Shown piece after piece: positions 1 through 49,522 of a stretch of DNA of 49,522 bases. The translations under genes and the position numbers were made by a program. Origin of the DNA: Candidatus Woesebacteria bacterium (GTDB lineage: Bacteria; Patescibacteriota; Microgenomatia; Woykebacterales; 2-01-FULL-43-14); the NCBI GenBank assembly GCA_020060105.1, contig JAGVAV010000001.1, positions 1-49,522 on the forward strand, given 5' to 3'. A model generated the notes under the pieces. It worked only from the letters and a program-made list of their open reading frames with translations. It ran no database searches and had not been told where the DNA came from. How positions within the stretch are numbered: position 1 is the stretch's first letter; every line of letters begins with the position of its first letter.

Positions 1-218
1 AAAGCGTAGGTGCATGAATCTCCTAAAGCCCGCTTCACTTTTTGGGCGCCGTAGCCTACCACGATGACTATTTTCCCCAAACCTAAAGCTCTTAAGAGCC
101 GTAAGGTATAAAAAATTAAAGGCTTACCGGCAATTTCCTGCAAAACCTTCGGTCTATCCGAATTTAACCTTGTACCCTTTCCAGCCGCAAGGACAATTGC
201 GGCAACATCTTTAAACAC
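1..218 (-). CDS. Nucleotidyltransferase, GlmU/MobA-like N-terminal domain (3'-truncated by window edge)
   Basis: Reverse-strand reading from a GTG at 218: VFKDVAAIVLAAGKGTRLNSDRPKVLQEIAGKPLIFYTLRLLRALGLGKIVIVVGYGAQKVKRALGDS; LAAGKGTR(L/M) signature of sugar-phosphate nucleotidyltransferases. Confidence 0.8.
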   Translation of the reverse strand, partial: MFKDVAAIVLAAGKGTRLNSDRPKVLQEIAGKPLIFYTLRLLRALGLGKIVIVVGYGAQKVKRALGDSCTYA

Positions 219-236
219 GATATTTAAACCTTAAAC

Positions 237-1502
237 TTACAAAGCTTTTCTCACCGCCTCTTGATCAGACCAAGGAACTTCTTGATTTCCAAAACACATC
301 GTCTTCTCATGTCCCTTACCGCAAACCAGCACGCTATCCCCCGGCCTAGCCAACTTCTGAATCGCAAAATTTATCGCTTTTTGCCGATCTCCCTCCATCC
401 AAAAAGTTTTATTTAAAACTCCGCCCGACCGAACCAGCCCTTCCGCAATCATGGCCATAATTTGATTTGTATCTTCCGTCCTGGGATCCTCTGAAGTAAT
501 AATAACATAATCAGCCAGTCTCCCGGCGATTTTTCCCATCAGGGGACGTTTTTCCACATCCCTTAACCCAGCTGAACCAAAGACAACCACCAACCTGCCT
601 TTCGTTACCCCGCGCAAAGTTCGAAGAGCTTTTTCCATGGCGTTCGGGGTGTGGGCAAAGTCCACGTAAATGTTAAGGCTTTTTTCATTTTCAATCTTTT
701 CCATTCTTCCCTCAATTCCACTAAAGCTTGCCAAACCCTCTCTAATCACTTCATTTTCTACCCCTAAAGTTCTTACCGTCGCAATCGCCGCCAAGGCGTT
801 ATAAACATTAAACTCGCCGATCAAAGGCGTTTTAACCTGTTCCTCAACACGTTTATTTTCCTCCAAATAACTGTACGAAAAATTAGTTCCCTCAGGATTG
901 AAAGTAATATTTTTCGCTTTAACGTCTGCCTCATTTTTCAAGCCGTAGCTTATTATTTCTCCAGAAGACAGGAGAGAAAGCTTTGAGTAGGATTCATCGT
1001 CGATATTTAAAACACTTTTCCTTACTCCTCTGAGCAATTTTGCCTTGGCCAAAAGATATCTTTCGTAGGTCTTGTGATAGTCTAAGTGTTCGTGAGTGAC
1101 GTTGGTAATTACCCCTATCTGAAAATTGCATCCCCCCACCCGATTTTGATCCAGGCCATGAGAAGTTGTTTCCAGCACCACGTACTCGCTTCCCGCCTCA
1201 ACCATTTGTTTTAAATATTTCTGAACTTCCGCTGGATCGGGGGTAGTCACGTGAAAGCCGGTGTCATATTCCTGATCACCAACTACCGCCTTCACGGTTG
1301 AGATCATCGAAACCTTTTTTCCGGCGGTTTTTAGAAGATGATAAATGAGGTTAACTGTCGTCGTTTTTCCGTCTGTCCCGGTTACCCCGATAACTTTCAA
1401 CTTTTTAGCCGGAAAACCACAGTTAAAAGCCGCGTAAAGAGCCTGCAGGAGATGATAATAGTTTTTAAAGCGTTGAGGAATTTTTTGTTTTAGCGCTCTC
1501 AT
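237..1502 (-). CDS. murE: UDP-N-acetylmuramyl-tripeptide synthetase (Mur ligase)
   Basis: GVTGTDGKTTTVNLI P-loop, TTSHGLDQNRVGG, NVTHEHLDYHKTYE, DFAHTPNAMEKAL, GHEKTM motifs typical of MurE. Confidence 0.93.
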   Translation of the reverse strand: MRALKQKIPQRFKNYYHLLQALYAAFNCGFPAKKLKVIGVTGTDGKTTTVNLIYHLLKTAGKKVSMISTVKAVVGDQEYDTGFHVTTPDPAEVQKYLKQMVEAGSEYVVLETTSHGLDQNRVGGCNFQIGVITNVTHEHLDYHKTYERYLLAKAKLLRGVRKSVLNIDDESYSKLSLLSSGEIISYGLKNEADVKAKNITFNPEGTNFSYSYLEENKRVEEQVKTPLIGEFNVYNALAAIATVRTLGVENEVIREGLASFSGIEGRMEKIENEKSLNIYVDFAHTPNAMEKALRTLRGVTKGRLVVVFGSAGLRDVEKRPLMGKIAGRLADYVIITSEDPRTEDTNQIMAMIAEGLVRSGGVLNKTFWMEGDRQKAINFAIQKLARPGDSVLVCGKGHEKTMCFGNQEVPWSDQEAVRKAL

Positions 1503-1560
1503 GGCTTAATTTTAACACACTAAAGAAAAAGCTGAAAGTCCAAGGAAAACCCTTCGAGCG

Positions 1561-4500
1561 TCACCAAGACCAATCTTTCCGGAAATAGGAATAATCCAAA
1601 CCGTTAATTACCCCATCTTTGCTTAGATCAATCAAAGGATCCTGAAACGGCCTGCCCCAATGGGAAAAGAACTTCTGGGCGTCAAGAGAATCAACCCTTC
1701 CGTTTTGATCAAAATCTGACTTTGAGAAAACAGTTAAGCGACCGCTCCTTGCTGGATCATGAGCAAACATCGGCCAATCATAACTGGCCAAGTTTTCTCC
1801 AGACAAAGGAATCTCCCAAACGTAAAGATAACCGTGAGAAACCGTGGGAGATGACGGTCCTCGGACAATGATCAGCTCCAACCGGCCATTGTTGTCCAAA
1901 TCAGCAATCATTCCCGAATTCCAAAAGTAGCCGTAATCCAAATTTTGAAAAATTCTTTCCCAATAGGTTCCTCCTTTATCATCTATAATCGACACTCTCT
2001 GGCCGTACCCACCCAGAAACTCTAACCTCCCATCGCCGTTAACGTCACTAATAGAAGGAGTAACGGAACTAGCAAAAGTAGTGGAAGACTCTTGAAACTT
2101 CAAACCCTCCCAATCGTAAACCCGCAAACCGTACGTTCCCACCGCCACCTCATCCTGCCCGTCTCCGTCAATATCCGCTAAAGAAGGGCTATTTATCGGC
2201 AACCAAGCGTTAAGATAACGGTTGGCCGCTTGAGGCCAACCAGTTAAATAAGAAGCATCCTTTTGCCAAGCATAAACTAATAAATTGTTTCCTCCTTGGG
2301 TTCCCGCCATAGCGACCACTTCCAAAAGGCCGCTTCCGTCAATATCCCCCACCGACGCCGCGTCACGTAAAAGCATTTTCTCCCCGCTCGAAGATAAGGG
2401 GATCGTCAAGGGCCAACCCGGTAAGATGTCTCCTTGGTTGTTTAAGAGATAAAATTTGTCTTCGTTGCCGAAAGCAATTTCCACCTGCCCATCTTTATCT
2501 AAGTCCTCCACTACTGGGCTACCGTAACCTAAAATATCATCGTTGACGTTAAACCTTTTGGGAAATCCGCTAATCTCCGTCCCGTTGATCCGATAGGCGT
2601 GAAGAGTAAAAGTATTCGGTAAAGTAAAACCGCTTAAGCCTTCTAAAACAACCATTTCTTTCACCCCATCCCCATTTAGATCAGCCATGGCCGGAGTCCC
2701 GTCTGAATGGCGCGAAATCTTGAGGCTTGGAATGGGCCACTGGGGATGGAATGTCCCATCGCTTCGAATAACGTAGAGTTTCCTCAAGCCGTCTTGGATC
2801 CGAGAAGCGTTATTAGTCGAAACAGCGATAATTTCTTGTTTCCCGTCGTTATCTAGATCATAAACATTCGGAGGAACATCGAAATAGTAATCATTTTCAA
2901 TTTTTACCGGAAATCCCGGCAAGGTGCTTCCGTCTCTTCGAAAAGCGTAAATCTTTCCCGCTGGTCCAAGGACGATAACTTCTTTTTGCCCATCACCGTT
3001 CAAATCCGCCGCCACCGGAATCGAATTAGGGAAGCTAACCCCCTGGGCCTCAATGGGTTTCGGCCAACCCGAGGGCAAATCTTTATCTAGCCTAAAAGTA
3101 AATAGTTTTTGAAAATAGGGGCCTTGGGTAGAGTCAACCCTCAGGCGAATGGTATAAGTTCCTCCATCATTTAAAGCGGAAGTCTCCCATGTTCCTAATA
3201 AATTATTTTGAACCGGCTGATGCCCTTGGTTAAGCAAAGATATCCCTAAAGCCGACCAGGAGGAAGGAGCGCTCCCGACTCCCCATTCAATTTGATAACG
3301 GTCAAATGTCAAGTCTCCCTTCACTAGAGCAGTTCCGATTATTTCCACCACCCCTTTAGAGACTAAAGTCGTCGGGAAAGTCACTTGGGCTTCAAAGTTA
3401 TCAACTTCTAGGTCGAAAATCTGAAAACGAAAGGTCTTGCCACTTGTCGAAGTAGCGGTTAGAAGAATCGTGTTTAACCCTTCGGTTAGTTGGGTCGTAT
3501 TAACGGTCGCAAGAACTCCGCCAGTCACCTGGGTAGTAGAATTAGCCACTTCCAACCAAGTTGAAGGAGTCCTGCCATAGCCAGCTTCAACCTTGAAATT
3601 AGCAAAATCTTTCCCCGTTATCCCTCCAAGGATTTCAACGGCCGAACCGGAGACAACTTCACGGCTTGAAGGGCTGGTAATCACCGGAGCCAAAACAGAA
3701 GAAGTCGAGGCAGAGGAAAGAGCGTAACCAGCGTCAATTCGACCGTAACCAAAGTGAAGATCTTTCCCGACCGAGCCAAGATCGACAGCGGAGCTTCGAA
3801 GAATTTGTCTGATTTCCTCATTCGTCAAGGTTGGATAAAGGCTCACCAATAAGGCAGCTAAGCCCGCCACGTGGGGAGTGGCCATAGAAGTTCCCGACAT
3901 TCGGCAGTAACTGGTCCCCACCAAGGCACTACATCCCCACCCATTGGGAGCCTTAAGAGAGAGGATATCTGCTCCGGGGGCGGTCACGTCAATCTTTTCC
4001 CCCCAATTTGAAAAAGGAGCCCGATTGTCATTTGGGTCGGTGGCTCCGATGGTCAAAGCGTAATCCGCCGAAGCGGGGGAATAGTCTAGGGCGTCCGCCC
4101 CGTCATTTCCCGCCGCCACGACAATAACCATGCCCCGGTCGTGTTCATACTTAATCGCGTCATCAATCAAACTACTCTGACCAAGAGCCCCCCAACTATT
4201 TGAAGAAATCTTCGCTCCCATATCCGCCGCGTAATGCAAAGCGCCCACTGCCGCCCCTGTTGTTCCGCCCCCATTCATGTTGAGAAACTTTAAGGCCATT
4301 ATCTTACTTTTCCAACTTACGCCCACCACCCCTAGACTATTGTTGCCCGCCGCGGTAATCGTTCCGGCCGTGTGAGTGCCGTGGCCATGATCATCCATCG
4401 GATCGTTATCATTGTTAATAAAGTCCCAACCGTAATAATCATCCACGTAACCGTTTCCGTCGTCATCCCGGCCATTAAGAGGGACTTCTGCGCTGTTAAC

Positions 4501-5238
4501 CCACATGTTTTCTTTCAAATCCTCGTGGTTTCGATCTACTCCGGTATCGATACTGGCCACAATGACTGAAGTAGAACCGGTAACCTGATCCCAAGCTTTT
4601 TCAGAGTTTATTTTCTTCAATCCCCATAGGTCAGGATAAGTCTGACCCCAAGAGCCGGAGGAAGAGTAGTAAGGATCATTTGGAACTATAGAGGTTTCCA
4701 CCACAAAGTTAGGTTCCGCTTCGATCACGTTTGGATCAGACCGAAGTTCTTCAATCACCCTTCCCAGTTCAAAAACCTTAGGGTCGGGCGAATCTAAGGT
4801 TTTCTTCCCTTTGTCAAGCTCGGCTTCAATTTCTTTCGTTTCTCCCTCTAGAGTAACCTTGAACCAAGAAAAAAGGTCCGCCTCTGACTTTGACTTCTGG
4901 CCTGAATTGACAACCTTCCCGAATTTTTTGACCGAATGTTTGCGAAAAATCTTACTTAAGGAGGCGATCCCGGGATTTTGGGGATTTTCTTGAACCCTGT
5001 TTCTGACTTCTCTTTTAACTTTTATAAAAATTTCATTGGAAAGAAAACGAGACTTAACGGTGGAAGTCTGGGAGGTTGCCTTTTCTTCCTTTTCTTTGGC
5101 CGCTTCTACCTGAGGATCAGAACGACTAGAAGAAAGCACAAAAACAGACCCAGTTATAAGCAGGGTTGTAAACAGAGGGATTATTAAGCTAAAATGTTTT
5201 CCCCTCTTAGCCCAAGTCATCGTGGTGTTAGCTAACAA
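1561..5238 (-). CDS. Secreted subtilisin-like (S8) serine protease with FG-GAP/VCBS-like repeats and C-terminal dockerin-like Ca-binding repeats
   Basis: Catalytic motifs SIDTGVD, HGHGTHTAGT, GTSMATPHVAGLAALL; multiple D-x-(N/D)-x-D-G repeats (ADLNGDGQKEV, DLDNDGKQEI, DVNGDGRLEF); C-term DFDQNGRVDSLDAQKFF..DLSKDGVINGLDYSYF. Confidence 0.93.
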   Translation of the reverse strand: MLANTTMTWAKRGKHFSLIIPLFTTLLITGSVFVLSSSRSDPQVEAAKEKEEKATSQTSTVKSRFLSNEIFIKVKREVRNRVQENPQNPGIASLSKIFRKHSVKKFGKVVNSGQKSKSEADLFSWFKVTLEGETKEIEAELDKGKKTLDSPDPKVFELGRVIEELRSDPNVIEAEPNFVVETSIVPNDPYYSSSGSWGQTYPDLWGLKKINSEKAWDQVTGSTSVIVASIDTGVDRNHEDLKENMWVNSAEVPLNGRDDDGNGYVDDYYGWDFINNDNDPMDDHGHGTHTAGTITAAGNNSLGVVGVSWKSKIMALKFLNMNGGGTTGAAVGALHYAADMGAKISSNSWGALGQSSLIDDAIKYEHDRGMVIVVAAGNDGADALDYSPASADYALTIGATDPNDNRAPFSNWGEKIDVTAPGADILSLKAPNGWGCSALVGTSYCRMSGTSMATPHVAGLAALLVSLYPTLTNEEIRQILRSSAVDLGSVGKDLHFGYGRIDAGYALSSASTSSVLAPVITSPSSREVVSGSAVEILGGITGKDFANFKVEAGYGRTPSTWLEVANSTTQVTGGVLATVNTTQLTEGLNTILLTATSTSGKTFRFQIFDLEVDNFEAQVTFPTTLVSKGVVEIIGTALVKGDLTFDRYQIEWGVGSAPSSWSALGISLLNQGHQPVQNNLLGTWETSALNDGGTYTIRLRVDSTQGPYFQKLFTFRLDKDLPSGWPKPIEAQGVSFPNSIPVAADLNGDGQKEVIVLGPAGKIYAFRRDGSTLPGFPVKIENDYYFDVPPNVYDLDNDGKQEIIAVSTNNASRIQDGLRKLYVIRSDGTFHPQWPIPSLKISRHSDGTPAMADLNGDGVKEMVVLEGLSGFTLPNTFTLHAYRINGTEISGFPKRFNVNDDILGYGSPVVEDLDKDGQVEIAFGNEDKFYLLNNQGDILPGWPLTIPLSSSGEKMLLRDAASVGDIDGSGLLEVVAMAGTQGGNNLLVYAWQKDASYLTGWPQAANRYLNAWLPINSPSLADIDGDGQDEVAVGTYGLRVYDWEGLKFQESSTTFASSVTPSISDVNGDGRLEFLGGYGQRVSIIDDKGGTYWERIFQNLDYGYFWNSGMIADLDNNGRLELIIVRGPSSPTVSHGYLYVWEIPLSGENLASYDWPMFAHDPARSGRLTVFSKSDFDQNGRVDSLDAQKFFSHWGRPFQDPLIDLSKDGVINGLDYSYFRKDWSW

Positions 5239-5299
5239 CCATTAGTTAGGTTTGTTGATTCTATTTTAGCATGATCGAGGAAAAAGTCCAATTACCTTA

Positions 5300-5342
5300 A
5301 TAGATAAAAAGATTCAACCCTTTTAGCTTCAGAAGGGTTGAA
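5300..5342 (-). terminator. Rho-independent terminator (minus strand) downstream of the truncated 5362-5577 ORF
   Basis: Perfect 10-bp inverted repeat TTCAACCCTT(5313-5322)/AAGGGTTGAA(5333-5342), followed on the minus strand by TCTTTTTATC. Confidence 0.75.
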
Positions 5343-5386
5343 CCCTAAACAGGATCACCTCCTAGGAACCAGCAGTCCGCACGCCA

Positions 5387-5485
5387 CGAAGCGGTTGCAT
5401 GTCCCTCTCGATGTCCGCCTCCAGATCACTCAGCCACTCTTGGGTTTGGTCATCCAGCAAGCCCTGTGATCCGGCAAAAACGTTT
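5387..5485. repeat. Direct repeat copy A (~99 bp)
   Basis: Near-identical to 6844-6943: two substitutions and a 1-nt deletion (ccctgtgatcc vs ccctggtgatcc) seen by eye. Confidence 0.92.
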
Positions 5486-5511
5486 ATTTTTAATACACAC
5501 CCTACGTATAG

Positions 5512-5540
5512 TTGAGTATTTGCTGCTTTTGTGCTATAAT
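5512..5540 (+). promoter_or_regulatory. Sigma70-like promoter for the 5570 gene
   Basis: TTGAGT (5512-5517), 17-nt spacer, TATAAT (5535-5540); AAGGAGG Shine-Dalgarno just before the ATG at 5570. Confidence 0.75.
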
Positions 5541-5569
5541 GCTTATATCCTATAAGAAGGAGGAGAGGA

Positions 5570-6163
5570 ATGATCAAGGTGGAATCTTCCCGTCAGGACA
5601 AAAGGGGGTACATAGCCGTCCTAGCCTGGATTGTTGTTTCGTTGGCTGCGGGTGCGTTTTTTATGAAAACCATCACTCCCGCTGAAGAGACTATCCAAAC
5701 AATCTACCCTGTTTGGATACCCTCCCACGCCGAGAAGGTCATGGAAGTTCGAAATTACATCCACCAATCCGGAGGATTTATCTCCGGCGGAACCGGAGGC
5801 ATTGGTAATTTGGAGCTTCTGGTCAGCAAGGAGTACTTCCAGCAGCACTCTGCCTTCTGGCCTTACGTCTTTGTCTCAGTTGTCAAGGACCCTCCAGGTA
5901 CCCCAAAATACATTATTCGCTACCTTGGACTGGAAAGCCGAGAGGCCTCTTTCGCTTGGACGTACGAAGAAACCCTATGGGCCAAACGTGCCTCCTATAA
6001 CATATCTTCTGCCCAGCTCACGGATGAGGGGGTGATCTTTACTTACGATAGGGACTTGGGGGGTGTGATCTTCCTGTCTTTCTTTATTGTCTCCCCCGCC
6101 ACTGGTTTAGCCATTTACCTGCTAGCAGGTCTGGTCGCTCTTGTAACCCAACGGCGAACCTAG
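5570..6163 (+). CDS. Predicted membrane protein of unknown function (two TM segments, extracytoplasmic central domain)
   Basis: Good promoter, SD and downstream terminator; N-term TM VLAWIVVSLAAGAFFM, C-term TM GLAIYLLAGLVALV. Confidence 0.75.
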   Translation: MIKVESSRQDKRGYIAVLAWIVVSLAAGAFFMKTITPAEETIQTIYPVWIPSHAEKVMEVRNYIHQSGGFISGGTGGIGNLELLVSKEYFQQHSAFWPYVFVSVVKDPPGTPKYIIRYLGLESREASFAWTYEETLWAKRASYNISSAQLTDEGVIFTYDRDLGGVIFLSFFIVSPATGLAIYLLAGLVALVTQRRT

Positions 6164-6178
6164 AGGGACTACAAAAGC

Positions 6179-6220
6179 AAAGCGCTTTGTTCCAATGCTT
6201 TTTGGACAAAGCGCTTTTTT
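6179..6220 (+). terminator. Rho-independent terminator for the 5570-6163 gene
   Basis: AAAGCGCTTTGTTCCA...TGGACAAAGCGCTTTTTT, long stem with a 1-nt bulge and T-run. Confidence 0.85.
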
Positions 6221-6399
6221 ATCTATATTTTATAGAGCAGACCACGAAAATATACAAACTATATCAGAAAGAACTGATAATCTGTTACCAAGACGCTATC
6301 TTAGCTGAAAATATTCTCCCCAACATAAGAGCATGACGCCTAATAACCAAAAAAGAGAGAAGGCTGTTTCCCAAATGGACATATCTCCAGAAGGAACGG

Positions 6400-6588
6400 T
6401 TATTCCGTTCCAGACTTTCGAAAATCCTCTTGTGGCAAGACCGCTGCTTTCAGGGGACGCTCCGGTTTCAGAAGGAAACCACAAAAAGAGGCTGACATAA
6501 ACTGCAAACCAAAAGTCCTGGCCACCAGTTCATCTGTTCTCCCAACCCAATAACCACAGTCCAATATAAACTGGCGGGAGAAACTCAA
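6400..6588 (-). CDS. Possible small ORF, unknown (TTG start); may be a decayed gene continuing in another frame into 6296-6484
   Basis: ORF track plus position between other small minus-strand genes; neighbouring overlapping frame encodes a hydrophobic tail ETAFSLFWLLGVMLLCW. Confidence 0.25.
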   Translation of the reverse strand: MSFSRQFILDCGYWVGRTDELVARTFGLQFMSASFCGFLLKPERPLKAAVLPQEDFRKSGTE

Positions 6589-6754
6589 TCGATATCCGCA
6601 AGGTTTCTCCTTGCGTACCTAGTTGTTTTAATTTTACCACAGTCAAGGAAAGGTTCAAAGTAAGCCTCCGAGGTGCCCTTGTTAGGAAGCTTAGACGAGC
6701 AGACTAACCACGCCGAAGGCGGGCGAAAAATCAACTCTGGGGTTTCTTGACCGA

Positions 6755-6806
6755 TAAAAGAAAGGCGCCTGTTTAAGGTTGAGGAAGCTCTTCCGCAAAC
6801 AGGCGC
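6755..6806 (-). terminator. Rho-independent terminator downstream of the 6828-7151 gene
   Basis: Perfect 10-bp inverted repeat GCGCCTGTTT (6765-6774)/AAACAGGCGC (6797-6806) with minus-strand CCTTTCTTTT tail. Confidence 0.8.
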
Positions 6807-6827
6807 GTGGGGTTGGGCATTCGTTTT

Positions 6828-7151
6828 CTAGGTGATCACATCGCGAAGCGATTGCATGGCCCTCTCGATGTCCGCCTCCAGATCACTCAGCCACTCTTGG
6901 GTTTGGTCATCCAGCAAGCCCTGGTGATCCGGCAAAAACGTTTCCATCAACCATTGATGACCGCTGTCGGTGCCGATGAAAACACGGCCAGAAACGTGCG
7001 TTATCGGGCCTAGGTGTTCACGGAGTGTTTGGTCTCTGACGAAACCCGAGGGTTTCCGGTACCTCTCTAACCAGAAACCCGGTTGATCGTCCCTGCAAAC
7101 GGCAATCACGTGATCGAAACCAGGTAGCAAAACATAACCTTTCAGGCCCAT
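6828..7151 (-). CDS. Hypothetical protein, 107 aa
   Basis: Own promoter, SD (AAGGAG) and terminator; product MGLKGYVLLPGFDHVIAVCRDDQPGFWLERYRK... not recognised. Confidence 0.7.
   Translation of the reverse strand: MGLKGYVLLPGFDHVIAVCRDDQPGFWLERYRKPSGFVRDQTLREHLGPITHVSGRVFIGTDSGHQWLMETFLPDHQGLLDDQTQEWLSDLEADIERAMQSLRDVIT
6844..6943. repeat. Direct repeat copy B (~100 bp)
   Basis: Near-identical to 5387-5485. Confidence 0.92.
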
Positions 7152-7184
7152 TTCCTTTTCTCCTTTCCCTAATTAGTGAAACGA

Positions 7185-7213
7185 ACTATAACAAAATCAA
7201 GAAAAAATGTCAA
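7185..7213 (-). promoter_or_regulatory. Sigma70-like promoter for the 6828-7151 gene
   Basis: Minus strand TTGACA (7213-7208), 17-nt spacer, TATAGT (7190-7185). Confidence 0.8.
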
Positions 7214-7261
7214 ACTATGGGTTAGTTGCGCCGTTGGTTAATGTCTTGGCGATGTTTTTCA

Positions 7262-7294
7262 TAAAAAAGCTGGACGCTTAGCACATCCAGCTTT
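7262..7294 (-). terminator. Rho-independent terminator downstream of the 7313-7912 gene
   Basis: AAAGCTGGA/TCCAGCTTT inverted repeat, minus-strand T-run (GCTTTTTTAT). Confidence 0.8.
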
Positions 7295-7312
7295 AGCAAG
7301 AGACTGAAAGAT

Positions 7313-7912
7313 CTAATTGAGTAGTTTAGACTTTAGAACGCTTAACTTCCTCTCGCTGATCTCATCCTTTCCCGGCTGGCTCACCAAATACTCTTCCATT
7401 CGGGCGATCATTTGGGAAAGGTCTTCTTGGGAAATTTCCTCCTTATACCCTCGCTCACGGGCCTCAATCATATATTCGAGCAGGGGGAAGGCCCAATCAC
7501 CTAGGTTTCCCCAATAATAACCCTGCTGACCACCTTGGATATAATTATCCATCAATCGGTTATACTCTTGGGGCGACCAGCGCACCGTGTCTAGAAATAG
7601 GTAGCTTTTGTCGTAGACCCGCTGCCAGTGGAGGAGCTCCTTGAAATACGAGATTTCCTTCTCCCGGAAATTCAGCCACCCTTGAAGGCTGTCTTTGTCG
7701 AACTGGAGACTAGCGTTTTTCCATTTTAAATCGGTCAGTTCATTATTTAGCTCCACTTTCTCCCAGAAGTAGCGATTCGCCTCGCTTCTCGCTTCTGAAA
7801 GCAGAACACTTTGCTTGGCTAGTTCTTGCCTCAAGGCAACCAAAGAGAAGTAGGCGATAAGATTGATAACAACCAGCACAAGAAGCAAGACGCCTATGAG
7901 GATACGTTTCAT
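7313..7912 (-). CDS. Membrane-anchored coiled-coil protein of unknown function
   Basis: N-terminal TM MKRILIGVLLLVLVVINLIAYF followed by a charged helical region; own promoter, AAGGAG SD and terminator. Confidence 0.8.
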   Translation of the reverse strand: MKRILIGVLLLVLVVINLIAYFSLVALRQELAKQSVLLSEARSEANRYFWEKVELNNELTDLKWKNASLQFDKDSLQGWLNFREKEISYFKELLHWQRVYDKSYLFLDTVRWSPQEYNRLMDNYIQGGQQGYYWGNLGDWAFPLLEYMIEARERGYKEEISQEDLSQMIARMEEYLVSQPGKDEISERKLSVLKSKLLN

Positions 7913-7940
7913 GATCCACTCTCCTTTTTATTTTTTTTAT

Positions 7941-7969
7941 ATATTAACAAACAATCGTGCTTCTGTCAA
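7941..7969 (-). promoter_or_regulatory. Sigma70-like promoter for the 7313-7912 gene
   Basis: Minus strand TTGACA (7969-7964), 17-nt spacer, TAATAT (7946-7941). Confidence 0.8.
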
Positions 7970-8019
7970 TGTTATAGGTTTTACAGCTCCCCTAAGGTTT
8001 CTCCTTGTGCAGCAAAAAA

Positions 8020-9828
8020 TCATTGAGCACTCGGGGGAATTCCGAAGTAAGTGAAAAGTTCTTTGGCAATGTCAAAAAATAGCGGCGCGGCCGTCTCGGA
8101 GCCCCACTGTGAAGATTGGGGTTCATCCAGCTTCACCAGCATCACAAAACGGGGATCCTCAACCGGCCCAAAACCAATGAAAGAGGCAATCGTTTTCTTC
8201 GGATCGTAATGACCTTCCACCGGAATCTGGGCTGTCCCGGTTTTACCCGCTACTCGATAGCCCTTCGGAATCATTCGGCGAGCCTCTCCACCTTCCACCG
8301 CCGCCACCATCATTTCCGTCATCGCCGCAGCGGTTTCTGGTTTAATCACTTGACCCGTCTCTTTTGGCTTTATCTCAACTTCCCGATCCCCAGAGACTAT
8401 TTTCTTGACGATAAAAGGCTGCATCAATTTCCCCCCATTGGCAATCGCCCCCACCGCTCTCACTAATTGAATCGGCGTCACCGCCAGGCCTTGACCAAAA
8501 GAAGAAGTGGCCAGGTCTATTGGCCGCCATTCTTCATCCTCCCGTAATATCCCGCTGGTCTCTTCTTCAAGATCGACTCCAGTCGGCTTCCCAAAACCAA
8601 AATTTCGAATATAACTTAAAAACTTTTCTTTTCCAAGACTGTCCCCCACCATCACCATTCCCACATTATCGGAGTGCTGCAAGACTTCCTTCATGGTCGA
8701 GTTTGGATAGTATTTATTATTCCAAGTCGTAATCTTATAACCGCTGACTTCTCTTGGCCCAGAGCACTCGCAAACCGTTTCCGGCTTTATGACTCCCGCA
8801 TCCAAACCAGCCGCCATAACAACTGTCTTAAATGTCGACCCTGGCTCATAAGTATCAGCCGCAACCGGATTTCGATACCGATCTTTATCATATTGCGACC
8901 AATGGTTTTGATCGTATCCTGGATAAGAAGCGCTGGCTAAAATCGCTCCGGTCTTTGGCTCCATCACCAACACCGACCCCGCCTTGGCCCGATATTTTCT
9001 CATTCCTTCTTTCAAATACTTCTCAACAAGGTACTGAATGCTTCGGTCAATGGTCGTGTGCAAGCTCTGACCATCTTCCGGAGGAACCGCCTTTCGAACA
9101 CCCACTAATATCGGCCGGCCTAAGGCATCAATTTCCTGATTCAGCCTACCGGCTCTACCTTTCAAATACCCATCATAAAAACCTTCCAAACCAAAATATC
9201 CTTTGTCCAAACCCCTTGAATCCGACCCTACAAAGCCGGTTAGATGAGCCGCCATCGACGCCTCGGGGTAAAAACGATCTTGCTCAATTTCCCAACCAAC
9301 CCCTTTGATATTAAGAGCGGCTATCTTCTCGAAATATTCCTTTGGAAGTTTCTTTTTTAATAAAACCCAAACCACGCCTGGTTGATTTAATCTACCAACT
9401 ATCTCTTCTTCAATTTCCTTCTTCCGATCCTTTTCCTCCTTTTCACGATCCTCCTCTTTTTCTTCTATTGAAGCTGAAGAGGACGATTCTTCATCCTCCC
9501 CAAACTTCTCAATAACTACTTTCTGGGACTTCTCGTAATCTAAAAAAATTGGCGCAAGTTTCCCGGCAATTACTTTGGGTTCTTCTTCGATTTCCGGCAA
9601 TGCCGCGTAAATAAGATACGCCGTTTTGTTGGTCACCAAGGCTGAGCCATCACTTGCTTTGATTTCCCCTCTTTTGGCGGGAATTTCCATGGCCGAAAAA
9701 TGCTGGTTTTCGGCTAGGACGGCCAGCCGGTCATGCTCGACAATTTGCCAATAAAACAATCGGCCGATAACGGCTAAAAACAGCAGGATAAAAAGGATCA
9801 GTAGTAAGCTAATTCTTGTCCCGGACAT
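8020..9828 (-). CDS. ftsI: Peptidoglycan transpeptidase, FtsI/PBP2-like penicillin-binding protein
   Basis: PGSTFKTV (SxxK), HSDNVGM (SxN), GKTGTAQIP (KTG); N-terminal TM; follows ftsL-like and rsmH. Confidence 0.92.
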   Translation of the reverse strand: MSGTRISLLLILFILLFLAVIGRLFYWQIVEHDRLAVLAENQHFSAMEIPAKRGEIKASDGSALVTNKTAYLIYAALPEIEEEPKVIAGKLAPIFLDYEKSQKVVIEKFGEDEESSSSASIEEKEEDREKEEKDRKKEIEEEIVGRLNQPGVVWVLLKKKLPKEYFEKIAALNIKGVGWEIEQDRFYPEASMAAHLTGFVGSDSRGLDKGYFGLEGFYDGYLKGRAGRLNQEIDALGRPILVGVRKAVPPEDGQSLHTTIDRSIQYLVEKYLKEGMRKYRAKAGSVLVMEPKTGAILASASYPGYDQNHWSQYDKDRYRNPVAADTYEPGSTFKTVVMAAGLDAGVIKPETVCECSGPREVSGYKITTWNNKYYPNSTMKEVLQHSDNVGMVMVGDSLGKEKFLSYIRNFGFGKPTGVDLEEETSGILREDEEWRPIDLATSSFGQGLAVTPIQLVRAVGAIANGGKLMQPFIVKKIVSGDREVEIKPKETGQVIKPETAAAMTEMMVAAVEGGEARRMIPKGYRVAGKTGTAQIPVEGHYDPKKTIASFIGFGPVEDPRFVMLVKLDEPQSSQWGSETAAPLFFDIAKELFTYFGIPPSAQ

Positions 9829-10203
9829 TTAAAAACTGTCTTTCAAAGCGGCAATCGAAACGCTTGGATTAAAGTACTCCACCTTCTCGATCTTGACGAA
9901 CCCTTGGCTTTCCGCCAACTTCGAAATTCGAGAAAGCGACCCTAGTGTTTGGAGGTTATTTTGGAGATTAATGTTTTCTTCCGACAACTTTTTAGTCAAC
10001 AGTTCGTTTTGTTTAATTCTTTCCCCTTCGGTCGCTAATTTATTGACGATAAAAAGTTGGGCTAAGCTGAGAATGATTATGGAGATAAATAAAAACGACA
10101 GTGCCAACTTAGAGGTAAAGACAAAATGACTTACCTTAGTCTTTCTCCGATTGATAATTTCCTTAGATTTTGCGATGTTGATATCTTTAAAACGCTCTGT
10201 CAT
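9829..10203 (-). CDS. FtsL/DivIC-like cell-division protein
   Basis: Single TM plus coiled coil (RIKQNELLTKKLSEENINLQNNLQTL), located between rsmH and ftsI. Confidence 0.7.
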   Translation of the reverse strand: MTERFKDINIAKSKEIINRRKTKVSHFVFTSKLALSFLFISIIILSLAQLFIVNKLATEGERIKQNELLTKKLSEENINLQNNLQTLGSLSRISKLAESQGFVKIEKVEYFNPSVSIAALKDSF

Positions 10204-10209
10204 GACAAC

Positions 10210-11136
10210 TTACCTCAACTTTTCCGCCACCCTCATCTTGGCGCTTCTGGCTCTAGGGTTTTCCTGAATTTCTTTCTCTGAGGGCACCAAAGGTTTTTTG
10301 GTTAAGACAAACAGTTCTTCTTTTTCCTGAGCGTCCTTAAAAAACTGCTTTACCAAACGATCTTCGAGAGAATGAAAACTGATCACCACCAACCTTCCTC
10401 CCGGCTTAAGAACTTCCAGAGCTTGGGGTAAAGCCGATTTTAGATTGTTTAGTTCGTCATTAACGGCGATTCGTAGAGCCTGAAAAACTCTCGTGGCTGG
10501 GTGGATTTTTACCCCCCTGCCTTTAAAACCAACCGCTTGCTCAATAAGAGTCGCTAACTGAGCTGTCGTTTCGATCTTTTTGTTCAAGCGGCTGGTGACG
10601 ATAGCACGAGCCAAACGTCTCGATAAAGGTTCTTCACCCAGTTTAGTAAAGAGTTCATAAAGTTCTCCTTCATTTAAACCATTAATTAGATCCGCGGCAG
10701 TTACCTTTAAGCCTGGGTCCATCCGCATATCCAAAGGCTGCTCTTTTCGAAAACTAAAACCTCGGGTTGAGTAATCGAGTTGGAAACTCGAAATTCCCAG
10801 ATCAAAAAGCACTCCTGAAACTAAGGAAAAGTCATTTTTTTCCGCAATGTCTTTAAGGTTTGCAAAGTTCCCGGAGACTAACTGAAATCTCTCTGTCTTT
10901 ACCTCCTCAGAGCTCTCCTGTAAAGGTAACTTTCCGACACACTCTTCCAAGGTCTTTCGGGCGATCGTTAAAACTTCCGGGTCCGTATCCAGACCCAAGA
11001 CTATTCCTCCGTTTTGAATAATCTCACAGGAATGGCCTCCTGCTCCAACCGTCGCGTCCAGATACTTTTCGTTCGGGACAACATTTAAACCCTGAATTGA
11101 TTCTTGTAAAAGGACAGGTTGATGAATCTCATTCAT
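10210..11136 (-). CDS. rsmH: 16S rRNA (cytosine(1402)-N(4))-methyltransferase
   Basis: HQPVLLQESIQGL, DATVGAGGHS, FDLGISSFQLD, RGFSFRKEQPLDMRMD, ISFHSLEDRLVK. Confidence 0.96.
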   Translation of the reverse strand: MNEIHQPVLLQESIQGLNVVPNEKYLDATVGAGGHSCEIIQNGGIVLGLDTDPEVLTIARKTLEECVGKLPLQESSEEVKTERFQLVSGNFANLKDIAEKNDFSLVSGVLFDLGISSFQLDYSTRGFSFRKEQPLDMRMDPGLKVTAADLINGLNEGELYELFTKLGEEPLSRRLARAIVTSRLNKKIETTAQLATLIEQAVGFKGRGVKIHPATRVFQALRIAVNDELNNLKSALPQALEVLKPGGRLVVISFHSLEDRLVKQFFKDAQEKEELFVLTKKPLVPSEKEIQENPRARSAKMRVAEKLR

Positions 11137-11564
11137 ATTCCTAAGCCGGTCAGCTTCTCGGCAATTTCTTCGCTAGTACTTTCTGATCTTTGGCGATATT
11201 GTTCCCAGCGCTGACTGTCCCATATTTCAATTCTCTCTCCCACCCCCACTATCGTAACCTCGTTTTTTACCGCCGCAAAGTCCCGCAGGTAGCTGGGAAT
11301 CATCGCTCGACCAAGCTGGTCAAAAGTTACTTCCATCGCTCCGGAAAGAAGGTGGCGGCTAAAAGATCGGGCATCGCTTTGAGTTAAGGGCAACTGCGCG
11401 AGCTTCCCCCAAAGTCCCTCCCAAGAAGACTTGGGATATAAAAATAAACAACCGTCTAATCCTCGAGTCACCACCGCCCCCTCTTCCAATTGCGCTCTAA
11501 ACTTTTTAGGTACTGACAATCTCCCTTTATAATCAACGCTGTGTTGGTACTCTCCAATAAACAC
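11133..11564 (-). CDS. mraZ: Transcriptional regulator MraZ
   Basis: MFIGEYQHSVDYKGRLSVPKKFRAQL, RGLDGCLFLYP; ATGA overlap with rsmH. Confidence 0.96.
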   Translation of the reverse strand: MFIGEYQHSVDYKGRLSVPKKFRAQLEEGAVVTRGLDGCLFLYPKSSWEGLWGKLAQLPLTQSDARSFSRHLLSGAMEVTFDQLGRAMIPSYLRDFAAVKNEVTIVGVGERIEIWDSQRWEQYRQRSESTSEEIAEKLTGLGI

Positions 11565-11582
11565 CCCGCGACCCTCCAGCTC

Positions 11583-11612
11583 TTATCCACTTTTTACCAC
11601 TTTTTACCACTA
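11583..11612 (-). promoter_or_regulatory. MraZ box: three direct repeats with 10-nt period
   Basis: Minus strand AGTGGTAAAA AGTGGTAAAA AGTGGATAAG just upstream of mraZ. Confidence 0.8.
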
Positions 11613-11647
11613 GATATATAATATTACCCACCTTGACTCCCTGTCAA
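11613..11647 (-). promoter_or_regulatory. Putative mraZ promoter
   Basis: Minus strand TTGACA (11647-11642) followed after about 18 nt by TATTAT, upstream of the MraZ boxes. Confidence 0.55.
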
Positions 11648-11744
11648 GGGTCTGGCATGGCGAATTTCTTTAACCATCCATTACTATAAGACAATCAGAA
11701 AACCATCTTGCCGAAAACCTATTAGCCTTATAATCTGGGAATCC

Positions 11745-11847
11745 ATTTAACGGTAATATTCTCGAATAGGCAGAAGCGCTAATTGGATCCCCGCCTCCGC
11801 GGGGATGACTCCGATCAAATCCCGACTTAATCGGGACAAGTCGGAGA
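11745..11847. repeat. Intergenic palindromic repeat cluster
   Basis: TCCATTTAACGGTAAT..CTAATTGGATCCCCGCCTCCGCGGGGATGAC then ATCCCGACTTAATCGGGA; resembles 30867-30943. Confidence 0.65.
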
Positions 11848-11950
11848 GGATAAAGGAAAATTTTCAGCCAGCTTCAGAAAACCCTTGCTTGACTTTTTGA
11901 GTTGTTACATATAAACTATGGAAAATCAAATCCTAAACGGAGGAAGAAGA

Positions 11951-12244
11951 GTGACAACCGATGTAAAAATGACAAAAGAAGAGGTGTGGGATAAGATCGT
12001 CGAACTTGTGGCCGAGAGGGGTTGCATCGAAGACCTGAGCCGGATCACTCAAGAAGCTAGCCTTTCGGGCAAGGACGATCGGGAAAATCTCGAATTCGAT
12101 TCTCTCGGCCTCGCTGAGCTCACAATGGCAATCGAAGATTGTTTTAACATTTCCCTCAACGACGAGGAACGCCTCGGCAATTTGTCCTCTCTTGGAGAGT
12201 ACTACAAGTACATCCTTGAACTGCTCGGCGACAGAGTCGCATAA
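11951..12244 (+). CDS. Acyl carrier protein-like (phosphopantetheine-binding) protein
   Basis: LEFDSLGLAELTMAIEDCFNISLNDEE with DSL phosphopantetheine motif; GGAGG SD before a GTG at 11951 is more plausible than the upstream ATG at 11918, which lies next to the -10 element. Confidence 0.8.
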   Translation: MTTDVKMTKEEVWDKIVELVAERGCIEDLSRITQEASLSGKDDRENLEFDSLGLAELTMAIEDCFNISLNDEERLGNLSSLGEYYKYILELLGDRVA

Positions 12245-12257
12245 AACATTCACCATC

Positions 12258-12296
12258 AAGCCGGTTAATCTTCCTTGGTTAACCGGCTTTTTCTTT
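12258..12296 (+). terminator. Rho-independent terminator for the ACP-like gene
   Basis: AAGCCGGTTAA (12258-12268)/TTAACCGGCTT with T-run. Confidence 0.85.
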
Positions 12297-12416
12297 ACTC
12301 ACCCAAAAAGGAGAAGATCAGTCATGAGTCTAACCTTTAAAGAGATTAGAGGAGTCCTTGCCCGAATTTGGGGGCTTTAGGCTGAGGTGTCCTACCTAGT
12401 AAAACTCCGAGGTGTG

Positions 12417-13838
12417 CTAGCAAATCTTGGTCATCAAGTAGTTATCCAATTCTTCGATCTTAATTCGATCTTGAGTCATCTGATCCCGATCCCGCAAGGT
12501 TACGGCATTATCTTTCAGAGTTTCAAAGTCGACAGTCAAACAATAAGGCGTCCCAATCTCATCCTGACGCCGATAGCGACGGCCGATTGAGGCCACTTCA
12601 TCGTAAGCGACAAACCAAATTGATTGATAACGCTGATAAAGGTCTTTGGCAACTTTTATCAACTCTTCGTCTTTCACTAACGGTAAGATAGCTAGTTTCA
12701 CCGGCGCGATTTTTGGGTCCAAGGCCAAAAACACCCGAGTCTCGCCTTCTTCTTTGTTGGCCGCCGGGGCCTTCTCCTCTCGATAAGCGTCAACGAAGAA
12801 GGCCAAGAAAGCCCGATCTACCCCTACCGAAGGTTCAATCACGTAAGGAACAAATTTTTCTTTCGTTTGTTCGTCAAAGTAACTTAAATCTCTTCCCGAG
12901 AATTGGCCGTGTTGGCCAAGGTCAAAATCTCCCCGATTGGCGATTCCTTCCAACTCTTTGAACCCGCCGAAAGGAAAATTATATTCCACATCGGTGGCCG
13001 CCTTGGCGTAATGGGAAAGCTCATCCTTCTCATGGTCTCTCAAGCGCAGATTCTCTTGTCTTATTCCGTGGCGGGCAAACCAGTCAAATCTGACCTTTCG
13101 CCAATAATTAAACCACTCCTTATCGCTGCCAGGCTTAACGAAAAACTCCAACTCCATCTGCTCAAACTCTCGGGAACGAAAAAGGAAATTGCCGGGGGTG
13201 ACTTCGTTGCGGAAGGCCTTGCCGATTTGGGCAATCCCAAAGGGGATCTTTTGCCGGGAAGAAGCTAAAACATTGCTAAAATTGATAAAAATTCCTTGGG
13301 CGGTTTCCGGCCGAAGATAAGCCAAAGAGGAGGCGTCTTCAACCGGCCCGACATAAGTCTTAAACATCAGGTTGAACTGACGCACTGAGGTTAGATCACC
13401 GCCACAATTAGGGCACTTTACCCCTCTTAATTTCTCATTCAAGTCTTTCACCACCTCCGGGTGAGCCGCTAAAGCGTGTTCCTCAACTACTTCTTCATCT
13501 CTCGAAGGAAGTTTTTTCTTTTCGATTTCTTCAATCAAATGATCGGCTCGGTAGCGTTTCTTACACTTCTTACAATCAACCATCGGATCAGTAAATTGGC
13601 TCACGTGCCCCGAAGCTTCCCAAACTTTTGGGGACAAAATTATCGCGCTGTCTAACCCAGCCACCTCGCTTCTTTCCTGAACGGTCGCTTTCCACCAAGC
13701 TTTCTTGATATTGTTTTTCATTTCCACGCCCAACGGACCGTAATCCCAAGTTCCCCCCAAGCCACTGTAAAGCTCGGAACCGGGGTAGACAAAACCGCGG
13801 CGTTTAGCCAGAGAAGTAATTTTTTCCATTAAATCCAT
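12417..13838 (-). CDS. glyS: Glycyl-tRNA synthetase (dimeric class II type)
   Basis: KRRGFVYPGSELYSGLGGTWDYGPLG, RPETAQGIFINF, FRNEVTPGNFLFRSREFEQMELEFF, EPSVGVDRAFLAF; start set at the MDLMEKI methionine (the ORF track extends to 13889). Confidence 0.95.
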   Translation of the reverse strand: MDLMEKITSLAKRRGFVYPGSELYSGLGGTWDYGPLGVEMKNNIKKAWWKATVQERSEVAGLDSAIILSPKVWEASGHVSQFTDPMVDCKKCKKRYRADHLIEEIEKKKLPSRDEEVVEEHALAAHPEVVKDLNEKLRGVKCPNCGGDLTSVRQFNLMFKTYVGPVEDASSLAYLRPETAQGIFINFSNVLASSRQKIPFGIAQIGKAFRNEVTPGNFLFRSREFEQMELEFFVKPGSDKEWFNYWRKVRFDWFARHGIRQENLRLRDHEKDELSHYAKAATDVEYNFPFGGFKELEGIANRGDFDLGQHGQFSGRDLSYFDEQTKEKFVPYVIEPSVGVDRAFLAFFVDAYREEKAPAANKEEGETRVFLALDPKIAPVKLAILPLVKDEELIKVAKDLYQRYQSIWFVAYDEVASIGRRYRRQDEIGTPYCLTVDFETLKDNAVTLRDRDQMTQDRIKIEELDNYLMTKIC

Positions 13839-13844
13839 GACGTT

Positions 13845-14005
13845 AAGCCCCAAATTACAAAAACAATTAACAAGTAATATTAGATTCAAAAACGCATTGA
13901 TTAAAGATTAATGATTTATGACTAAGGAATGTTTCTTCCCTCTTTAATCATTAATCGTTATTCATTAATCAAATTTCGGTTATTTGGATTTTGAATTTGG
14001 TGCTT
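13845..14005. repeat. Nested AT-rich imperfect inverted repeat
   Basis: Inner arms 13897-13928 and 13941-13972 match 26/32 as reverse complements (TTGATTAAAGATTAATGATT... / ...CATTAATCAA); outer arms AAGCCCCAAATTACAAAAAC / GGATTTTGAATTTGGTGCTT. Confidence 0.8.
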
Positions 14006-14763
14006 TATCGGCCATCAACTCTTTCCACAAATTTCGCCGATTTCAGTTCTCTCTCCAACAAAAACTCCAGATAATCTCTTAGCTGCTGTTCGAGTTCCAT
14101 TCCCAAAGCTGACGGAATCCGAAGTTTTTCAACCTGATTCCAAGGCTCACCCTGAAGAAAACGAAGGACCTTGATTGCTTCGGCAGAAACCGGGCGAGAG
14201 TCTGGATCTATATTAACACATCCGGAGCAAACAATTCCACCTAGAGATTGACTGAATCGGTTGTTGTCGGGAAACAAAATCCGGAAGCATTTAACGCAAT
14301 TGGTTAGTTGGGGTCGAAAACCAAAGTAATTTAAAAGCTTAATTTCAAAAGCCCTTAAACTGGTTTTGACTTGAGAAAAGTCCTTTTCTTCGTTCACACT
14401 CCCTAACACAGTCAAAAGCAGCTTAAAAACCTGATTGTTTTCCTGATTTTCCTGGGCAAATTGATCAACCAACTCAACAACATGATAAGTGTAACTAACC
14501 AGCTTCAAATTTTCGCGAATCCGCCGAAAAGGGTTGATTACTTGAACCTCGGTCAAAACATCCATGTTTCGGCCCTCAGCCAGTAAAAAAGCCCCGTGAT
14601 TGAAAAGCTCAACATTTCCGCCTTTGCGGCTTTCCATTTTCCTCACACCTTTAGCAATCGCCGTAATTTTGCCTTTGTTTTTGGAAAAAATCGTGAGGAT
14701 TCGATCCGCTTCACCAAAGTCTTTTCTTTTCAAAACCACACCCTCTGTTTTGTAGGTTGCCAT
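14005..14763 (-). CDS. recO: DNA repair protein RecO
   Basis: TEGVVLKRKDFGEADRILTIFSKNKGKI, Cys pairs CVKC..CSGC. Confidence 0.93.
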   Translation of the reverse strand: MATYKTEGVVLKRKDFGEADRILTIFSKNKGKITAIAKGVRKMESRKGGNVELFNHGAFLLAEGRNMDVLTEVQVINPFRRIRENLKLVSYTYHVVELVDQFAQENQENNQVFKLLLTVLGSVNEEKDFSQVKTSLRAFEIKLLNYFGFRPQLTNCVKCFRILFPDNNRFSQSLGGIVCSGCVNIDPDSRPVSAEAIKVLRFLQGEPWNQVEKLRIPSALGMELEQQLRDYLEFLLERELKSAKFVERVDGR

Positions 14764-14816
14764 ACGCTCATTTTCCCATAGCCTTAAGTGGAATTCAAGC
14801 GAACAAGATCAAGACT

Positions 14817-14907
14817 TTTTGATTAACGATTATTGAGTTCTTTGATTAATGATTACTTATTCCTCCCCATGATTCTTTAATCACTAATCCTTATTCATTA
14901 GTCATGG
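14817..14907. repeat. AT-rich imperfect inverted repeat, GATTAATGA word type
   Basis: GATTAACGATTATTGA..TTTGATTAATGATTA / TTTAATCACTAATCCTTATTCATTAGTCATG. Confidence 0.65.
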
Positions 14908-14921
14908 TTTAATCCAGCCAG

Positions 14922-15374
14922 TCATGGCCCAAACACAAAAAGTTTATATCCCACAAAATTCACGACCATGGAAACACCGGTGGCCGTAACTTTGCCAAAA
15001 TTCGCCCAAAGCTTTGGCGCCATCTTTTCTTTACCGGGAAAAGCCTTTTTAAATATCTTTCTGGGACGAGGAACGTAGGTGCTGATAAAATAAAATATGG
15101 CGGTATTAATTAAGGCCCCGGTAATGGTTACCAAATAAAAAGGGGCCGCTTCTGAAATGTATTTTTGAGAGGACTGGAAAGTCCAAAGATGATTTAATAA
15201 AAAACTGCTGGTGGCAACGATACTGAAAGAGGCCAAATTAAAAAATATCAGCGGCTTGCCTTTGTATATTTTCGTCGTCCACATCGCCACGTTGACCAAA
15301 AAGAGGTCTAGCCCAGCGTTAAATCCGCCTACCAAAATAAAGCGGATAACTTGCGTAACTAACACATCATCCAC
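14922..15374 (-). CDS. GtrA-family membrane protein
   Basis: VIRFILVGGFNAGLDLFLVN, SFLLNHLWTFQSS, four TM segments; GTG start with AGGAGG SD. Confidence 0.85.
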   Translation of the reverse strand: MDDVLVTQVIRFILVGGFNAGLDLFLVNVAMWTTKIYKGKPLIFFNLASFSIVATSSFLLNHLWTFQSSQKYISEAAPFYLVTITGALINTAIFYFISTYVPRPRKIFKKAFPGKEKMAPKLWANFGKVTATGVSMVVNFVGYKLFVFGP

Positions 15375-15527
15375 GGACCCTCCTTCTAAAATTTCCTAAA
15401 CTAGTCAAACACTTTCTATTAACTACAGCTATTAAATGGTGTGTTGTGACGAACATCATTAAGTACGCTAACGGCAAGGCGGGGAGAAAAAGCCTTGAGA
15501 AATCAACATTAGCCCCTAGTCCTGCCA

Positions 15528-16832
15528 TTAAAGCGTGATACAGAATAAGCAGAACACTGCTAGATACTTAAATTGTTTAAAACGCCAGTGAGTCCAAAAC
15601 CCATATAGAATAAATACAGGAAGTACTAAGAAAAACCAGTAAGTAAGAAGAGTATGAAAAAACTTTGCTAAATTAACTAAAGAATTAAAGTAACCTTCTG
15701 AAGGAGAATTAGGCTTAATGCCAAAACAATATGAATTTTCACTTTCTTTGCACCCCGAGGTATAGACATCGTGAACTGTTTGCACTAGATTAGTCATATT
15801 TGAAGCAGCGTAGGTAAATGGATCGTTAAGAATATACTTTATCGAAAGCGAGTTTAGCTCCCGGTTCAATCGCTTGATCTCTTCTGGCGTTGGAGAAAAC
15901 ATGTTGTAGTTGTTCATACAGGCCAAAAAATCTGGTTTTTCTGGTAGTGTTTTACAATAATTCAAAGTTGCAGTAATCTTTGAATAACGGGGATCCTCCG
16001 CTGGAATTAAGTTGTACCTGTTATCTTTCAAGGGAGTCGCGTCATAACGCATGAAGTTATTGATAATGTTACGTGCCGAGACAATGCTAACGCCTGGGTA
16101 AGAAAAACGGAGATAGTTCCCTAAAGAATACATGACTATAAAAAGAGTGGTTAAGATCAGAATTGTCAGTGAAACGACTAGATACAAACGGGCTAATTTC
16201 TTTCGATATAAAGATACCGCGGCGATAGTAATAGAAAGTGGCAGAAAAAGAAAGGTGTTAAAAGGTCTGTTCAGAACAGAAATAATTAAAACTGACGAAA
16301 TCATTAAACCTAGTAAAAACCGCGGCTTTTCCGTCACTTCAACAAACAGAACCACTAATAAAAGGAAAGAAAAAGTAGCTACGGTTTCCGTTAATTCAGC
16401 CTTTTGTAAGAAAAAACTATCAATCGAGAATAAGAAAAGAAAAATAGAAATCCCAATTAACCAAATATTCTTTGTTATTCTCCTAGCAACTAACCAAAGT
16501 AAAAGTAAGTTCAACCCACCAAGAATTGATTGAAAAACATACAGATTAAGATACTGAGGTGCTTCTGGATAACCAAACAAATAAAGGATTATAGGGTAAA
16601 GAGGAGTTCTCTCAATGTTAAAAAAATTAACAGGGTTTTCAAAGATTCTTCTACCCCACTCAGCATAACTAATAGCGTCATAAAACTTAATAAAATTAGG
16701 ATTGTGTACCCAAAAAAAGTAATCTTGAACTACTTTAACCACAAGTGCAGAAGAGATAAGCAAAAACTCCTTGCTTAAAAACAAAATCCCCCAGGGTAAA
16801 CTTGGTAAATTTTTGAAAACTAAGGCTGGCAT
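15528..16832 (-). CDS. Polytopic GT39/PMT-like glycosyltransferase; C-terminus frameshifted (continues in the -1 frame to 15367)
   Basis: Multiple TM segments, YAEWGRRIFENPVNFFNIERTPLYPIILYLF; after the stop the -1 frame reads YHALMAGLGANVDFSRLFLPALPLAYLMMFVTTHHL..; likely start at MPALVF. Confidence 0.75.
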   Translation of the reverse strand: MPALVFKNLPSLPWGILFLSKEFLLISSALVVKVVQDYFFWVHNPNFIKFYDAISYAEWGRRIFENPVNFFNIERTPLYPIILYLFGYPEAPQYLNLYVFQSILGGLNLLLLWLVARRITKNIWLIGISIFLFLFSIDSFFLQKAELTETVATFSFLLLVVLFVEVTEKPRFLLGLMISSVLIISVLNRPFNTFLFLPLSITIAAVSLYRKKLARLYLVVSLTILILTTLFIVMYSLGNYLRFSYPGVSIVSARNIINNFMRYDATPLKDNRYNLIPAEDPRYSKITATLNYCKTLPEKPDFLACMNNYNMFSPTPEEIKRLNRELNSLSIKYILNDPFTYAASNMTNLVQTVHDVYTSGCKESENSYCFGIKPNSPSEGYFNSLVNLAKFFHTLLTYWFFLVLPVFILYGFWTHWRFKQFKYLAVFCLFCITL

Positions 16833-16983
16833 AAACATTTTACATACTACCATATAGCTAGTTTGGCTGCAATAAATTTTTAGTCCAAAATACTTTTTTG
16901 TCAAATAAAACGCTTGTTCGATAATCAACAATTTGGTAAACTTACTAATGTTATCATCCATACTTTTTTATTGGGGAGGAATA

Positions 16984-18429
16984 ATGGTAAAAGTTAAAAA
17001 TGTGATAATTATTGGGGCTGGACCAGCCGGATTGGCCGCCGGTTACGAATTGGCTAAGGCCGGAGTCAAAGTCAAAATTCTAGAAAAAAATTCCCAAGTC
17101 GGCGGACTTTCCCGAACCGTTAATTTTAAAGGCTATCGATTTGACGTCGGACCCCATCGGTTCTTTACAAAAAATGACGAGGTGAAAAAGCTTTGGTCTG
17201 ACCTTTTAGGCAAAGATTTCATAGACGTTAACCGCCTAACTCGCATCTTCTATAAAAATAAATTTTTCTTTTACCCTCTAAAACCTTTTAACGCCTTATT
17301 TAACCTAGGTTTTTTAGATACTAGTTTGGCAGTCTCCAGTTACGGCTGGGCTAGAATCTTCTCTCGAAACAGAGAAACAATTACCTTCGAAGATTGGGTC
17401 ACTCAGAAATTTGGAAAAAAGCTTTTTGACACCTTCTTTAAAACCTACACTGAAAAAGTCTGGGGAATTCCCTGTGATCAGATCGGAGCAGAGTGGGCCG
17501 GCCAAAGAATCAAAGGCTTAAGTCTTTTAGAAGCCATGAAGAAGGCTTTTCTTGGCTCTCGAGGATCAAAAGCGAAGTCATTGGTCGAAAAGTTTCAATA
17601 CCCAGTTAACGGAGCAGGAATGATGTATGAAAAAATGGCCCAAGTTATCAAAGAAAACGGCGGGGAAATTCTTCTAAATCACGAGGTGACGGCTCTTAGT
17701 CGGGAGAAAAAAAGCCTCACTGGGGTGGTGGCTAAAAACGCCGGTAAAGATAAAACCTTTACCGCTGACGCTTATCTGATCAGCGCTCCGGTTACCGAGA
17801 TGGTTAGTCATCTAAACCCAGAAGCGCCAACTGAAGTTAAAACCGCGGCCGATAAACTTTATTACCGAGATCATCTGACCGTCAATCTTGTTATCAATCA
17901 GCCTCAAATATTTCCAGACAACTGGATTTACGTCCATTCCAAAAATGTTCAGATGGCCAGACTATCCGATTACAAAAATTTTAGTCAAAAAATGGTCATT
18001 GATTCCAAAAAATGCGCTGTCTCCGTGGAGTATTTCTGCTTCAAAGACGATGATATTTGGAAGAAGTCAGATAACGATCTGATTGAGTTGGCGAAAAAGG
18101 AACTAGAAGTAATGGATCTGGTTAAACCCCAGTTGGTTGAAGACGGCTTCGTTATCAGGGAAACCGAAGCCTACCCGACTTATTATCTAGGCTTTGCGCC
18201 TCACTTTAACAAAGTTAAAGAGTTTATCGACTCCTTTGATAATCTTCAGATGATCGGCCGAGCGGGGATGTATAAATATAACAATCAAGACCATTCTATT
18301 TACACCGGCTTGTTGGCAGCGCGGAATTTGCTGGGGAAAAACTACGATCTTTGGGCAGTAAATAATGACGCGGAATATTTGGAAGAAGATAAGAAAAATT
18401 CTAAAGTCAAAACACCAATTACCACATAA
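16984..18429 (+). CDS. NAD(P)/FAD-dependent protoporphyrinogen oxidase/desaturase-like amine oxidoreductase
   Basis: VIIIGAGPAGLAAGYELAKAGVKVKILEKNSQVGGLSRTV Rossmann FAD motif; start at ATG 16984 with GGGGAGGA SD. Confidence 0.88.
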   Translation: MVKVKNVIIIGAGPAGLAAGYELAKAGVKVKILEKNSQVGGLSRTVNFKGYRFDVGPHRFFTKNDEVKKLWSDLLGKDFIDVNRLTRIFYKNKFFFYPLKPFNALFNLGFLDTSLAVSSYGWARIFSRNRETITFEDWVTQKFGKKLFDTFFKTYTEKVWGIPCDQIGAEWAGQRIKGLSLLEAMKKAFLGSRGSKAKSLVEKFQYPVNGAGMMYEKMAQVIKENGGEILLNHEVTALSREKKSLTGVVAKNAGKDKTFTADAYLISAPVTEMVSHLNPEAPTEVKTAADKLYYRDHLTVNLVINQPQIFPDNWIYVHSKNVQMARLSDYKNFSQKMVIDSKKCAVSVEYFCFKDDDIWKKSDNDLIELAKKELEVMDLVKPQLVEDGFVIRETEAYPTYYLGFAPHFNKVKEFIDSFDNLQMIGRAGMYKYNNQDHSIYTGLLAARNLLGKNYDLWAVNNDAEYLEEDKKNSKVKTPITT

Positions 18430-18464
18430 ATCACAATAACAAAGTCCTAATTTTTAAACATTTT

Positions 18465-18600
18465 GCAGGACTTACGCGCCTGTCGTTCCCGCGAAGCTTG
18501 TCCTAAACTCAGGTCGGGAAGCGAGAATCCAGAGTAAATTGATTGGATTATCCGGTCAAGCCGGATAATGACATTGAATGCAAGCGCGTAACTCGTGATT
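18465..18600. repeat. Intergenic composite palindromic element with ACTTACGCG/CGCGTAACT ends
   Basis: GGACTTACGCGCC ... GGATTATCCGGTCAAGCCGGATAATGAC ... GCGCGTAACTCGTG. Confidence 0.6.
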
Positions 18601-18698
18601 TTGATAACTTGAATCTAAGGATTATTTTCGTTAGAAAATATCGCTTTAGGTAGATATTTGGCTATTTTGATTTTGGATTTGTTAAGTTTAGGAAATTT

Positions 18699-20624
18699 TT
18701 AATACTTTACTCTAACTTCTCTGTCTGTCGTCAGAAAAAACCTTTCTTTCTCTTTCCCATTAATCCTAATTACCACTTCCGGCCCGCTCGTTCCAGGCTG
18801 TTTTTGCATCAAGAGTTTATAATCTTGCCCCTTTTGGATTTTGAAAGGTAATTTATAAGTAGCCGTCATGGAACCGGTGCCTAAGGCGATAACGCGCATA
18901 TGGGTATAATAGACGCTTTTATTTAAGTCCTCCCCGCTAAAAACTTCTTTCCACGAAGCCTCGCTTGAAATCAAACTGCTCCCCTTAGGTACGAAAAAGC
19001 GCATCCAGCCAAAGTAATTAGCGTTTAACCATCCGTCAACCGGTTTAGGATTTTTTAGGGTTACCGTCACCTTTTTCGTGACCGTCCCATCGGATCCGAT
19101 TTCAATATCTTGATCTATTTTCTCGGTAATGTAAAGATTTGACTTCCTTCCGGCAAAATTGCTGTTGTTCACGTGCAAATAATCCCCATCATAATCCTTG
19201 ATCCTTCCGGCTAAATTATATTTTTCCAAAACTTCTTGGGTTTGGGAATCGTGAACATAAGCTAAAATATGCTTTTCTTGAGCTTGTTCCAGAATCAGGT
19301 TTAGCAAGGGTTGCCATTTCTCTTGAGGCGAGTTTAGAATGTTGCTAAGCATGGCATCCATCAGATCGCCAATAATCTCTTTTCGAGCTTCCTTGCCGAA
19401 TTCGTTCAAGGTTCCCCAAAGCTTATTTTCCGCATAAAGTTCAAGCTTATAGACCACATCCGGCATCCCCTCTTCACTAATCTCCGCCGAAAAAGTTTCT
19501 TTATACTTTTTGGTAGTCACCGGGCCAGTTACTTCCAGCAAACTTCGAACAAATTCTGTATCTAGGGCAATGATCCCGTCGATGTCTTGTCTCGAGGAAG
19601 CTTTATCATAAAATTTTTCCACTTCTTTCATAGAAATCAAAAAATCCGGAGAAAGATTGGAATCGCGCAAGTTATAATCGTCCATTTTCAAATAATCTTT
19701 TATGGCTTGGGGAGTCGGAAAATCAGCCACGATATCCTTTTCCAAGTTATAGATATCGTCACTTTTAACATCCGTCAGTTGTCCCTGGGCCACTCTGGCA
19801 ATCGCGTAAGAAGTCAGAAAGCCTCCCGTCGCCCGAAGCTCCTTATCATTTTGAAACAGGATAAAATAAGTCTTCGGGTCAGGTTCTCCAAGAGCGGAGG
19901 GGAGAACCGCCAAAACCTGCCTAATTTCAGGCATGTAAGAGCCAACATAATCCACGCCTTTTTTTGCTTCCGCTAGAAGTGATCTTATTTTATACCCTTG
20001 AAATTCCTCCGGGTAGCGATTAGGGTTGATGTGGTCCACTTCCGATCGAACTATCTTTAGTTTCGTTTCGATCTCATCTAACTTTGGCATTATCTTAGGA
20101 ATAATTCGGACAATCTTATTTACTTTACTCTGAGCCGTATCCTCACTCGCTACTCCCTTCAAACCCAGAGTGTCCGCAAAGGGAATCAGAGACTCGGTAA
20201 TAATCAGCCCGGCGTCGATAGCGCTCTCTCCCGCTTTAAGTGCGTGCTCGGCGTCTGAGTAATAACTGCCGAGCCAAGGGATGAATTTGATCGGAACAAA
20301 AGGTCTTAGGCGCTCTTCAGTTTTGCTAACCTCCTTTTTTAAGTTCGTTAGTTCTTCCTGAACAACCAAAACATTCTGATCATTAATAGCCGTATTAACT
20401 TTTTTGGCTTGAGCAACCGTCGCTTTTACCTGGTGGTTAAGCTCCTCCATTTTGGGGGAGTAGAAAAAGTAAAGAATTACCCCCAAAACAGCCAAAGCCG
20501 CGGTGGAAATACCCGCCCAAAGAGCAAATTTTTTCCAAAAATTTTTATCTCTAACTAACTTTACTAATCGTTGTTTAAAATTAGTTACTCGAGGTTGATA
20601 CTGAATAGTTTCAATGGCAGTCAT
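18699..20624 (-). CDS. DUF4012 domain-containing membrane protein
   Basis: N-terminal TM; YFILFQNDKELRATGGFLTSYAI motif typical of DUF4012 proteins. Confidence 0.85.
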   Translation of the reverse strand: MTAIETIQYQPRVTNFKQRLVKLVRDKNFWKKFALWAGISTAALAVLGVILYFFYSPKMEELNHQVKATVAQAKKVNTAINDQNVLVVQEELTNLKKEVSKTEERLRPFVPIKFIPWLGSYYSDAEHALKAGESAIDAGLIITESLIPFADTLGLKGVASEDTAQSKVNKIVRIIPKIMPKLDEIETKLKIVRSEVDHINPNRYPEEFQGYKIRSLLAEAKKGVDYVGSYMPEIRQVLAVLPSALGEPDPKTYFILFQNDKELRATGGFLTSYAIARVAQGQLTDVKSDDIYNLEKDIVADFPTPQAIKDYLKMDDYNLRDSNLSPDFLISMKEVEKFYDKASSRQDIDGIIALDTEFVRSLLEVTGPVTTKKYKETFSAEISEEGMPDVVYKLELYAENKLWGTLNEFGKEARKEIIGDLMDAMLSNILNSPQEKWQPLLNLILEQAQEKHILAYVHDSQTQEVLEKYNLAGRIKDYDGDYLHVNNSNFAGRKSNLYITEKIDQDIEIGSDGTVTKKVTVTLKNPKPVDGWLNANYFGWMRFFVPKGSSLISSEASWKEVFSGEDLNKSVYYTHMRVIALGTGSMTATYKLPFKIQKGQDYKLLMQKQPGTSGPEVVIRINGKEKERFFLTTDREVRVKY

Positions 20625-20625
20625 C

Positions 20626-21252
20626 TTAACCGGCTCCTTTCCCTTTAATTATGGCTGGAATGGTTTTTAACATTATCTCAAAATCATAAATTAAAGATCT
20701 TCTCCTAACGTAAGCGACATCCATCTTAATCCTTTCATCAAAATTGATCTCACTTCTCCCGCTCACCTGCCAATATCCGGTTACGCCCGGCTTAACTAAA
20801 AGAAGATTTTTGATCAATTCTTTAGTGTAGGGGTAGGTTTTTTGTTGATCAACTAATTCCTTAGCCAGATAAGGACGCGGGCCGACAATACTCATATCCC
20901 CCCTGAGGATATTGTAAAACTGGGGAATCTCGTCAATGCTATACTTTCGGATGAATCTACCGATTCGAGTAATTCTTGGATCATTTTTTAACTTAAAACT
21001 GTTCTTTTTATATTCTTCTAGTAATTTGGGATCGGACCAAAGAATTGCGTCGGCGTTTTGAACCATCGAACGAAACTTATACAGTGGAAATTCCCGGCCA
21101 TCCTTACCCACTCTTTTGTGGGAATAGATTATCGGCCCTGGAGAATCCAGCCTGATCAATATCCCTACCATTAGAAGCAAAGGTGAAAGTAAGATTAAAC
21201 TGGCCGCTGAACCCAAAACATCAATTGCTCTCTTAGAAAAATCGTAGAGCAT
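20626..21252 (-). CDS. Undecaprenyl-phosphate sugar phosphotransferase (bacterial sugar transferase family)
   Basis: KRAIDVLGSAASLILLSPLLLMVGILIRLDSPGPIIYSHKRVGKDGREFPLYKFRSM, VGPRPYL, KPGVTGYWQVSGRSE; start at MLYDFSKR. Confidence 0.93.
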   Translation of the reverse strand: MLYDFSKRAIDVLGSAASLILLSPLLLMVGILIRLDSPGPIIYSHKRVGKDGREFPLYKFRSMVQNADAILWSDPKLLEEYKKNSFKLKNDPRITRIGRFIRKYSIDEIPQFYNILRGDMSIVGPRPYLAKELVDQQKTYPYTKELIKNLLLVKPGVTGYWQVSGRSEINFDERIKMDVAYVRRRSLIYDFEIMLKTIPAIIKGKGAG

Positions 21253-21260
21253 AAAACCCT

Positions 21261-22364
21261 CTAAAGATACCTTTCCTTTCCTTCTTCTTTCAGTTTCTCG
21301 ACAAGTTTTTTCACATCTTGAGCCCTTTCTCGAGGGCACACCAGCAAAGCGTCTTCGGTGTCAATAACCACAATATTTTCCAGGCCAACCAAAGCGACTA
21401 ATCGATTGGACGCATGAACCAAGCAACTTTCAGAATCAAATGATATTAAATCAGAATCCTGATTTCCAATCAAAGTATGAGTTCCCCGATTAGTTGGCGA
21501 GACTTCATGCAAGACCGCCCAATCCCCCACGTCATTCCAACCAAAATCCCCCGGAATCATCAAAATGTTATCCGCCTTTTCCGAAACGCCTTTATCAAAC
21601 TGGGTATCTACCGCTCTATCATAAACAGATCTTACAACCTCCCTTTCTTTGTCTTTCCCGATATTTTCCTCAATCTTCTTTAATTCTTTGCCAAGCTTTG
21701 GGAGATACTGATTAATAGTTCTTAAGACAACCTCCGCTCGGTAAGTATAAAGATTGGCGTTCCAAAAGTACTCCTTAGTCGCAATAAAAGCTTGAGCCGT
21801 GGCTAGATCGGGCTTTTCGGTAAAACCCTGAACGGTAAAAATCGGCAAACCGCCCATTTTTCTTAATTCGTCATCACTGTGTATATAGCCTAAACCGGTA
21901 TGGGGAAAGGTAGGATAAACTCCAATGGTCACAAGGTAATCACCGCTATTTGCCGCCTCTAAAGCCGCTCTGACAATCTTTCTAAATCTTCCCTCGTTGT
22001 CAACTAGATGATCTGCAGCCAAGTTAACAATTACTGCTTCTGGGTCGCGAACTTTAATATAAGTTGCTCCAAAACCCATCGCTAAGGCGGTATTTCGGCC
22101 AAAGGGTTCAACGACGAGGTTTTCTTCCGGCAGTTTCGGCAACTGTTTTTTTGTCTCCTCAACGTGATCCTGGGTCGTCACCACAAAAATGTTTTTCCAC
22201 GGAATCAGCGGAGCGATTCTCTCGGCCGTTTCTTGGAGCATAGTTTTTTCATTACTGACCAGCTTCAAGAGATGTTTTGGTTTAACTTTTCTTGACTTTG
22301 GCCAAAGACGGCTTCCACCACCCCCAGCGAGAATTAAGGCATAACTATGTTGTTTCAAGTCCAT
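21261..22364 (-). CDS. manC: Mannose-1-phosphate guanylyltransferase
   Basis: ALILAGGGGSRLWPKSRKVKPKHLLKL, EPFGRNTALAMGFGA, FTEKPDLATAQAF, NANLYTYRA, GWNDVGDW. Confidence 0.9.
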   Translation of the reverse strand: MDLKQHSYALILAGGGGSRLWPKSRKVKPKHLLKLVSNEKTMLQETAERIAPLIPWKNIFVVTTQDHVEETKKQLPKLPEENLVVEPFGRNTALAMGFGATYIKVRDPEAVIVNLAADHLVDNEGRFRKIVRAALEAANSGDYLVTIGVYPTFPHTGLGYIHSDDELRKMGGLPIFTVQGFTEKPDLATAQAFIATKEYFWNANLYTYRAEVVLRTINQYLPKLGKELKKIEENIGKDKEREVVRSVYDRAVDTQFDKGVSEKADNILMIPGDFGWNDVGDWAVLHEVSPTNRGTHTLIGNQDSDLISFDSESCLVHASNRLVALVGLENIVVIDTEDALLVCPRERAQDVKKLVEKLKEEGKERYL

Positions 22365-22379
22365 ATTGTTACCCCAAAA

Positions 22380-22485
22380 AAATCAAATTTTCTTTGATTA
22401 AAAATTAAATGATTTATGATTAACGATTGTTTACTTCTCTTATCCTTAAAATAAACTCTTTAATCCTTAATCTTTAATCATTGAG
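22380..22485. repeat. AT-rich imperfect inverted repeat, GATTAATGA word type
   Basis: TTTGATTAAAAATTAAATGATTTATGATTAACGATTG / CTCTTTAATCCTTAATCTTTAATCATTGAG. Confidence 0.65.
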
Positions 22486-23599
22486 CACTAGTTTTTGCAT
22501 TTTTCAAGTCCAAATATTTTTCCTCAACGAACCTTTTTATCTTTTCTTTGAATTGTTCCTTATCAAACTTCTCAGCTTGCTTTCGACAAAGACCTGGATC
22601 GTATTTTTCCGGATTGAAATTTTTGACCGTGTTAATCAAAGCTTTGCTGTTTTGAGGAAAGAAAAATCCGCCAGTTTCGCCAGGTAGTATTGATTCTAAC
22701 ACACCGCCGGCCTGGTAGGCAATAACTGGTTTTCCGGCTGCCATGGCCTCCACTGGAACAATCCCAAAGTCCTCATGAGCGGCAAATATCACCGCCCGGC
22801 AACGGCTTAAATATTCAAGCAAAGACTGATCGCTGATTCGGCCTAGAAACTCAACGTTAGCTTTAGCCATTTTCTTCAAACGCCCCAGTTCCAAACCCGA
22901 ACCAGCCACCTTTAAGGGCAGGCCTAGTTGATTAAACGCCTCAACGATCAAATCAACCCTTTTATGAGCGACTAATCGGCCGTAGGTAAAAAAATACTCC
23001 CCCCTATTCGATTCAACCTTAAGAAATTTCTTAATATCCACCGGGGGATACACCACCTCGGCTTCACAAAGGTAGTGTTTTCTGACTCTTCCTTTTGTTT
23101 CCTCTGAGTTTGCCACGTAATAATCAACTAATCCCGCCGCGGATTTATCCCAACCCCTCATTAGAGAATAAACTTTGGGCATGAAAGGAAAAATTTTCTT
23201 GATCTTCTGATGGTCTAGCTCCGTGTCGTAGCCATATAAGTAACGGGGAGGGGTGTGGCAATAACAAATGTGCAAAGAATAAGGATAGCCCCGAGCGTAG
23301 TGAGCGGCGTAAGAACTCGAACTAATAATCACGTCGTAACCACTTAATTTTAAATATCGAAAAGCGAGAGGATAAAAAAGGAAATAAGGTTTGGCTAAAG
23401 CTTTCTTAAGGGGTAGCTTCTGCATCCAAGTCGTTCGAATCTTCATCCCCTGATCTTCAAATCCCGCTTTTTGCATCTCTTTTTTTAGATAAAAAGAAGT
23501 AAAAATTGGGGCTTGGGGCCAAATTTCATGCAAGGCCTCTAAGACCTTTTCCGCCCCGCCATATTGATATAAGTAATCATGAACAATTGCAAGCTTCAT
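22478..23599 (-). CDS. Glycosyltransferase family 4 (group 1)
   Basis: LAIVHDYLYQYGGAEKVLEAL, FTYGRLVAHKRVDLIVEAF, AAHEDFGIVPVEAMAAGKPVIAYQAGG; start at MKLAIVHDY because the upstream MTRGVT lies in a palindromic repeat. Confidence 0.92.
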   Translation of the reverse strand: MKLAIVHDYLYQYGGAEKVLEALHEIWPQAPIFTSFYLKKEMQKAGFEDQGMKIRTTWMQKLPLKKALAKPYFLFYPLAFRYLKLSGYDVIISSSSYAAHYARGYPYSLHICYCHTPPRYLYGYDTELDHQKIKKIFPFMPKVYSLMRGWDKSAAGLVDYYVANSEETKGRVRKHYLCEAEVVYPPVDIKKFLKVESNRGEYFFTYGRLVAHKRVDLIVEAFNQLGLPLKVAGSGLELGRLKKMAKANVEFLGRISDQSLLEYLSRCRAVIFAAHEDFGIVPVEAMAAGKPVIAYQAGGVLESILPGETGGFFFPQNSKALINTVKNFNPEKYDPGLCRKQAEKFDKEQFKEKIKRFVEEKYLDLKNAKTSAQ

Positions 23600-23612
23600 A
23601 GTAACCCCGCGG

Positions 23613-23670
23613 GTCATTGCGAGTCCGCCAGCCCCGATTGGATCGGGGCGTTGGCGGACGTGGCAATCTC
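23613..23670. repeat. GTCATTGCGAG...GCAATCTC hairpin, left flank of GIY-YIG gene
   Basis: GTCATTGCGAGTCCGCCAGCCCCGATTGGATCGGGGCGTTGGCGGACGTGGCAATCTC. Confidence 0.88.
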
Positions 23671-23677
23671 AAAAATT

Positions 23678-23974
23678 CTATTTAACAACCTCATCGTATA
23701 AATCCCTAAAAGTTGGATTAACTTTGCTTATAAGATCTAGTTTCTTTCTCCTCGAACCTGACTTTATCTGTTTTTCTCTTTCTATAGCTAAATTGATTTC
23801 GCTAAAAATTTCATAATAAACTAATTTGTTCACATTATATTTGGAAGTAAAACTAGAAATCAGTTTTTCTTTATGCTTAAAAACCCTTCTAATTAAATTG
23901 TTAGTGACACCTGTATAAAGAACAGTATTGGCCTTGTTAGTGATTAAGTAAACATAGTACGGTTTTTCTTGCAT
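23678..23974 (-). CDS. GIY-YIG nuclease domain protein (small, UPF0213-like/COG2827-like)
   Basis: YYVYLITNKANTVLYTGVTNNLIRRVFKHK..FTSKYNVNKLVYYE...AIEREKQIKSGSRRKKLDLI..NPTFRDLYDEV. Confidence 0.93.
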   Translation of the reverse strand: MQEKPYYVYLITNKANTVLYTGVTNNLIRRVFKHKEKLISSFTSKYNVNKLVYYEIFSEINLAIEREKQIKSGSRRKKLDLISKVNPTFRDLYDEVVK

Positions 23975-23983
23975 ACGGTCTAA

Positions 23984-24054
23984 GAGATTGCTTCGTCTCC
24001 GGCTTTGCTACAGTACCATTTCGGTACGTAGCTTTGCCGGATCCTCGCAATGAC
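23984..24054. repeat. GTCATTGCGAG...GCAATCTC hairpin (inverted orientation), right flank of GIY-YIG gene
   Basis: GAGATTGCTTCGTCTCCGGCTTTGCTACAGTACCATTTCGGTACGTAGC..CCGGATCCTCGCAATGAC. Confidence 0.88.
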
Positions 24055-24068
24055 AAGAGTATGGAGCT

Positions 24069-24103
24069 GTCGTTGCGAGTTGTGAAATACCCGAAGCAAT
24101 CTC
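24069..24103. repeat. Solo GTCGTTGCGAG...GCAATCTC repeat
   Basis: GTCGTTGCGAGTTGTGAAATACCCGAAGCAATCTC. Confidence 0.8.
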
Positions 24104-24154
24104 AAGCGCTCAAGATCGCTTCGACACTACGCGTCTCGTAGTAATAAAGAAACA

Positions 24155-25291
24155 CTATTTCAATGCCTCATTATAGACCCTTAACGTCTCTTCCGCCATT
24201 TTTCGCCAACTAAACTCCGCTGCTCTCTTCAATCCTTTCTCAACCATTTCCCGCCGCAAGTCCTTATCAGAAATCACTTTCTGAATTTTCTCCGCCATAT
24301 CAGTAGGGGAGCAGGGATCGAAATATAAAGCCGCGTCAGCCCCAACTTCAGGCAGACAGGAAGCATTCGAAGCCACCACCGGTAAACCTACCGCGAACGA
24401 TTCTAACATCGGAATGCCAAACCCTTCCGACAAAGAAGGAAAAACATAAGCTTCGGCTGCCTTATATAATACCGCCAAATCCTCGTCCGGCACAAATCCG
24501 GGCAAAATTACCCGATTTTTTAACCCCAGCACCTTTACCCGCTCGGCAAGTCGATCATAAAAACTGCTTCGCGTGCACGGATTAATGAGCTTAACCTTTG
24601 GATCCATTAATTTCAAAGCCTCGAGTAATCGATCAAGATTCTTATAAGGATAAGCGTTACCAACATAAACTAGGTAAGGCCGAGTCAAGCCGTATTTATA
24701 AAGAATTTGCCTAACTTTTCCCTCGCTTACCGCCTTTCTCCCCCATTCAGCGAAAACCTTATCCGCCGCTTCGTAAGTAACTCTAATTTTGTCTTCCGCC
24801 ACGTCAAAACTAGTCATTAATTTTTGTTTCGTAAAGTTGGTTGGAACAATTATTTTTCTTGAACGATTAACGGCCAAAGAGATCACCCCTTCATAAACTT
24901 TATGCTTTAAATAATAAACTGGTAACACTCTAGTCGTGGAACTCGCTCCATAGTATTCATTCTTAGTTAAGTCGTGGATGGTCACGACAAAAGGTTTTGA
25001 AGAAAAGATGGAAATGTTAAAGTGAGGAAAGTGCATCAGGTCAACCCTTACTTGATTAATCTTTAAAGGCATTAGTAACTGCTCTTTGAGAGAATACCAA
25101 CGGGCATCAGCCAAAACCTTAGCAAAATTCGGGTTTCTTGGTTGAAAGAGGTAGTAATTACTCTTTCTTAAGAAAACAACGTATTTGTTCTCGTGATCTA
25201 TTTCCTGAAGCTGTTCCAGCAACTTTTCAACATAGCGCCCGACCCCCGTACCCTCGGGACCCAAGAACCGGGCATCAATTCCGATACGCAC
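24155..25291 (-). CDS. Glycosyltransferase family 4 (group 1)
   Basis: MRIGIDARFLGPEGTGVGRYVEKL, VYVGNAYPYKNLDRLLEAL, FPSLSEGFGIPMLESFAVGLPVVASNASCLPEV. Confidence 0.93.
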   Translation of the reverse strand: MRIGIDARFLGPEGTGVGRYVEKLLEQLQEIDHENKYVVFLRKSNYYLFQPRNPNFAKVLADARWYSLKEQLLMPLKINQVRVDLMHFPHFNISIFSSKPFVVTIHDLTKNEYYGASSTTRVLPVYYLKHKVYEGVISLAVNRSRKIIVPTNFTKQKLMTSFDVAEDKIRVTYEAADKVFAEWGRKAVSEGKVRQILYKYGLTRPYLVYVGNAYPYKNLDRLLEALKLMDPKVKLINPCTRSSFYDRLAERVKVLGLKNRVILPGFVPDEDLAVLYKAAEAYVFPSLSEGFGIPMLESFAVGLPVVASNASCLPEVGADAALYFDPCSPTDMAEKIQKVISDKDLRREMVEKGLKRAAEFSWRKMAEETLRVYNEALK

Positions 25292-25299
25292 AAAAACCC

Positions 25300-25440
25300 C
25301 CTAAAATAAAGCACCAAATCACAAGTACCAATAACCAAATAAATTCAAATGATCAAGTTCAAAACGTTTAAAATCTTGAATTTGATTATTGGAATTTAAA
25401 TACTATTTGGTCACTTGGATTTTGAATTTTGTTATTTTTA
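25300..25440. repeat. AT-rich imperfect inverted repeat, CACCAAATTCAAAATCCAAATAACC word type
   Basis: AAAGCACCAAATCACAAGTACCAATAACCAAATAAATTCAAATGATCAAG / CTTGAATTTGATTATTGG..CTATTTGGTCACTTGGATTTTGAATTTTGTTATT. Confidence 0.75.
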
Positions 25441-25444
25441 GCAT

Positions 25445-26329
25445 CTACCCTCTCTTAAATCTATTAAGCACTAGCGCTCCCCAGCATCTAAAATTAATCC
25501 CCACCATCACTATTTTAGTCTGCCATCTTGGATAGACTAAAGAATAATGCTTGTGGTAAAAAATATGCATCGCCCGGTGAAACTCTTTAACTAACCTGGG
25601 ATTACTTTTAGCTCCCCAACTGGCCTTTTTATGATGAATTATTTTGGTCGCCGGGTGATACATTATCTTCCAACCCGCCTTTTTAAATCGATAGGCCCAA
25701 TCAATATCTTCCCCATACATAAAAAACTCTTCGTCAAGTAATCCTACTTGATCCATCGCTTCTTTTCGAACCAGAAAAAAGGCCCCCATTGGACAATCTA
25801 TTTCATAAGTCCCCTCCTCGGGCAAAAAGGTCAGGTTATATTGAGCAAAAAAACTGCTGCGAGGAAAAGCCTTGGCTAAAAAAAGCATATGCCAAAGCGA
25901 CCGGGCGGGAGTAGGGAAACTTCGGCGGCAAGCTCGGTCTAATTTTCCGTTGGGCAACTCCACTCGGCAGGTGCTTACCCCTAACTCCGGCCGACTTTCC
26001 ATAAAATCAGTCATGACCTTGAAAGTTTCAGGCAGGACAATCGTATCTGAATTTAAAAGTAGAGCGTACTTTGTTTTCACCAACCTTAAGGCTTGATTAT
26101 TCGCTTTGGAGAAACCAAGATTTTTGCGGTTTTCCAAAACCGTCACTAAGGGAAAGTCTCTTCTCACCATCGTTACTGAATCATCTTTCGACGCGTTGTC
26201 AACCACGTAAACCTTAATCGCTACTCCAACAGAGCGAAAAACAGAATCAAGGCACTGCTTTAAAAGCGCCTTGGTGTTGTAGTTAACGATGATGACCGAT
26301 AGATCAACTTGATTAGATAACTTTTTCAT
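25445..26329 (-). CDS. Glycosyltransferase family 2 (rhamnosyltransferase-like)
   Basis: LSVIIVNYNTKALLKQCLDSV, VDNASKDDSV, LLLNSDT, DEEFFMYGEDIDWAYR; start at MKKLSNQ. Confidence 0.92.
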   Translation of the reverse strand: MKKLSNQVDLSVIIVNYNTKALLKQCLDSVFRSVGVAIKVYVVDNASKDDSVTMVRRDFPLVTVLENRKNLGFSKANNQALRLVKTKYALLLNSDTIVLPETFKVMTDFMESRPELGVSTCRVELPNGKLDRACRRSFPTPARSLWHMLFLAKAFPRSSFFAQYNLTFLPEEGTYEIDCPMGAFFLVRKEAMDQVGLLDEEFFMYGEDIDWAYRFKKAGWKIMYHPATKIIHHKKASWGAKSNPRLVKEFHRAMHIFYHKHYSLVYPRWQTKIVMVGINFRCWGALVLNRFKRG

Positions 26330-26349
26330 AAATAGATAAAATTCCAAAT

Positions 26350-26645
26350 TCAAAATCTCACACGAGTTACGCAATTACCTCTAGTTGTCATTCCCGATTC
26401 GGCTGTGCCGGATCAAGTCAAGGGCAGGTTTTAATCGGGAATCCGCTACCTTTGTCACTCCCAGATTGGCTGGGAATCCACACAAATGATTCTCTCTAGA
26501 CTCCTGGTACGTTAGAACCCTTGACATCGAAGCGAAAACCTAAAGGAATTAACTCTTGTTGAAACCGTAAGTTGCAAGTATCGGTATCCATAGTTCTTAC
26601 GTACCCCGCTTCCGCGAGAATGACATACGCGTAACTCTTGATCTC
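26350..26645. repeat. Composite intergenic element with ACGAGTTACGC / GCGTAACTCTTG ends
   Basis: Terminal inverted sequence shared with 18465-18600; internal GTCATTCCCGATTC..AATCGGGAATCC and CTCCCAGATTGGCTGGGAATCC hairpins. Confidence 0.6.
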
Positions 26646-26722
26646 AAACTACAAACAATTCTTAAATATTTGAATTTTGTTATTGAATATTATTTGGTTA
26701 TTTGGATTTGGTGCTTGGAATT

Positions 26723-27697
26723 TTATTTTAATACTTCCACCAACTCTTCCCCCGTCACCGTCGCCGTTCCTAACTTGCCAACAACAATACTTGCCGCGTA
26801 GTTGGCAACCTCCGCCGCTTCCGCAAAACTCCCTCCAGAAGCTAAAACCAAAGCCAAAGCGGCTACTACCGTATCCCCCGCTCCGGAAACATCATAAACT
26901 TCCCGAGCCAAAGCAGGAAAATCCCTTATTTGGCCAAGTTTGTTCTTTTCCATTAAACTCATTCCCTCTTCGCTTCGGGTTAGTAAAACCGCCTCGCATT
27001 TTACCAGGCTAAAAAGCGTCTCCACCGATCTTAAAAGAGTCTCGGAGTCAATAATTTCCATCTTACTGGCGACATGGGCTTCTTTCTTGTTCGGAGTTAT
27101 TATCGTCGCCCCAGCGTACTTCGAAAAAACACTCCCCTTAGGATCTACCACCACCGGAATCTTTTTCAAGCCCGCCTGGTTTATTATTCCTTGAGAAAGT
27201 CTAGGGGTCACCACCCCTTTTGAATAGTCGGAAATAACCACTACCTCAACAGAGTCGACCAAGTCTTTAAATTTTTCCAGCAACTCTTTTTCTATTCTTG
27301 AGCTAATCAGATCTTTCGACTCTCGATCAATCCGAAAGAGTTGCTGATTGCGCGCCATCACCCTGGTCTTTAAGGTCGTTGGACGCCGATGGTCAACTAC
27401 TAAACCTTCTTTACCAATGTTATTCTTTTCAAGCGTTAAGCTAATCTTCTTTCCCGAGGAATCGTCTCCCACAACCCCAAGGAGACAAACTCTACCGCCC
27501 AAAGACCTGACATTGGCCGCGGTATTAGCGGCGCCGCCTAAAACGTAAGTTGAACGTTCGATCTCAATTATCGGCACCGGCGCCTCTTGGGAAATCCGGG
27601 ACACTTGACCAAACCGGTACTCATCGAGCATCACATCGCCAATGATCAAGACTTTTTTGTCTTTAAACCTTTGAACTAAATCTCGAAGTCTACTCAT
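26723..27697 (-). CDS. rfaE1: PfkB-family kinase, D-glycero-beta-D-manno-heptose-7-phosphate kinase-like (RfaE1/HldE N-domain)
   Basis: KKVLIIGDVMLDEYRFGQVSRISQEAPVPIIEIERSTYVLGGAANTAANVRSLGG, VDPKG, DVSGAGDTVVAALAL. Confidence 0.88.
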   Translation of the reverse strand: MSRLRDLVQRFKDKKVLIIGDVMLDEYRFGQVSRISQEAPVPIIEIERSTYVLGGAANTAANVRSLGGRVCLLGVVGDDSSGKKISLTLEKNNIGKEGLVVDHRRPTTLKTRVMARNQQLFRIDRESKDLISSRIEKELLEKFKDLVDSVEVVVISDYSKGVVTPRLSQGIINQAGLKKIPVVVDPKGSVFSKYAGATIITPNKKEAHVASKMEIIDSETLLRSVETLFSLVKCEAVLLTRSEEGMSLMEKNKLGQIRDFPALAREVYDVSGAGDTVVAALALVLASGGSFAEAAEVANYAASIVVGKLGTATVTGEELVEVLK

Positions 27698-27714
27698 AGT
27701 AAAATATGAAATAA

Positions 27715-27795
27715 AAAATATCTAACAACGACATTTTCAAACAAAATTTAAAAAGTAAATATCAAACATTAAAATGTAGCTATTTTTGATTTTTT
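27715..27795. repeat. AT-rich imperfect inverted repeat between rfaE1-like and rfaE2-like genes
   Basis: AAATAAAAAATATCTAACAACGACAT / TTTTTGATTTTTTATATGTCGTTTTG. Confidence 0.6.
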
Positions 27796-28316
27796 ATATG
27801 TCGTTTTGCTTTTTGCATTTTAATCTTTGATTTCCTTAAAGGCTTTTCCCTAATTATTTTCTTAATTAATCCCGTCACCGAGTATCCTTCAACCACTGGA
27901 ACTAATCTCACTTCTCCACCGTAAGAAGCAACTATTTTCGCTTCCGGCAGTGTCTTAAGGGTGTAATCACCACCCTTAACGTACACGTCAGGTTGAAAGT
28001 AACCTACCAAACTCTCAGCCGTTAAATCTGAAAAAATGGCAACGTGGTCAACCACTTCTAGATGAGACAGCACTTCGGCTCGCTCGGCTTCAGAAAAAAT
28101 TGGCCTTTTAGGCCCTTTAATCCTTTTGACCGACTCGTCACTATTTAAACCAACAACTAAGACATCGCCAAAACTTCGGGCTTGAGCTAAATAACGAACG
28201 TGGCCAAGGTGAAGAATATCAAAAACACCGTTAGTAAAAATGACCTTTTTACCCTTAGCTTTAGCTTTGTCAACAATTTTTTTTATTTCTTCTTTATTCT
28301 TTATTTTGTCAACCAT
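27780..28316 (-). CDS. rfaE2: Cytidylyltransferase-like, D-glycero-beta-D-manno-heptose-1-phosphate adenylyltransferase-like (RfaE2/HldE C-domain)
   Basis: GKKVIFTNGVFDILHLGHVRYLAQARSFGDVLVVGLNSDESVKRIKGPKRPIFSEAERAEVL. Confidence 0.9.
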   Translation of the reverse strand: MVDKIKNKEEIKKIVDKAKAKGKKVIFTNGVFDILHLGHVRYLAQARSFGDVLVVGLNSDESVKRIKGPKRPIFSEAERAEVLSHLEVVDHVAIFSDLTAESLVGYFQPDVYVKGGDYTLKTLPEAKIVASYGGEVRLVPVVEGYSVTGLIKKIIREKPLRKSKIKMQKAKRHIKNQK

Positions 28317-28319
28317 AAT

Positions 28320-28440
28320 TAGTTAAGATCAAAGATTAAATCTCAAAGTGCAAAGACTAGTTCAAAACGTAAAGCCAAAAAAGTTTTGCACTTTTAACTA
28401 GGCTTTGATATTTGCACTTTACGCTTTGCACTTAAAAATT
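28320..28440. repeat. AT-rich imperfect inverted repeat, AAAGTGCAAAG word type
   Basis: CTCAAAGTGCAAAGACTAGTTCAAAACGTAAAGCC / GCACTTTTAACTAGGCTTTGATATTTGCACTTTACGCTTTGCACTT. Confidence 0.7.
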
Positions 28441-28967
28441 AATTTTGCCAGCTCCTCTAAATCGTTAACCACAAAATCCGCTTCTTTTGATTTCTTTGCT
28501 TCCTTTTCTGATCCCGGGCCAGTTAATACCAAACCGCTCTTCAGGCATCCGGCGGCTTTACCCGCCAAGACATCACTCATCTTGTCCCCCACCATAATAG
28601 AACTTTTCAAATTTATTTTCAAATCAGAGGCCGCCCTCGCTAACATCCCTGGCTTTGGTTTCCGGCAATCACACTCGCCGGTAAAGTCCGGATGGTGGGG
28701 GCAATAATAAACTCCCTCCAGAGAAACCCCCTTTAATTCTAGAACTTCTCTAACTCTTTTGTTGACCGCCTCAACTGCTTCTTTGCCAAAGTAGCCTCTC
28801 GCAACCCCAGATTGATTGGCCACCACTACTATCAGCCAGCCCTCACTCTGAAACCTCCTTAGAGCCTCTACAACGCCCGGCAAGATCCTTATTTTGTCTG
28901 GGTCGTGAGGATAGCCTGTGTCTTCAATAATTACCCCGTCACGATCTAAAAAAAGCGCCTTTTTCAT
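28419..28967 (-). CDS. gmhB: D-glycero-D-manno-heptose 1,7-bisphosphate phosphatase (HAD family, HisB-N/GmhB type)
   Basis: ALFLDRDGVIIEDTGYPHDPDKIRILPGVVEAL, VVVANQSGVARGYF, YYCPHHPDFTGECDCRKPKPGML, MVGDKMSDVLAGKAAG. Confidence 0.93.
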   Translation of the reverse strand: MKKALFLDRDGVIIEDTGYPHDPDKIRILPGVVEALRRFQSEGWLIVVVANQSGVARGYFGKEAVEAVNKRVREVLELKGVSLEGVYYCPHHPDFTGECDCRKPKPGMLARAASDLKINLKSSIMVGDKMSDVLAGKAAGCLKSGLVLTGPGSEKEAKKSKEADFVVNDLEELAKLIFKCKA

Positions 28968-28969
28968 TA

Positions 28970-29070
28970 TAAGAAATTAGAATTTAGAAAATAGTAAATA
29001 GAAGTTTTTCTAATTTACTACTATGACTTACTACTTACTAATTACTACTTTCTATTTTCTACTGGCCTCC
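28970..29070. repeat. AT-rich imperfect inverted repeat, AATAGTAAATAGA word type
   Basis: TTAGAATTTAGAAAATAGTAAATAGAAG / CTTACTACTTACTAATTACTACTTTCTATTTTCTA. Confidence 0.7.
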
Positions 29071-29085
29071 GGTATACGCAATCAA

Positions 29086-29664
29086 CTATAAATTTTCCTC
29101 GACTAGCTTGCAGACGATGTGTCCAATCGTAATATGCGCTTCCTGAATTCTCGGCGTTTCCTCTGAAGGAACTATTAAAGCTAAATCAACAATCTTAGCT
29201 AATTTCCCCCCATCCCTCCCAGTTAACCCAATCGTTTTCGCCCCCTTCTTTTTCGCCTCCTCAACCGCTCTAAGAACATTAACGGAGTTTCCACTAGTGC
29301 TGATTGCCACCAAAACATCTTTGGATTCTACCAAAGACTCTACCTGCCGGGCAAAGGCTTCTTCAAAACCATAATCGTTGCCAATCGCCGTTAAAGCCGA
29401 GGTGTCAGTTGTTAAGGCCAGAGCTGGCAAGGACCGCCTGTCTTTTTCAAATCGGCCAACCATCTCCGCCGCCAGATGCTGAGCATCCGCCGCGCTTCCC
29501 CCATTACCACACAAAATCATCTTTCCACCATTTTGATAAGACTTAATAAGCAATTCCGCTGCTTCAGCTGTCTTCTTGGAGAGTTTTTCAGCCGTCAGTT
29601 TTTTTACTTCAATACTTTTTTCAAACTGTAACCTAATTTTTTCGACCATCCACAAAATTCTCAA
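29086..29664 (-). CDS. gmhA: Phosphoheptose isomerase (sedoheptulose-7-phosphate isomerase)
   Basis: ILCGNGGSAADAQHLAAEMVGRF, LTTDTSALTAIGNDYGFEEAFARQV, ISTSGNSVNVLRA, QEAHITIGHIVCKLVE. Confidence 0.95.
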   Translation of the reverse strand: MRILWMVEKIRLQFEKSIEVKKLTAEKLSKKTAEAAELLIKSYQNGGKMILCGNGGSAADAQHLAAEMVGRFEKDRRSLPALALTTDTSALTAIGNDYGFEEAFARQVESLVESKDVLVAISTSGNSVNVLRAVEEAKKKGAKTIGLTGRDGGKLAKIVDLALIVPSEETPRIQEAHITIGHIVCKLVEENL

Positions 29665-29757
29665 TTATCAATATTCAATGATCAAGAAATTTTTCAACTC
29701 TTCAATGATCATTGCCAACTTGATCATTCTTTGACCCTTGATCATTGAAACTTAGTT
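29655..29757. repeat. AT-rich imperfect inverted repeat, CAATGATCAAG word type
   Basis: CAATATTCAATGATCAAGAAATTTTTCAACTCTTCAATGATCATTG / CTTGATCATTCTTTGACCCTTGATCATTGAAAC. Confidence 0.7.
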
Positions 29758-29775
29758 AAGGTTTAAGTCTTAATA

Positions 29776-30744
29776 CTAGTATTGCTCGAACCTTATCTTC
29801 CCCGTCATCCTTTGCCAAACGCCAACTGGATAACCAACCATTTTTGCCACGTCTCCCTCAATCACTAAAAAGGGAATAGTTAGAAAGGCAAGAACATTAG
29901 TCAATAAGGTTTCCTTGGGGTAATGGTACAAAAATCTACCCCAAAATTTGCTCATATAAACAACAAATCCAGCTAAAAGCGGAATTAAAAATAACAAACT
30001 TATTTGAACGGTTAAGTAAGTCAAAATTACGCCTGAAGCGTATGTGGCATAACGGATCAAGTGCCGCCTGGGCCAAAGTTTGGCGTGCCCATCCCCACGA
30101 GCATATCGATAGTATTGCCAAAAGTAATCTTTCCAAGAATTCCGCACAAACCAGGTCACCCAAGCGTCAGGGGCAAAGTGAAGATCTATTCCCCTTCTTT
30201 TCAGCGTTAGGTCAAAAACGACATCTTCACAAATCGGCAACCATTCCGGGTACTTGGCCACCTTCTCCCAGGCATCTTTCCGAAAGGCAATAGACCGACT
30301 AGAAGGTAGGAACTTCCAAGTTCTTACTTCACCTAAAGAAGGAATCGTCACCGCAGAGAGAACATTGTGAGCGAAACGGCCTCGATAGGCTTTGAAGAAC
30401 CCCGCCACCACCCTTGATTTTTCTTGCTCCTTTAAGGGTCTCGTCAGCGCTTCCAGCCAACCTGAACCTACCTCACAACCAGCATCAGTCACTGCAATAA
30501 TATCTCCTTTCGCCGCCGCAATTGCGATATTTCTTCCCCTAGCAATGTTGGCCCTAGGCTCAATAATTAAGTTAATCGGAAATTTCGCCTTGCTTTTAAA
30601 ACTGTCAATTATCATAACCGTTTTATCTTTCGAGCCCCCGTCGACAATTACCAGTTCATCTAAACCTTTCTGTCTGTTTAGAGAACTAAGCAACTCCTTA
30701 ATGGAAAACTCTTCGTTTTTAACTGTCACCACCACACTAACCAT
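29776..30744 (-). CDS. Glycosyltransferase family 2 with C-terminal TM segments
   Basis: VSVVVTVKNEEFSIKELLSSL, VDGGSKDKTV, ARGRNIAIAAAKGDIIAVTDAGC; start at MVSVVV. Confidence 0.9.
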   Translation of the reverse strand: MVSVVVTVKNEEFSIKELLSSLNRQKGLDELVIVDGGSKDKTVMIIDSFKSKAKFPINLIIEPRANIARGRNIAIAAAKGDIIAVTDAGCEVGSGWLEALTRPLKEQEKSRVVAGFFKAYRGRFAHNVLSAVTIPSLGEVRTWKFLPSSRSIAFRKDAWEKVAKYPEWLPICEDVVFDLTLKRRGIDLHFAPDAWVTWFVRNSWKDYFWQYYRYARGDGHAKLWPRRHLIRYATYASGVILTYLTVQISLLFLIPLLAGFVVYMSKFWGRFLYHYPKETLLTNVLAFLTIPFLVIEGDVAKMVGYPVGVWQRMTGKIRFEQY

Positions 30745-30823
30745 ATCTTTTATTTTAATCCTTATTAACCTTAGATTGCTAGTTATTTCTAAAAAGACTG
30801 TCCTGTCTAACAATGTTTTTAGA

Positions 30824-30944
30824 CGTCATTCCCTCGAAGCTTGTCCTCGAGCCAATCGGGAATAGGGAATCCAATTAACGGTATTACTCACGCCGCAGCA
30901 AGTGAGATTAATTGGATCACCACCTTCGCGGTGATGACCCCGAA
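30824..30944. repeat. Intergenic palindromic repeat cluster
   Basis: GTCATTCCCTCGAAGCTTGTCCTCGAGCCAATCGGGAATAGGGAATCC; TCCAATTAACGGTATTACTC..GATTAATTGGATCACCACCTTCGCGGTGATGACC. Confidence 0.7.
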
Positions 30945-32407
30945 AGGTTTCTAGCAAGCTTATCCATTTTTATTAGATATACTAACGGGGGAATAAAAAT
31001 TACTAAAGAAACAAGAATTTGCAAACTATAAGAATCAATCGACCAGTAGCCAAATAACAAGGGGATTAGATAATAAAATAATGATGAAATTGTCAATATC
31101 AAAACTGTCTTAAAAAAATAATCGTAGCGAGTACCCACCAGAAAAACACTAAAAACGAAAGGCCAAGAAGCGTACCAAGGCCAGAAGGATCGTTGAAAGA
31201 AAAATAAGTACCCAATCAGAAAAACTACAATGGAAGCGATTAAAAACAAAGGTTCAATCTTTTCCTTATTTAACCACTTCTTCAAAAAACTAGGGAAAAG
31301 ACGATAAACGTAAGCTAAAAAGGTTATCGAAAATCCTACTTGCAAAACTCTCGGTACTAAGTGATCGACTAGGTTAGTTTTGTCAAAGTATTCTGCCAAA
31401 AGAGCAGCTATCGCGTGAACTCCGGAAAAAAGAGTATTGGCAATCCATTTCGTTTGCCAGCGAATTCCGTCAAAAATTGCCAATCCTGCCCAATAAGGAG
31501 CAAAGAAAACAACCGCTAAGAGTAAGGAAAGCATACCGCCTATCAGAACTCTTAATAAAGCTTGGCATAAATTTTGGCGATTATTAACCAAATAAAATAA
31601 TAAAAAGAATGGAAGGAAATAGGCGGCTAACGCCTTTGTTAGTATTGCCAAAGATAACCAAAAAATAGCCGTGATAAAATTATTTTTAACCAAAAAGTAA
31701 AGCCCAACTAATGAGAAAAAAAGCATTATCGGATCAAAATGGGCCTGACCGACAAACTCAAACAACATTAATGGATTAAAAAAATAAAGTAAAGCTGGAA
31801 GAGATGGTTTTTCTAATTTTATCTCTTTTGAAATAAGGTAAACCATCCAACTTGTTAAAAGATGGAAGGTTAACATTACTAGTTTGTACCAAAGTAAGCT
31901 TAACCAGATTTGGCCAAACGAAAAGAGGACAATTAACTTATTTATGTAAAGCCACAATGGAAAGTACATTACTCCCCCCGCTTCGGTAAGCTGATATTTT
32001 GTGGCGAAAGGGTTGTACCGGACAAAATTATCAATGTATGGATTGATCCCCTTCAAAAGTTCGTCTCGGCCAACTCCTAAATAGTAGAAAGGATCGAAGG
32101 TTGCAAAAGGAACCAAAATTATTAAGGAGGAGAAAAGTAGAAAGATCAACCATTTTTGCCGGGAAAAGATGAAGTCTCTAAACCCATCGTTAACCAACCG
32201 CAGGTAAAAGAAGAAAACAGTGGCCAGGATTAGGCCAATAAAGAAAGTGTTGCTAATATTGCTTAAAGTCGAACTAGGTTGGCAAGTAAGATAAGAATCA
32301 AAAAAATAACAATTATTTTTGATAATTCCAGGTAAATGAAAAAGACTTGGTACCGCGAGAACAACCCAAGAAACAGCAAACCAGAAAAAAGGGTTAGGAT
32401 TAGTCAT
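30917..32407 (-). CDS. Polytopic membrane glycosyltransferase (mannosyltransferase-like, GT87/PIG-M-like)
   Basis: Many TM segments, DPFYYLGVGRDELLKGINPYIDNF, AHFDPIMLFFSLVGLY; start reset to MTNPNPFFW because the ORF-track N-terminus is repeat-encoded. Confidence 0.75.
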   Translation of the reverse strand: MTNPNPFFWFAVSWVVLAVPSLFHLPGIIKNNCYFFDSYLTCQPSSTLSNISNTFFIGLILATVFFFYLRLVNDGFRDFIFSRQKWLIFLLFSSLIILVPFATFDPFYYLGVGRDELLKGINPYIDNFVRYNPFATKYQLTEAGGVMYFPLWLYINKLIVLFSFGQIWLSLLWYKLVMLTFHLLTSWMVYLISKEIKLEKPSLPALLYFFNPLMLFEFVGQAHFDPIMLFFSLVGLYFLVKNNFITAIFWLSLAILTKALAAYFLPFFLLFYLVNNRQNLCQALLRVLIGGMLSLLLAVVFFAPYWAGLAIFDGIRWQTKWIANTLFSGVHAIAALLAEYFDKTNLVDHLVPRVLQVGFSITFLAYVYRLFPSFLKKWLNKEKIEPLFLIASIVVFLIGYLFFFQRSFWPWYASWPFVFSVFLVGTRYDYFFKTVLILTISSLFYYLIPLLFGYWSIDSYSLQILVSLVIFIPPLVYLIKMDKLARNLSGSSPRRW

Positions 32408-32486
32408 TGCGAGTGACCGAAGGGAAAGCGGCAATCTCAAACAACTTAAGATTGCTGCGCCCGCCAGCCGGCGGATTCGCAATGAC
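32403..32486. repeat. Paired outward-facing GTCATTGCGA...GCAATCT hairpins without an intervening ORF
   Basis: GTCATTGCGAGTGACCGAAGGGAAAGCGGCAATCTC AAACAACTTA AGATTGCTGCGCCCGCCAGCCGGCGGATTCGCAATGAC. Confidence 0.85.
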
Positions 32487-32501
32487 ATTGCCACCATATC
32501 T

Positions 32502-33236
32502 TCATTTATCATACAACCCTCGAAAATTATTTAGTCGAATTCGAACTAAGTCCGAAAGCGAGCGAGTCACGTCTTTAAGTAAATTTACCTTCGTTCTTTC
32601 ATCGTTAGTCCAAGTCACCGGTATTTCTTCAATATTATACCCATGCTTATTAGCTAAAAATAAAATCTCGCTATCAAACCCCCAACGTTCGATTTTTTGT
32701 TTGGTAAAAACCTTTTTTCCTGCTTCCCTTGAAAAAAGCTTGAAACCGCAAGTAAAGTCAGTTACCCCGTTAACAATGAAAGTGTTGGAAAGCAAGGTAA
32801 AAACTTCTCCTAGCTTTTGACGAAATAATTTCTGCCGCTTTTTTATCTGGGCTCCTTTAGTCTTACGAGTCCCAATAAGCACATGAGAATTTTCCTTAAT
32901 TAACGGCCGGAATTTGTCGAACTCTTCAATCGGTGTCGACATATCGACGTCCATAAACAGTAGGTATCGGCCTCCAGCAGAAAGCATTCCCTGCTTGATA
33001 GCGTAGCCCTTTCCCCGATTTGGTTTATAACGAAGGATCCGGTAGTTAAAATTAGGCCCTAGCTTCTTAATTGTTTCTACAGTTTCGTCAACGCTGCCAT
33101 CATCAACAAAGATAACCTCCGTCAAAAACTCTTGAGACGTTAAATATTTATCCAAAGCCTTAACCGCTTTTTCCACTCTTTTTTCTTCGTTATAAACCGG
33201 AATAACAATTGAAAGAAATAAGCTTACCTCTGGCAT
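32502..33236 (-). CDS. Glycosyltransferase family 2, dolichyl/polyprenyl-phosphate glucosyltransferase-like
   Basis: LSIVIPVYNEEKRVEKAVKALDKY, VDDGSVDETVETIKKL, RGKGYAIKQGMLSAGGRYLLFMDVDMSTPIEE, DFTCGFKLFSREA. Confidence 0.92.
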   Translation of the reverse strand: MPEVSLFLSIVIPVYNEEKRVEKAVKALDKYLTSQEFLTEVIFVDDGSVDETVETIKKLGPNFNYRILRYKPNRGKGYAIKQGMLSAGGRYLLFMDVDMSTPIEEFDKFRPLIKENSHVLIGTRKTKGAQIKKRQKLFRQKLGEVFTLLSNTFIVNGVTDFTCGFKLFSREAGKKVFTKQKIERWGFDSEILFLANKHGYNIEEIPVTWTNDERTKVNLLKDVTRSLSDLVRIRLNNFRGLYDK

Positions 33237-34015
33237 AACTGTTTTTCTTTTCTACCTACGGCAATAACCGATAAACCGAATGGTAACCCAAACCGTAGTA
33301 GAAAAAACCTTTCCAAATCATAAATCCTGGTTAAAAGATAATTTAAGGGCTTTGGAGTAGAGAAAAAATCAGAACTAGTTTTGAAACTGTCCCTTCCGGC
33401 TAGTGCCTTGGCCTTTCTAACCAAAACGCTAGGCAAAAGAATACTTAAATTAGCATATGAGCTTTTTTCTACCTTAAAACCATTTTCTTTTAAAAGATCT
33501 ACTAAACTCGAAACGCTATAGCGTCTTTTATGTCCTAGTATTTCATCCCAGTAACTCCAAAGTCTTTGGTAAGCCGGAACGGTGATTACCAACAATCCTC
33601 CCAAAGCCAACACTCTTTGGAATTCCCTTAACACTTTGCCATCATCGTCGGTGTGTTCAAGAATATCCAAAGCGGTAACAACCTTTATGCTACCATCTTC
33701 AAAGGGAAGGTTATGAGCATCAGCCTTGTAGAGTTCGAAAGAACCTCTTTTCCGGCAGAAGTTTAGGGCTTCCTGAAACAAATCCACCCCAATCGACTCT
33801 CCGTAGTCTTTTAACTCTTCCAACATCAAACCCGTTCCGCAACCAACGTCTAAGAACTTACCACCTTCTTTCTTATCTAAATACTTGTTTAATAGTGATT
33901 TTACATTTGATCTCTTGGCCCGATGCCACCAATAATCTTTCTCCATCTCAAAAAGCTCTTGGTACAAGTCCTGGCGCATTTTCCCAGACTGATTAATTTG
34001 GATTGTTTCTTTCAA
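33224..34015 (-). CDS. Class I SAM-dependent methyltransferase
   Basis: FLDVGCGTGLMLEEL, LPFEDGSIKVVTALDILEHTDDD. Confidence 0.92.
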   Translation of the reverse strand: MKETIQINQSGKMRQDLYQELFEMEKDYWWHRAKRSNVKSLLNKYLDKKEGGKFLDVGCGTGLMLEELKDYGESIGVDLFQEALNFCRKRGSFELYKADAHNLPFEDGSIKVVTALDILEHTDDDGKVLREFQRVLALGGLLVITVPAYQRLWSYWDEILGHKRRYSVSSLVDLLKENGFKVEKSSYANLSILLPSVLVRKAKALAGRDSFKTSSDFFSTPKPLNYLLTRIYDLERFFLLRFGLPFGLSVIAVGRKEKQLCQR

Positions 34016-35519
34016 GAGGTTCTCCTTTATCAGGTAATGTTAAATATAAACCTATTCCGGAAAACAACCAAAATAAGGAATTAACCGGAAAGGCAATCCA
34101 GGAACTGGTTGTTAAAGATGAAATTAAATACTGAATAATAATAAAGATAAAGGCTGGTAACAAAATCCTTTGCTCAAGATCTTTCGCCCGCAAATAAATT
34201 ATAACGCCCCTAGCTAAAATGGTAAACACTAAGCCAAAAAATAACACCGCCCCCAATACCCCTAAATGAACCAGAAGATCCAAAACAAAAAAATCAGTCG
34301 CGTAGGCAGTATTAGGATCCCCATTTTTAAGCATCAGTCCGTTACCTAAAACAGGTTTTTGTTTTAAATACTCTAATGAACGGTTAATATTTAAAACTCT
34401 GAGTACCAAACTTCTATCTTCGGAGTGATTCGCAATATAGTCTCTTTGTTTCTCAGATAAACCTTCCTCCCTTACTAATTCAGTCAGCTTCTTGTTTTCT
34501 TCAGTAGGGCCGGATGGAACATCTAGTATTGATTCTTCCTGCTTTATTTCCTGAGTTTCATTTAAACTGATCAGTGGGCTGTTAACCTGTTTAATGAGAT
34601 CATGATAACGGCTAGAAGCCCAATCAGGGCCGACAGTAAAAAATAAAGCAACGGATATTATTCCGGGAACAATAATTAACCAACCATTCCGCCAACTTCG
34701 AAGCAAGAAAATAACTAACCCTAACCAGGAAACAAAAAGGGCAACGGTCAATCCTCTCGAGTCAGTGAGAAAGAAAGAATAAGTCATAATCCCTAAATAA
34801 ATAAGAGTAAGCCCTAACCAAACCCAATTATGGACTCTCTTTAAATTAAACTTAAACACAAACAAAGAAGAAACGATCAAAATCAAGGCATTAAGAAAAA
34901 TACCTAAATGAAAAAAATTAGGAAGGGTGGAATTAGCCCGGTAGCCACCCAACATACTAATCCCAGGGATAATATCCTGAGAAAAAGTAATCAGGGCAAC
35001 AAAGATCCCAATTAAGGCAAAATCGATTAAAATTTCTTTTAACATTTTAGTATTTTTTATTAGAAATGAAGGAATAAAAAGCAAGGGTAAATACTCTAAG
35101 TAATTACGAATCTCAAGTAATTTTTCCGTTCCAGTCCCAGCCACAGTTAAAGAGTGTCCAAGCACATAAAGAACAAAAAGAACCGTTAACCACAAAGTTG
35201 GGCGGGGGAAAATCCTCCACGGCTTCCGCCAGTTTAAAGAGGGTACTATAAACCCCAGTAAGATAAGCCAAATAATGTCCTTGCCAAGCTTAATCTCTAA
35301 TGGAGCAAAAAGGGGTTCGATGCCAAATAAAGCGTAACTCCCATAAAAGGAAAGGAAAATGAAAACAACAACTAAAAAATATCGTCTTCTATCTTCAATT
35401 AAAGCTAACAGTAGCGTAAGGCCAAGCAAAATAAACAGTATTGGTTGCTTAAACCAAACGGCAAGAGAAACAATAATGATGGAAATTATGGAATACCTAT
35501 GATCTAGAAGAAAGCTCAT
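33993..35519 (-). CDS. O-antigen ligase/polymerase-like membrane protein (Wzy/WaaL)
   Basis: Polytopic; SFFLTDSRGLTVALFVSWLGLVIFLL, large loop with VLGNGLMLKNGDPNTAYATDFFVLDLLVHLGVLGAVLF. Confidence 0.82.
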   Translation of the reverse strand: MSFLLDHRYSIISIIIVSLAVWFKQPILFILLGLTLLLALIEDRRRYFLVVVFIFLSFYGSYALFGIEPLFAPLEIKLGKDIIWLILLGFIVPSLNWRKPWRIFPRPTLWLTVLFVLYVLGHSLTVAGTGTEKLLEIRNYLEYLPLLFIPSFLIKNTKMLKEILIDFALIGIFVALITFSQDIIPGISMLGGYRANSTLPNFFHLGIFLNALILIVSSLFVFKFNLKRVHNWVWLGLTLIYLGIMTYSFFLTDSRGLTVALFVSWLGLVIFLLRSWRNGWLIIVPGIISVALFFTVGPDWASSRYHDLIKQVNSPLISLNETQEIKQEESILDVPSGPTEENKKLTELVREEGLSEKQRDYIANHSEDRSLVLRVLNINRSLEYLKQKPVLGNGLMLKNGDPNTAYATDFFVLDLLVHLGVLGAVLFFGLVFTILARGVIIYLRAKDLEQRILLPAFIFIIIQYLISSLTTSSWIAFPVNSLFWLFSGIGLYLTLPDKGEPLERNNPN

Positions 35520-36520
35520 TTACCCTCAAAGTTTTTCCCAAAATGCCCTCTTGAAAAGTCAAGCCAGGCCTTCATAACCGCTTTTGTTGAGGTTAATCTT
35601 TGACCCTTCACAAAACTAGCAACCAGACGTTTTATTAACAAAGGAGATATTCTTAACCAACTTACCCACCCTTTCCAGTCTCCATACTTTTTTACTAACC
35701 AAAGTCTGTTCCTTTCTAAGTAGTAAAGATAAAAAGGCGACGTGTCCCCGCCCCCACTAGCTGAAACTTTATGCCAAAGACAGGCATCGGGAACAACGCA
35801 AAGCCGATAACCAACCTGTCCTAAACGAATACTTAAGTCGACATCTTCGCCAGTGTGAAAAAAACCTTCATTAAAAACCCCAACCTTTTTTAGTGCTTCT
35901 GCTTTAACAAGGATAGCACAACCTACCAAGTAGTCACAAGAACCACCGTTAGGAAAAAGGCTTAGATTATGAGACTGGATATTTATAATTCTACCCTTCT
36001 TTAAATCAAGGAATCCACCCGTCCACCAGATTTTCTCTTTTCGTTTAGCGTAAAAAATTCTTGGTGCAACCGCCCCTACTTCAGGATCCTCAAAACCGCT
36101 TAATAACTTTTCGAAAATATTGGGATCAACAACAGTATCATTATTTAAAATAAATAAATATTCTGCTCCCCGCTCTAAGGCATATTTTAGTCCAACATTC
36201 TGCCCTGCCCCAAAACCTCTATTTTCCGTCGAAACTAATAATTTTATCTCCTTTCTCCTTGAAAGATGGGTTACGGAATCATTACTCGAAGCATTGTCAA
36301 CCACAATTATTTCCAAATTCTTATACGTTGTTTCACTCAATGAATTCAAACATTCATTTGTTTCTTGCCAATTTTGCCAATTAACTATAACAACACTAAT
36401 TTTAGAACTTATTTTATTCCCCAAGAATTCACTCACCTTAACCCCAACTGTAATCCCAAAAAACTGGTAATAAAAAATAATTGTTTGTATAATTATAGTT
36501 AATTGCCGCTCAAGCATCAA
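35516..36520 (-). CDS. Glycosyltransferase family 2 (rhamnosyltransferase-like)
   Basis: ISVVIVNWQNWQETNECLNSL, VDNASSNDSV, LFILNNDTVVDPN, FFHTGEDVDLSIR; real start may be a GTG near 36436. Confidence 0.92.
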   Translation of the reverse strand: MMLERQLTIIIQTIIFYYQFFGITVGVKVSEFLGNKISSKISVVIVNWQNWQETNECLNSLSETTYKNLEIIVVDNASSNDSVTHLSRRKEIKLLVSTENRGFGAGQNVGLKYALERGAEYLFILNNDTVVDPNIFEKLLSGFEDPEVGAVAPRIFYAKRKEKIWWTGGFLDLKKGRIINIQSHNLSLFPNGGSCDYLVGCAILVKAEALKKVGVFNEGFFHTGEDVDLSIRLGQVGYRLCVVPDACLWHKVSASGGGDTSPFYLYYLERNRLWLVKKYGDWKGWVSWLRISPLLIKRLVASFVKGQRLTSTKAVMKAWLDFSRGHFGKNFEGK

Positions 36521-36555
36521 CTCTTTACGTTTGAGGAAAAGTTGTAAATTGGAGT

Positions 36556-38088
36556 GTGTTGAATATAGTAATAGTTAGCCTTATTCATCTCTTTAAATCA
36601 AAAAACATACTAAGTGTCATTTTAACCATAGCGGTTGTTATCATAATAGTCCTTCGATTGGTTTTTCTGGATTCGGATACCGTAGCTATCCAATCTATTC
36701 ATAATCAAGACGAAGGAAATTATAGTCTGAACGTCAGAAACTACGTGGTTGAAGGCGTTTGGATAAAAGACGAGACAAACTTTTTTCTCCTCTCACCAGT
36801 ATTTTCTTTTTTACAGCTACCGATTGTCGAACTCTTTGGAGTACACTTCTGGTCCTTCAGATTGGTTAACACTATCACTAGTTTGTTAACAATATTAGTT
36901 GGTTATCTTTTCTTAAGAAAAATCTTCAATAAAAAAACAGCAATCATCTTTGGCCTACTTTTAGGTTTCAACTTTTTGTATCTAGTCCATAACCGTATCG
37001 CTATGCCTGAAACTACTCAGGGGTTATTTTTCTTGCTCGCCCTCGTATCCCTCTACTATGCAGATAAAAAAAAGGCCATACGGTTACTTTTTATCTCAGG
37101 AATTCTATCTTCTCTAGCCGTCTTAACTAAAACGAGTGCCGTCATTATTTATGCCATCGCGGTTTTGTTCCTTCTTAGCGGATTTTTAAAAAACAGTCTT
37201 CTATCAAGAAAACTAAACTTTATCAAGTCTCTTAAGAACTTTTTCTTTTTCTTCCTATCTTATGCCTCCGGTGCGGCAATTCCAATTCTTGCTTGGATTT
37301 ATTTCTTAGTTATCCCGAATAATCAACTATTCGAGATCGCTAAAGTTAGCCTTATTGACCGAAACAAACCTAGCTTTAGTAGCCTAATAAACCCCGCGTA
37401 TCTGGAAAACATGATCCAAGAATTCCTAAAAGGTGGAGAAGCAAACCTCTGGTTATATTTTCCAATCTTAACCTTATTAGCCTTATACTTTATCTTTCGT
37501 TTTCTCAAGAGATGTCTTAACCAACAAGAATCCAGAGTGGAAACTCTTTTATTTATCTGGCTTGTTCTAGGGTGTTTAAACTTTCTTATTGTTTGGTATA
37601 AACCTGCCAGGTTTTTTGTAGTCTATTTGATTCCTCTTTCCGTTATCGGAGCGTATTTAGTTTCCAAACTTAAGTTTAAATTTCAGTCACTATTGATCGC
37701 GCTCTATCTTATGTTTAACGTTTTCCTCATCACAAAATATATTTTAATCAACCCCAGCTTTTCATTAAGGGACTCCAGCAATAAGTTAGAGACGATTATT
37801 GGAAAGGAAGATGTGGTAGGAGAAAGTCTGCTCCACTTGGACAATTCAAAAAGCAAAACCATCAACCCTTATTTTCTAATGGTCATGCAACACCCCTTTT
37901 TTCCCATGGATGAATACATAAAGTATTTCAACTACCCTAAATATTTACTGCTTGGCTCGCCAAGCCATAGAGAAGAGGAGAAAAAGGTTCAAAGTCTAAA
38001 TAAATATGAAAGGACAGATATTATCGAAACAAACACCTACTTCTCGGAGAGTCGAAAGGTAAACCTTTTAAAAAAAGTTTCAGATTAA
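36556..38088 (+). CDS. GT39/ArnT-like polytopic glycosyltransferase
   Basis: HNQDEGNYSLNVRNYVVEG, FRLVNTITSLLTILVGYLFLRKIF, AMPETTQGLFFLLALVSLYYA; many TM segments. Confidence 0.82.
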   Translation: MLNIVIVSLIHLFKSKNILSVILTIAVVIIIVLRLVFLDSDTVAIQSIHNQDEGNYSLNVRNYVVEGVWIKDETNFFLLSPVFSFLQLPIVELFGVHFWSFRLVNTITSLLTILVGYLFLRKIFNKKTAIIFGLLLGFNFLYLVHNRIAMPETTQGLFFLLALVSLYYADKKKAIRLLFISGILSSLAVLTKTSAVIIYAIAVLFLLSGFLKNSLLSRKLNFIKSLKNFFFFFLSYASGAAIPILAWIYFLVIPNNQLFEIAKVSLIDRNKPSFSSLINPAYLENMIQEFLKGGEANLWLYFPILTLLALYFIFRFLKRCLNQQESRVETLLFIWLVLGCLNFLIVWYKPARFFVVYLIPLSVIGAYLVSKLKFKFQSLLIALYLMFNVFLITKYILINPSFSLRDSSNKLETIIGKEDVVGESLLHLDNSKSKTINPYFLMVMQHPFFPMDEYIKYFNYPKYLLLGSPSHREEEKKVQSLNKYERTDIIETNTYFSESRKVNLLKKVSD

Positions 38089-38148
38089 TCTAATAATTAC
38101 TTAGTTGGAAAACCAAGCAAATTTAACATCGGTTACGTTTGTAAAATT

Positions 38149-38574
38149 ATGTTAAAAAACAAAACCAAATTTATCAATCGCGATATTGTTAAACAGTACT
38201 ACAATAGTATAAGGAACTATTCGAGGCCTTTCTGGCAGACACTATTTTCCGAGTGGGTCGTTATTTTACTGATTGTGTTCACCGCCTTGTTCATCAGACT
38301 CTATAAGCTAAACTCGGCAACCGTTGATGGCGATGAAATCTTTGAGGCCTACTATACAAGCGCCGAAACTATTGAACAATTTTTGCTTAGGCTAAAAAAC
38401 GATGTTGCTAATGCTCCCCTGGTTTATTTCTTACAATTTCTAAGTTTACGACTGGATCAAACTTTATTTTGGCTCCGACTCCCGACTGTTCTAATTGGAA
38501 CAATTACGGTCATAGGCAGTTATTTTTTGCCAAAACCCTTGTTTCGGGGAAAGGTAAAGCGGAACAATTTATAG
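38149..38574 (+). CDS. GT39-like glycosyltransferase, N-terminal half (frame 1)
   Basis: FIRLYKLNSATVDGDEIFEAYYTSAETIEQFLLRLKND..FWLRLPTVLIGTITVIGSYFLPKPLFRGK; continues in the -1 frame. Confidence 0.8.
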   Translation: MLKNKTKFINRDIVKQYYNSIRNYSRPFWQTLFSEWVVILLIVFTALFIRLYKLNSATVDGDEIFEAYYTSAETIEQFLLRLKNDVANAPLVYFLQFLSLRLDQTLFWLRLPTVLIGTITVIGSYFLPKPLFRGKVKRNNL

Positions 38575-39722
38575 TTCCACTGTTTACCGCCTTAATTTTC
38601 ACTTTCAGTGCTTATAACGTCGAGTACTCTCAAACTGCTAGAAATTATATCCTCTTAGTTTTAGCGATTATTGTCTCGATGATCGCTTTTGTTAAGTTCT
38701 GCCAGTCTTCAAAAAAACTGTTTAATATTCTCTTTTTAGGTGTTTCGATGGCCTTTTTTCTTTACTCCCACTATTACGCCTCGATTTTCTTTGTTTACCA
38801 AGTTATCGCTCTTATCCTCATATCTTTCTCCCCAAGGCAACCTTTAATGTGGGTCAAGGAAAAATTGCTTCCGTATGTTTTTTCCGTCCTAATTGCCTTT
38901 CTTCTTTTTTCTCCTTGGTTGATTTTCACTCAAGGTGCGGTGTTTACTCAAGATGTTTTTAACTTTCAGCCAGAGATAACGGTAGTCACTTTATCTCATC
39001 ACATCCTCTCAATTCTAGGTTCCAAGTACTTCTTTCCCCTTTATCTTGTTTTTATTGTTTACGGAATCTATAAAACTAGAGCCGACAAAAATTTTCTTAT
39101 TTTTATTCTCTTACCCCTAGTCATCTACACCCTGAGCGTGCCAGCTTTAGATTACTTCAAGAATTACCCTTTCTATGCGCATCAGTTAATCGGCATCCTA
39201 CCCTTTAGTATAATACTCTTCTCTTCGGGACTATTTTACTTATTGACTAGAATGAAATCTTCGTGGCATAAGTTTCTTTTTGTTTTTCTGGCCTTTTCTC
39301 TTTTATTTACTTCCGTGGTGGTTTATTTTTTGAAAAGAGGAGCTAGAGATTATTATGCAGAAGCACAAGTGTTAAAAACCAGATTAACAAGCGAAAGCGT
39401 TCTGATTTTTAGTTCTTCCTTTTTCGAATTCTTGTTTCTATATTTTTATGACTTTAAATCCTTCCAAAACACCCCAGAGGTAAAAATTATTAACGGCACT
39501 ACTACTCCCATTTACGAATACCCTCATCGGCTAAATAATGAGGACCAAAATTTGGAAATTAATTTAATTTCCAACTTAAAAGATAGCGATATCAAACCAA
39601 ATTTTGATTACTGGTTTGACGAATTTAACATAAAACACGATCGCTTGAAAAAGTTGAAGTTGGAATTTTCAGAAGAAAAAAGCACGCTATTTCTAAAATC
39701 AACTAACAGACTAATTGAATAA
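38469..39722 (+). CDS. GT39-like glycosyltransferase, C-terminal part (-1 frame relative to 38149-38574)
   Basis: Meaningful homology-like sequence starts at GKAEQFIVPLFTALIFTFSAYNVEYSQTARNYILL (about 38553); the first ~28 residues of this ORF are antiframe overlap. Confidence 0.8.
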   Translation: MAPTPDCSNWNNYGHRQLFFAKTLVSGKGKAEQFIVPLFTALIFTFSAYNVEYSQTARNYILLVLAIIVSMIAFVKFCQSSKKLFNILFLGVSMAFFLYSHYYASIFFVYQVIALILISFSPRQPLMWVKEKLLPYVFSVLIAFLLFSPWLIFTQGAVFTQDVFNFQPEITVVTLSHHILSILGSKYFFPLYLVFIVYGIYKTRADKNFLIFILLPLVIYTLSVPALDYFKNYPFYAHQLIGILPFSIILFSSGLFYLLTRMKSSWHKFLFVFLAFSLLFTSVVVYFLKRGARDYYAEAQVLKTRLTSESVLIFSSSFFEFLFLYFYDFKSFQNTPEVKIINGTTTPIYEYPHRLNNEDQNLEINLISNLKDSDIKPNFDYWFDEFNIKHDRLKKLKLEFSEEKSTLFLKSTNRLIE

Positions 39723-39739
39723 GTTTTTCTTTTGTCTTA

Positions 39740-40480
39740 TCAACCAGTCTTAGGTCCATTCATTAAGCGCACCTCTAAAATTACCCTGTAACAGTCGCCT
39801 TTATTTAAATAATTTCTTAATGGAATCAATAAACCGAAGCTTTTAAATACGACTTTATTAATTATCCCTTTATTAATCCAAAATTCCATCATTTTTTTTC
39901 TTAAACTCAAGTTAAAATTGTTTTCCAACTCTACACTTACCTGTTTATTCAGGTTTCTTGCAGAGGACTCAACTATCTTAATTAATTCTTCTCGGCGCGG
40001 AAGTTTATTCTCGATGTGTTCCTTTAAAAACGGGTAGTCTTCTCCATGCACGGTTTTGTAGAGTTTAGCGAGGTAAAAATCTTGCTCTTCCGCCCTTTTC
40101 CCTTCAGGTACAGCGATAAAAATGCCTTTACGAGCAACGCGAATCATCTCCGAAACAGATTTGGCCCGGTTTTCTTTATTTAAGTGCTCCAACATGTCTA
40201 CTGAAACAACGTAGTCAAAAGAATTATCTGGAAAAGGTAAGCTGGCGTCAGAAACCCTAACTGGTTTATTAAATTTAGATAGTTCTTCATTGAAACTAGT
40301 GTCGACACAAGTTACCTCTTTTTGTAAAAACTCCCCTATACCCCAGTTACCTGAACCCACTTCAAGTAGTTTGACCGTCTTAAGGTTATCAACTTGCTTT
40401 AATTTTGATGTTATTGGAAGGTACCTAAACGTGCCTTCAATATTACTGAAAAAAAGTCTAATATCTTTAAACATCTCCAT
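39740..40480 (-). CDS. Class I SAM-dependent methyltransferase
   Basis: KLLEVGSGNWGIGEFL, LPFPDNSFDYVVSVDMLEHLNKENR. Confidence 0.88.
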   Translation of the reverse strand: MEMFKDIRLFFSNIEGTFRYLPITSKLKQVDNLKTVKLLEVGSGNWGIGEFLQKEVTCVDTSFNEELSKFNKPVRVSDASLPFPDNSFDYVVSVDMLEHLNKENRAKSVSEMIRVARKGIFIAVPEGKRAEEQDFYLAKLYKTVHGEDYPFLKEHIENKLPRREELIKIVESSARNLNKQVSVELENNFNLSLRKKMMEFWINKGIINKVVFKSFGLLIPLRNYLNKGDCYRVILEVRLMNGPKTG

Positions 40481-40509
40481 AATCCTCTACCTGAAAGATA
40501 GGCGTTCAG

Positions 40510-42405
40510 TTAAGGTTTTACCTTTTCATCGAGATAACTCCTTTTTATCCATATTTCGTTCCCGTCAATACTCTTATAAGTTGTATAGTTTTCTTTTAAA
40601 TAATCGACGATAATCGGTAATCGCATCTCGTTACTAAACCCGTCAATACTCGTCGTCTGATAACTATTAGTGTAAAGAATAAATTTCACGTTTTTACTAC
40701 TTAAGTCTTCCACAATTTCTTTCTGATAAAAACTAGGCATCGCAAACCAAACAACCGAAAAACGAGTTGGTGAAGGTTTATCAAGGAAATAATACCAACT
40801 TGCCTCATTGGTCATCGTAAAAAATTCTTCTCCTTCGTTAAGATTCTCCTTTAAGAAGTTAATCGTTGCTTTATAATTTTCTGGTACAAACTGTTCATCT
40901 TTTATTTTCAACGGAAAATTTTCAGTTATCAAATTATTTTTGTGTATTCTGTATACACCGCCTAAAAAAACTCCCGTGACAACTAAAGTCAATAAAACTG
41001 GGAGCACTTTCTGAAAAGAAGGGAGAACAATCTTAGAGAAGAAGGAATTAAGAAAGATATATAAGGAAAGCATAATCGTCGGGAACACACTGTAAGCTAA
41101 ATGCTCTTCCTCAGCACGACCTAAAGCACTTCTGAGAAAAAAGATCGACAAAATCAGCAAGCAAAACTCGATTAGGTGTTTTTCAAAAAAATTACGGAGA
41201 GTCTTACCTATTTTCTTATCGCTAGTAATATGTACTTGAACAAGTTTATAAGTTAGCCAAAATGTATTCGCTGCCACTAAAAGACTTATTACTAAGAAAC
41301 GTGGCTTATTAATTGGAAAAACAAGGCCATCCATCAATTCTTTATATTTGGGCATAACTATAAATGTATAGTTAAAAAATTCCCGAAACTCCCATCGAAG
41401 CATTAAACCCAGCGTCAAAAAAGCACCTAGTAAACCAGCTGCCGTTGATAAAAGAAATACTAACCGGAGTCGACTTTTACTCCTAACAAAAAAGTATAAA
41501 ATGGACCATAGGATTAAATAAGCAGCGCTAAGATAGTAACCACGATCAACGGAATAACCAAAAGCCGAGATTGGTATGAATGAAAAAACTAAGGTGATTA
41601 AAAAAAGTTTTTTTCTATCCTCTTCTTTTTTCTTGAAATACTCTACTAAAAACACAATGGTGGTAAGAAAAATAAACGTCGTGATGTCTCTTTGTAAAAT
41701 GAGTACTAACGGTTTCGATGATATGGGAAGATAGAGCATTAACAGTATTACGATGGATAAGAAAGAAAACAAGTAGTTTCCCCGATAAACCTTATGAAGA
41801 AAATAAGCCAAGAGAATAAAAGTCAGCAATTTAACAAGAGAATCTAAAGTTCTGACTGAACCAATCGATTTTCCGAACAGTTCAAAGGCTAGTACAGACC
41901 GAAGAGGATCTTGATAAACACCGTGTAAAAACACAAAATCTTTATACGGCGTCTGACCATTGAGATAAGAAATGGCTGGCCCTAAGGATTCTCCTTCATG
42001 AAAAGAATCGAAGCTCTTCCATTCGTGAAAATTTGGAATATTGAAAGCAATAACGGTGGTAAAAAGGATCAAAGCAGCAAGATATTTCTTACCAGCTAAC
42101 GACAATCTGGGCAACCTAGTTTCCCTTTTTTTCTGTTGAGTAGTTAAAAAGCTGTTTTTAAACTTCTCTCCAAAAAAGACGTAGATACCTAATAAGACAA
42201 AAGAGGGGAGGAAAACTAAAATTAAAAATCGTAAAATATTATTAACTGGATTATACTTTATTTCCGTCAATGGACCAACGACAGACCATGGGTTTTGATA
42301 TGGTAAAGATATCTTTCCCCAAACCAACAACCCTAGAATAACAGAGCTAAAAAATATAGCAATTAGAAACAAATATTTGTTCCTAATAAAACTACTTTTA
42401 GTCAT
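40510..42405 (-). CDS. Polytopic membrane protein, glycosyltransferase-like
   Basis: Many TM segments; FHEWKSFDSFHEGESLGPAISYLNGQTPYKDFVFLHG; position inside the polysaccharide cluster. Confidence 0.65.
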   Translation of the reverse strand: MTKSSFIRNKYLFLIAIFFSSVILGLLVWGKISLPYQNPWSVVGPLTEIKYNPVNNILRFLILVFLPSFVLLGIYVFFGEKFKNSFLTTQQKKRETRLPRLSLAGKKYLAALILFTTVIAFNIPNFHEWKSFDSFHEGESLGPAISYLNGQTPYKDFVFLHGVYQDPLRSVLAFELFGKSIGSVRTLDSLVKLLTFILLAYFLHKVYRGNYLFSFLSIVILLMLYLPISSKPLVLILQRDITTFIFLTTIVFLVEYFKKKEEDRKKLFLITLVFSFIPISAFGYSVDRGYYLSAAYLILWSILYFFVRSKSRLRLVFLLSTAAGLLGAFLTLGLMLRWEFREFFNYTFIVMPKYKELMDGLVFPINKPRFLVISLLVAANTFWLTYKLVQVHITSDKKIGKTLRNFFEKHLIEFCLLILSIFFLRSALGRAEEEHLAYSVFPTIMLSLYIFLNSFFSKIVLPSFQKVLPVLLTLVVTGVFLGGVYRIHKNNLITENFPLKIKDEQFVPENYKATINFLKENLNEGEEFFTMTNEASWYYFLDKPSPTRFSVVWFAMPSFYQKEIVEDLSSKNVKFILYTNSYQTTSIDGFSNEMRLPIIVDYLKENYTTYKSIDGNEIWIKRSYLDEKVKP

Positions 42406-43237
42406 ACTTGTCTATCCTCCTATATTTCCAAATATAGTAGTGAAGAAAGATGTGGTAAAGCATAGTAAGTAAAGCCACAAACCATGATTTTGGGCCAACA
42501 AAAAGTAACCCCCTACTTAAATACAAATAAACCAGTTTTAACTCCTTCTTAAACATCGAAAGCCACGGATGCTTTCGTATGTACTCATATTCTTTACAAA
42601 CGAAATTTTCTGATAGTACTCTAATGTTGTAATGTGAGCATTCCTCCAAACGGCAAATCTGTTTTGCCTGAAGGTCTGCCCACTTCAACCACTTATTTCT
42701 AAATCTATCCGGAGTAAAATTATTGTAACTTGGACGATGTTCCAATAAAACACCTGGCAACTTTTTAACCAACCCGTAAGTTCTTGGATACTCTTGAGGT
42801 AACCCTAAAAAAAATAAGGAGCTCTTACGATATAAGCAGTGCTTAAATTCTCGAGAAAAAGGCCCTCTTAAAAAACATTCTTCTCCATCAAAGTAAGGCC
42901 ACCAAAAAGCGTAACCGTCCACCTTTGAGTCATCAACTAAAGACCTTAGTTTCTCCCTTGCTTTTAAGGAAAGCGTCTCATCCGCATCAATCTGAAAAAT
43001 CCAGTCTCCTTTTGCCTCTCTGTAAGTGAAAGGGCGATGGGGTTCGGCAACACCAACAAAAGGACATTCAAAAACTTTAGCGCCATAATTTCTTGCTATT
43101 TCCAAGCTTTTGTCTTTACAGGGGCCGTCGTGGGCAACAATAATCTCATCAACCACATCCTTTATACTCTCCAGGCATCTCGGGAGTAATTTTTCTTCAT
43201 TGTGAATTACCAAGCAAGCAGAAATTCGCGGATTCAT
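42398..43237 (-). CDS. Glycosyltransferase family 2 (WaaE/KdtX-like)
   Basis: RISACLVIHNEEKLLPRCLESIKDVVDEIIVAHDGPCKDKSLEIARNYGAKVFE, GDWIFQIDADETLS. Confidence 0.9.
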   Translation of the reverse strand: MNPRISACLVIHNEEKLLPRCLESIKDVVDEIIVAHDGPCKDKSLEIARNYGAKVFECPFVGVAEPHRPFTYREAKGDWIFQIDADETLSLKAREKLRSLVDDSKVDGYAFWWPYFDGEECFLRGPFSREFKHCLYRKSSLFFLGLPQEYPRTYGLVKKLPGVLLEHRPSYNNFTPDRFRNKWLKWADLQAKQICRLEECSHYNIRVLSENFVCKEYEYIRKHPWLSMFKKELKLVYLYLSRGLLFVGPKSWFVALLTMLYHIFLHYYIWKYRRIDKYD

Positions 43238-44589
43238 CTCTTAATCCTAAAAAATCTACGTTTACGTTGTTCCCAATTATCAACAAAACGTTGATAAAAA
43301 CGATAAGGTGTACTGATACTATTTTGGATGCTCTCAACAAAAGATAAAGAACCAAAATCCTGTTTAGACCTAACATAGTATTCACTAAAATAATGAAGAA
43401 TTTCTTGTTCAGAAGGTTTATAATCAACTTTAGAGACCTTTTCTTTCAATCCCAATGGCATTGTTATTTTTTTCTTTCGACAAGCTTCAACAAAAACTTT
43501 TTCGTATTGCCCCACTATCTTCTTGGCTTCACACTTACTTAATACTTTCTGGTGTCCCATCTCACCAAACTTTTCATTTGTCTTTGGATGGTGGTGTAGA
43601 AAAGCTAGTGCCCTAGCAAATGTTTGTGGATAGTTAGCAACAAAGCCGTCTTTTCCGTGATCTACCTGTTCGACTTGTCCGTTATCCCTACTAGGAGTGG
43701 AATTAACTACTACTGGCCGTCTCCAGTATTGTGCCTCGCTGATGGTGTTACCCATGGCTTCTCCAATCTTTGACGAATGCGCCAAAACGTCAATAGATTG
43801 GTAAAACAGAGCCACTTCTTTTTCATTTGGTGTTGGCTCCAAGACTCGAAAATAAGATTCCAAGTTCTTAGTTTTTATTAATTTCCACTTTCTCTCAGGT
43901 ATTCCTTGAACTAAAAAAACTGTTTGCGGAACTATTCTAATTAAGTACGGCATCATTTCAATTAATATATCGCTCCATTTCTCCAAATCTTTTCTGCCAA
44001 TTCGGCCAATAACAAAATCATCCTCTGATATTTTAAGACTACGTTTAAATGACTTAATTTCATCTTCGTTTACTCGGTACTTTTCAAAATTACGGCAGTC
44101 GACCGGATTGTAAATTACCTTATACTGGCTAAAAAATTTGTCCTTATCCTTTACAAATTTCCAGTACCGCTGCGTAAGCATCATTTTACTTTGAAAGACG
44201 TGACAATCGATATATTTTTCCCCTTGAGGGTCGTATTTGGCAAAAACATTGTTTTCGACTACTGCAACATCAGAACAAGAAGAAAGAAGCTGGGAGTACA
44301 AAGGTTCAGGCTCCCCACTTCGGTGCAAGTAAAGGACCTCAACCCCCTCTTTCCTAACAAAATCAATTACTTTTTCCGCCGATTTGTCGGCTAAAAGCAA
44401 TTTGAATCCCTCTTTTTCAAAAAGTTCTCCTAAGTTACCACCCCATTTTAGACCACAGACGATTGGTTGGAAATATTTTTTGTCAATGTGTCTAGCAATA
44501 CTTTGAATTGTCCTCTGCCCCCCACCAAAATCTAGTGAGTTAGTAATTAGTAGTACCTTCACTTTATTTTCATTATTCATGTAAATCAC
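43234..44589 (-). CDS. Glycosyltransferase family 4 (group 1)
   Basis: VLLITNSLDFGGGQRTIQSIARHID, DVLAHSSKIGEAMGNTISEAQYWRRPVVVNSTP. Confidence 0.88.
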   Translation of the reverse strand: MIYMNNENKVKVLLITNSLDFGGGQRTIQSIARHIDKKYFQPIVCGLKWGGNLGELFEKEGFKLLLADKSAEKVIDFVRKEGVEVLYLHRSGEPEPLYSQLLSSCSDVAVVENNVFAKYDPQGEKYIDCHVFQSKMMLTQRYWKFVKDKDKFFSQYKVIYNPVDCRNFEKYRVNEDEIKSFKRSLKISEDDFVIGRIGRKDLEKWSDILIEMMPYLIRIVPQTVFLVQGIPERKWKLIKTKNLESYFRVLEPTPNEKEVALFYQSIDVLAHSSKIGEAMGNTISEAQYWRRPVVVNSTPSRDNGQVEQVDHGKDGFVANYPQTFARALAFLHHHPKTNEKFGEMGHQKVLSKCEAKKIVGQYEKVFVEACRKKKITMPLGLKEKVSKVDYKPSEQEILHYFSEYYVRSKQDFGSLSFVESIQNSISTPYRFYQRFVDNWEQRKRRFFRIKR

Positions 44590-46445
44590 CTATCTGCGTG
44601 TTTCTCTCCCCATTTATTTAACGTTAAAAGAACCCACAAATGATTGCTGTAGTCTTTACCTTTTTCATGCTGGCTAATCATTTTTTCAACAACTTTAAGA
44701 TTTAGATAATTGGTAGTAAATGAATTTTTATCAAGCAAAACTCCTTTTAGGTACTCATTAAGCTCATTCTTAAACCACCTTTTAAAGGGAACACTAAAAC
44801 CTTGTTTTTTTCGATAAATAATCTCAGCTGGTAAGTACTTCTCAGCGATTCGCTTAATGATAAACTTCGACTGTCCTTCTTTCAATTTTAATTTATAGGG
44901 GATTGATAAAGCGTGTTCAGCTAGCTTGTGATCTAAAAAGGGGGATCGGGCCTCTAAGCCGTTGCCCATTGTGGCAAAATCGATCTTTGGTAAGGTGTCA
45001 TCTGGCATGTAAGAAAAAAGGTCAAAATATTCAGCTTTTTTGTAAATATCTTCGGTCTTGGCAAAAATTTCTTTCAAGTATCGTGATGAGTCGTTAAAGT
45101 ATTCTTGTTTTAAAAGGCTCCTTTTATCAATGTAATAACCACTACTAACTTTTTGGTGAAAACAACCTATTCGAGACAAAAAAGCCTCTTCGAGAGAGTG
45201 GGATAGTCCTTCTGTGAGAAAAGCCAATCTAGGGTTAATCCCTCTTCCAACAACTGAAGCTAATTTCCTAATCGGCCAAGGCAGCTGGAAGTATTGAGAA
45301 ATCTTAACTAAATCCAATGTCTTTCCATAACCAGCTAGCATCTCATCTCCCCCATCGCCATTTAATACCACCTTAACCTGTCTGGAAACTTCTTTAGCCA
45401 TCAGAAAACTGGGAAAGATCGCCGGATCGGCAATCGGACGGTCTAATACTTTAAATAGACTCTCAATTTCCGAAATAATGTCAAGTTTCTCAAAATCAAC
45501 TATGATTTCCTGATGGTCTGTTTTATACTTCTGAGCGACTATCCTAGCATAATCCAGTTCCGTTTCTTCATCCTCTTTTACGTAACCAACCGAAAACGTT
45601 TTAAGTCTTCCACGATACTGCTTCGAAGCCAAAGCAGTAATCACACTGCTATCTACTCCTCCGCTTAGAAACACTCCGATTGGCACGTCGGCAATCAACC
45701 GATAATTTACCGATTCAAATAAAAGATTTTCTAATTGGTCTAAAGCCAACCTTAAATCCAAATTTTCGTTCGTTTCGATATTCGTTACATCCCAATACCT
45801 TTCAACTTTGAGTTCTTGACCAACTACTAACTCTGCAAAACTGGCTGAAGGCAACGAAAGAATATATTTAAAACCGGTCTTATTATCAGGGACATACCGG
45901 TAAGAGAGAACATTAGAAATTTCACTTTCGTCTATTTCTCTTAGGGCAGGTTTTAAATGAAGCAAAGATTTGACTTCTGAGCCGATTATCAGCTCTTTTT
46001 TATTGTAATAATACAAAAGCGGCTTTTGACCAAAACGATCTCGAGCAAAAAAGGCCTTCTTTTCTCTCGAATCATAAATCACGAAGGCAAACATACCTCT
46101 AAATCTACTTAAACAACCCCTACCCCACTTAATGTAAGAGTAAAGTACCACTTCTGTATCGTTACCCGACTTAAAGTAACATTCTTTCAATTGCTCTTTA
46201 AGTTCTTTAAAATTATAAACTTCGCCATTGAAAACAATCCAATACCTTCCAGAGCTGTCACTCATTGGCATATGACCCTTAGGGGACAGATCCTGAATTG
46301 CCAAGCGAGTTGACCCAATACCGATATTGCAAAAAAGTTCACTTCCTTGATCATCGGGACCTCGATGAGCCAATAAGCCGAGTGCCCTTTCAAAAATCTC
46401 TTTTTCTATTTGTTTTTCCTTGAAAGCAAATAAAATTCCGCACAT
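44586..46445 (-). CDS. asnB: Asparagine synthase (glutamine-hydrolysing)
   Basis: MCGILFAFKEK (Cys2 nucleophile), LAHRGPDDQGSE, FNGEVYNFKELKEQL, GVFLSGGVDSSVITALAS, NGDGGDEMLAGYGK. Confidence 0.96.
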   Translation of the reverse strand: MCGILFAFKEKQIEKEIFERALGLLAHRGPDDQGSELFCNIGIGSTRLAIQDLSPKGHMPMSDSSGRYWIVFNGEVYNFKELKEQLKECYFKSGNDTEVVLYSYIKWGRGCLSRFRGMFAFVIYDSREKKAFFARDRFGQKPLLYYYNKKELIIGSEVKSLLHLKPALREIDESEISNVLSYRYVPDNKTGFKYILSLPSASFAELVVGQELKVERYWDVTNIETNENLDLRLALDQLENLLFESVNYRLIADVPIGVFLSGGVDSSVITALASKQYRGRLKTFSVGYVKEDEETELDYARIVAQKYKTDHQEIIVDFEKLDIISEIESLFKVLDRPIADPAIFPSFLMAKEVSRQVKVVLNGDGGDEMLAGYGKTLDLVKISQYFQLPWPIRKLASVVGRGINPRLAFLTEGLSHSLEEAFLSRIGCFHQKVSSGYYIDKRSLLKQEYFNDSSRYLKEIFAKTEDIYKKAEYFDLFSYMPDDTLPKIDFATMGNGLEARSPFLDHKLAEHALSIPYKLKLKEGQSKFIIKRIAEKYLPAEIIYRKKQGFSVPFKRWFKNELNEYLKGVLLDKNSFTTNYLNLKVVEKMISQHEKGKDYSNHLWVLLTLNKWGEKHADR

Positions 46446-47291
46446 TTAAAAATACCTTTTTCTAAAGTTAAGTAAAGACTTTCCGAAAGTTAATTTTTTC
46501 GTCACATCAGGAACAAAATTCGGCCGGCTGCCGTTAATAATATCAGGGGGAGTTATGCCCTTGGGTAGTTTTTTCCCATGGCCAAGAAAACCTAAAATCG
46601 TATAGTTAACTGGCCTTCTTCCGTGACCTAACTTCACGTCTCCATCTTTTGAAGAACGCGGTAAAATTCCATAGTGAAAAAAATATCGGTCTGAAACAAA
46701 ACAGTTTTCTTCGGTCAAAACCTTGGTGTTATCCTGATAAAAAAGGGTATCCTGGTCAAATTTTCCACCCCATCTTATCCCGTTAATTTTTCGTATAAAT
46801 CTAGGGGTAAAATTCCCCTTCAGCCTCCAAGGGTACCGATATTGCCCCCAAGTTGAATAGTGGTAAATATCACCTGCCGACAAATAAAACCTGGAAAGAA
46901 TGCAATTTTTTTCTTTTGTTAAGTCTTTCAACTGTTCTATTGTCAATCTTATCTGTTCGTCCGGCCAAACTTCATCACCATCTAGTATCATAAACCAGTC
47001 TGTTTCCGTCTTTTCAATCATCTCGTTTCTTAATTTAGTGTGGCCTTGAAGATCAACCGCTCCCCTCTCTTCGAATAAAATCTTTCCTTCCTCTCTTAAA
47101 CTCTCTTGGGTTTTTTTAACTATTTCCACGGTTCGGTCTGTACTTCCTGTATCGAAAATAATCATTTTATCGATATAAGGTAAAACCGAATTGATGGAAT
47201 ACCATATAAAATTTTCTTCGTTTTTTACCAAGCAATGAGCAGTAATGATTGGTTTACCGACTTTCGAAACTTTCATATTCTTATAAAGCAC
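46446..47291 (-). CDS. Glycosyltransferase family 2
   Basis: ITAHCLVKNEENFIWYSINSVLPYIDKMIIFDTGSTDRTVEIVKK, DWFMILDGDEVWPDE. Confidence 0.9.
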   Translation of the reverse strand: MLYKNMKVSKVGKPIITAHCLVKNEENFIWYSINSVLPYIDKMIIFDTGSTDRTVEIVKKTQESLREEGKILFEERGAVDLQGHTKLRNEMIEKTETDWFMILDGDEVWPDEQIRLTIEQLKDLTKEKNCILSRFYLSAGDIYHYSTWGQYRYPWRLKGNFTPRFIRKINGIRWGGKFDQDTLFYQDNTKVLTEENCFVSDRYFFHYGILPRSSKDGDVKLGHGRRPVNYTILGFLGHGKKLPKGITPPDIINGSRPNFVPDVTKKLTFGKSLLNFRKRYF

Positions 47292-47295
47292 CCAA

Positions 47296-48573
47296 CTAAA
47301 CTATTTTAGACGACTTAGAGTGACTTCTCAAGTAGTAGAAGTAAAAAACAAATGAGGTAACCAGAGTTAGTATAACTACCGCTAATTTAGCATAAACCAA
47401 TCCATCAACCCCTATTTTAGTTCCAAGAAGATACATCAGGGGAAGCTCCACTCCCATTCCAAAAAGACTGGTCAAAGCAAAGAAACTTGCTTTATTCAAT
47501 GAATAAAAAACTGAGGAAAAAGAACCGGTCAAAATACTTAATCCACCAGCAATGGCTAAAACAGAAAGTAATTTCGCCCCTTCGATATACTCGCTACCCG
47601 CAGTAACAGTTAAAAAGAACTTAGGAAAAATAATTACCGGAATAATTAAAATTAAGAGAACCAAACCTAAAAGGAAAGTTTTGTAGGCAAACTTTTTTAT
47701 GTTCTCAGAATCAACGTAGCGGGAAGCCCTGGGAAGCAGGACTGTTCCAATAGATCCGGCAATTAAACCAAAAACAATCGATAATTTAGAAGCGGCTGAG
47801 TAAAGACCAACCTCATAAGAAGTAAAAATTACCGCAGATAAAAAAACCCCGATTTGTTCACTTAAGGCCCCAAAAATACTCGCGGCTCCCATAAAATACA
47901 AAAAAGGAGTTACTGTCTTTAAAGAACCTCGGCTGAGATTAGGTTTTATCAGATAATCGCTAGACTTGAAAAAGAAGTGCCTAGCGAAAAGATAACCCAA
48001 AATCGGGGCGAAGAAATAGATTAATAAGAAATTTAGAATCGTTATTTTAGCGGTAACGATCAAGACTAAAATCAAAGTTATCTTAAAAAGACTGGAAAAA
48101 GAGTAGGCGTAAAGATAATATTGAAACTTCTCCAAGGCTTGTAAGAGAACATTGTACGTATTAAAAAGAATAAACCCAAAGGAAAAAATAATCGCTAGAA
48201 GCAGGTAAAAACTGTATTCGGAAACATTTAAAAAATTGGCAATTAACTGATGTAGAGGAATTAAAAAAACTAAAGAGAGAAAAATGAATAAGTATGTCAG
48301 ACCTAAACCAAAACCGACAACTTGTTTCTCTAACTTTTCCTCCTTCTTAACTCGGAAAAACGAAACATATCTAACTAAAGTGTGATTTGTTCCCAAGTCG
48401 CCAAACTTACTAATTAGCGTGAAAAAACCAAAAACAATACTGAAAATCCCAAACTGCTCAGGACCTAAGTAACGGCTAACTAAAATCAGGCTAACAAAAC
48501 CTAAAAGAGCGTTTAAAAAATTTCCCAAGGTAACAAAAGATACATTTTTTAAGGTCTTATTTAAGATTAACAC
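47296..48573 (-). CDS. Polysaccharide flippase (Wzx/MOP family)
   Basis: LILVSRYLGPEQFGIFSIVFGFFTLISKFGDLGTNHTLVRYVS; about 12-14 TM segments. Confidence 0.92.
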   Translation of the reverse strand: MLILNKTLKNVSFVTLGNFLNALLGFVSLILVSRYLGPEQFGIFSIVFGFFTLISKFGDLGTNHTLVRYVSFFRVKKEEKLEKQVVGFGLGLTYLFIFLSLVFLIPLHQLIANFLNVSEYSFYLLLAIIFSFGFILFNTYNVLLQALEKFQYYLYAYSFSSLFKITLILVLIVTAKITILNFLLIYFFAPILGYLFARHFFFKSSDYLIKPNLSRGSLKTVTPFLYFMGAASIFGALSEQIGVFLSAVIFTSYEVGLYSAASKLSIVFGLIAGSIGTVLLPRASRYVDSENIKKFAYKTFLLGLVLLILIIPVIIFPKFFLTVTAGSEYIEGAKLLSVLAIAGGLSILTGSFSSVFYSLNKASFFALTSLFGMGVELPLMYLLGTKIGVDGLVYAKLAVVILTLVTSFVFYFYYLRSHSKSSKIV

Positions 48574-49048
48574 CCATCACCTCAGCAATTTTTTCCTTCC
48601 ATGTAAACTTATGGCTCAAGGTAAAATTCCAGATAACGTTAATCGGAATTGTAAAGATGTTATAAAACAAATAAGGTTCTTTCCCGAATAGCGAAATTAG
48701 ACCGCCCATTAAAAGAGCGCTCATAACCAAGCTTACAAGGTAGGTAAGATTATAAGAGATAAACCGCTGCCAAAGTGGAAATTTCAAGGTCTCCCTTTTT
48801 CCGAAAGTCCAAATGTTATTTAAAATAAAATTATTAATAATCGCCGACTCATTGGCGAGAAGCTTTGCCCAAATAGGATTAAGGTGGAGAAATTGGACTA
48901 AAAGATAAAGCACCGCGAAATCAACTAGCGTCCCAAAAAAGCCGACCACGCCGAAGCGGAGGAAAGTATATTTTACCCCCTTATCGCGGTGAATCTTTCG
49001 GGCATAATGTTTTCCCTTAGTGGGGATGGAAGAAACTAATTTTTTCAT
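48557..49048 (-). CDS. GtrA-family membrane protein
   Basis: TFLRFGVVGFFGTLVDFAVLYLLV, INNFILNNIWTFGKRE, NFTLSHKFTWKEK. Confidence 0.9.
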   Translation of the reverse strand: MKKLVSSIPTKGKHYARKIHRDKGVKYTFLRFGVVGFFGTLVDFAVLYLLVQFLHLNPIWAKLLANESAIINNFILNNIWTFGKRETLKFPLWQRFISYNLTYLVSLVMSALLMGGLISLFGKEPYLFYNIFTIPINVIWNFTLSHKFTWKEKIAEVMGVNLK

Positions 49049-49069
49049 AACAAACGAGTCTCAAAATAC

Positions 49070-49185
49070 CAAGAACCCAACTCATTAAGATCAAAAATTA
49101 AAAAGCAAAGATCAAAACCAAAAACTTTTAGCTTTGATTTAGGCTTTGCTCTTTGATCTTTGCGCTTTGCACTCTTAAAGGTCTA
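49070..49185. repeat. AT-rich imperfect inverted repeat, AAAGATCAAAG word type
   Basis: AAGATCAAAAATTAAAAAGCAAAGATCAAAACC / GCTTTGATTTAGGCTTTGCTCTTTGATCTTTGCGCTTTGCAC. Confidence 0.7.
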
Positions 49186-49196
49186 TTATTCTACTT

Positions 49197-49522
49197 CTAT
49201 CCAAACCTCTTATACCACCCAACAAACTCCCTCATTCCCTCCTCAAACGATACTTTGGTTTCGTAGTCTAATAAACGCTTGGCTTTGTTAATGTCCGCGT
49301 AGGTCATCTGGATATCCCCGGGTTGCATTGGCAAATAACTAATTTCTGCCTTTTTCTCTAGCAACTCTTCTAAAGTTTCGATCATTTCTTTTAAAGAAAC
49401 AGGATGATTGTTTCCCAAGTTAATGATCTCATATGGATATGCTTTATCCAAGGAGGAGATGATCCCATTGACGATATCGCTAACATAAGTATAATCTCGT
49501 TTAGTTGTCCCATCTCCATACA
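49197..49522 (-). CDS. NAD-dependent epimerase/dehydratase, UDP-glucuronate 4-epimerase-like (5' part beyond window)
   Basis: Open frame runs off the edge: YGDGTTKRDYTYVSDIVNGIISSLDKAYPYEIINLGNNHPVSLKEMIETLEELLEKKAEISYLPMQPGDIQMTYADINKAKRLLDYETKVSFEEGMREFVGWYK. Confidence 0.92.
   Translation of the reverse strand, partial: YGDGTTKRDYTYVSDIVNGIISSLDKAYPYEIINLGNNHPVSLKEMIETLEELLEKKAEISYLPMQPGDIQMTYADINKAKRLLDYETKVSFEEGMREFVGWYKRFG

Follow-up and report, generated by a model that had tools for sequence, protein, structure and literature searches.

A small GIY-YIG nuclease between inverted CGTC-like repeats in a Woesebacteria genome: a probable minimal selfish element related to Ssn

Ssn, a meningococcal protein, is reportedly a sequence-specific single-strand nuclease acting on a repeat of the kind considered here, and Chenal et al. 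(Nat Commun 2025) are said to have reported homologues with other specificities for repeats of their own. To our knowledge, that description does not include the REPIN pairing, the rule for residue 73 or the gain and loss alleles given below; part of the nuclease-repeat picture may already be published. A literature search, which the original Ssn paper lay beyond, returned no paper describing a link between such a nuclease and CGTC REPs. CGTC-tagged REPs, including dRS3 of Neisseria (the CGTC-1 family), were defined by Di Nocera et al. 2013 (PMC3733652). The published families have stems of 8-9 bp, loops of 4-5 nt and a CCA-like tail, and a dedicated transposase was apparently absent according to the same authors (PMC3733652).

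A locus comparable with these systems was analyzed in a window of 49,522 nucleotides, the whole stretch of DNA under study, from the 1.09-Mb genome of a Candidatus Woesebacteria bacterium. Its features are as follows.

23613-24054, no strand assigned: REP-nuclease-REP cassette with the tags outermost, a 442-bp unit whose layout recurs in homologues
23613-23670, plus strand: hairpin of a CGTC-type REP next to the 3' end of the nuclease gene, GTCATTGCGAG ... GCAATCTC, fold z -5.6
23678-23974, minus strand: small GIY-YIG nuclease gene, 98 aa, Pfam PF01541
23753-23761, minus strand: codons of residues 72-74 (S-G-S), the proposed word-recognition loop between K71 and R75
23984-24054, minus strand: REP hairpin in inverted orientation, upstream of the start of the nuclease gene, fold z -5.0
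24069-24103, plus strand: third, diverged REP copy, GTCGTTGCGAG ... GCAATCTC, a weak hairpin
32403-32486, no strand assigned: REPIN-like tag-outward pair with the same word and a short spacer, without a nuclease gene

On re-check of the sequence, the coordinates and the hairpin-ORF-hairpin layout proposed in an earlier, sequence-only reading of this DNA were all confirmed. The left element consists of GTCATTGCGAG (23613-23623, plus strand) and GCAATCTC (23663-23670) around its interior, the inverted element of GAGATTGC (23984-23991) and CTCGCAATGAC (24044-24054), and the GTCATTGCGAG tags of both hairpins face outward. The base preceding GTC is G at one cassette end and T at the other; the tag is therefore not strict in its first letter. 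Taken as single DNA strands, both flanking elements fold far better than shuffled sequences, with the z values listed; the gene-free pair folded whole gave z -5.1, and the third copy folds no better than shuffles (z 0.7). The exact 11-mer occurs three times in the 49.5 kb, both strands included, versus about 0.02 expected, and the bare word with two mismatches allowed showed no excess (8 in the window versus 7.7 in shuffles). An Rfam search of the repeat elements matched no RNA family.

The sole gene of the cassette encodes a GIY-YIG protein; an HUH tyrosine transposase as in IS200/IS605 elements is absent. The match to PF01541 reached 61.8 bits (cut-off 22.6), and an NCBIfam search of the 98-aa protein gave no named family. 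In the homologue alignment, the conserved Y9, Y20, G22, R30, H34, E67 and N86 are all present in the window protein, and the catalytic residues are kept across homologues as conserved columns. The AlphaFold2 model of the window protein has a pLDDT of 93.1, and its nearest solved structure, by both sequence and fold, is the UPF0213 protein BH0048 (PDB 1zg2), yet identity with this UPF0213/YhbQ-like protein is only about 30%. We know of no repeat association for the UPF0213/YhbQ-like group.

The pointer of the sequence-only reading to Ssn of Neisseria fits the data. The window protein is a small stand-alone GIY-YIG domain with the catalytic residues, alignable over most of the Neisseria protein, and its cognate repeat is found near the gene and elsewhere, with few copies in the window's own genome. 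A homologue in Neisseria gonorrhoeae, 43% identical over residues 8-97, is flanked by CGTCATTCCCGC..GCGGGAATC repeats of the dRS3 type, and its loop, K-W-N, is the one paired with ATTCCC words elsewhere. It has the K-x-W-x-R motif of other members, whereas the window member has Gly73 and probably reads TTGCGAG-type words.

The window repeat resembles the CGTC-tagged REPs (PMC3733652) in its GTC tag, its AT-starting stem, its inverted pairs and its intergenic site, and the unpaired (C/T)GTC tag does stand before that stem. However, its outer stem ATTGC/GCAAT has 5 bp, its interior is a variable hairpin and its tail is CTC, in place of the published 8-9 bp stem, 4-5 nt loop and CCA-like tail; because of these mismatches, the window repeats are regarded as CGTC-like and outside the four published families. 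The organisation is also that of RAYT/REPtron and REPIN systems, in that inverted REPs flank an enzyme gene, gene-free REP pairs lie elsewhere and there are usually one or few enzyme genes. Nevertheless, the enzyme rules out a RAYT element: RAYTs are HUH tyrosine transposases associated with a GTAG tag, whereas a GIY-YIG nuclease with a CGTC-type tag is found here. GIY-YIG homing endonucleases such as I-TevI are alike in that the gene is apparently inserted in its own recognition sequence, but the window protein has 98 aa without a separate DNA-binding domain, no intron or intein is involved, and the target is a dispersed repeat rather than a unique site. The most suitable classification of the locus is an Ssn-like nuclease accompanied by CGTC-like REPs.

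Homologues of the nuclease were sought in one genome per species. The best 80 homologues (53-70% identity) came from over a dozen phyla, including CPR lineages, Chloroflexota, Bacteroidota, Planctomycetota, Elusimicrobiota, Cyanobacteriota, Bacillota, Pseudomonadota and others, so the system is not peculiar to CPR, a correction to the sequence-only reading. Among the best homologues, TCATTGCGAG with at most one mismatch was found within 150 bp of the gene upstream in 65, downstream in 60 and on both sides in 54 of 79 cases, compared with 57 of 2313 control windows (2.5%) located more than 1200 bp away. When only intergenic sequence was compared, the counts were 52/64 adjacent versus 18/144 far, and de novo 8-mer analysis, with no word presupposed, showed that the top-enriched 8-mers in the flanks all derive from the repeat. 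Of 333 genomes surveyed in the window's phylum, 98 had the nuclease and 57 of these the repeat, versus 23 of the 235 without a detected homologue (p = 1e-19, a value that ignores relatedness); the repeat was present in 20/20 of the genomes holding the closest homologues. The nuclease-repeat link claimed from the window is thus real and widespread. Tag-outward pairs without a gene mostly have gaps below 30 bp, and those around the nuclease have a median gap of 311 bp. Hairpin interiors were observed to vary between copies, including copies in a single genome, yet often can still pair with themselves, as would be expected if template switching or selection for the hairpin maintained them.

The exact window word is absent from 41 of the 98 genomes of the window's phylum that have a homologue, and the sequence-only reading had named homologues lacking the flanking pair as a finding that would refute a nuclease-repeat system. 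Some homologues do lack the window word, but most of these show the same hairpin architecture with another word, which usually matches on both sides, such as GTCATTCTGAG..GAATCTC, GTCATTCCCGC..GCGGGAATCCA, GTCATCCTGAG..GGATCTC, GTCATTCTGGC..CCAGAATC and further ones. One universal word for the nuclease family was rejected, as words differ by clade. Using a generic REP finder (GTCAT followed by three bases, and further on the complement of these followed by ATC, within 120 bp), a CGTC REP was detected on at least one side of 160/190 loci versus 15/380 control windows. The upstream and downstream words agreed in 75 of 101 loci compared with 33 by shuffling, and agreement persisted with the commonest word excluded (21/43 versus 4.9).

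The word could also be predicted from the protein. The best word-predicting column was residue 73, within the motif K71-x-x-x-R75, where Gly accompanies TTGC-type words and mostly Trp accompanies TC or CC words; the fourth stem base of the word tracks this residue. In fresh loci, mainly from Pseudomonadota together with other phyla, Gly73 occurred with G in 7/7 and Trp73 with C or T in 64/66. Pooling these with the exploratory loci, the first set, in which the rule was found, gave a purine for Gly73 in 83/84 and a pyrimidine for bulky residues in 101/105. For bases 4, 5 and 6 of the word, the strongest signals came from columns 72, 73 and 74, which also led the weak signal for base 3; in the AlphaFold2 model, these residues lie between the Glu67-bearing helix and the next helix. 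The pairing of a small residue with a large base, and of a large residue with a small base, suggests a steric readout. Only 1-3 independent pairs fall on supported branches of the weakly resolved tree (about 97 columns), so relatedness may account for some of the raw covariation counts; on the other hand, a signal in three neighbouring columns argues against descent alone. Recognition of the word by the nuclease is therefore likely, and the earlier proposal to that effect is strongly supported by the cross-phyla link and by the residue-word covariation in fresh loci.

Occupied and empty alleles were found in relatives, in Maribacter and Planktothrix. At a single intergenic site in Maribacter, a clean empty form (L369), one-REPIN forms (L361, L363, L364, L366 and L367) and REPIN-nuclease forms (L358 and L360) were identified, with REPIN remnants or copies beyond; L360, which was scored empty by DNA match, contains a diverged nuclease ORF and was hence counted as a nuclease form. 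In plasmids of Planktothrix agardhii, the nuclease of strain No.66 lies within a REP array that runs without a break in PCC 7805, the left homology stopping exactly after GTCATTCTGAG. At the site covered by L356 (plasmid p1) and L357, the nuclease array is located between an MmeI/PglX-type methylase gene and DISARM drmA, and the nuclease-free allele has a PIN-domain gene and a hypothetical gene at that position. A conserved site in Nostoc (L335-L351) has a nuclease-REP array in place of a PIN-type (VapC-like) gene that relatives have and whose first bases remain, and REPs only in one genome; it was rejected as a clean empty site, since the PIN-type gene is replaced rather than cleanly interrupted. 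Repeat mobilisation, as the sequence-only reading had proposed, thus gains indirect support from these gain and loss alleles, which concern relatives and not the window's own site. Carriage of the nuclease by phages was also considered and rejected, with two weak matches only.

Based on these sequence-level data, namely the co-occurrence of nuclease and repeat across phyla, the shift of the flanking word with the nuclease and the prediction of the word from residues 72-74, the cassette is probably a minimal selfish element, in which an Ssn-type GIY-YIG nuclease has on either side a copy of the CGTC-tagged REP that it would recognise. The best current mechanism for its mobility would be cut-and-repair. 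The nuclease may bind and cut the word (its tag and the 5' arm of its stem), most probably while the word is exposed as single-stranded DNA or a hairpin, and host recombination would repair the cut using another REP-bearing copy. The loop-word covariation lends indirect support to such a putative sequence-specific cutting of single-stranded DNA. In this way, REPs and REPIN pairs could multiply across the genome, and now and then the nuclease gene itself could land in a REPIN already present. The scheme would parallel RAYT/REPIN systems, except that the HUH transposase is replaced by a hydrolytic GIY-YIG nuclease, and would be nearer to homing than to transposition. We know of no way in which a hydrolytic nuclease alone could join DNA. 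Further points against the selfish-element reading are the repeat in the 23/235 genomes without a detected homologue, the absence of the exact word from 41 of the 98 with one, the few repeats in the window's own genome, the Nostoc site with its replaced gene, and the small number of independent pairs on supported branches, owing to which descent may explain part of the covariation.

More tentatively, and with somewhat less confidence than doubt, CGTC-tagged REPs in general might be non-autonomous parts of a distinct selfish class, spread without a transposase by small GIY-YIG nucleases through homing-like cut-and-repair at the REP word, with a three-residue loop setting the specificity (Gly73 for purine, Trp73 for pyrimidine). 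A repeat superfamily described in 2013 as lacking an enzyme now has a widespread candidate, which makes the question testable, and Neisseria dRS3 and CPR repeats are tied to one gene family. The relationship between loop 72-74 and word bases 3-6 amounts to a protein-DNA code that is simple and open to falsification and that could be relevant to programmable single-strand nucleases. If a bare hydrolytic nuclease were shown to mobilise a repeat, this would be an unusual spreading route.

A domesticated host system, in which single-stranded DNA that enters the cell or is being replicated would be cut by the nuclease at the repeat, with a tuning effect on uptake and recombination, the repeats being genomic targets and not parts of a mobile element, is an unlikely account that still deserves consideration. 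A host role in DNA uptake or recombination is said to have been proposed for Ssn in Neisseria, whose homologue lies among dRS3 repeats, and both the conserved catalytic residues and the usually few nuclease copies per genome agree with such a role. However, the patchy distribution, with 37 phylum changes on the homologue tree, the gain and loss alleles between close relatives and the occasional internal stop codons are a better fit to a selfish element. The two readings are compatible and not exclusive.

It is very improbable that another enzyme, for example a transposase, moves the repeats and that nuclease genes are frequent passengers or landing sites. REPs are indeed seen in genomes where no homologue was detected and at many positions other than the nuclease gene, but hitchhiking leaves unexplained both the prediction of the word by loop 72-74 across phyla and the different words of paralogues in the same genome, as in one Anaerolineales genome with several paralogues. 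Chance, or ordinary terminator hairpins beside a small gene, would agree with intergenic hairpins adjoining genes but is ruled out as a full explanation by the specific words common to several phyla, the flank enrichment and word concordance far above control, the de novo 8-mers, the outward tags and the lack of an Rfam match; a regulatory side effect of the hairpins is possible.

The search of the window's own genome for further repeats, which the sequence-only reading had proposed, revealed few copies beyond the cassette, including the gene-free tag-outward pair at 32403-32486, which that reading had missed. A copy on contig C10 matches the right repeat of the cassette almost exactly along about 79 bp. 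On contig C16 (about 14652-14690, L383), a REPIN-like pair lies in frame within a 390-aa GalE-like epimerase ORF, reminiscent of the in-gene palindromic elements of Rickettsia. The near-identical copies at separate places and the in-frame pair speak for the selfish-element reading. Four more-distant GIY-YIG paralogues (36-40% identity) are encoded in this genome (L006, L008 and L009 on contig C17 and L007 on C15), three of them within 10 kb of one another; no paired repeat was found at the ends of any of the four, indicating that the repeat association is not general to GIY-YIG genes. In another genome (G109), 16 copies of the repeat pattern were observed on one strand only, with no nuclease homologue found, and they may represent a tandem array or a coding repeat. 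Finally, the neighbouring glycosyltransferase ORF in the window, as listed (22478-23617), starts inside the left REP, and the ATG at 23599 (MKLAIVHDY) is a likelier start.
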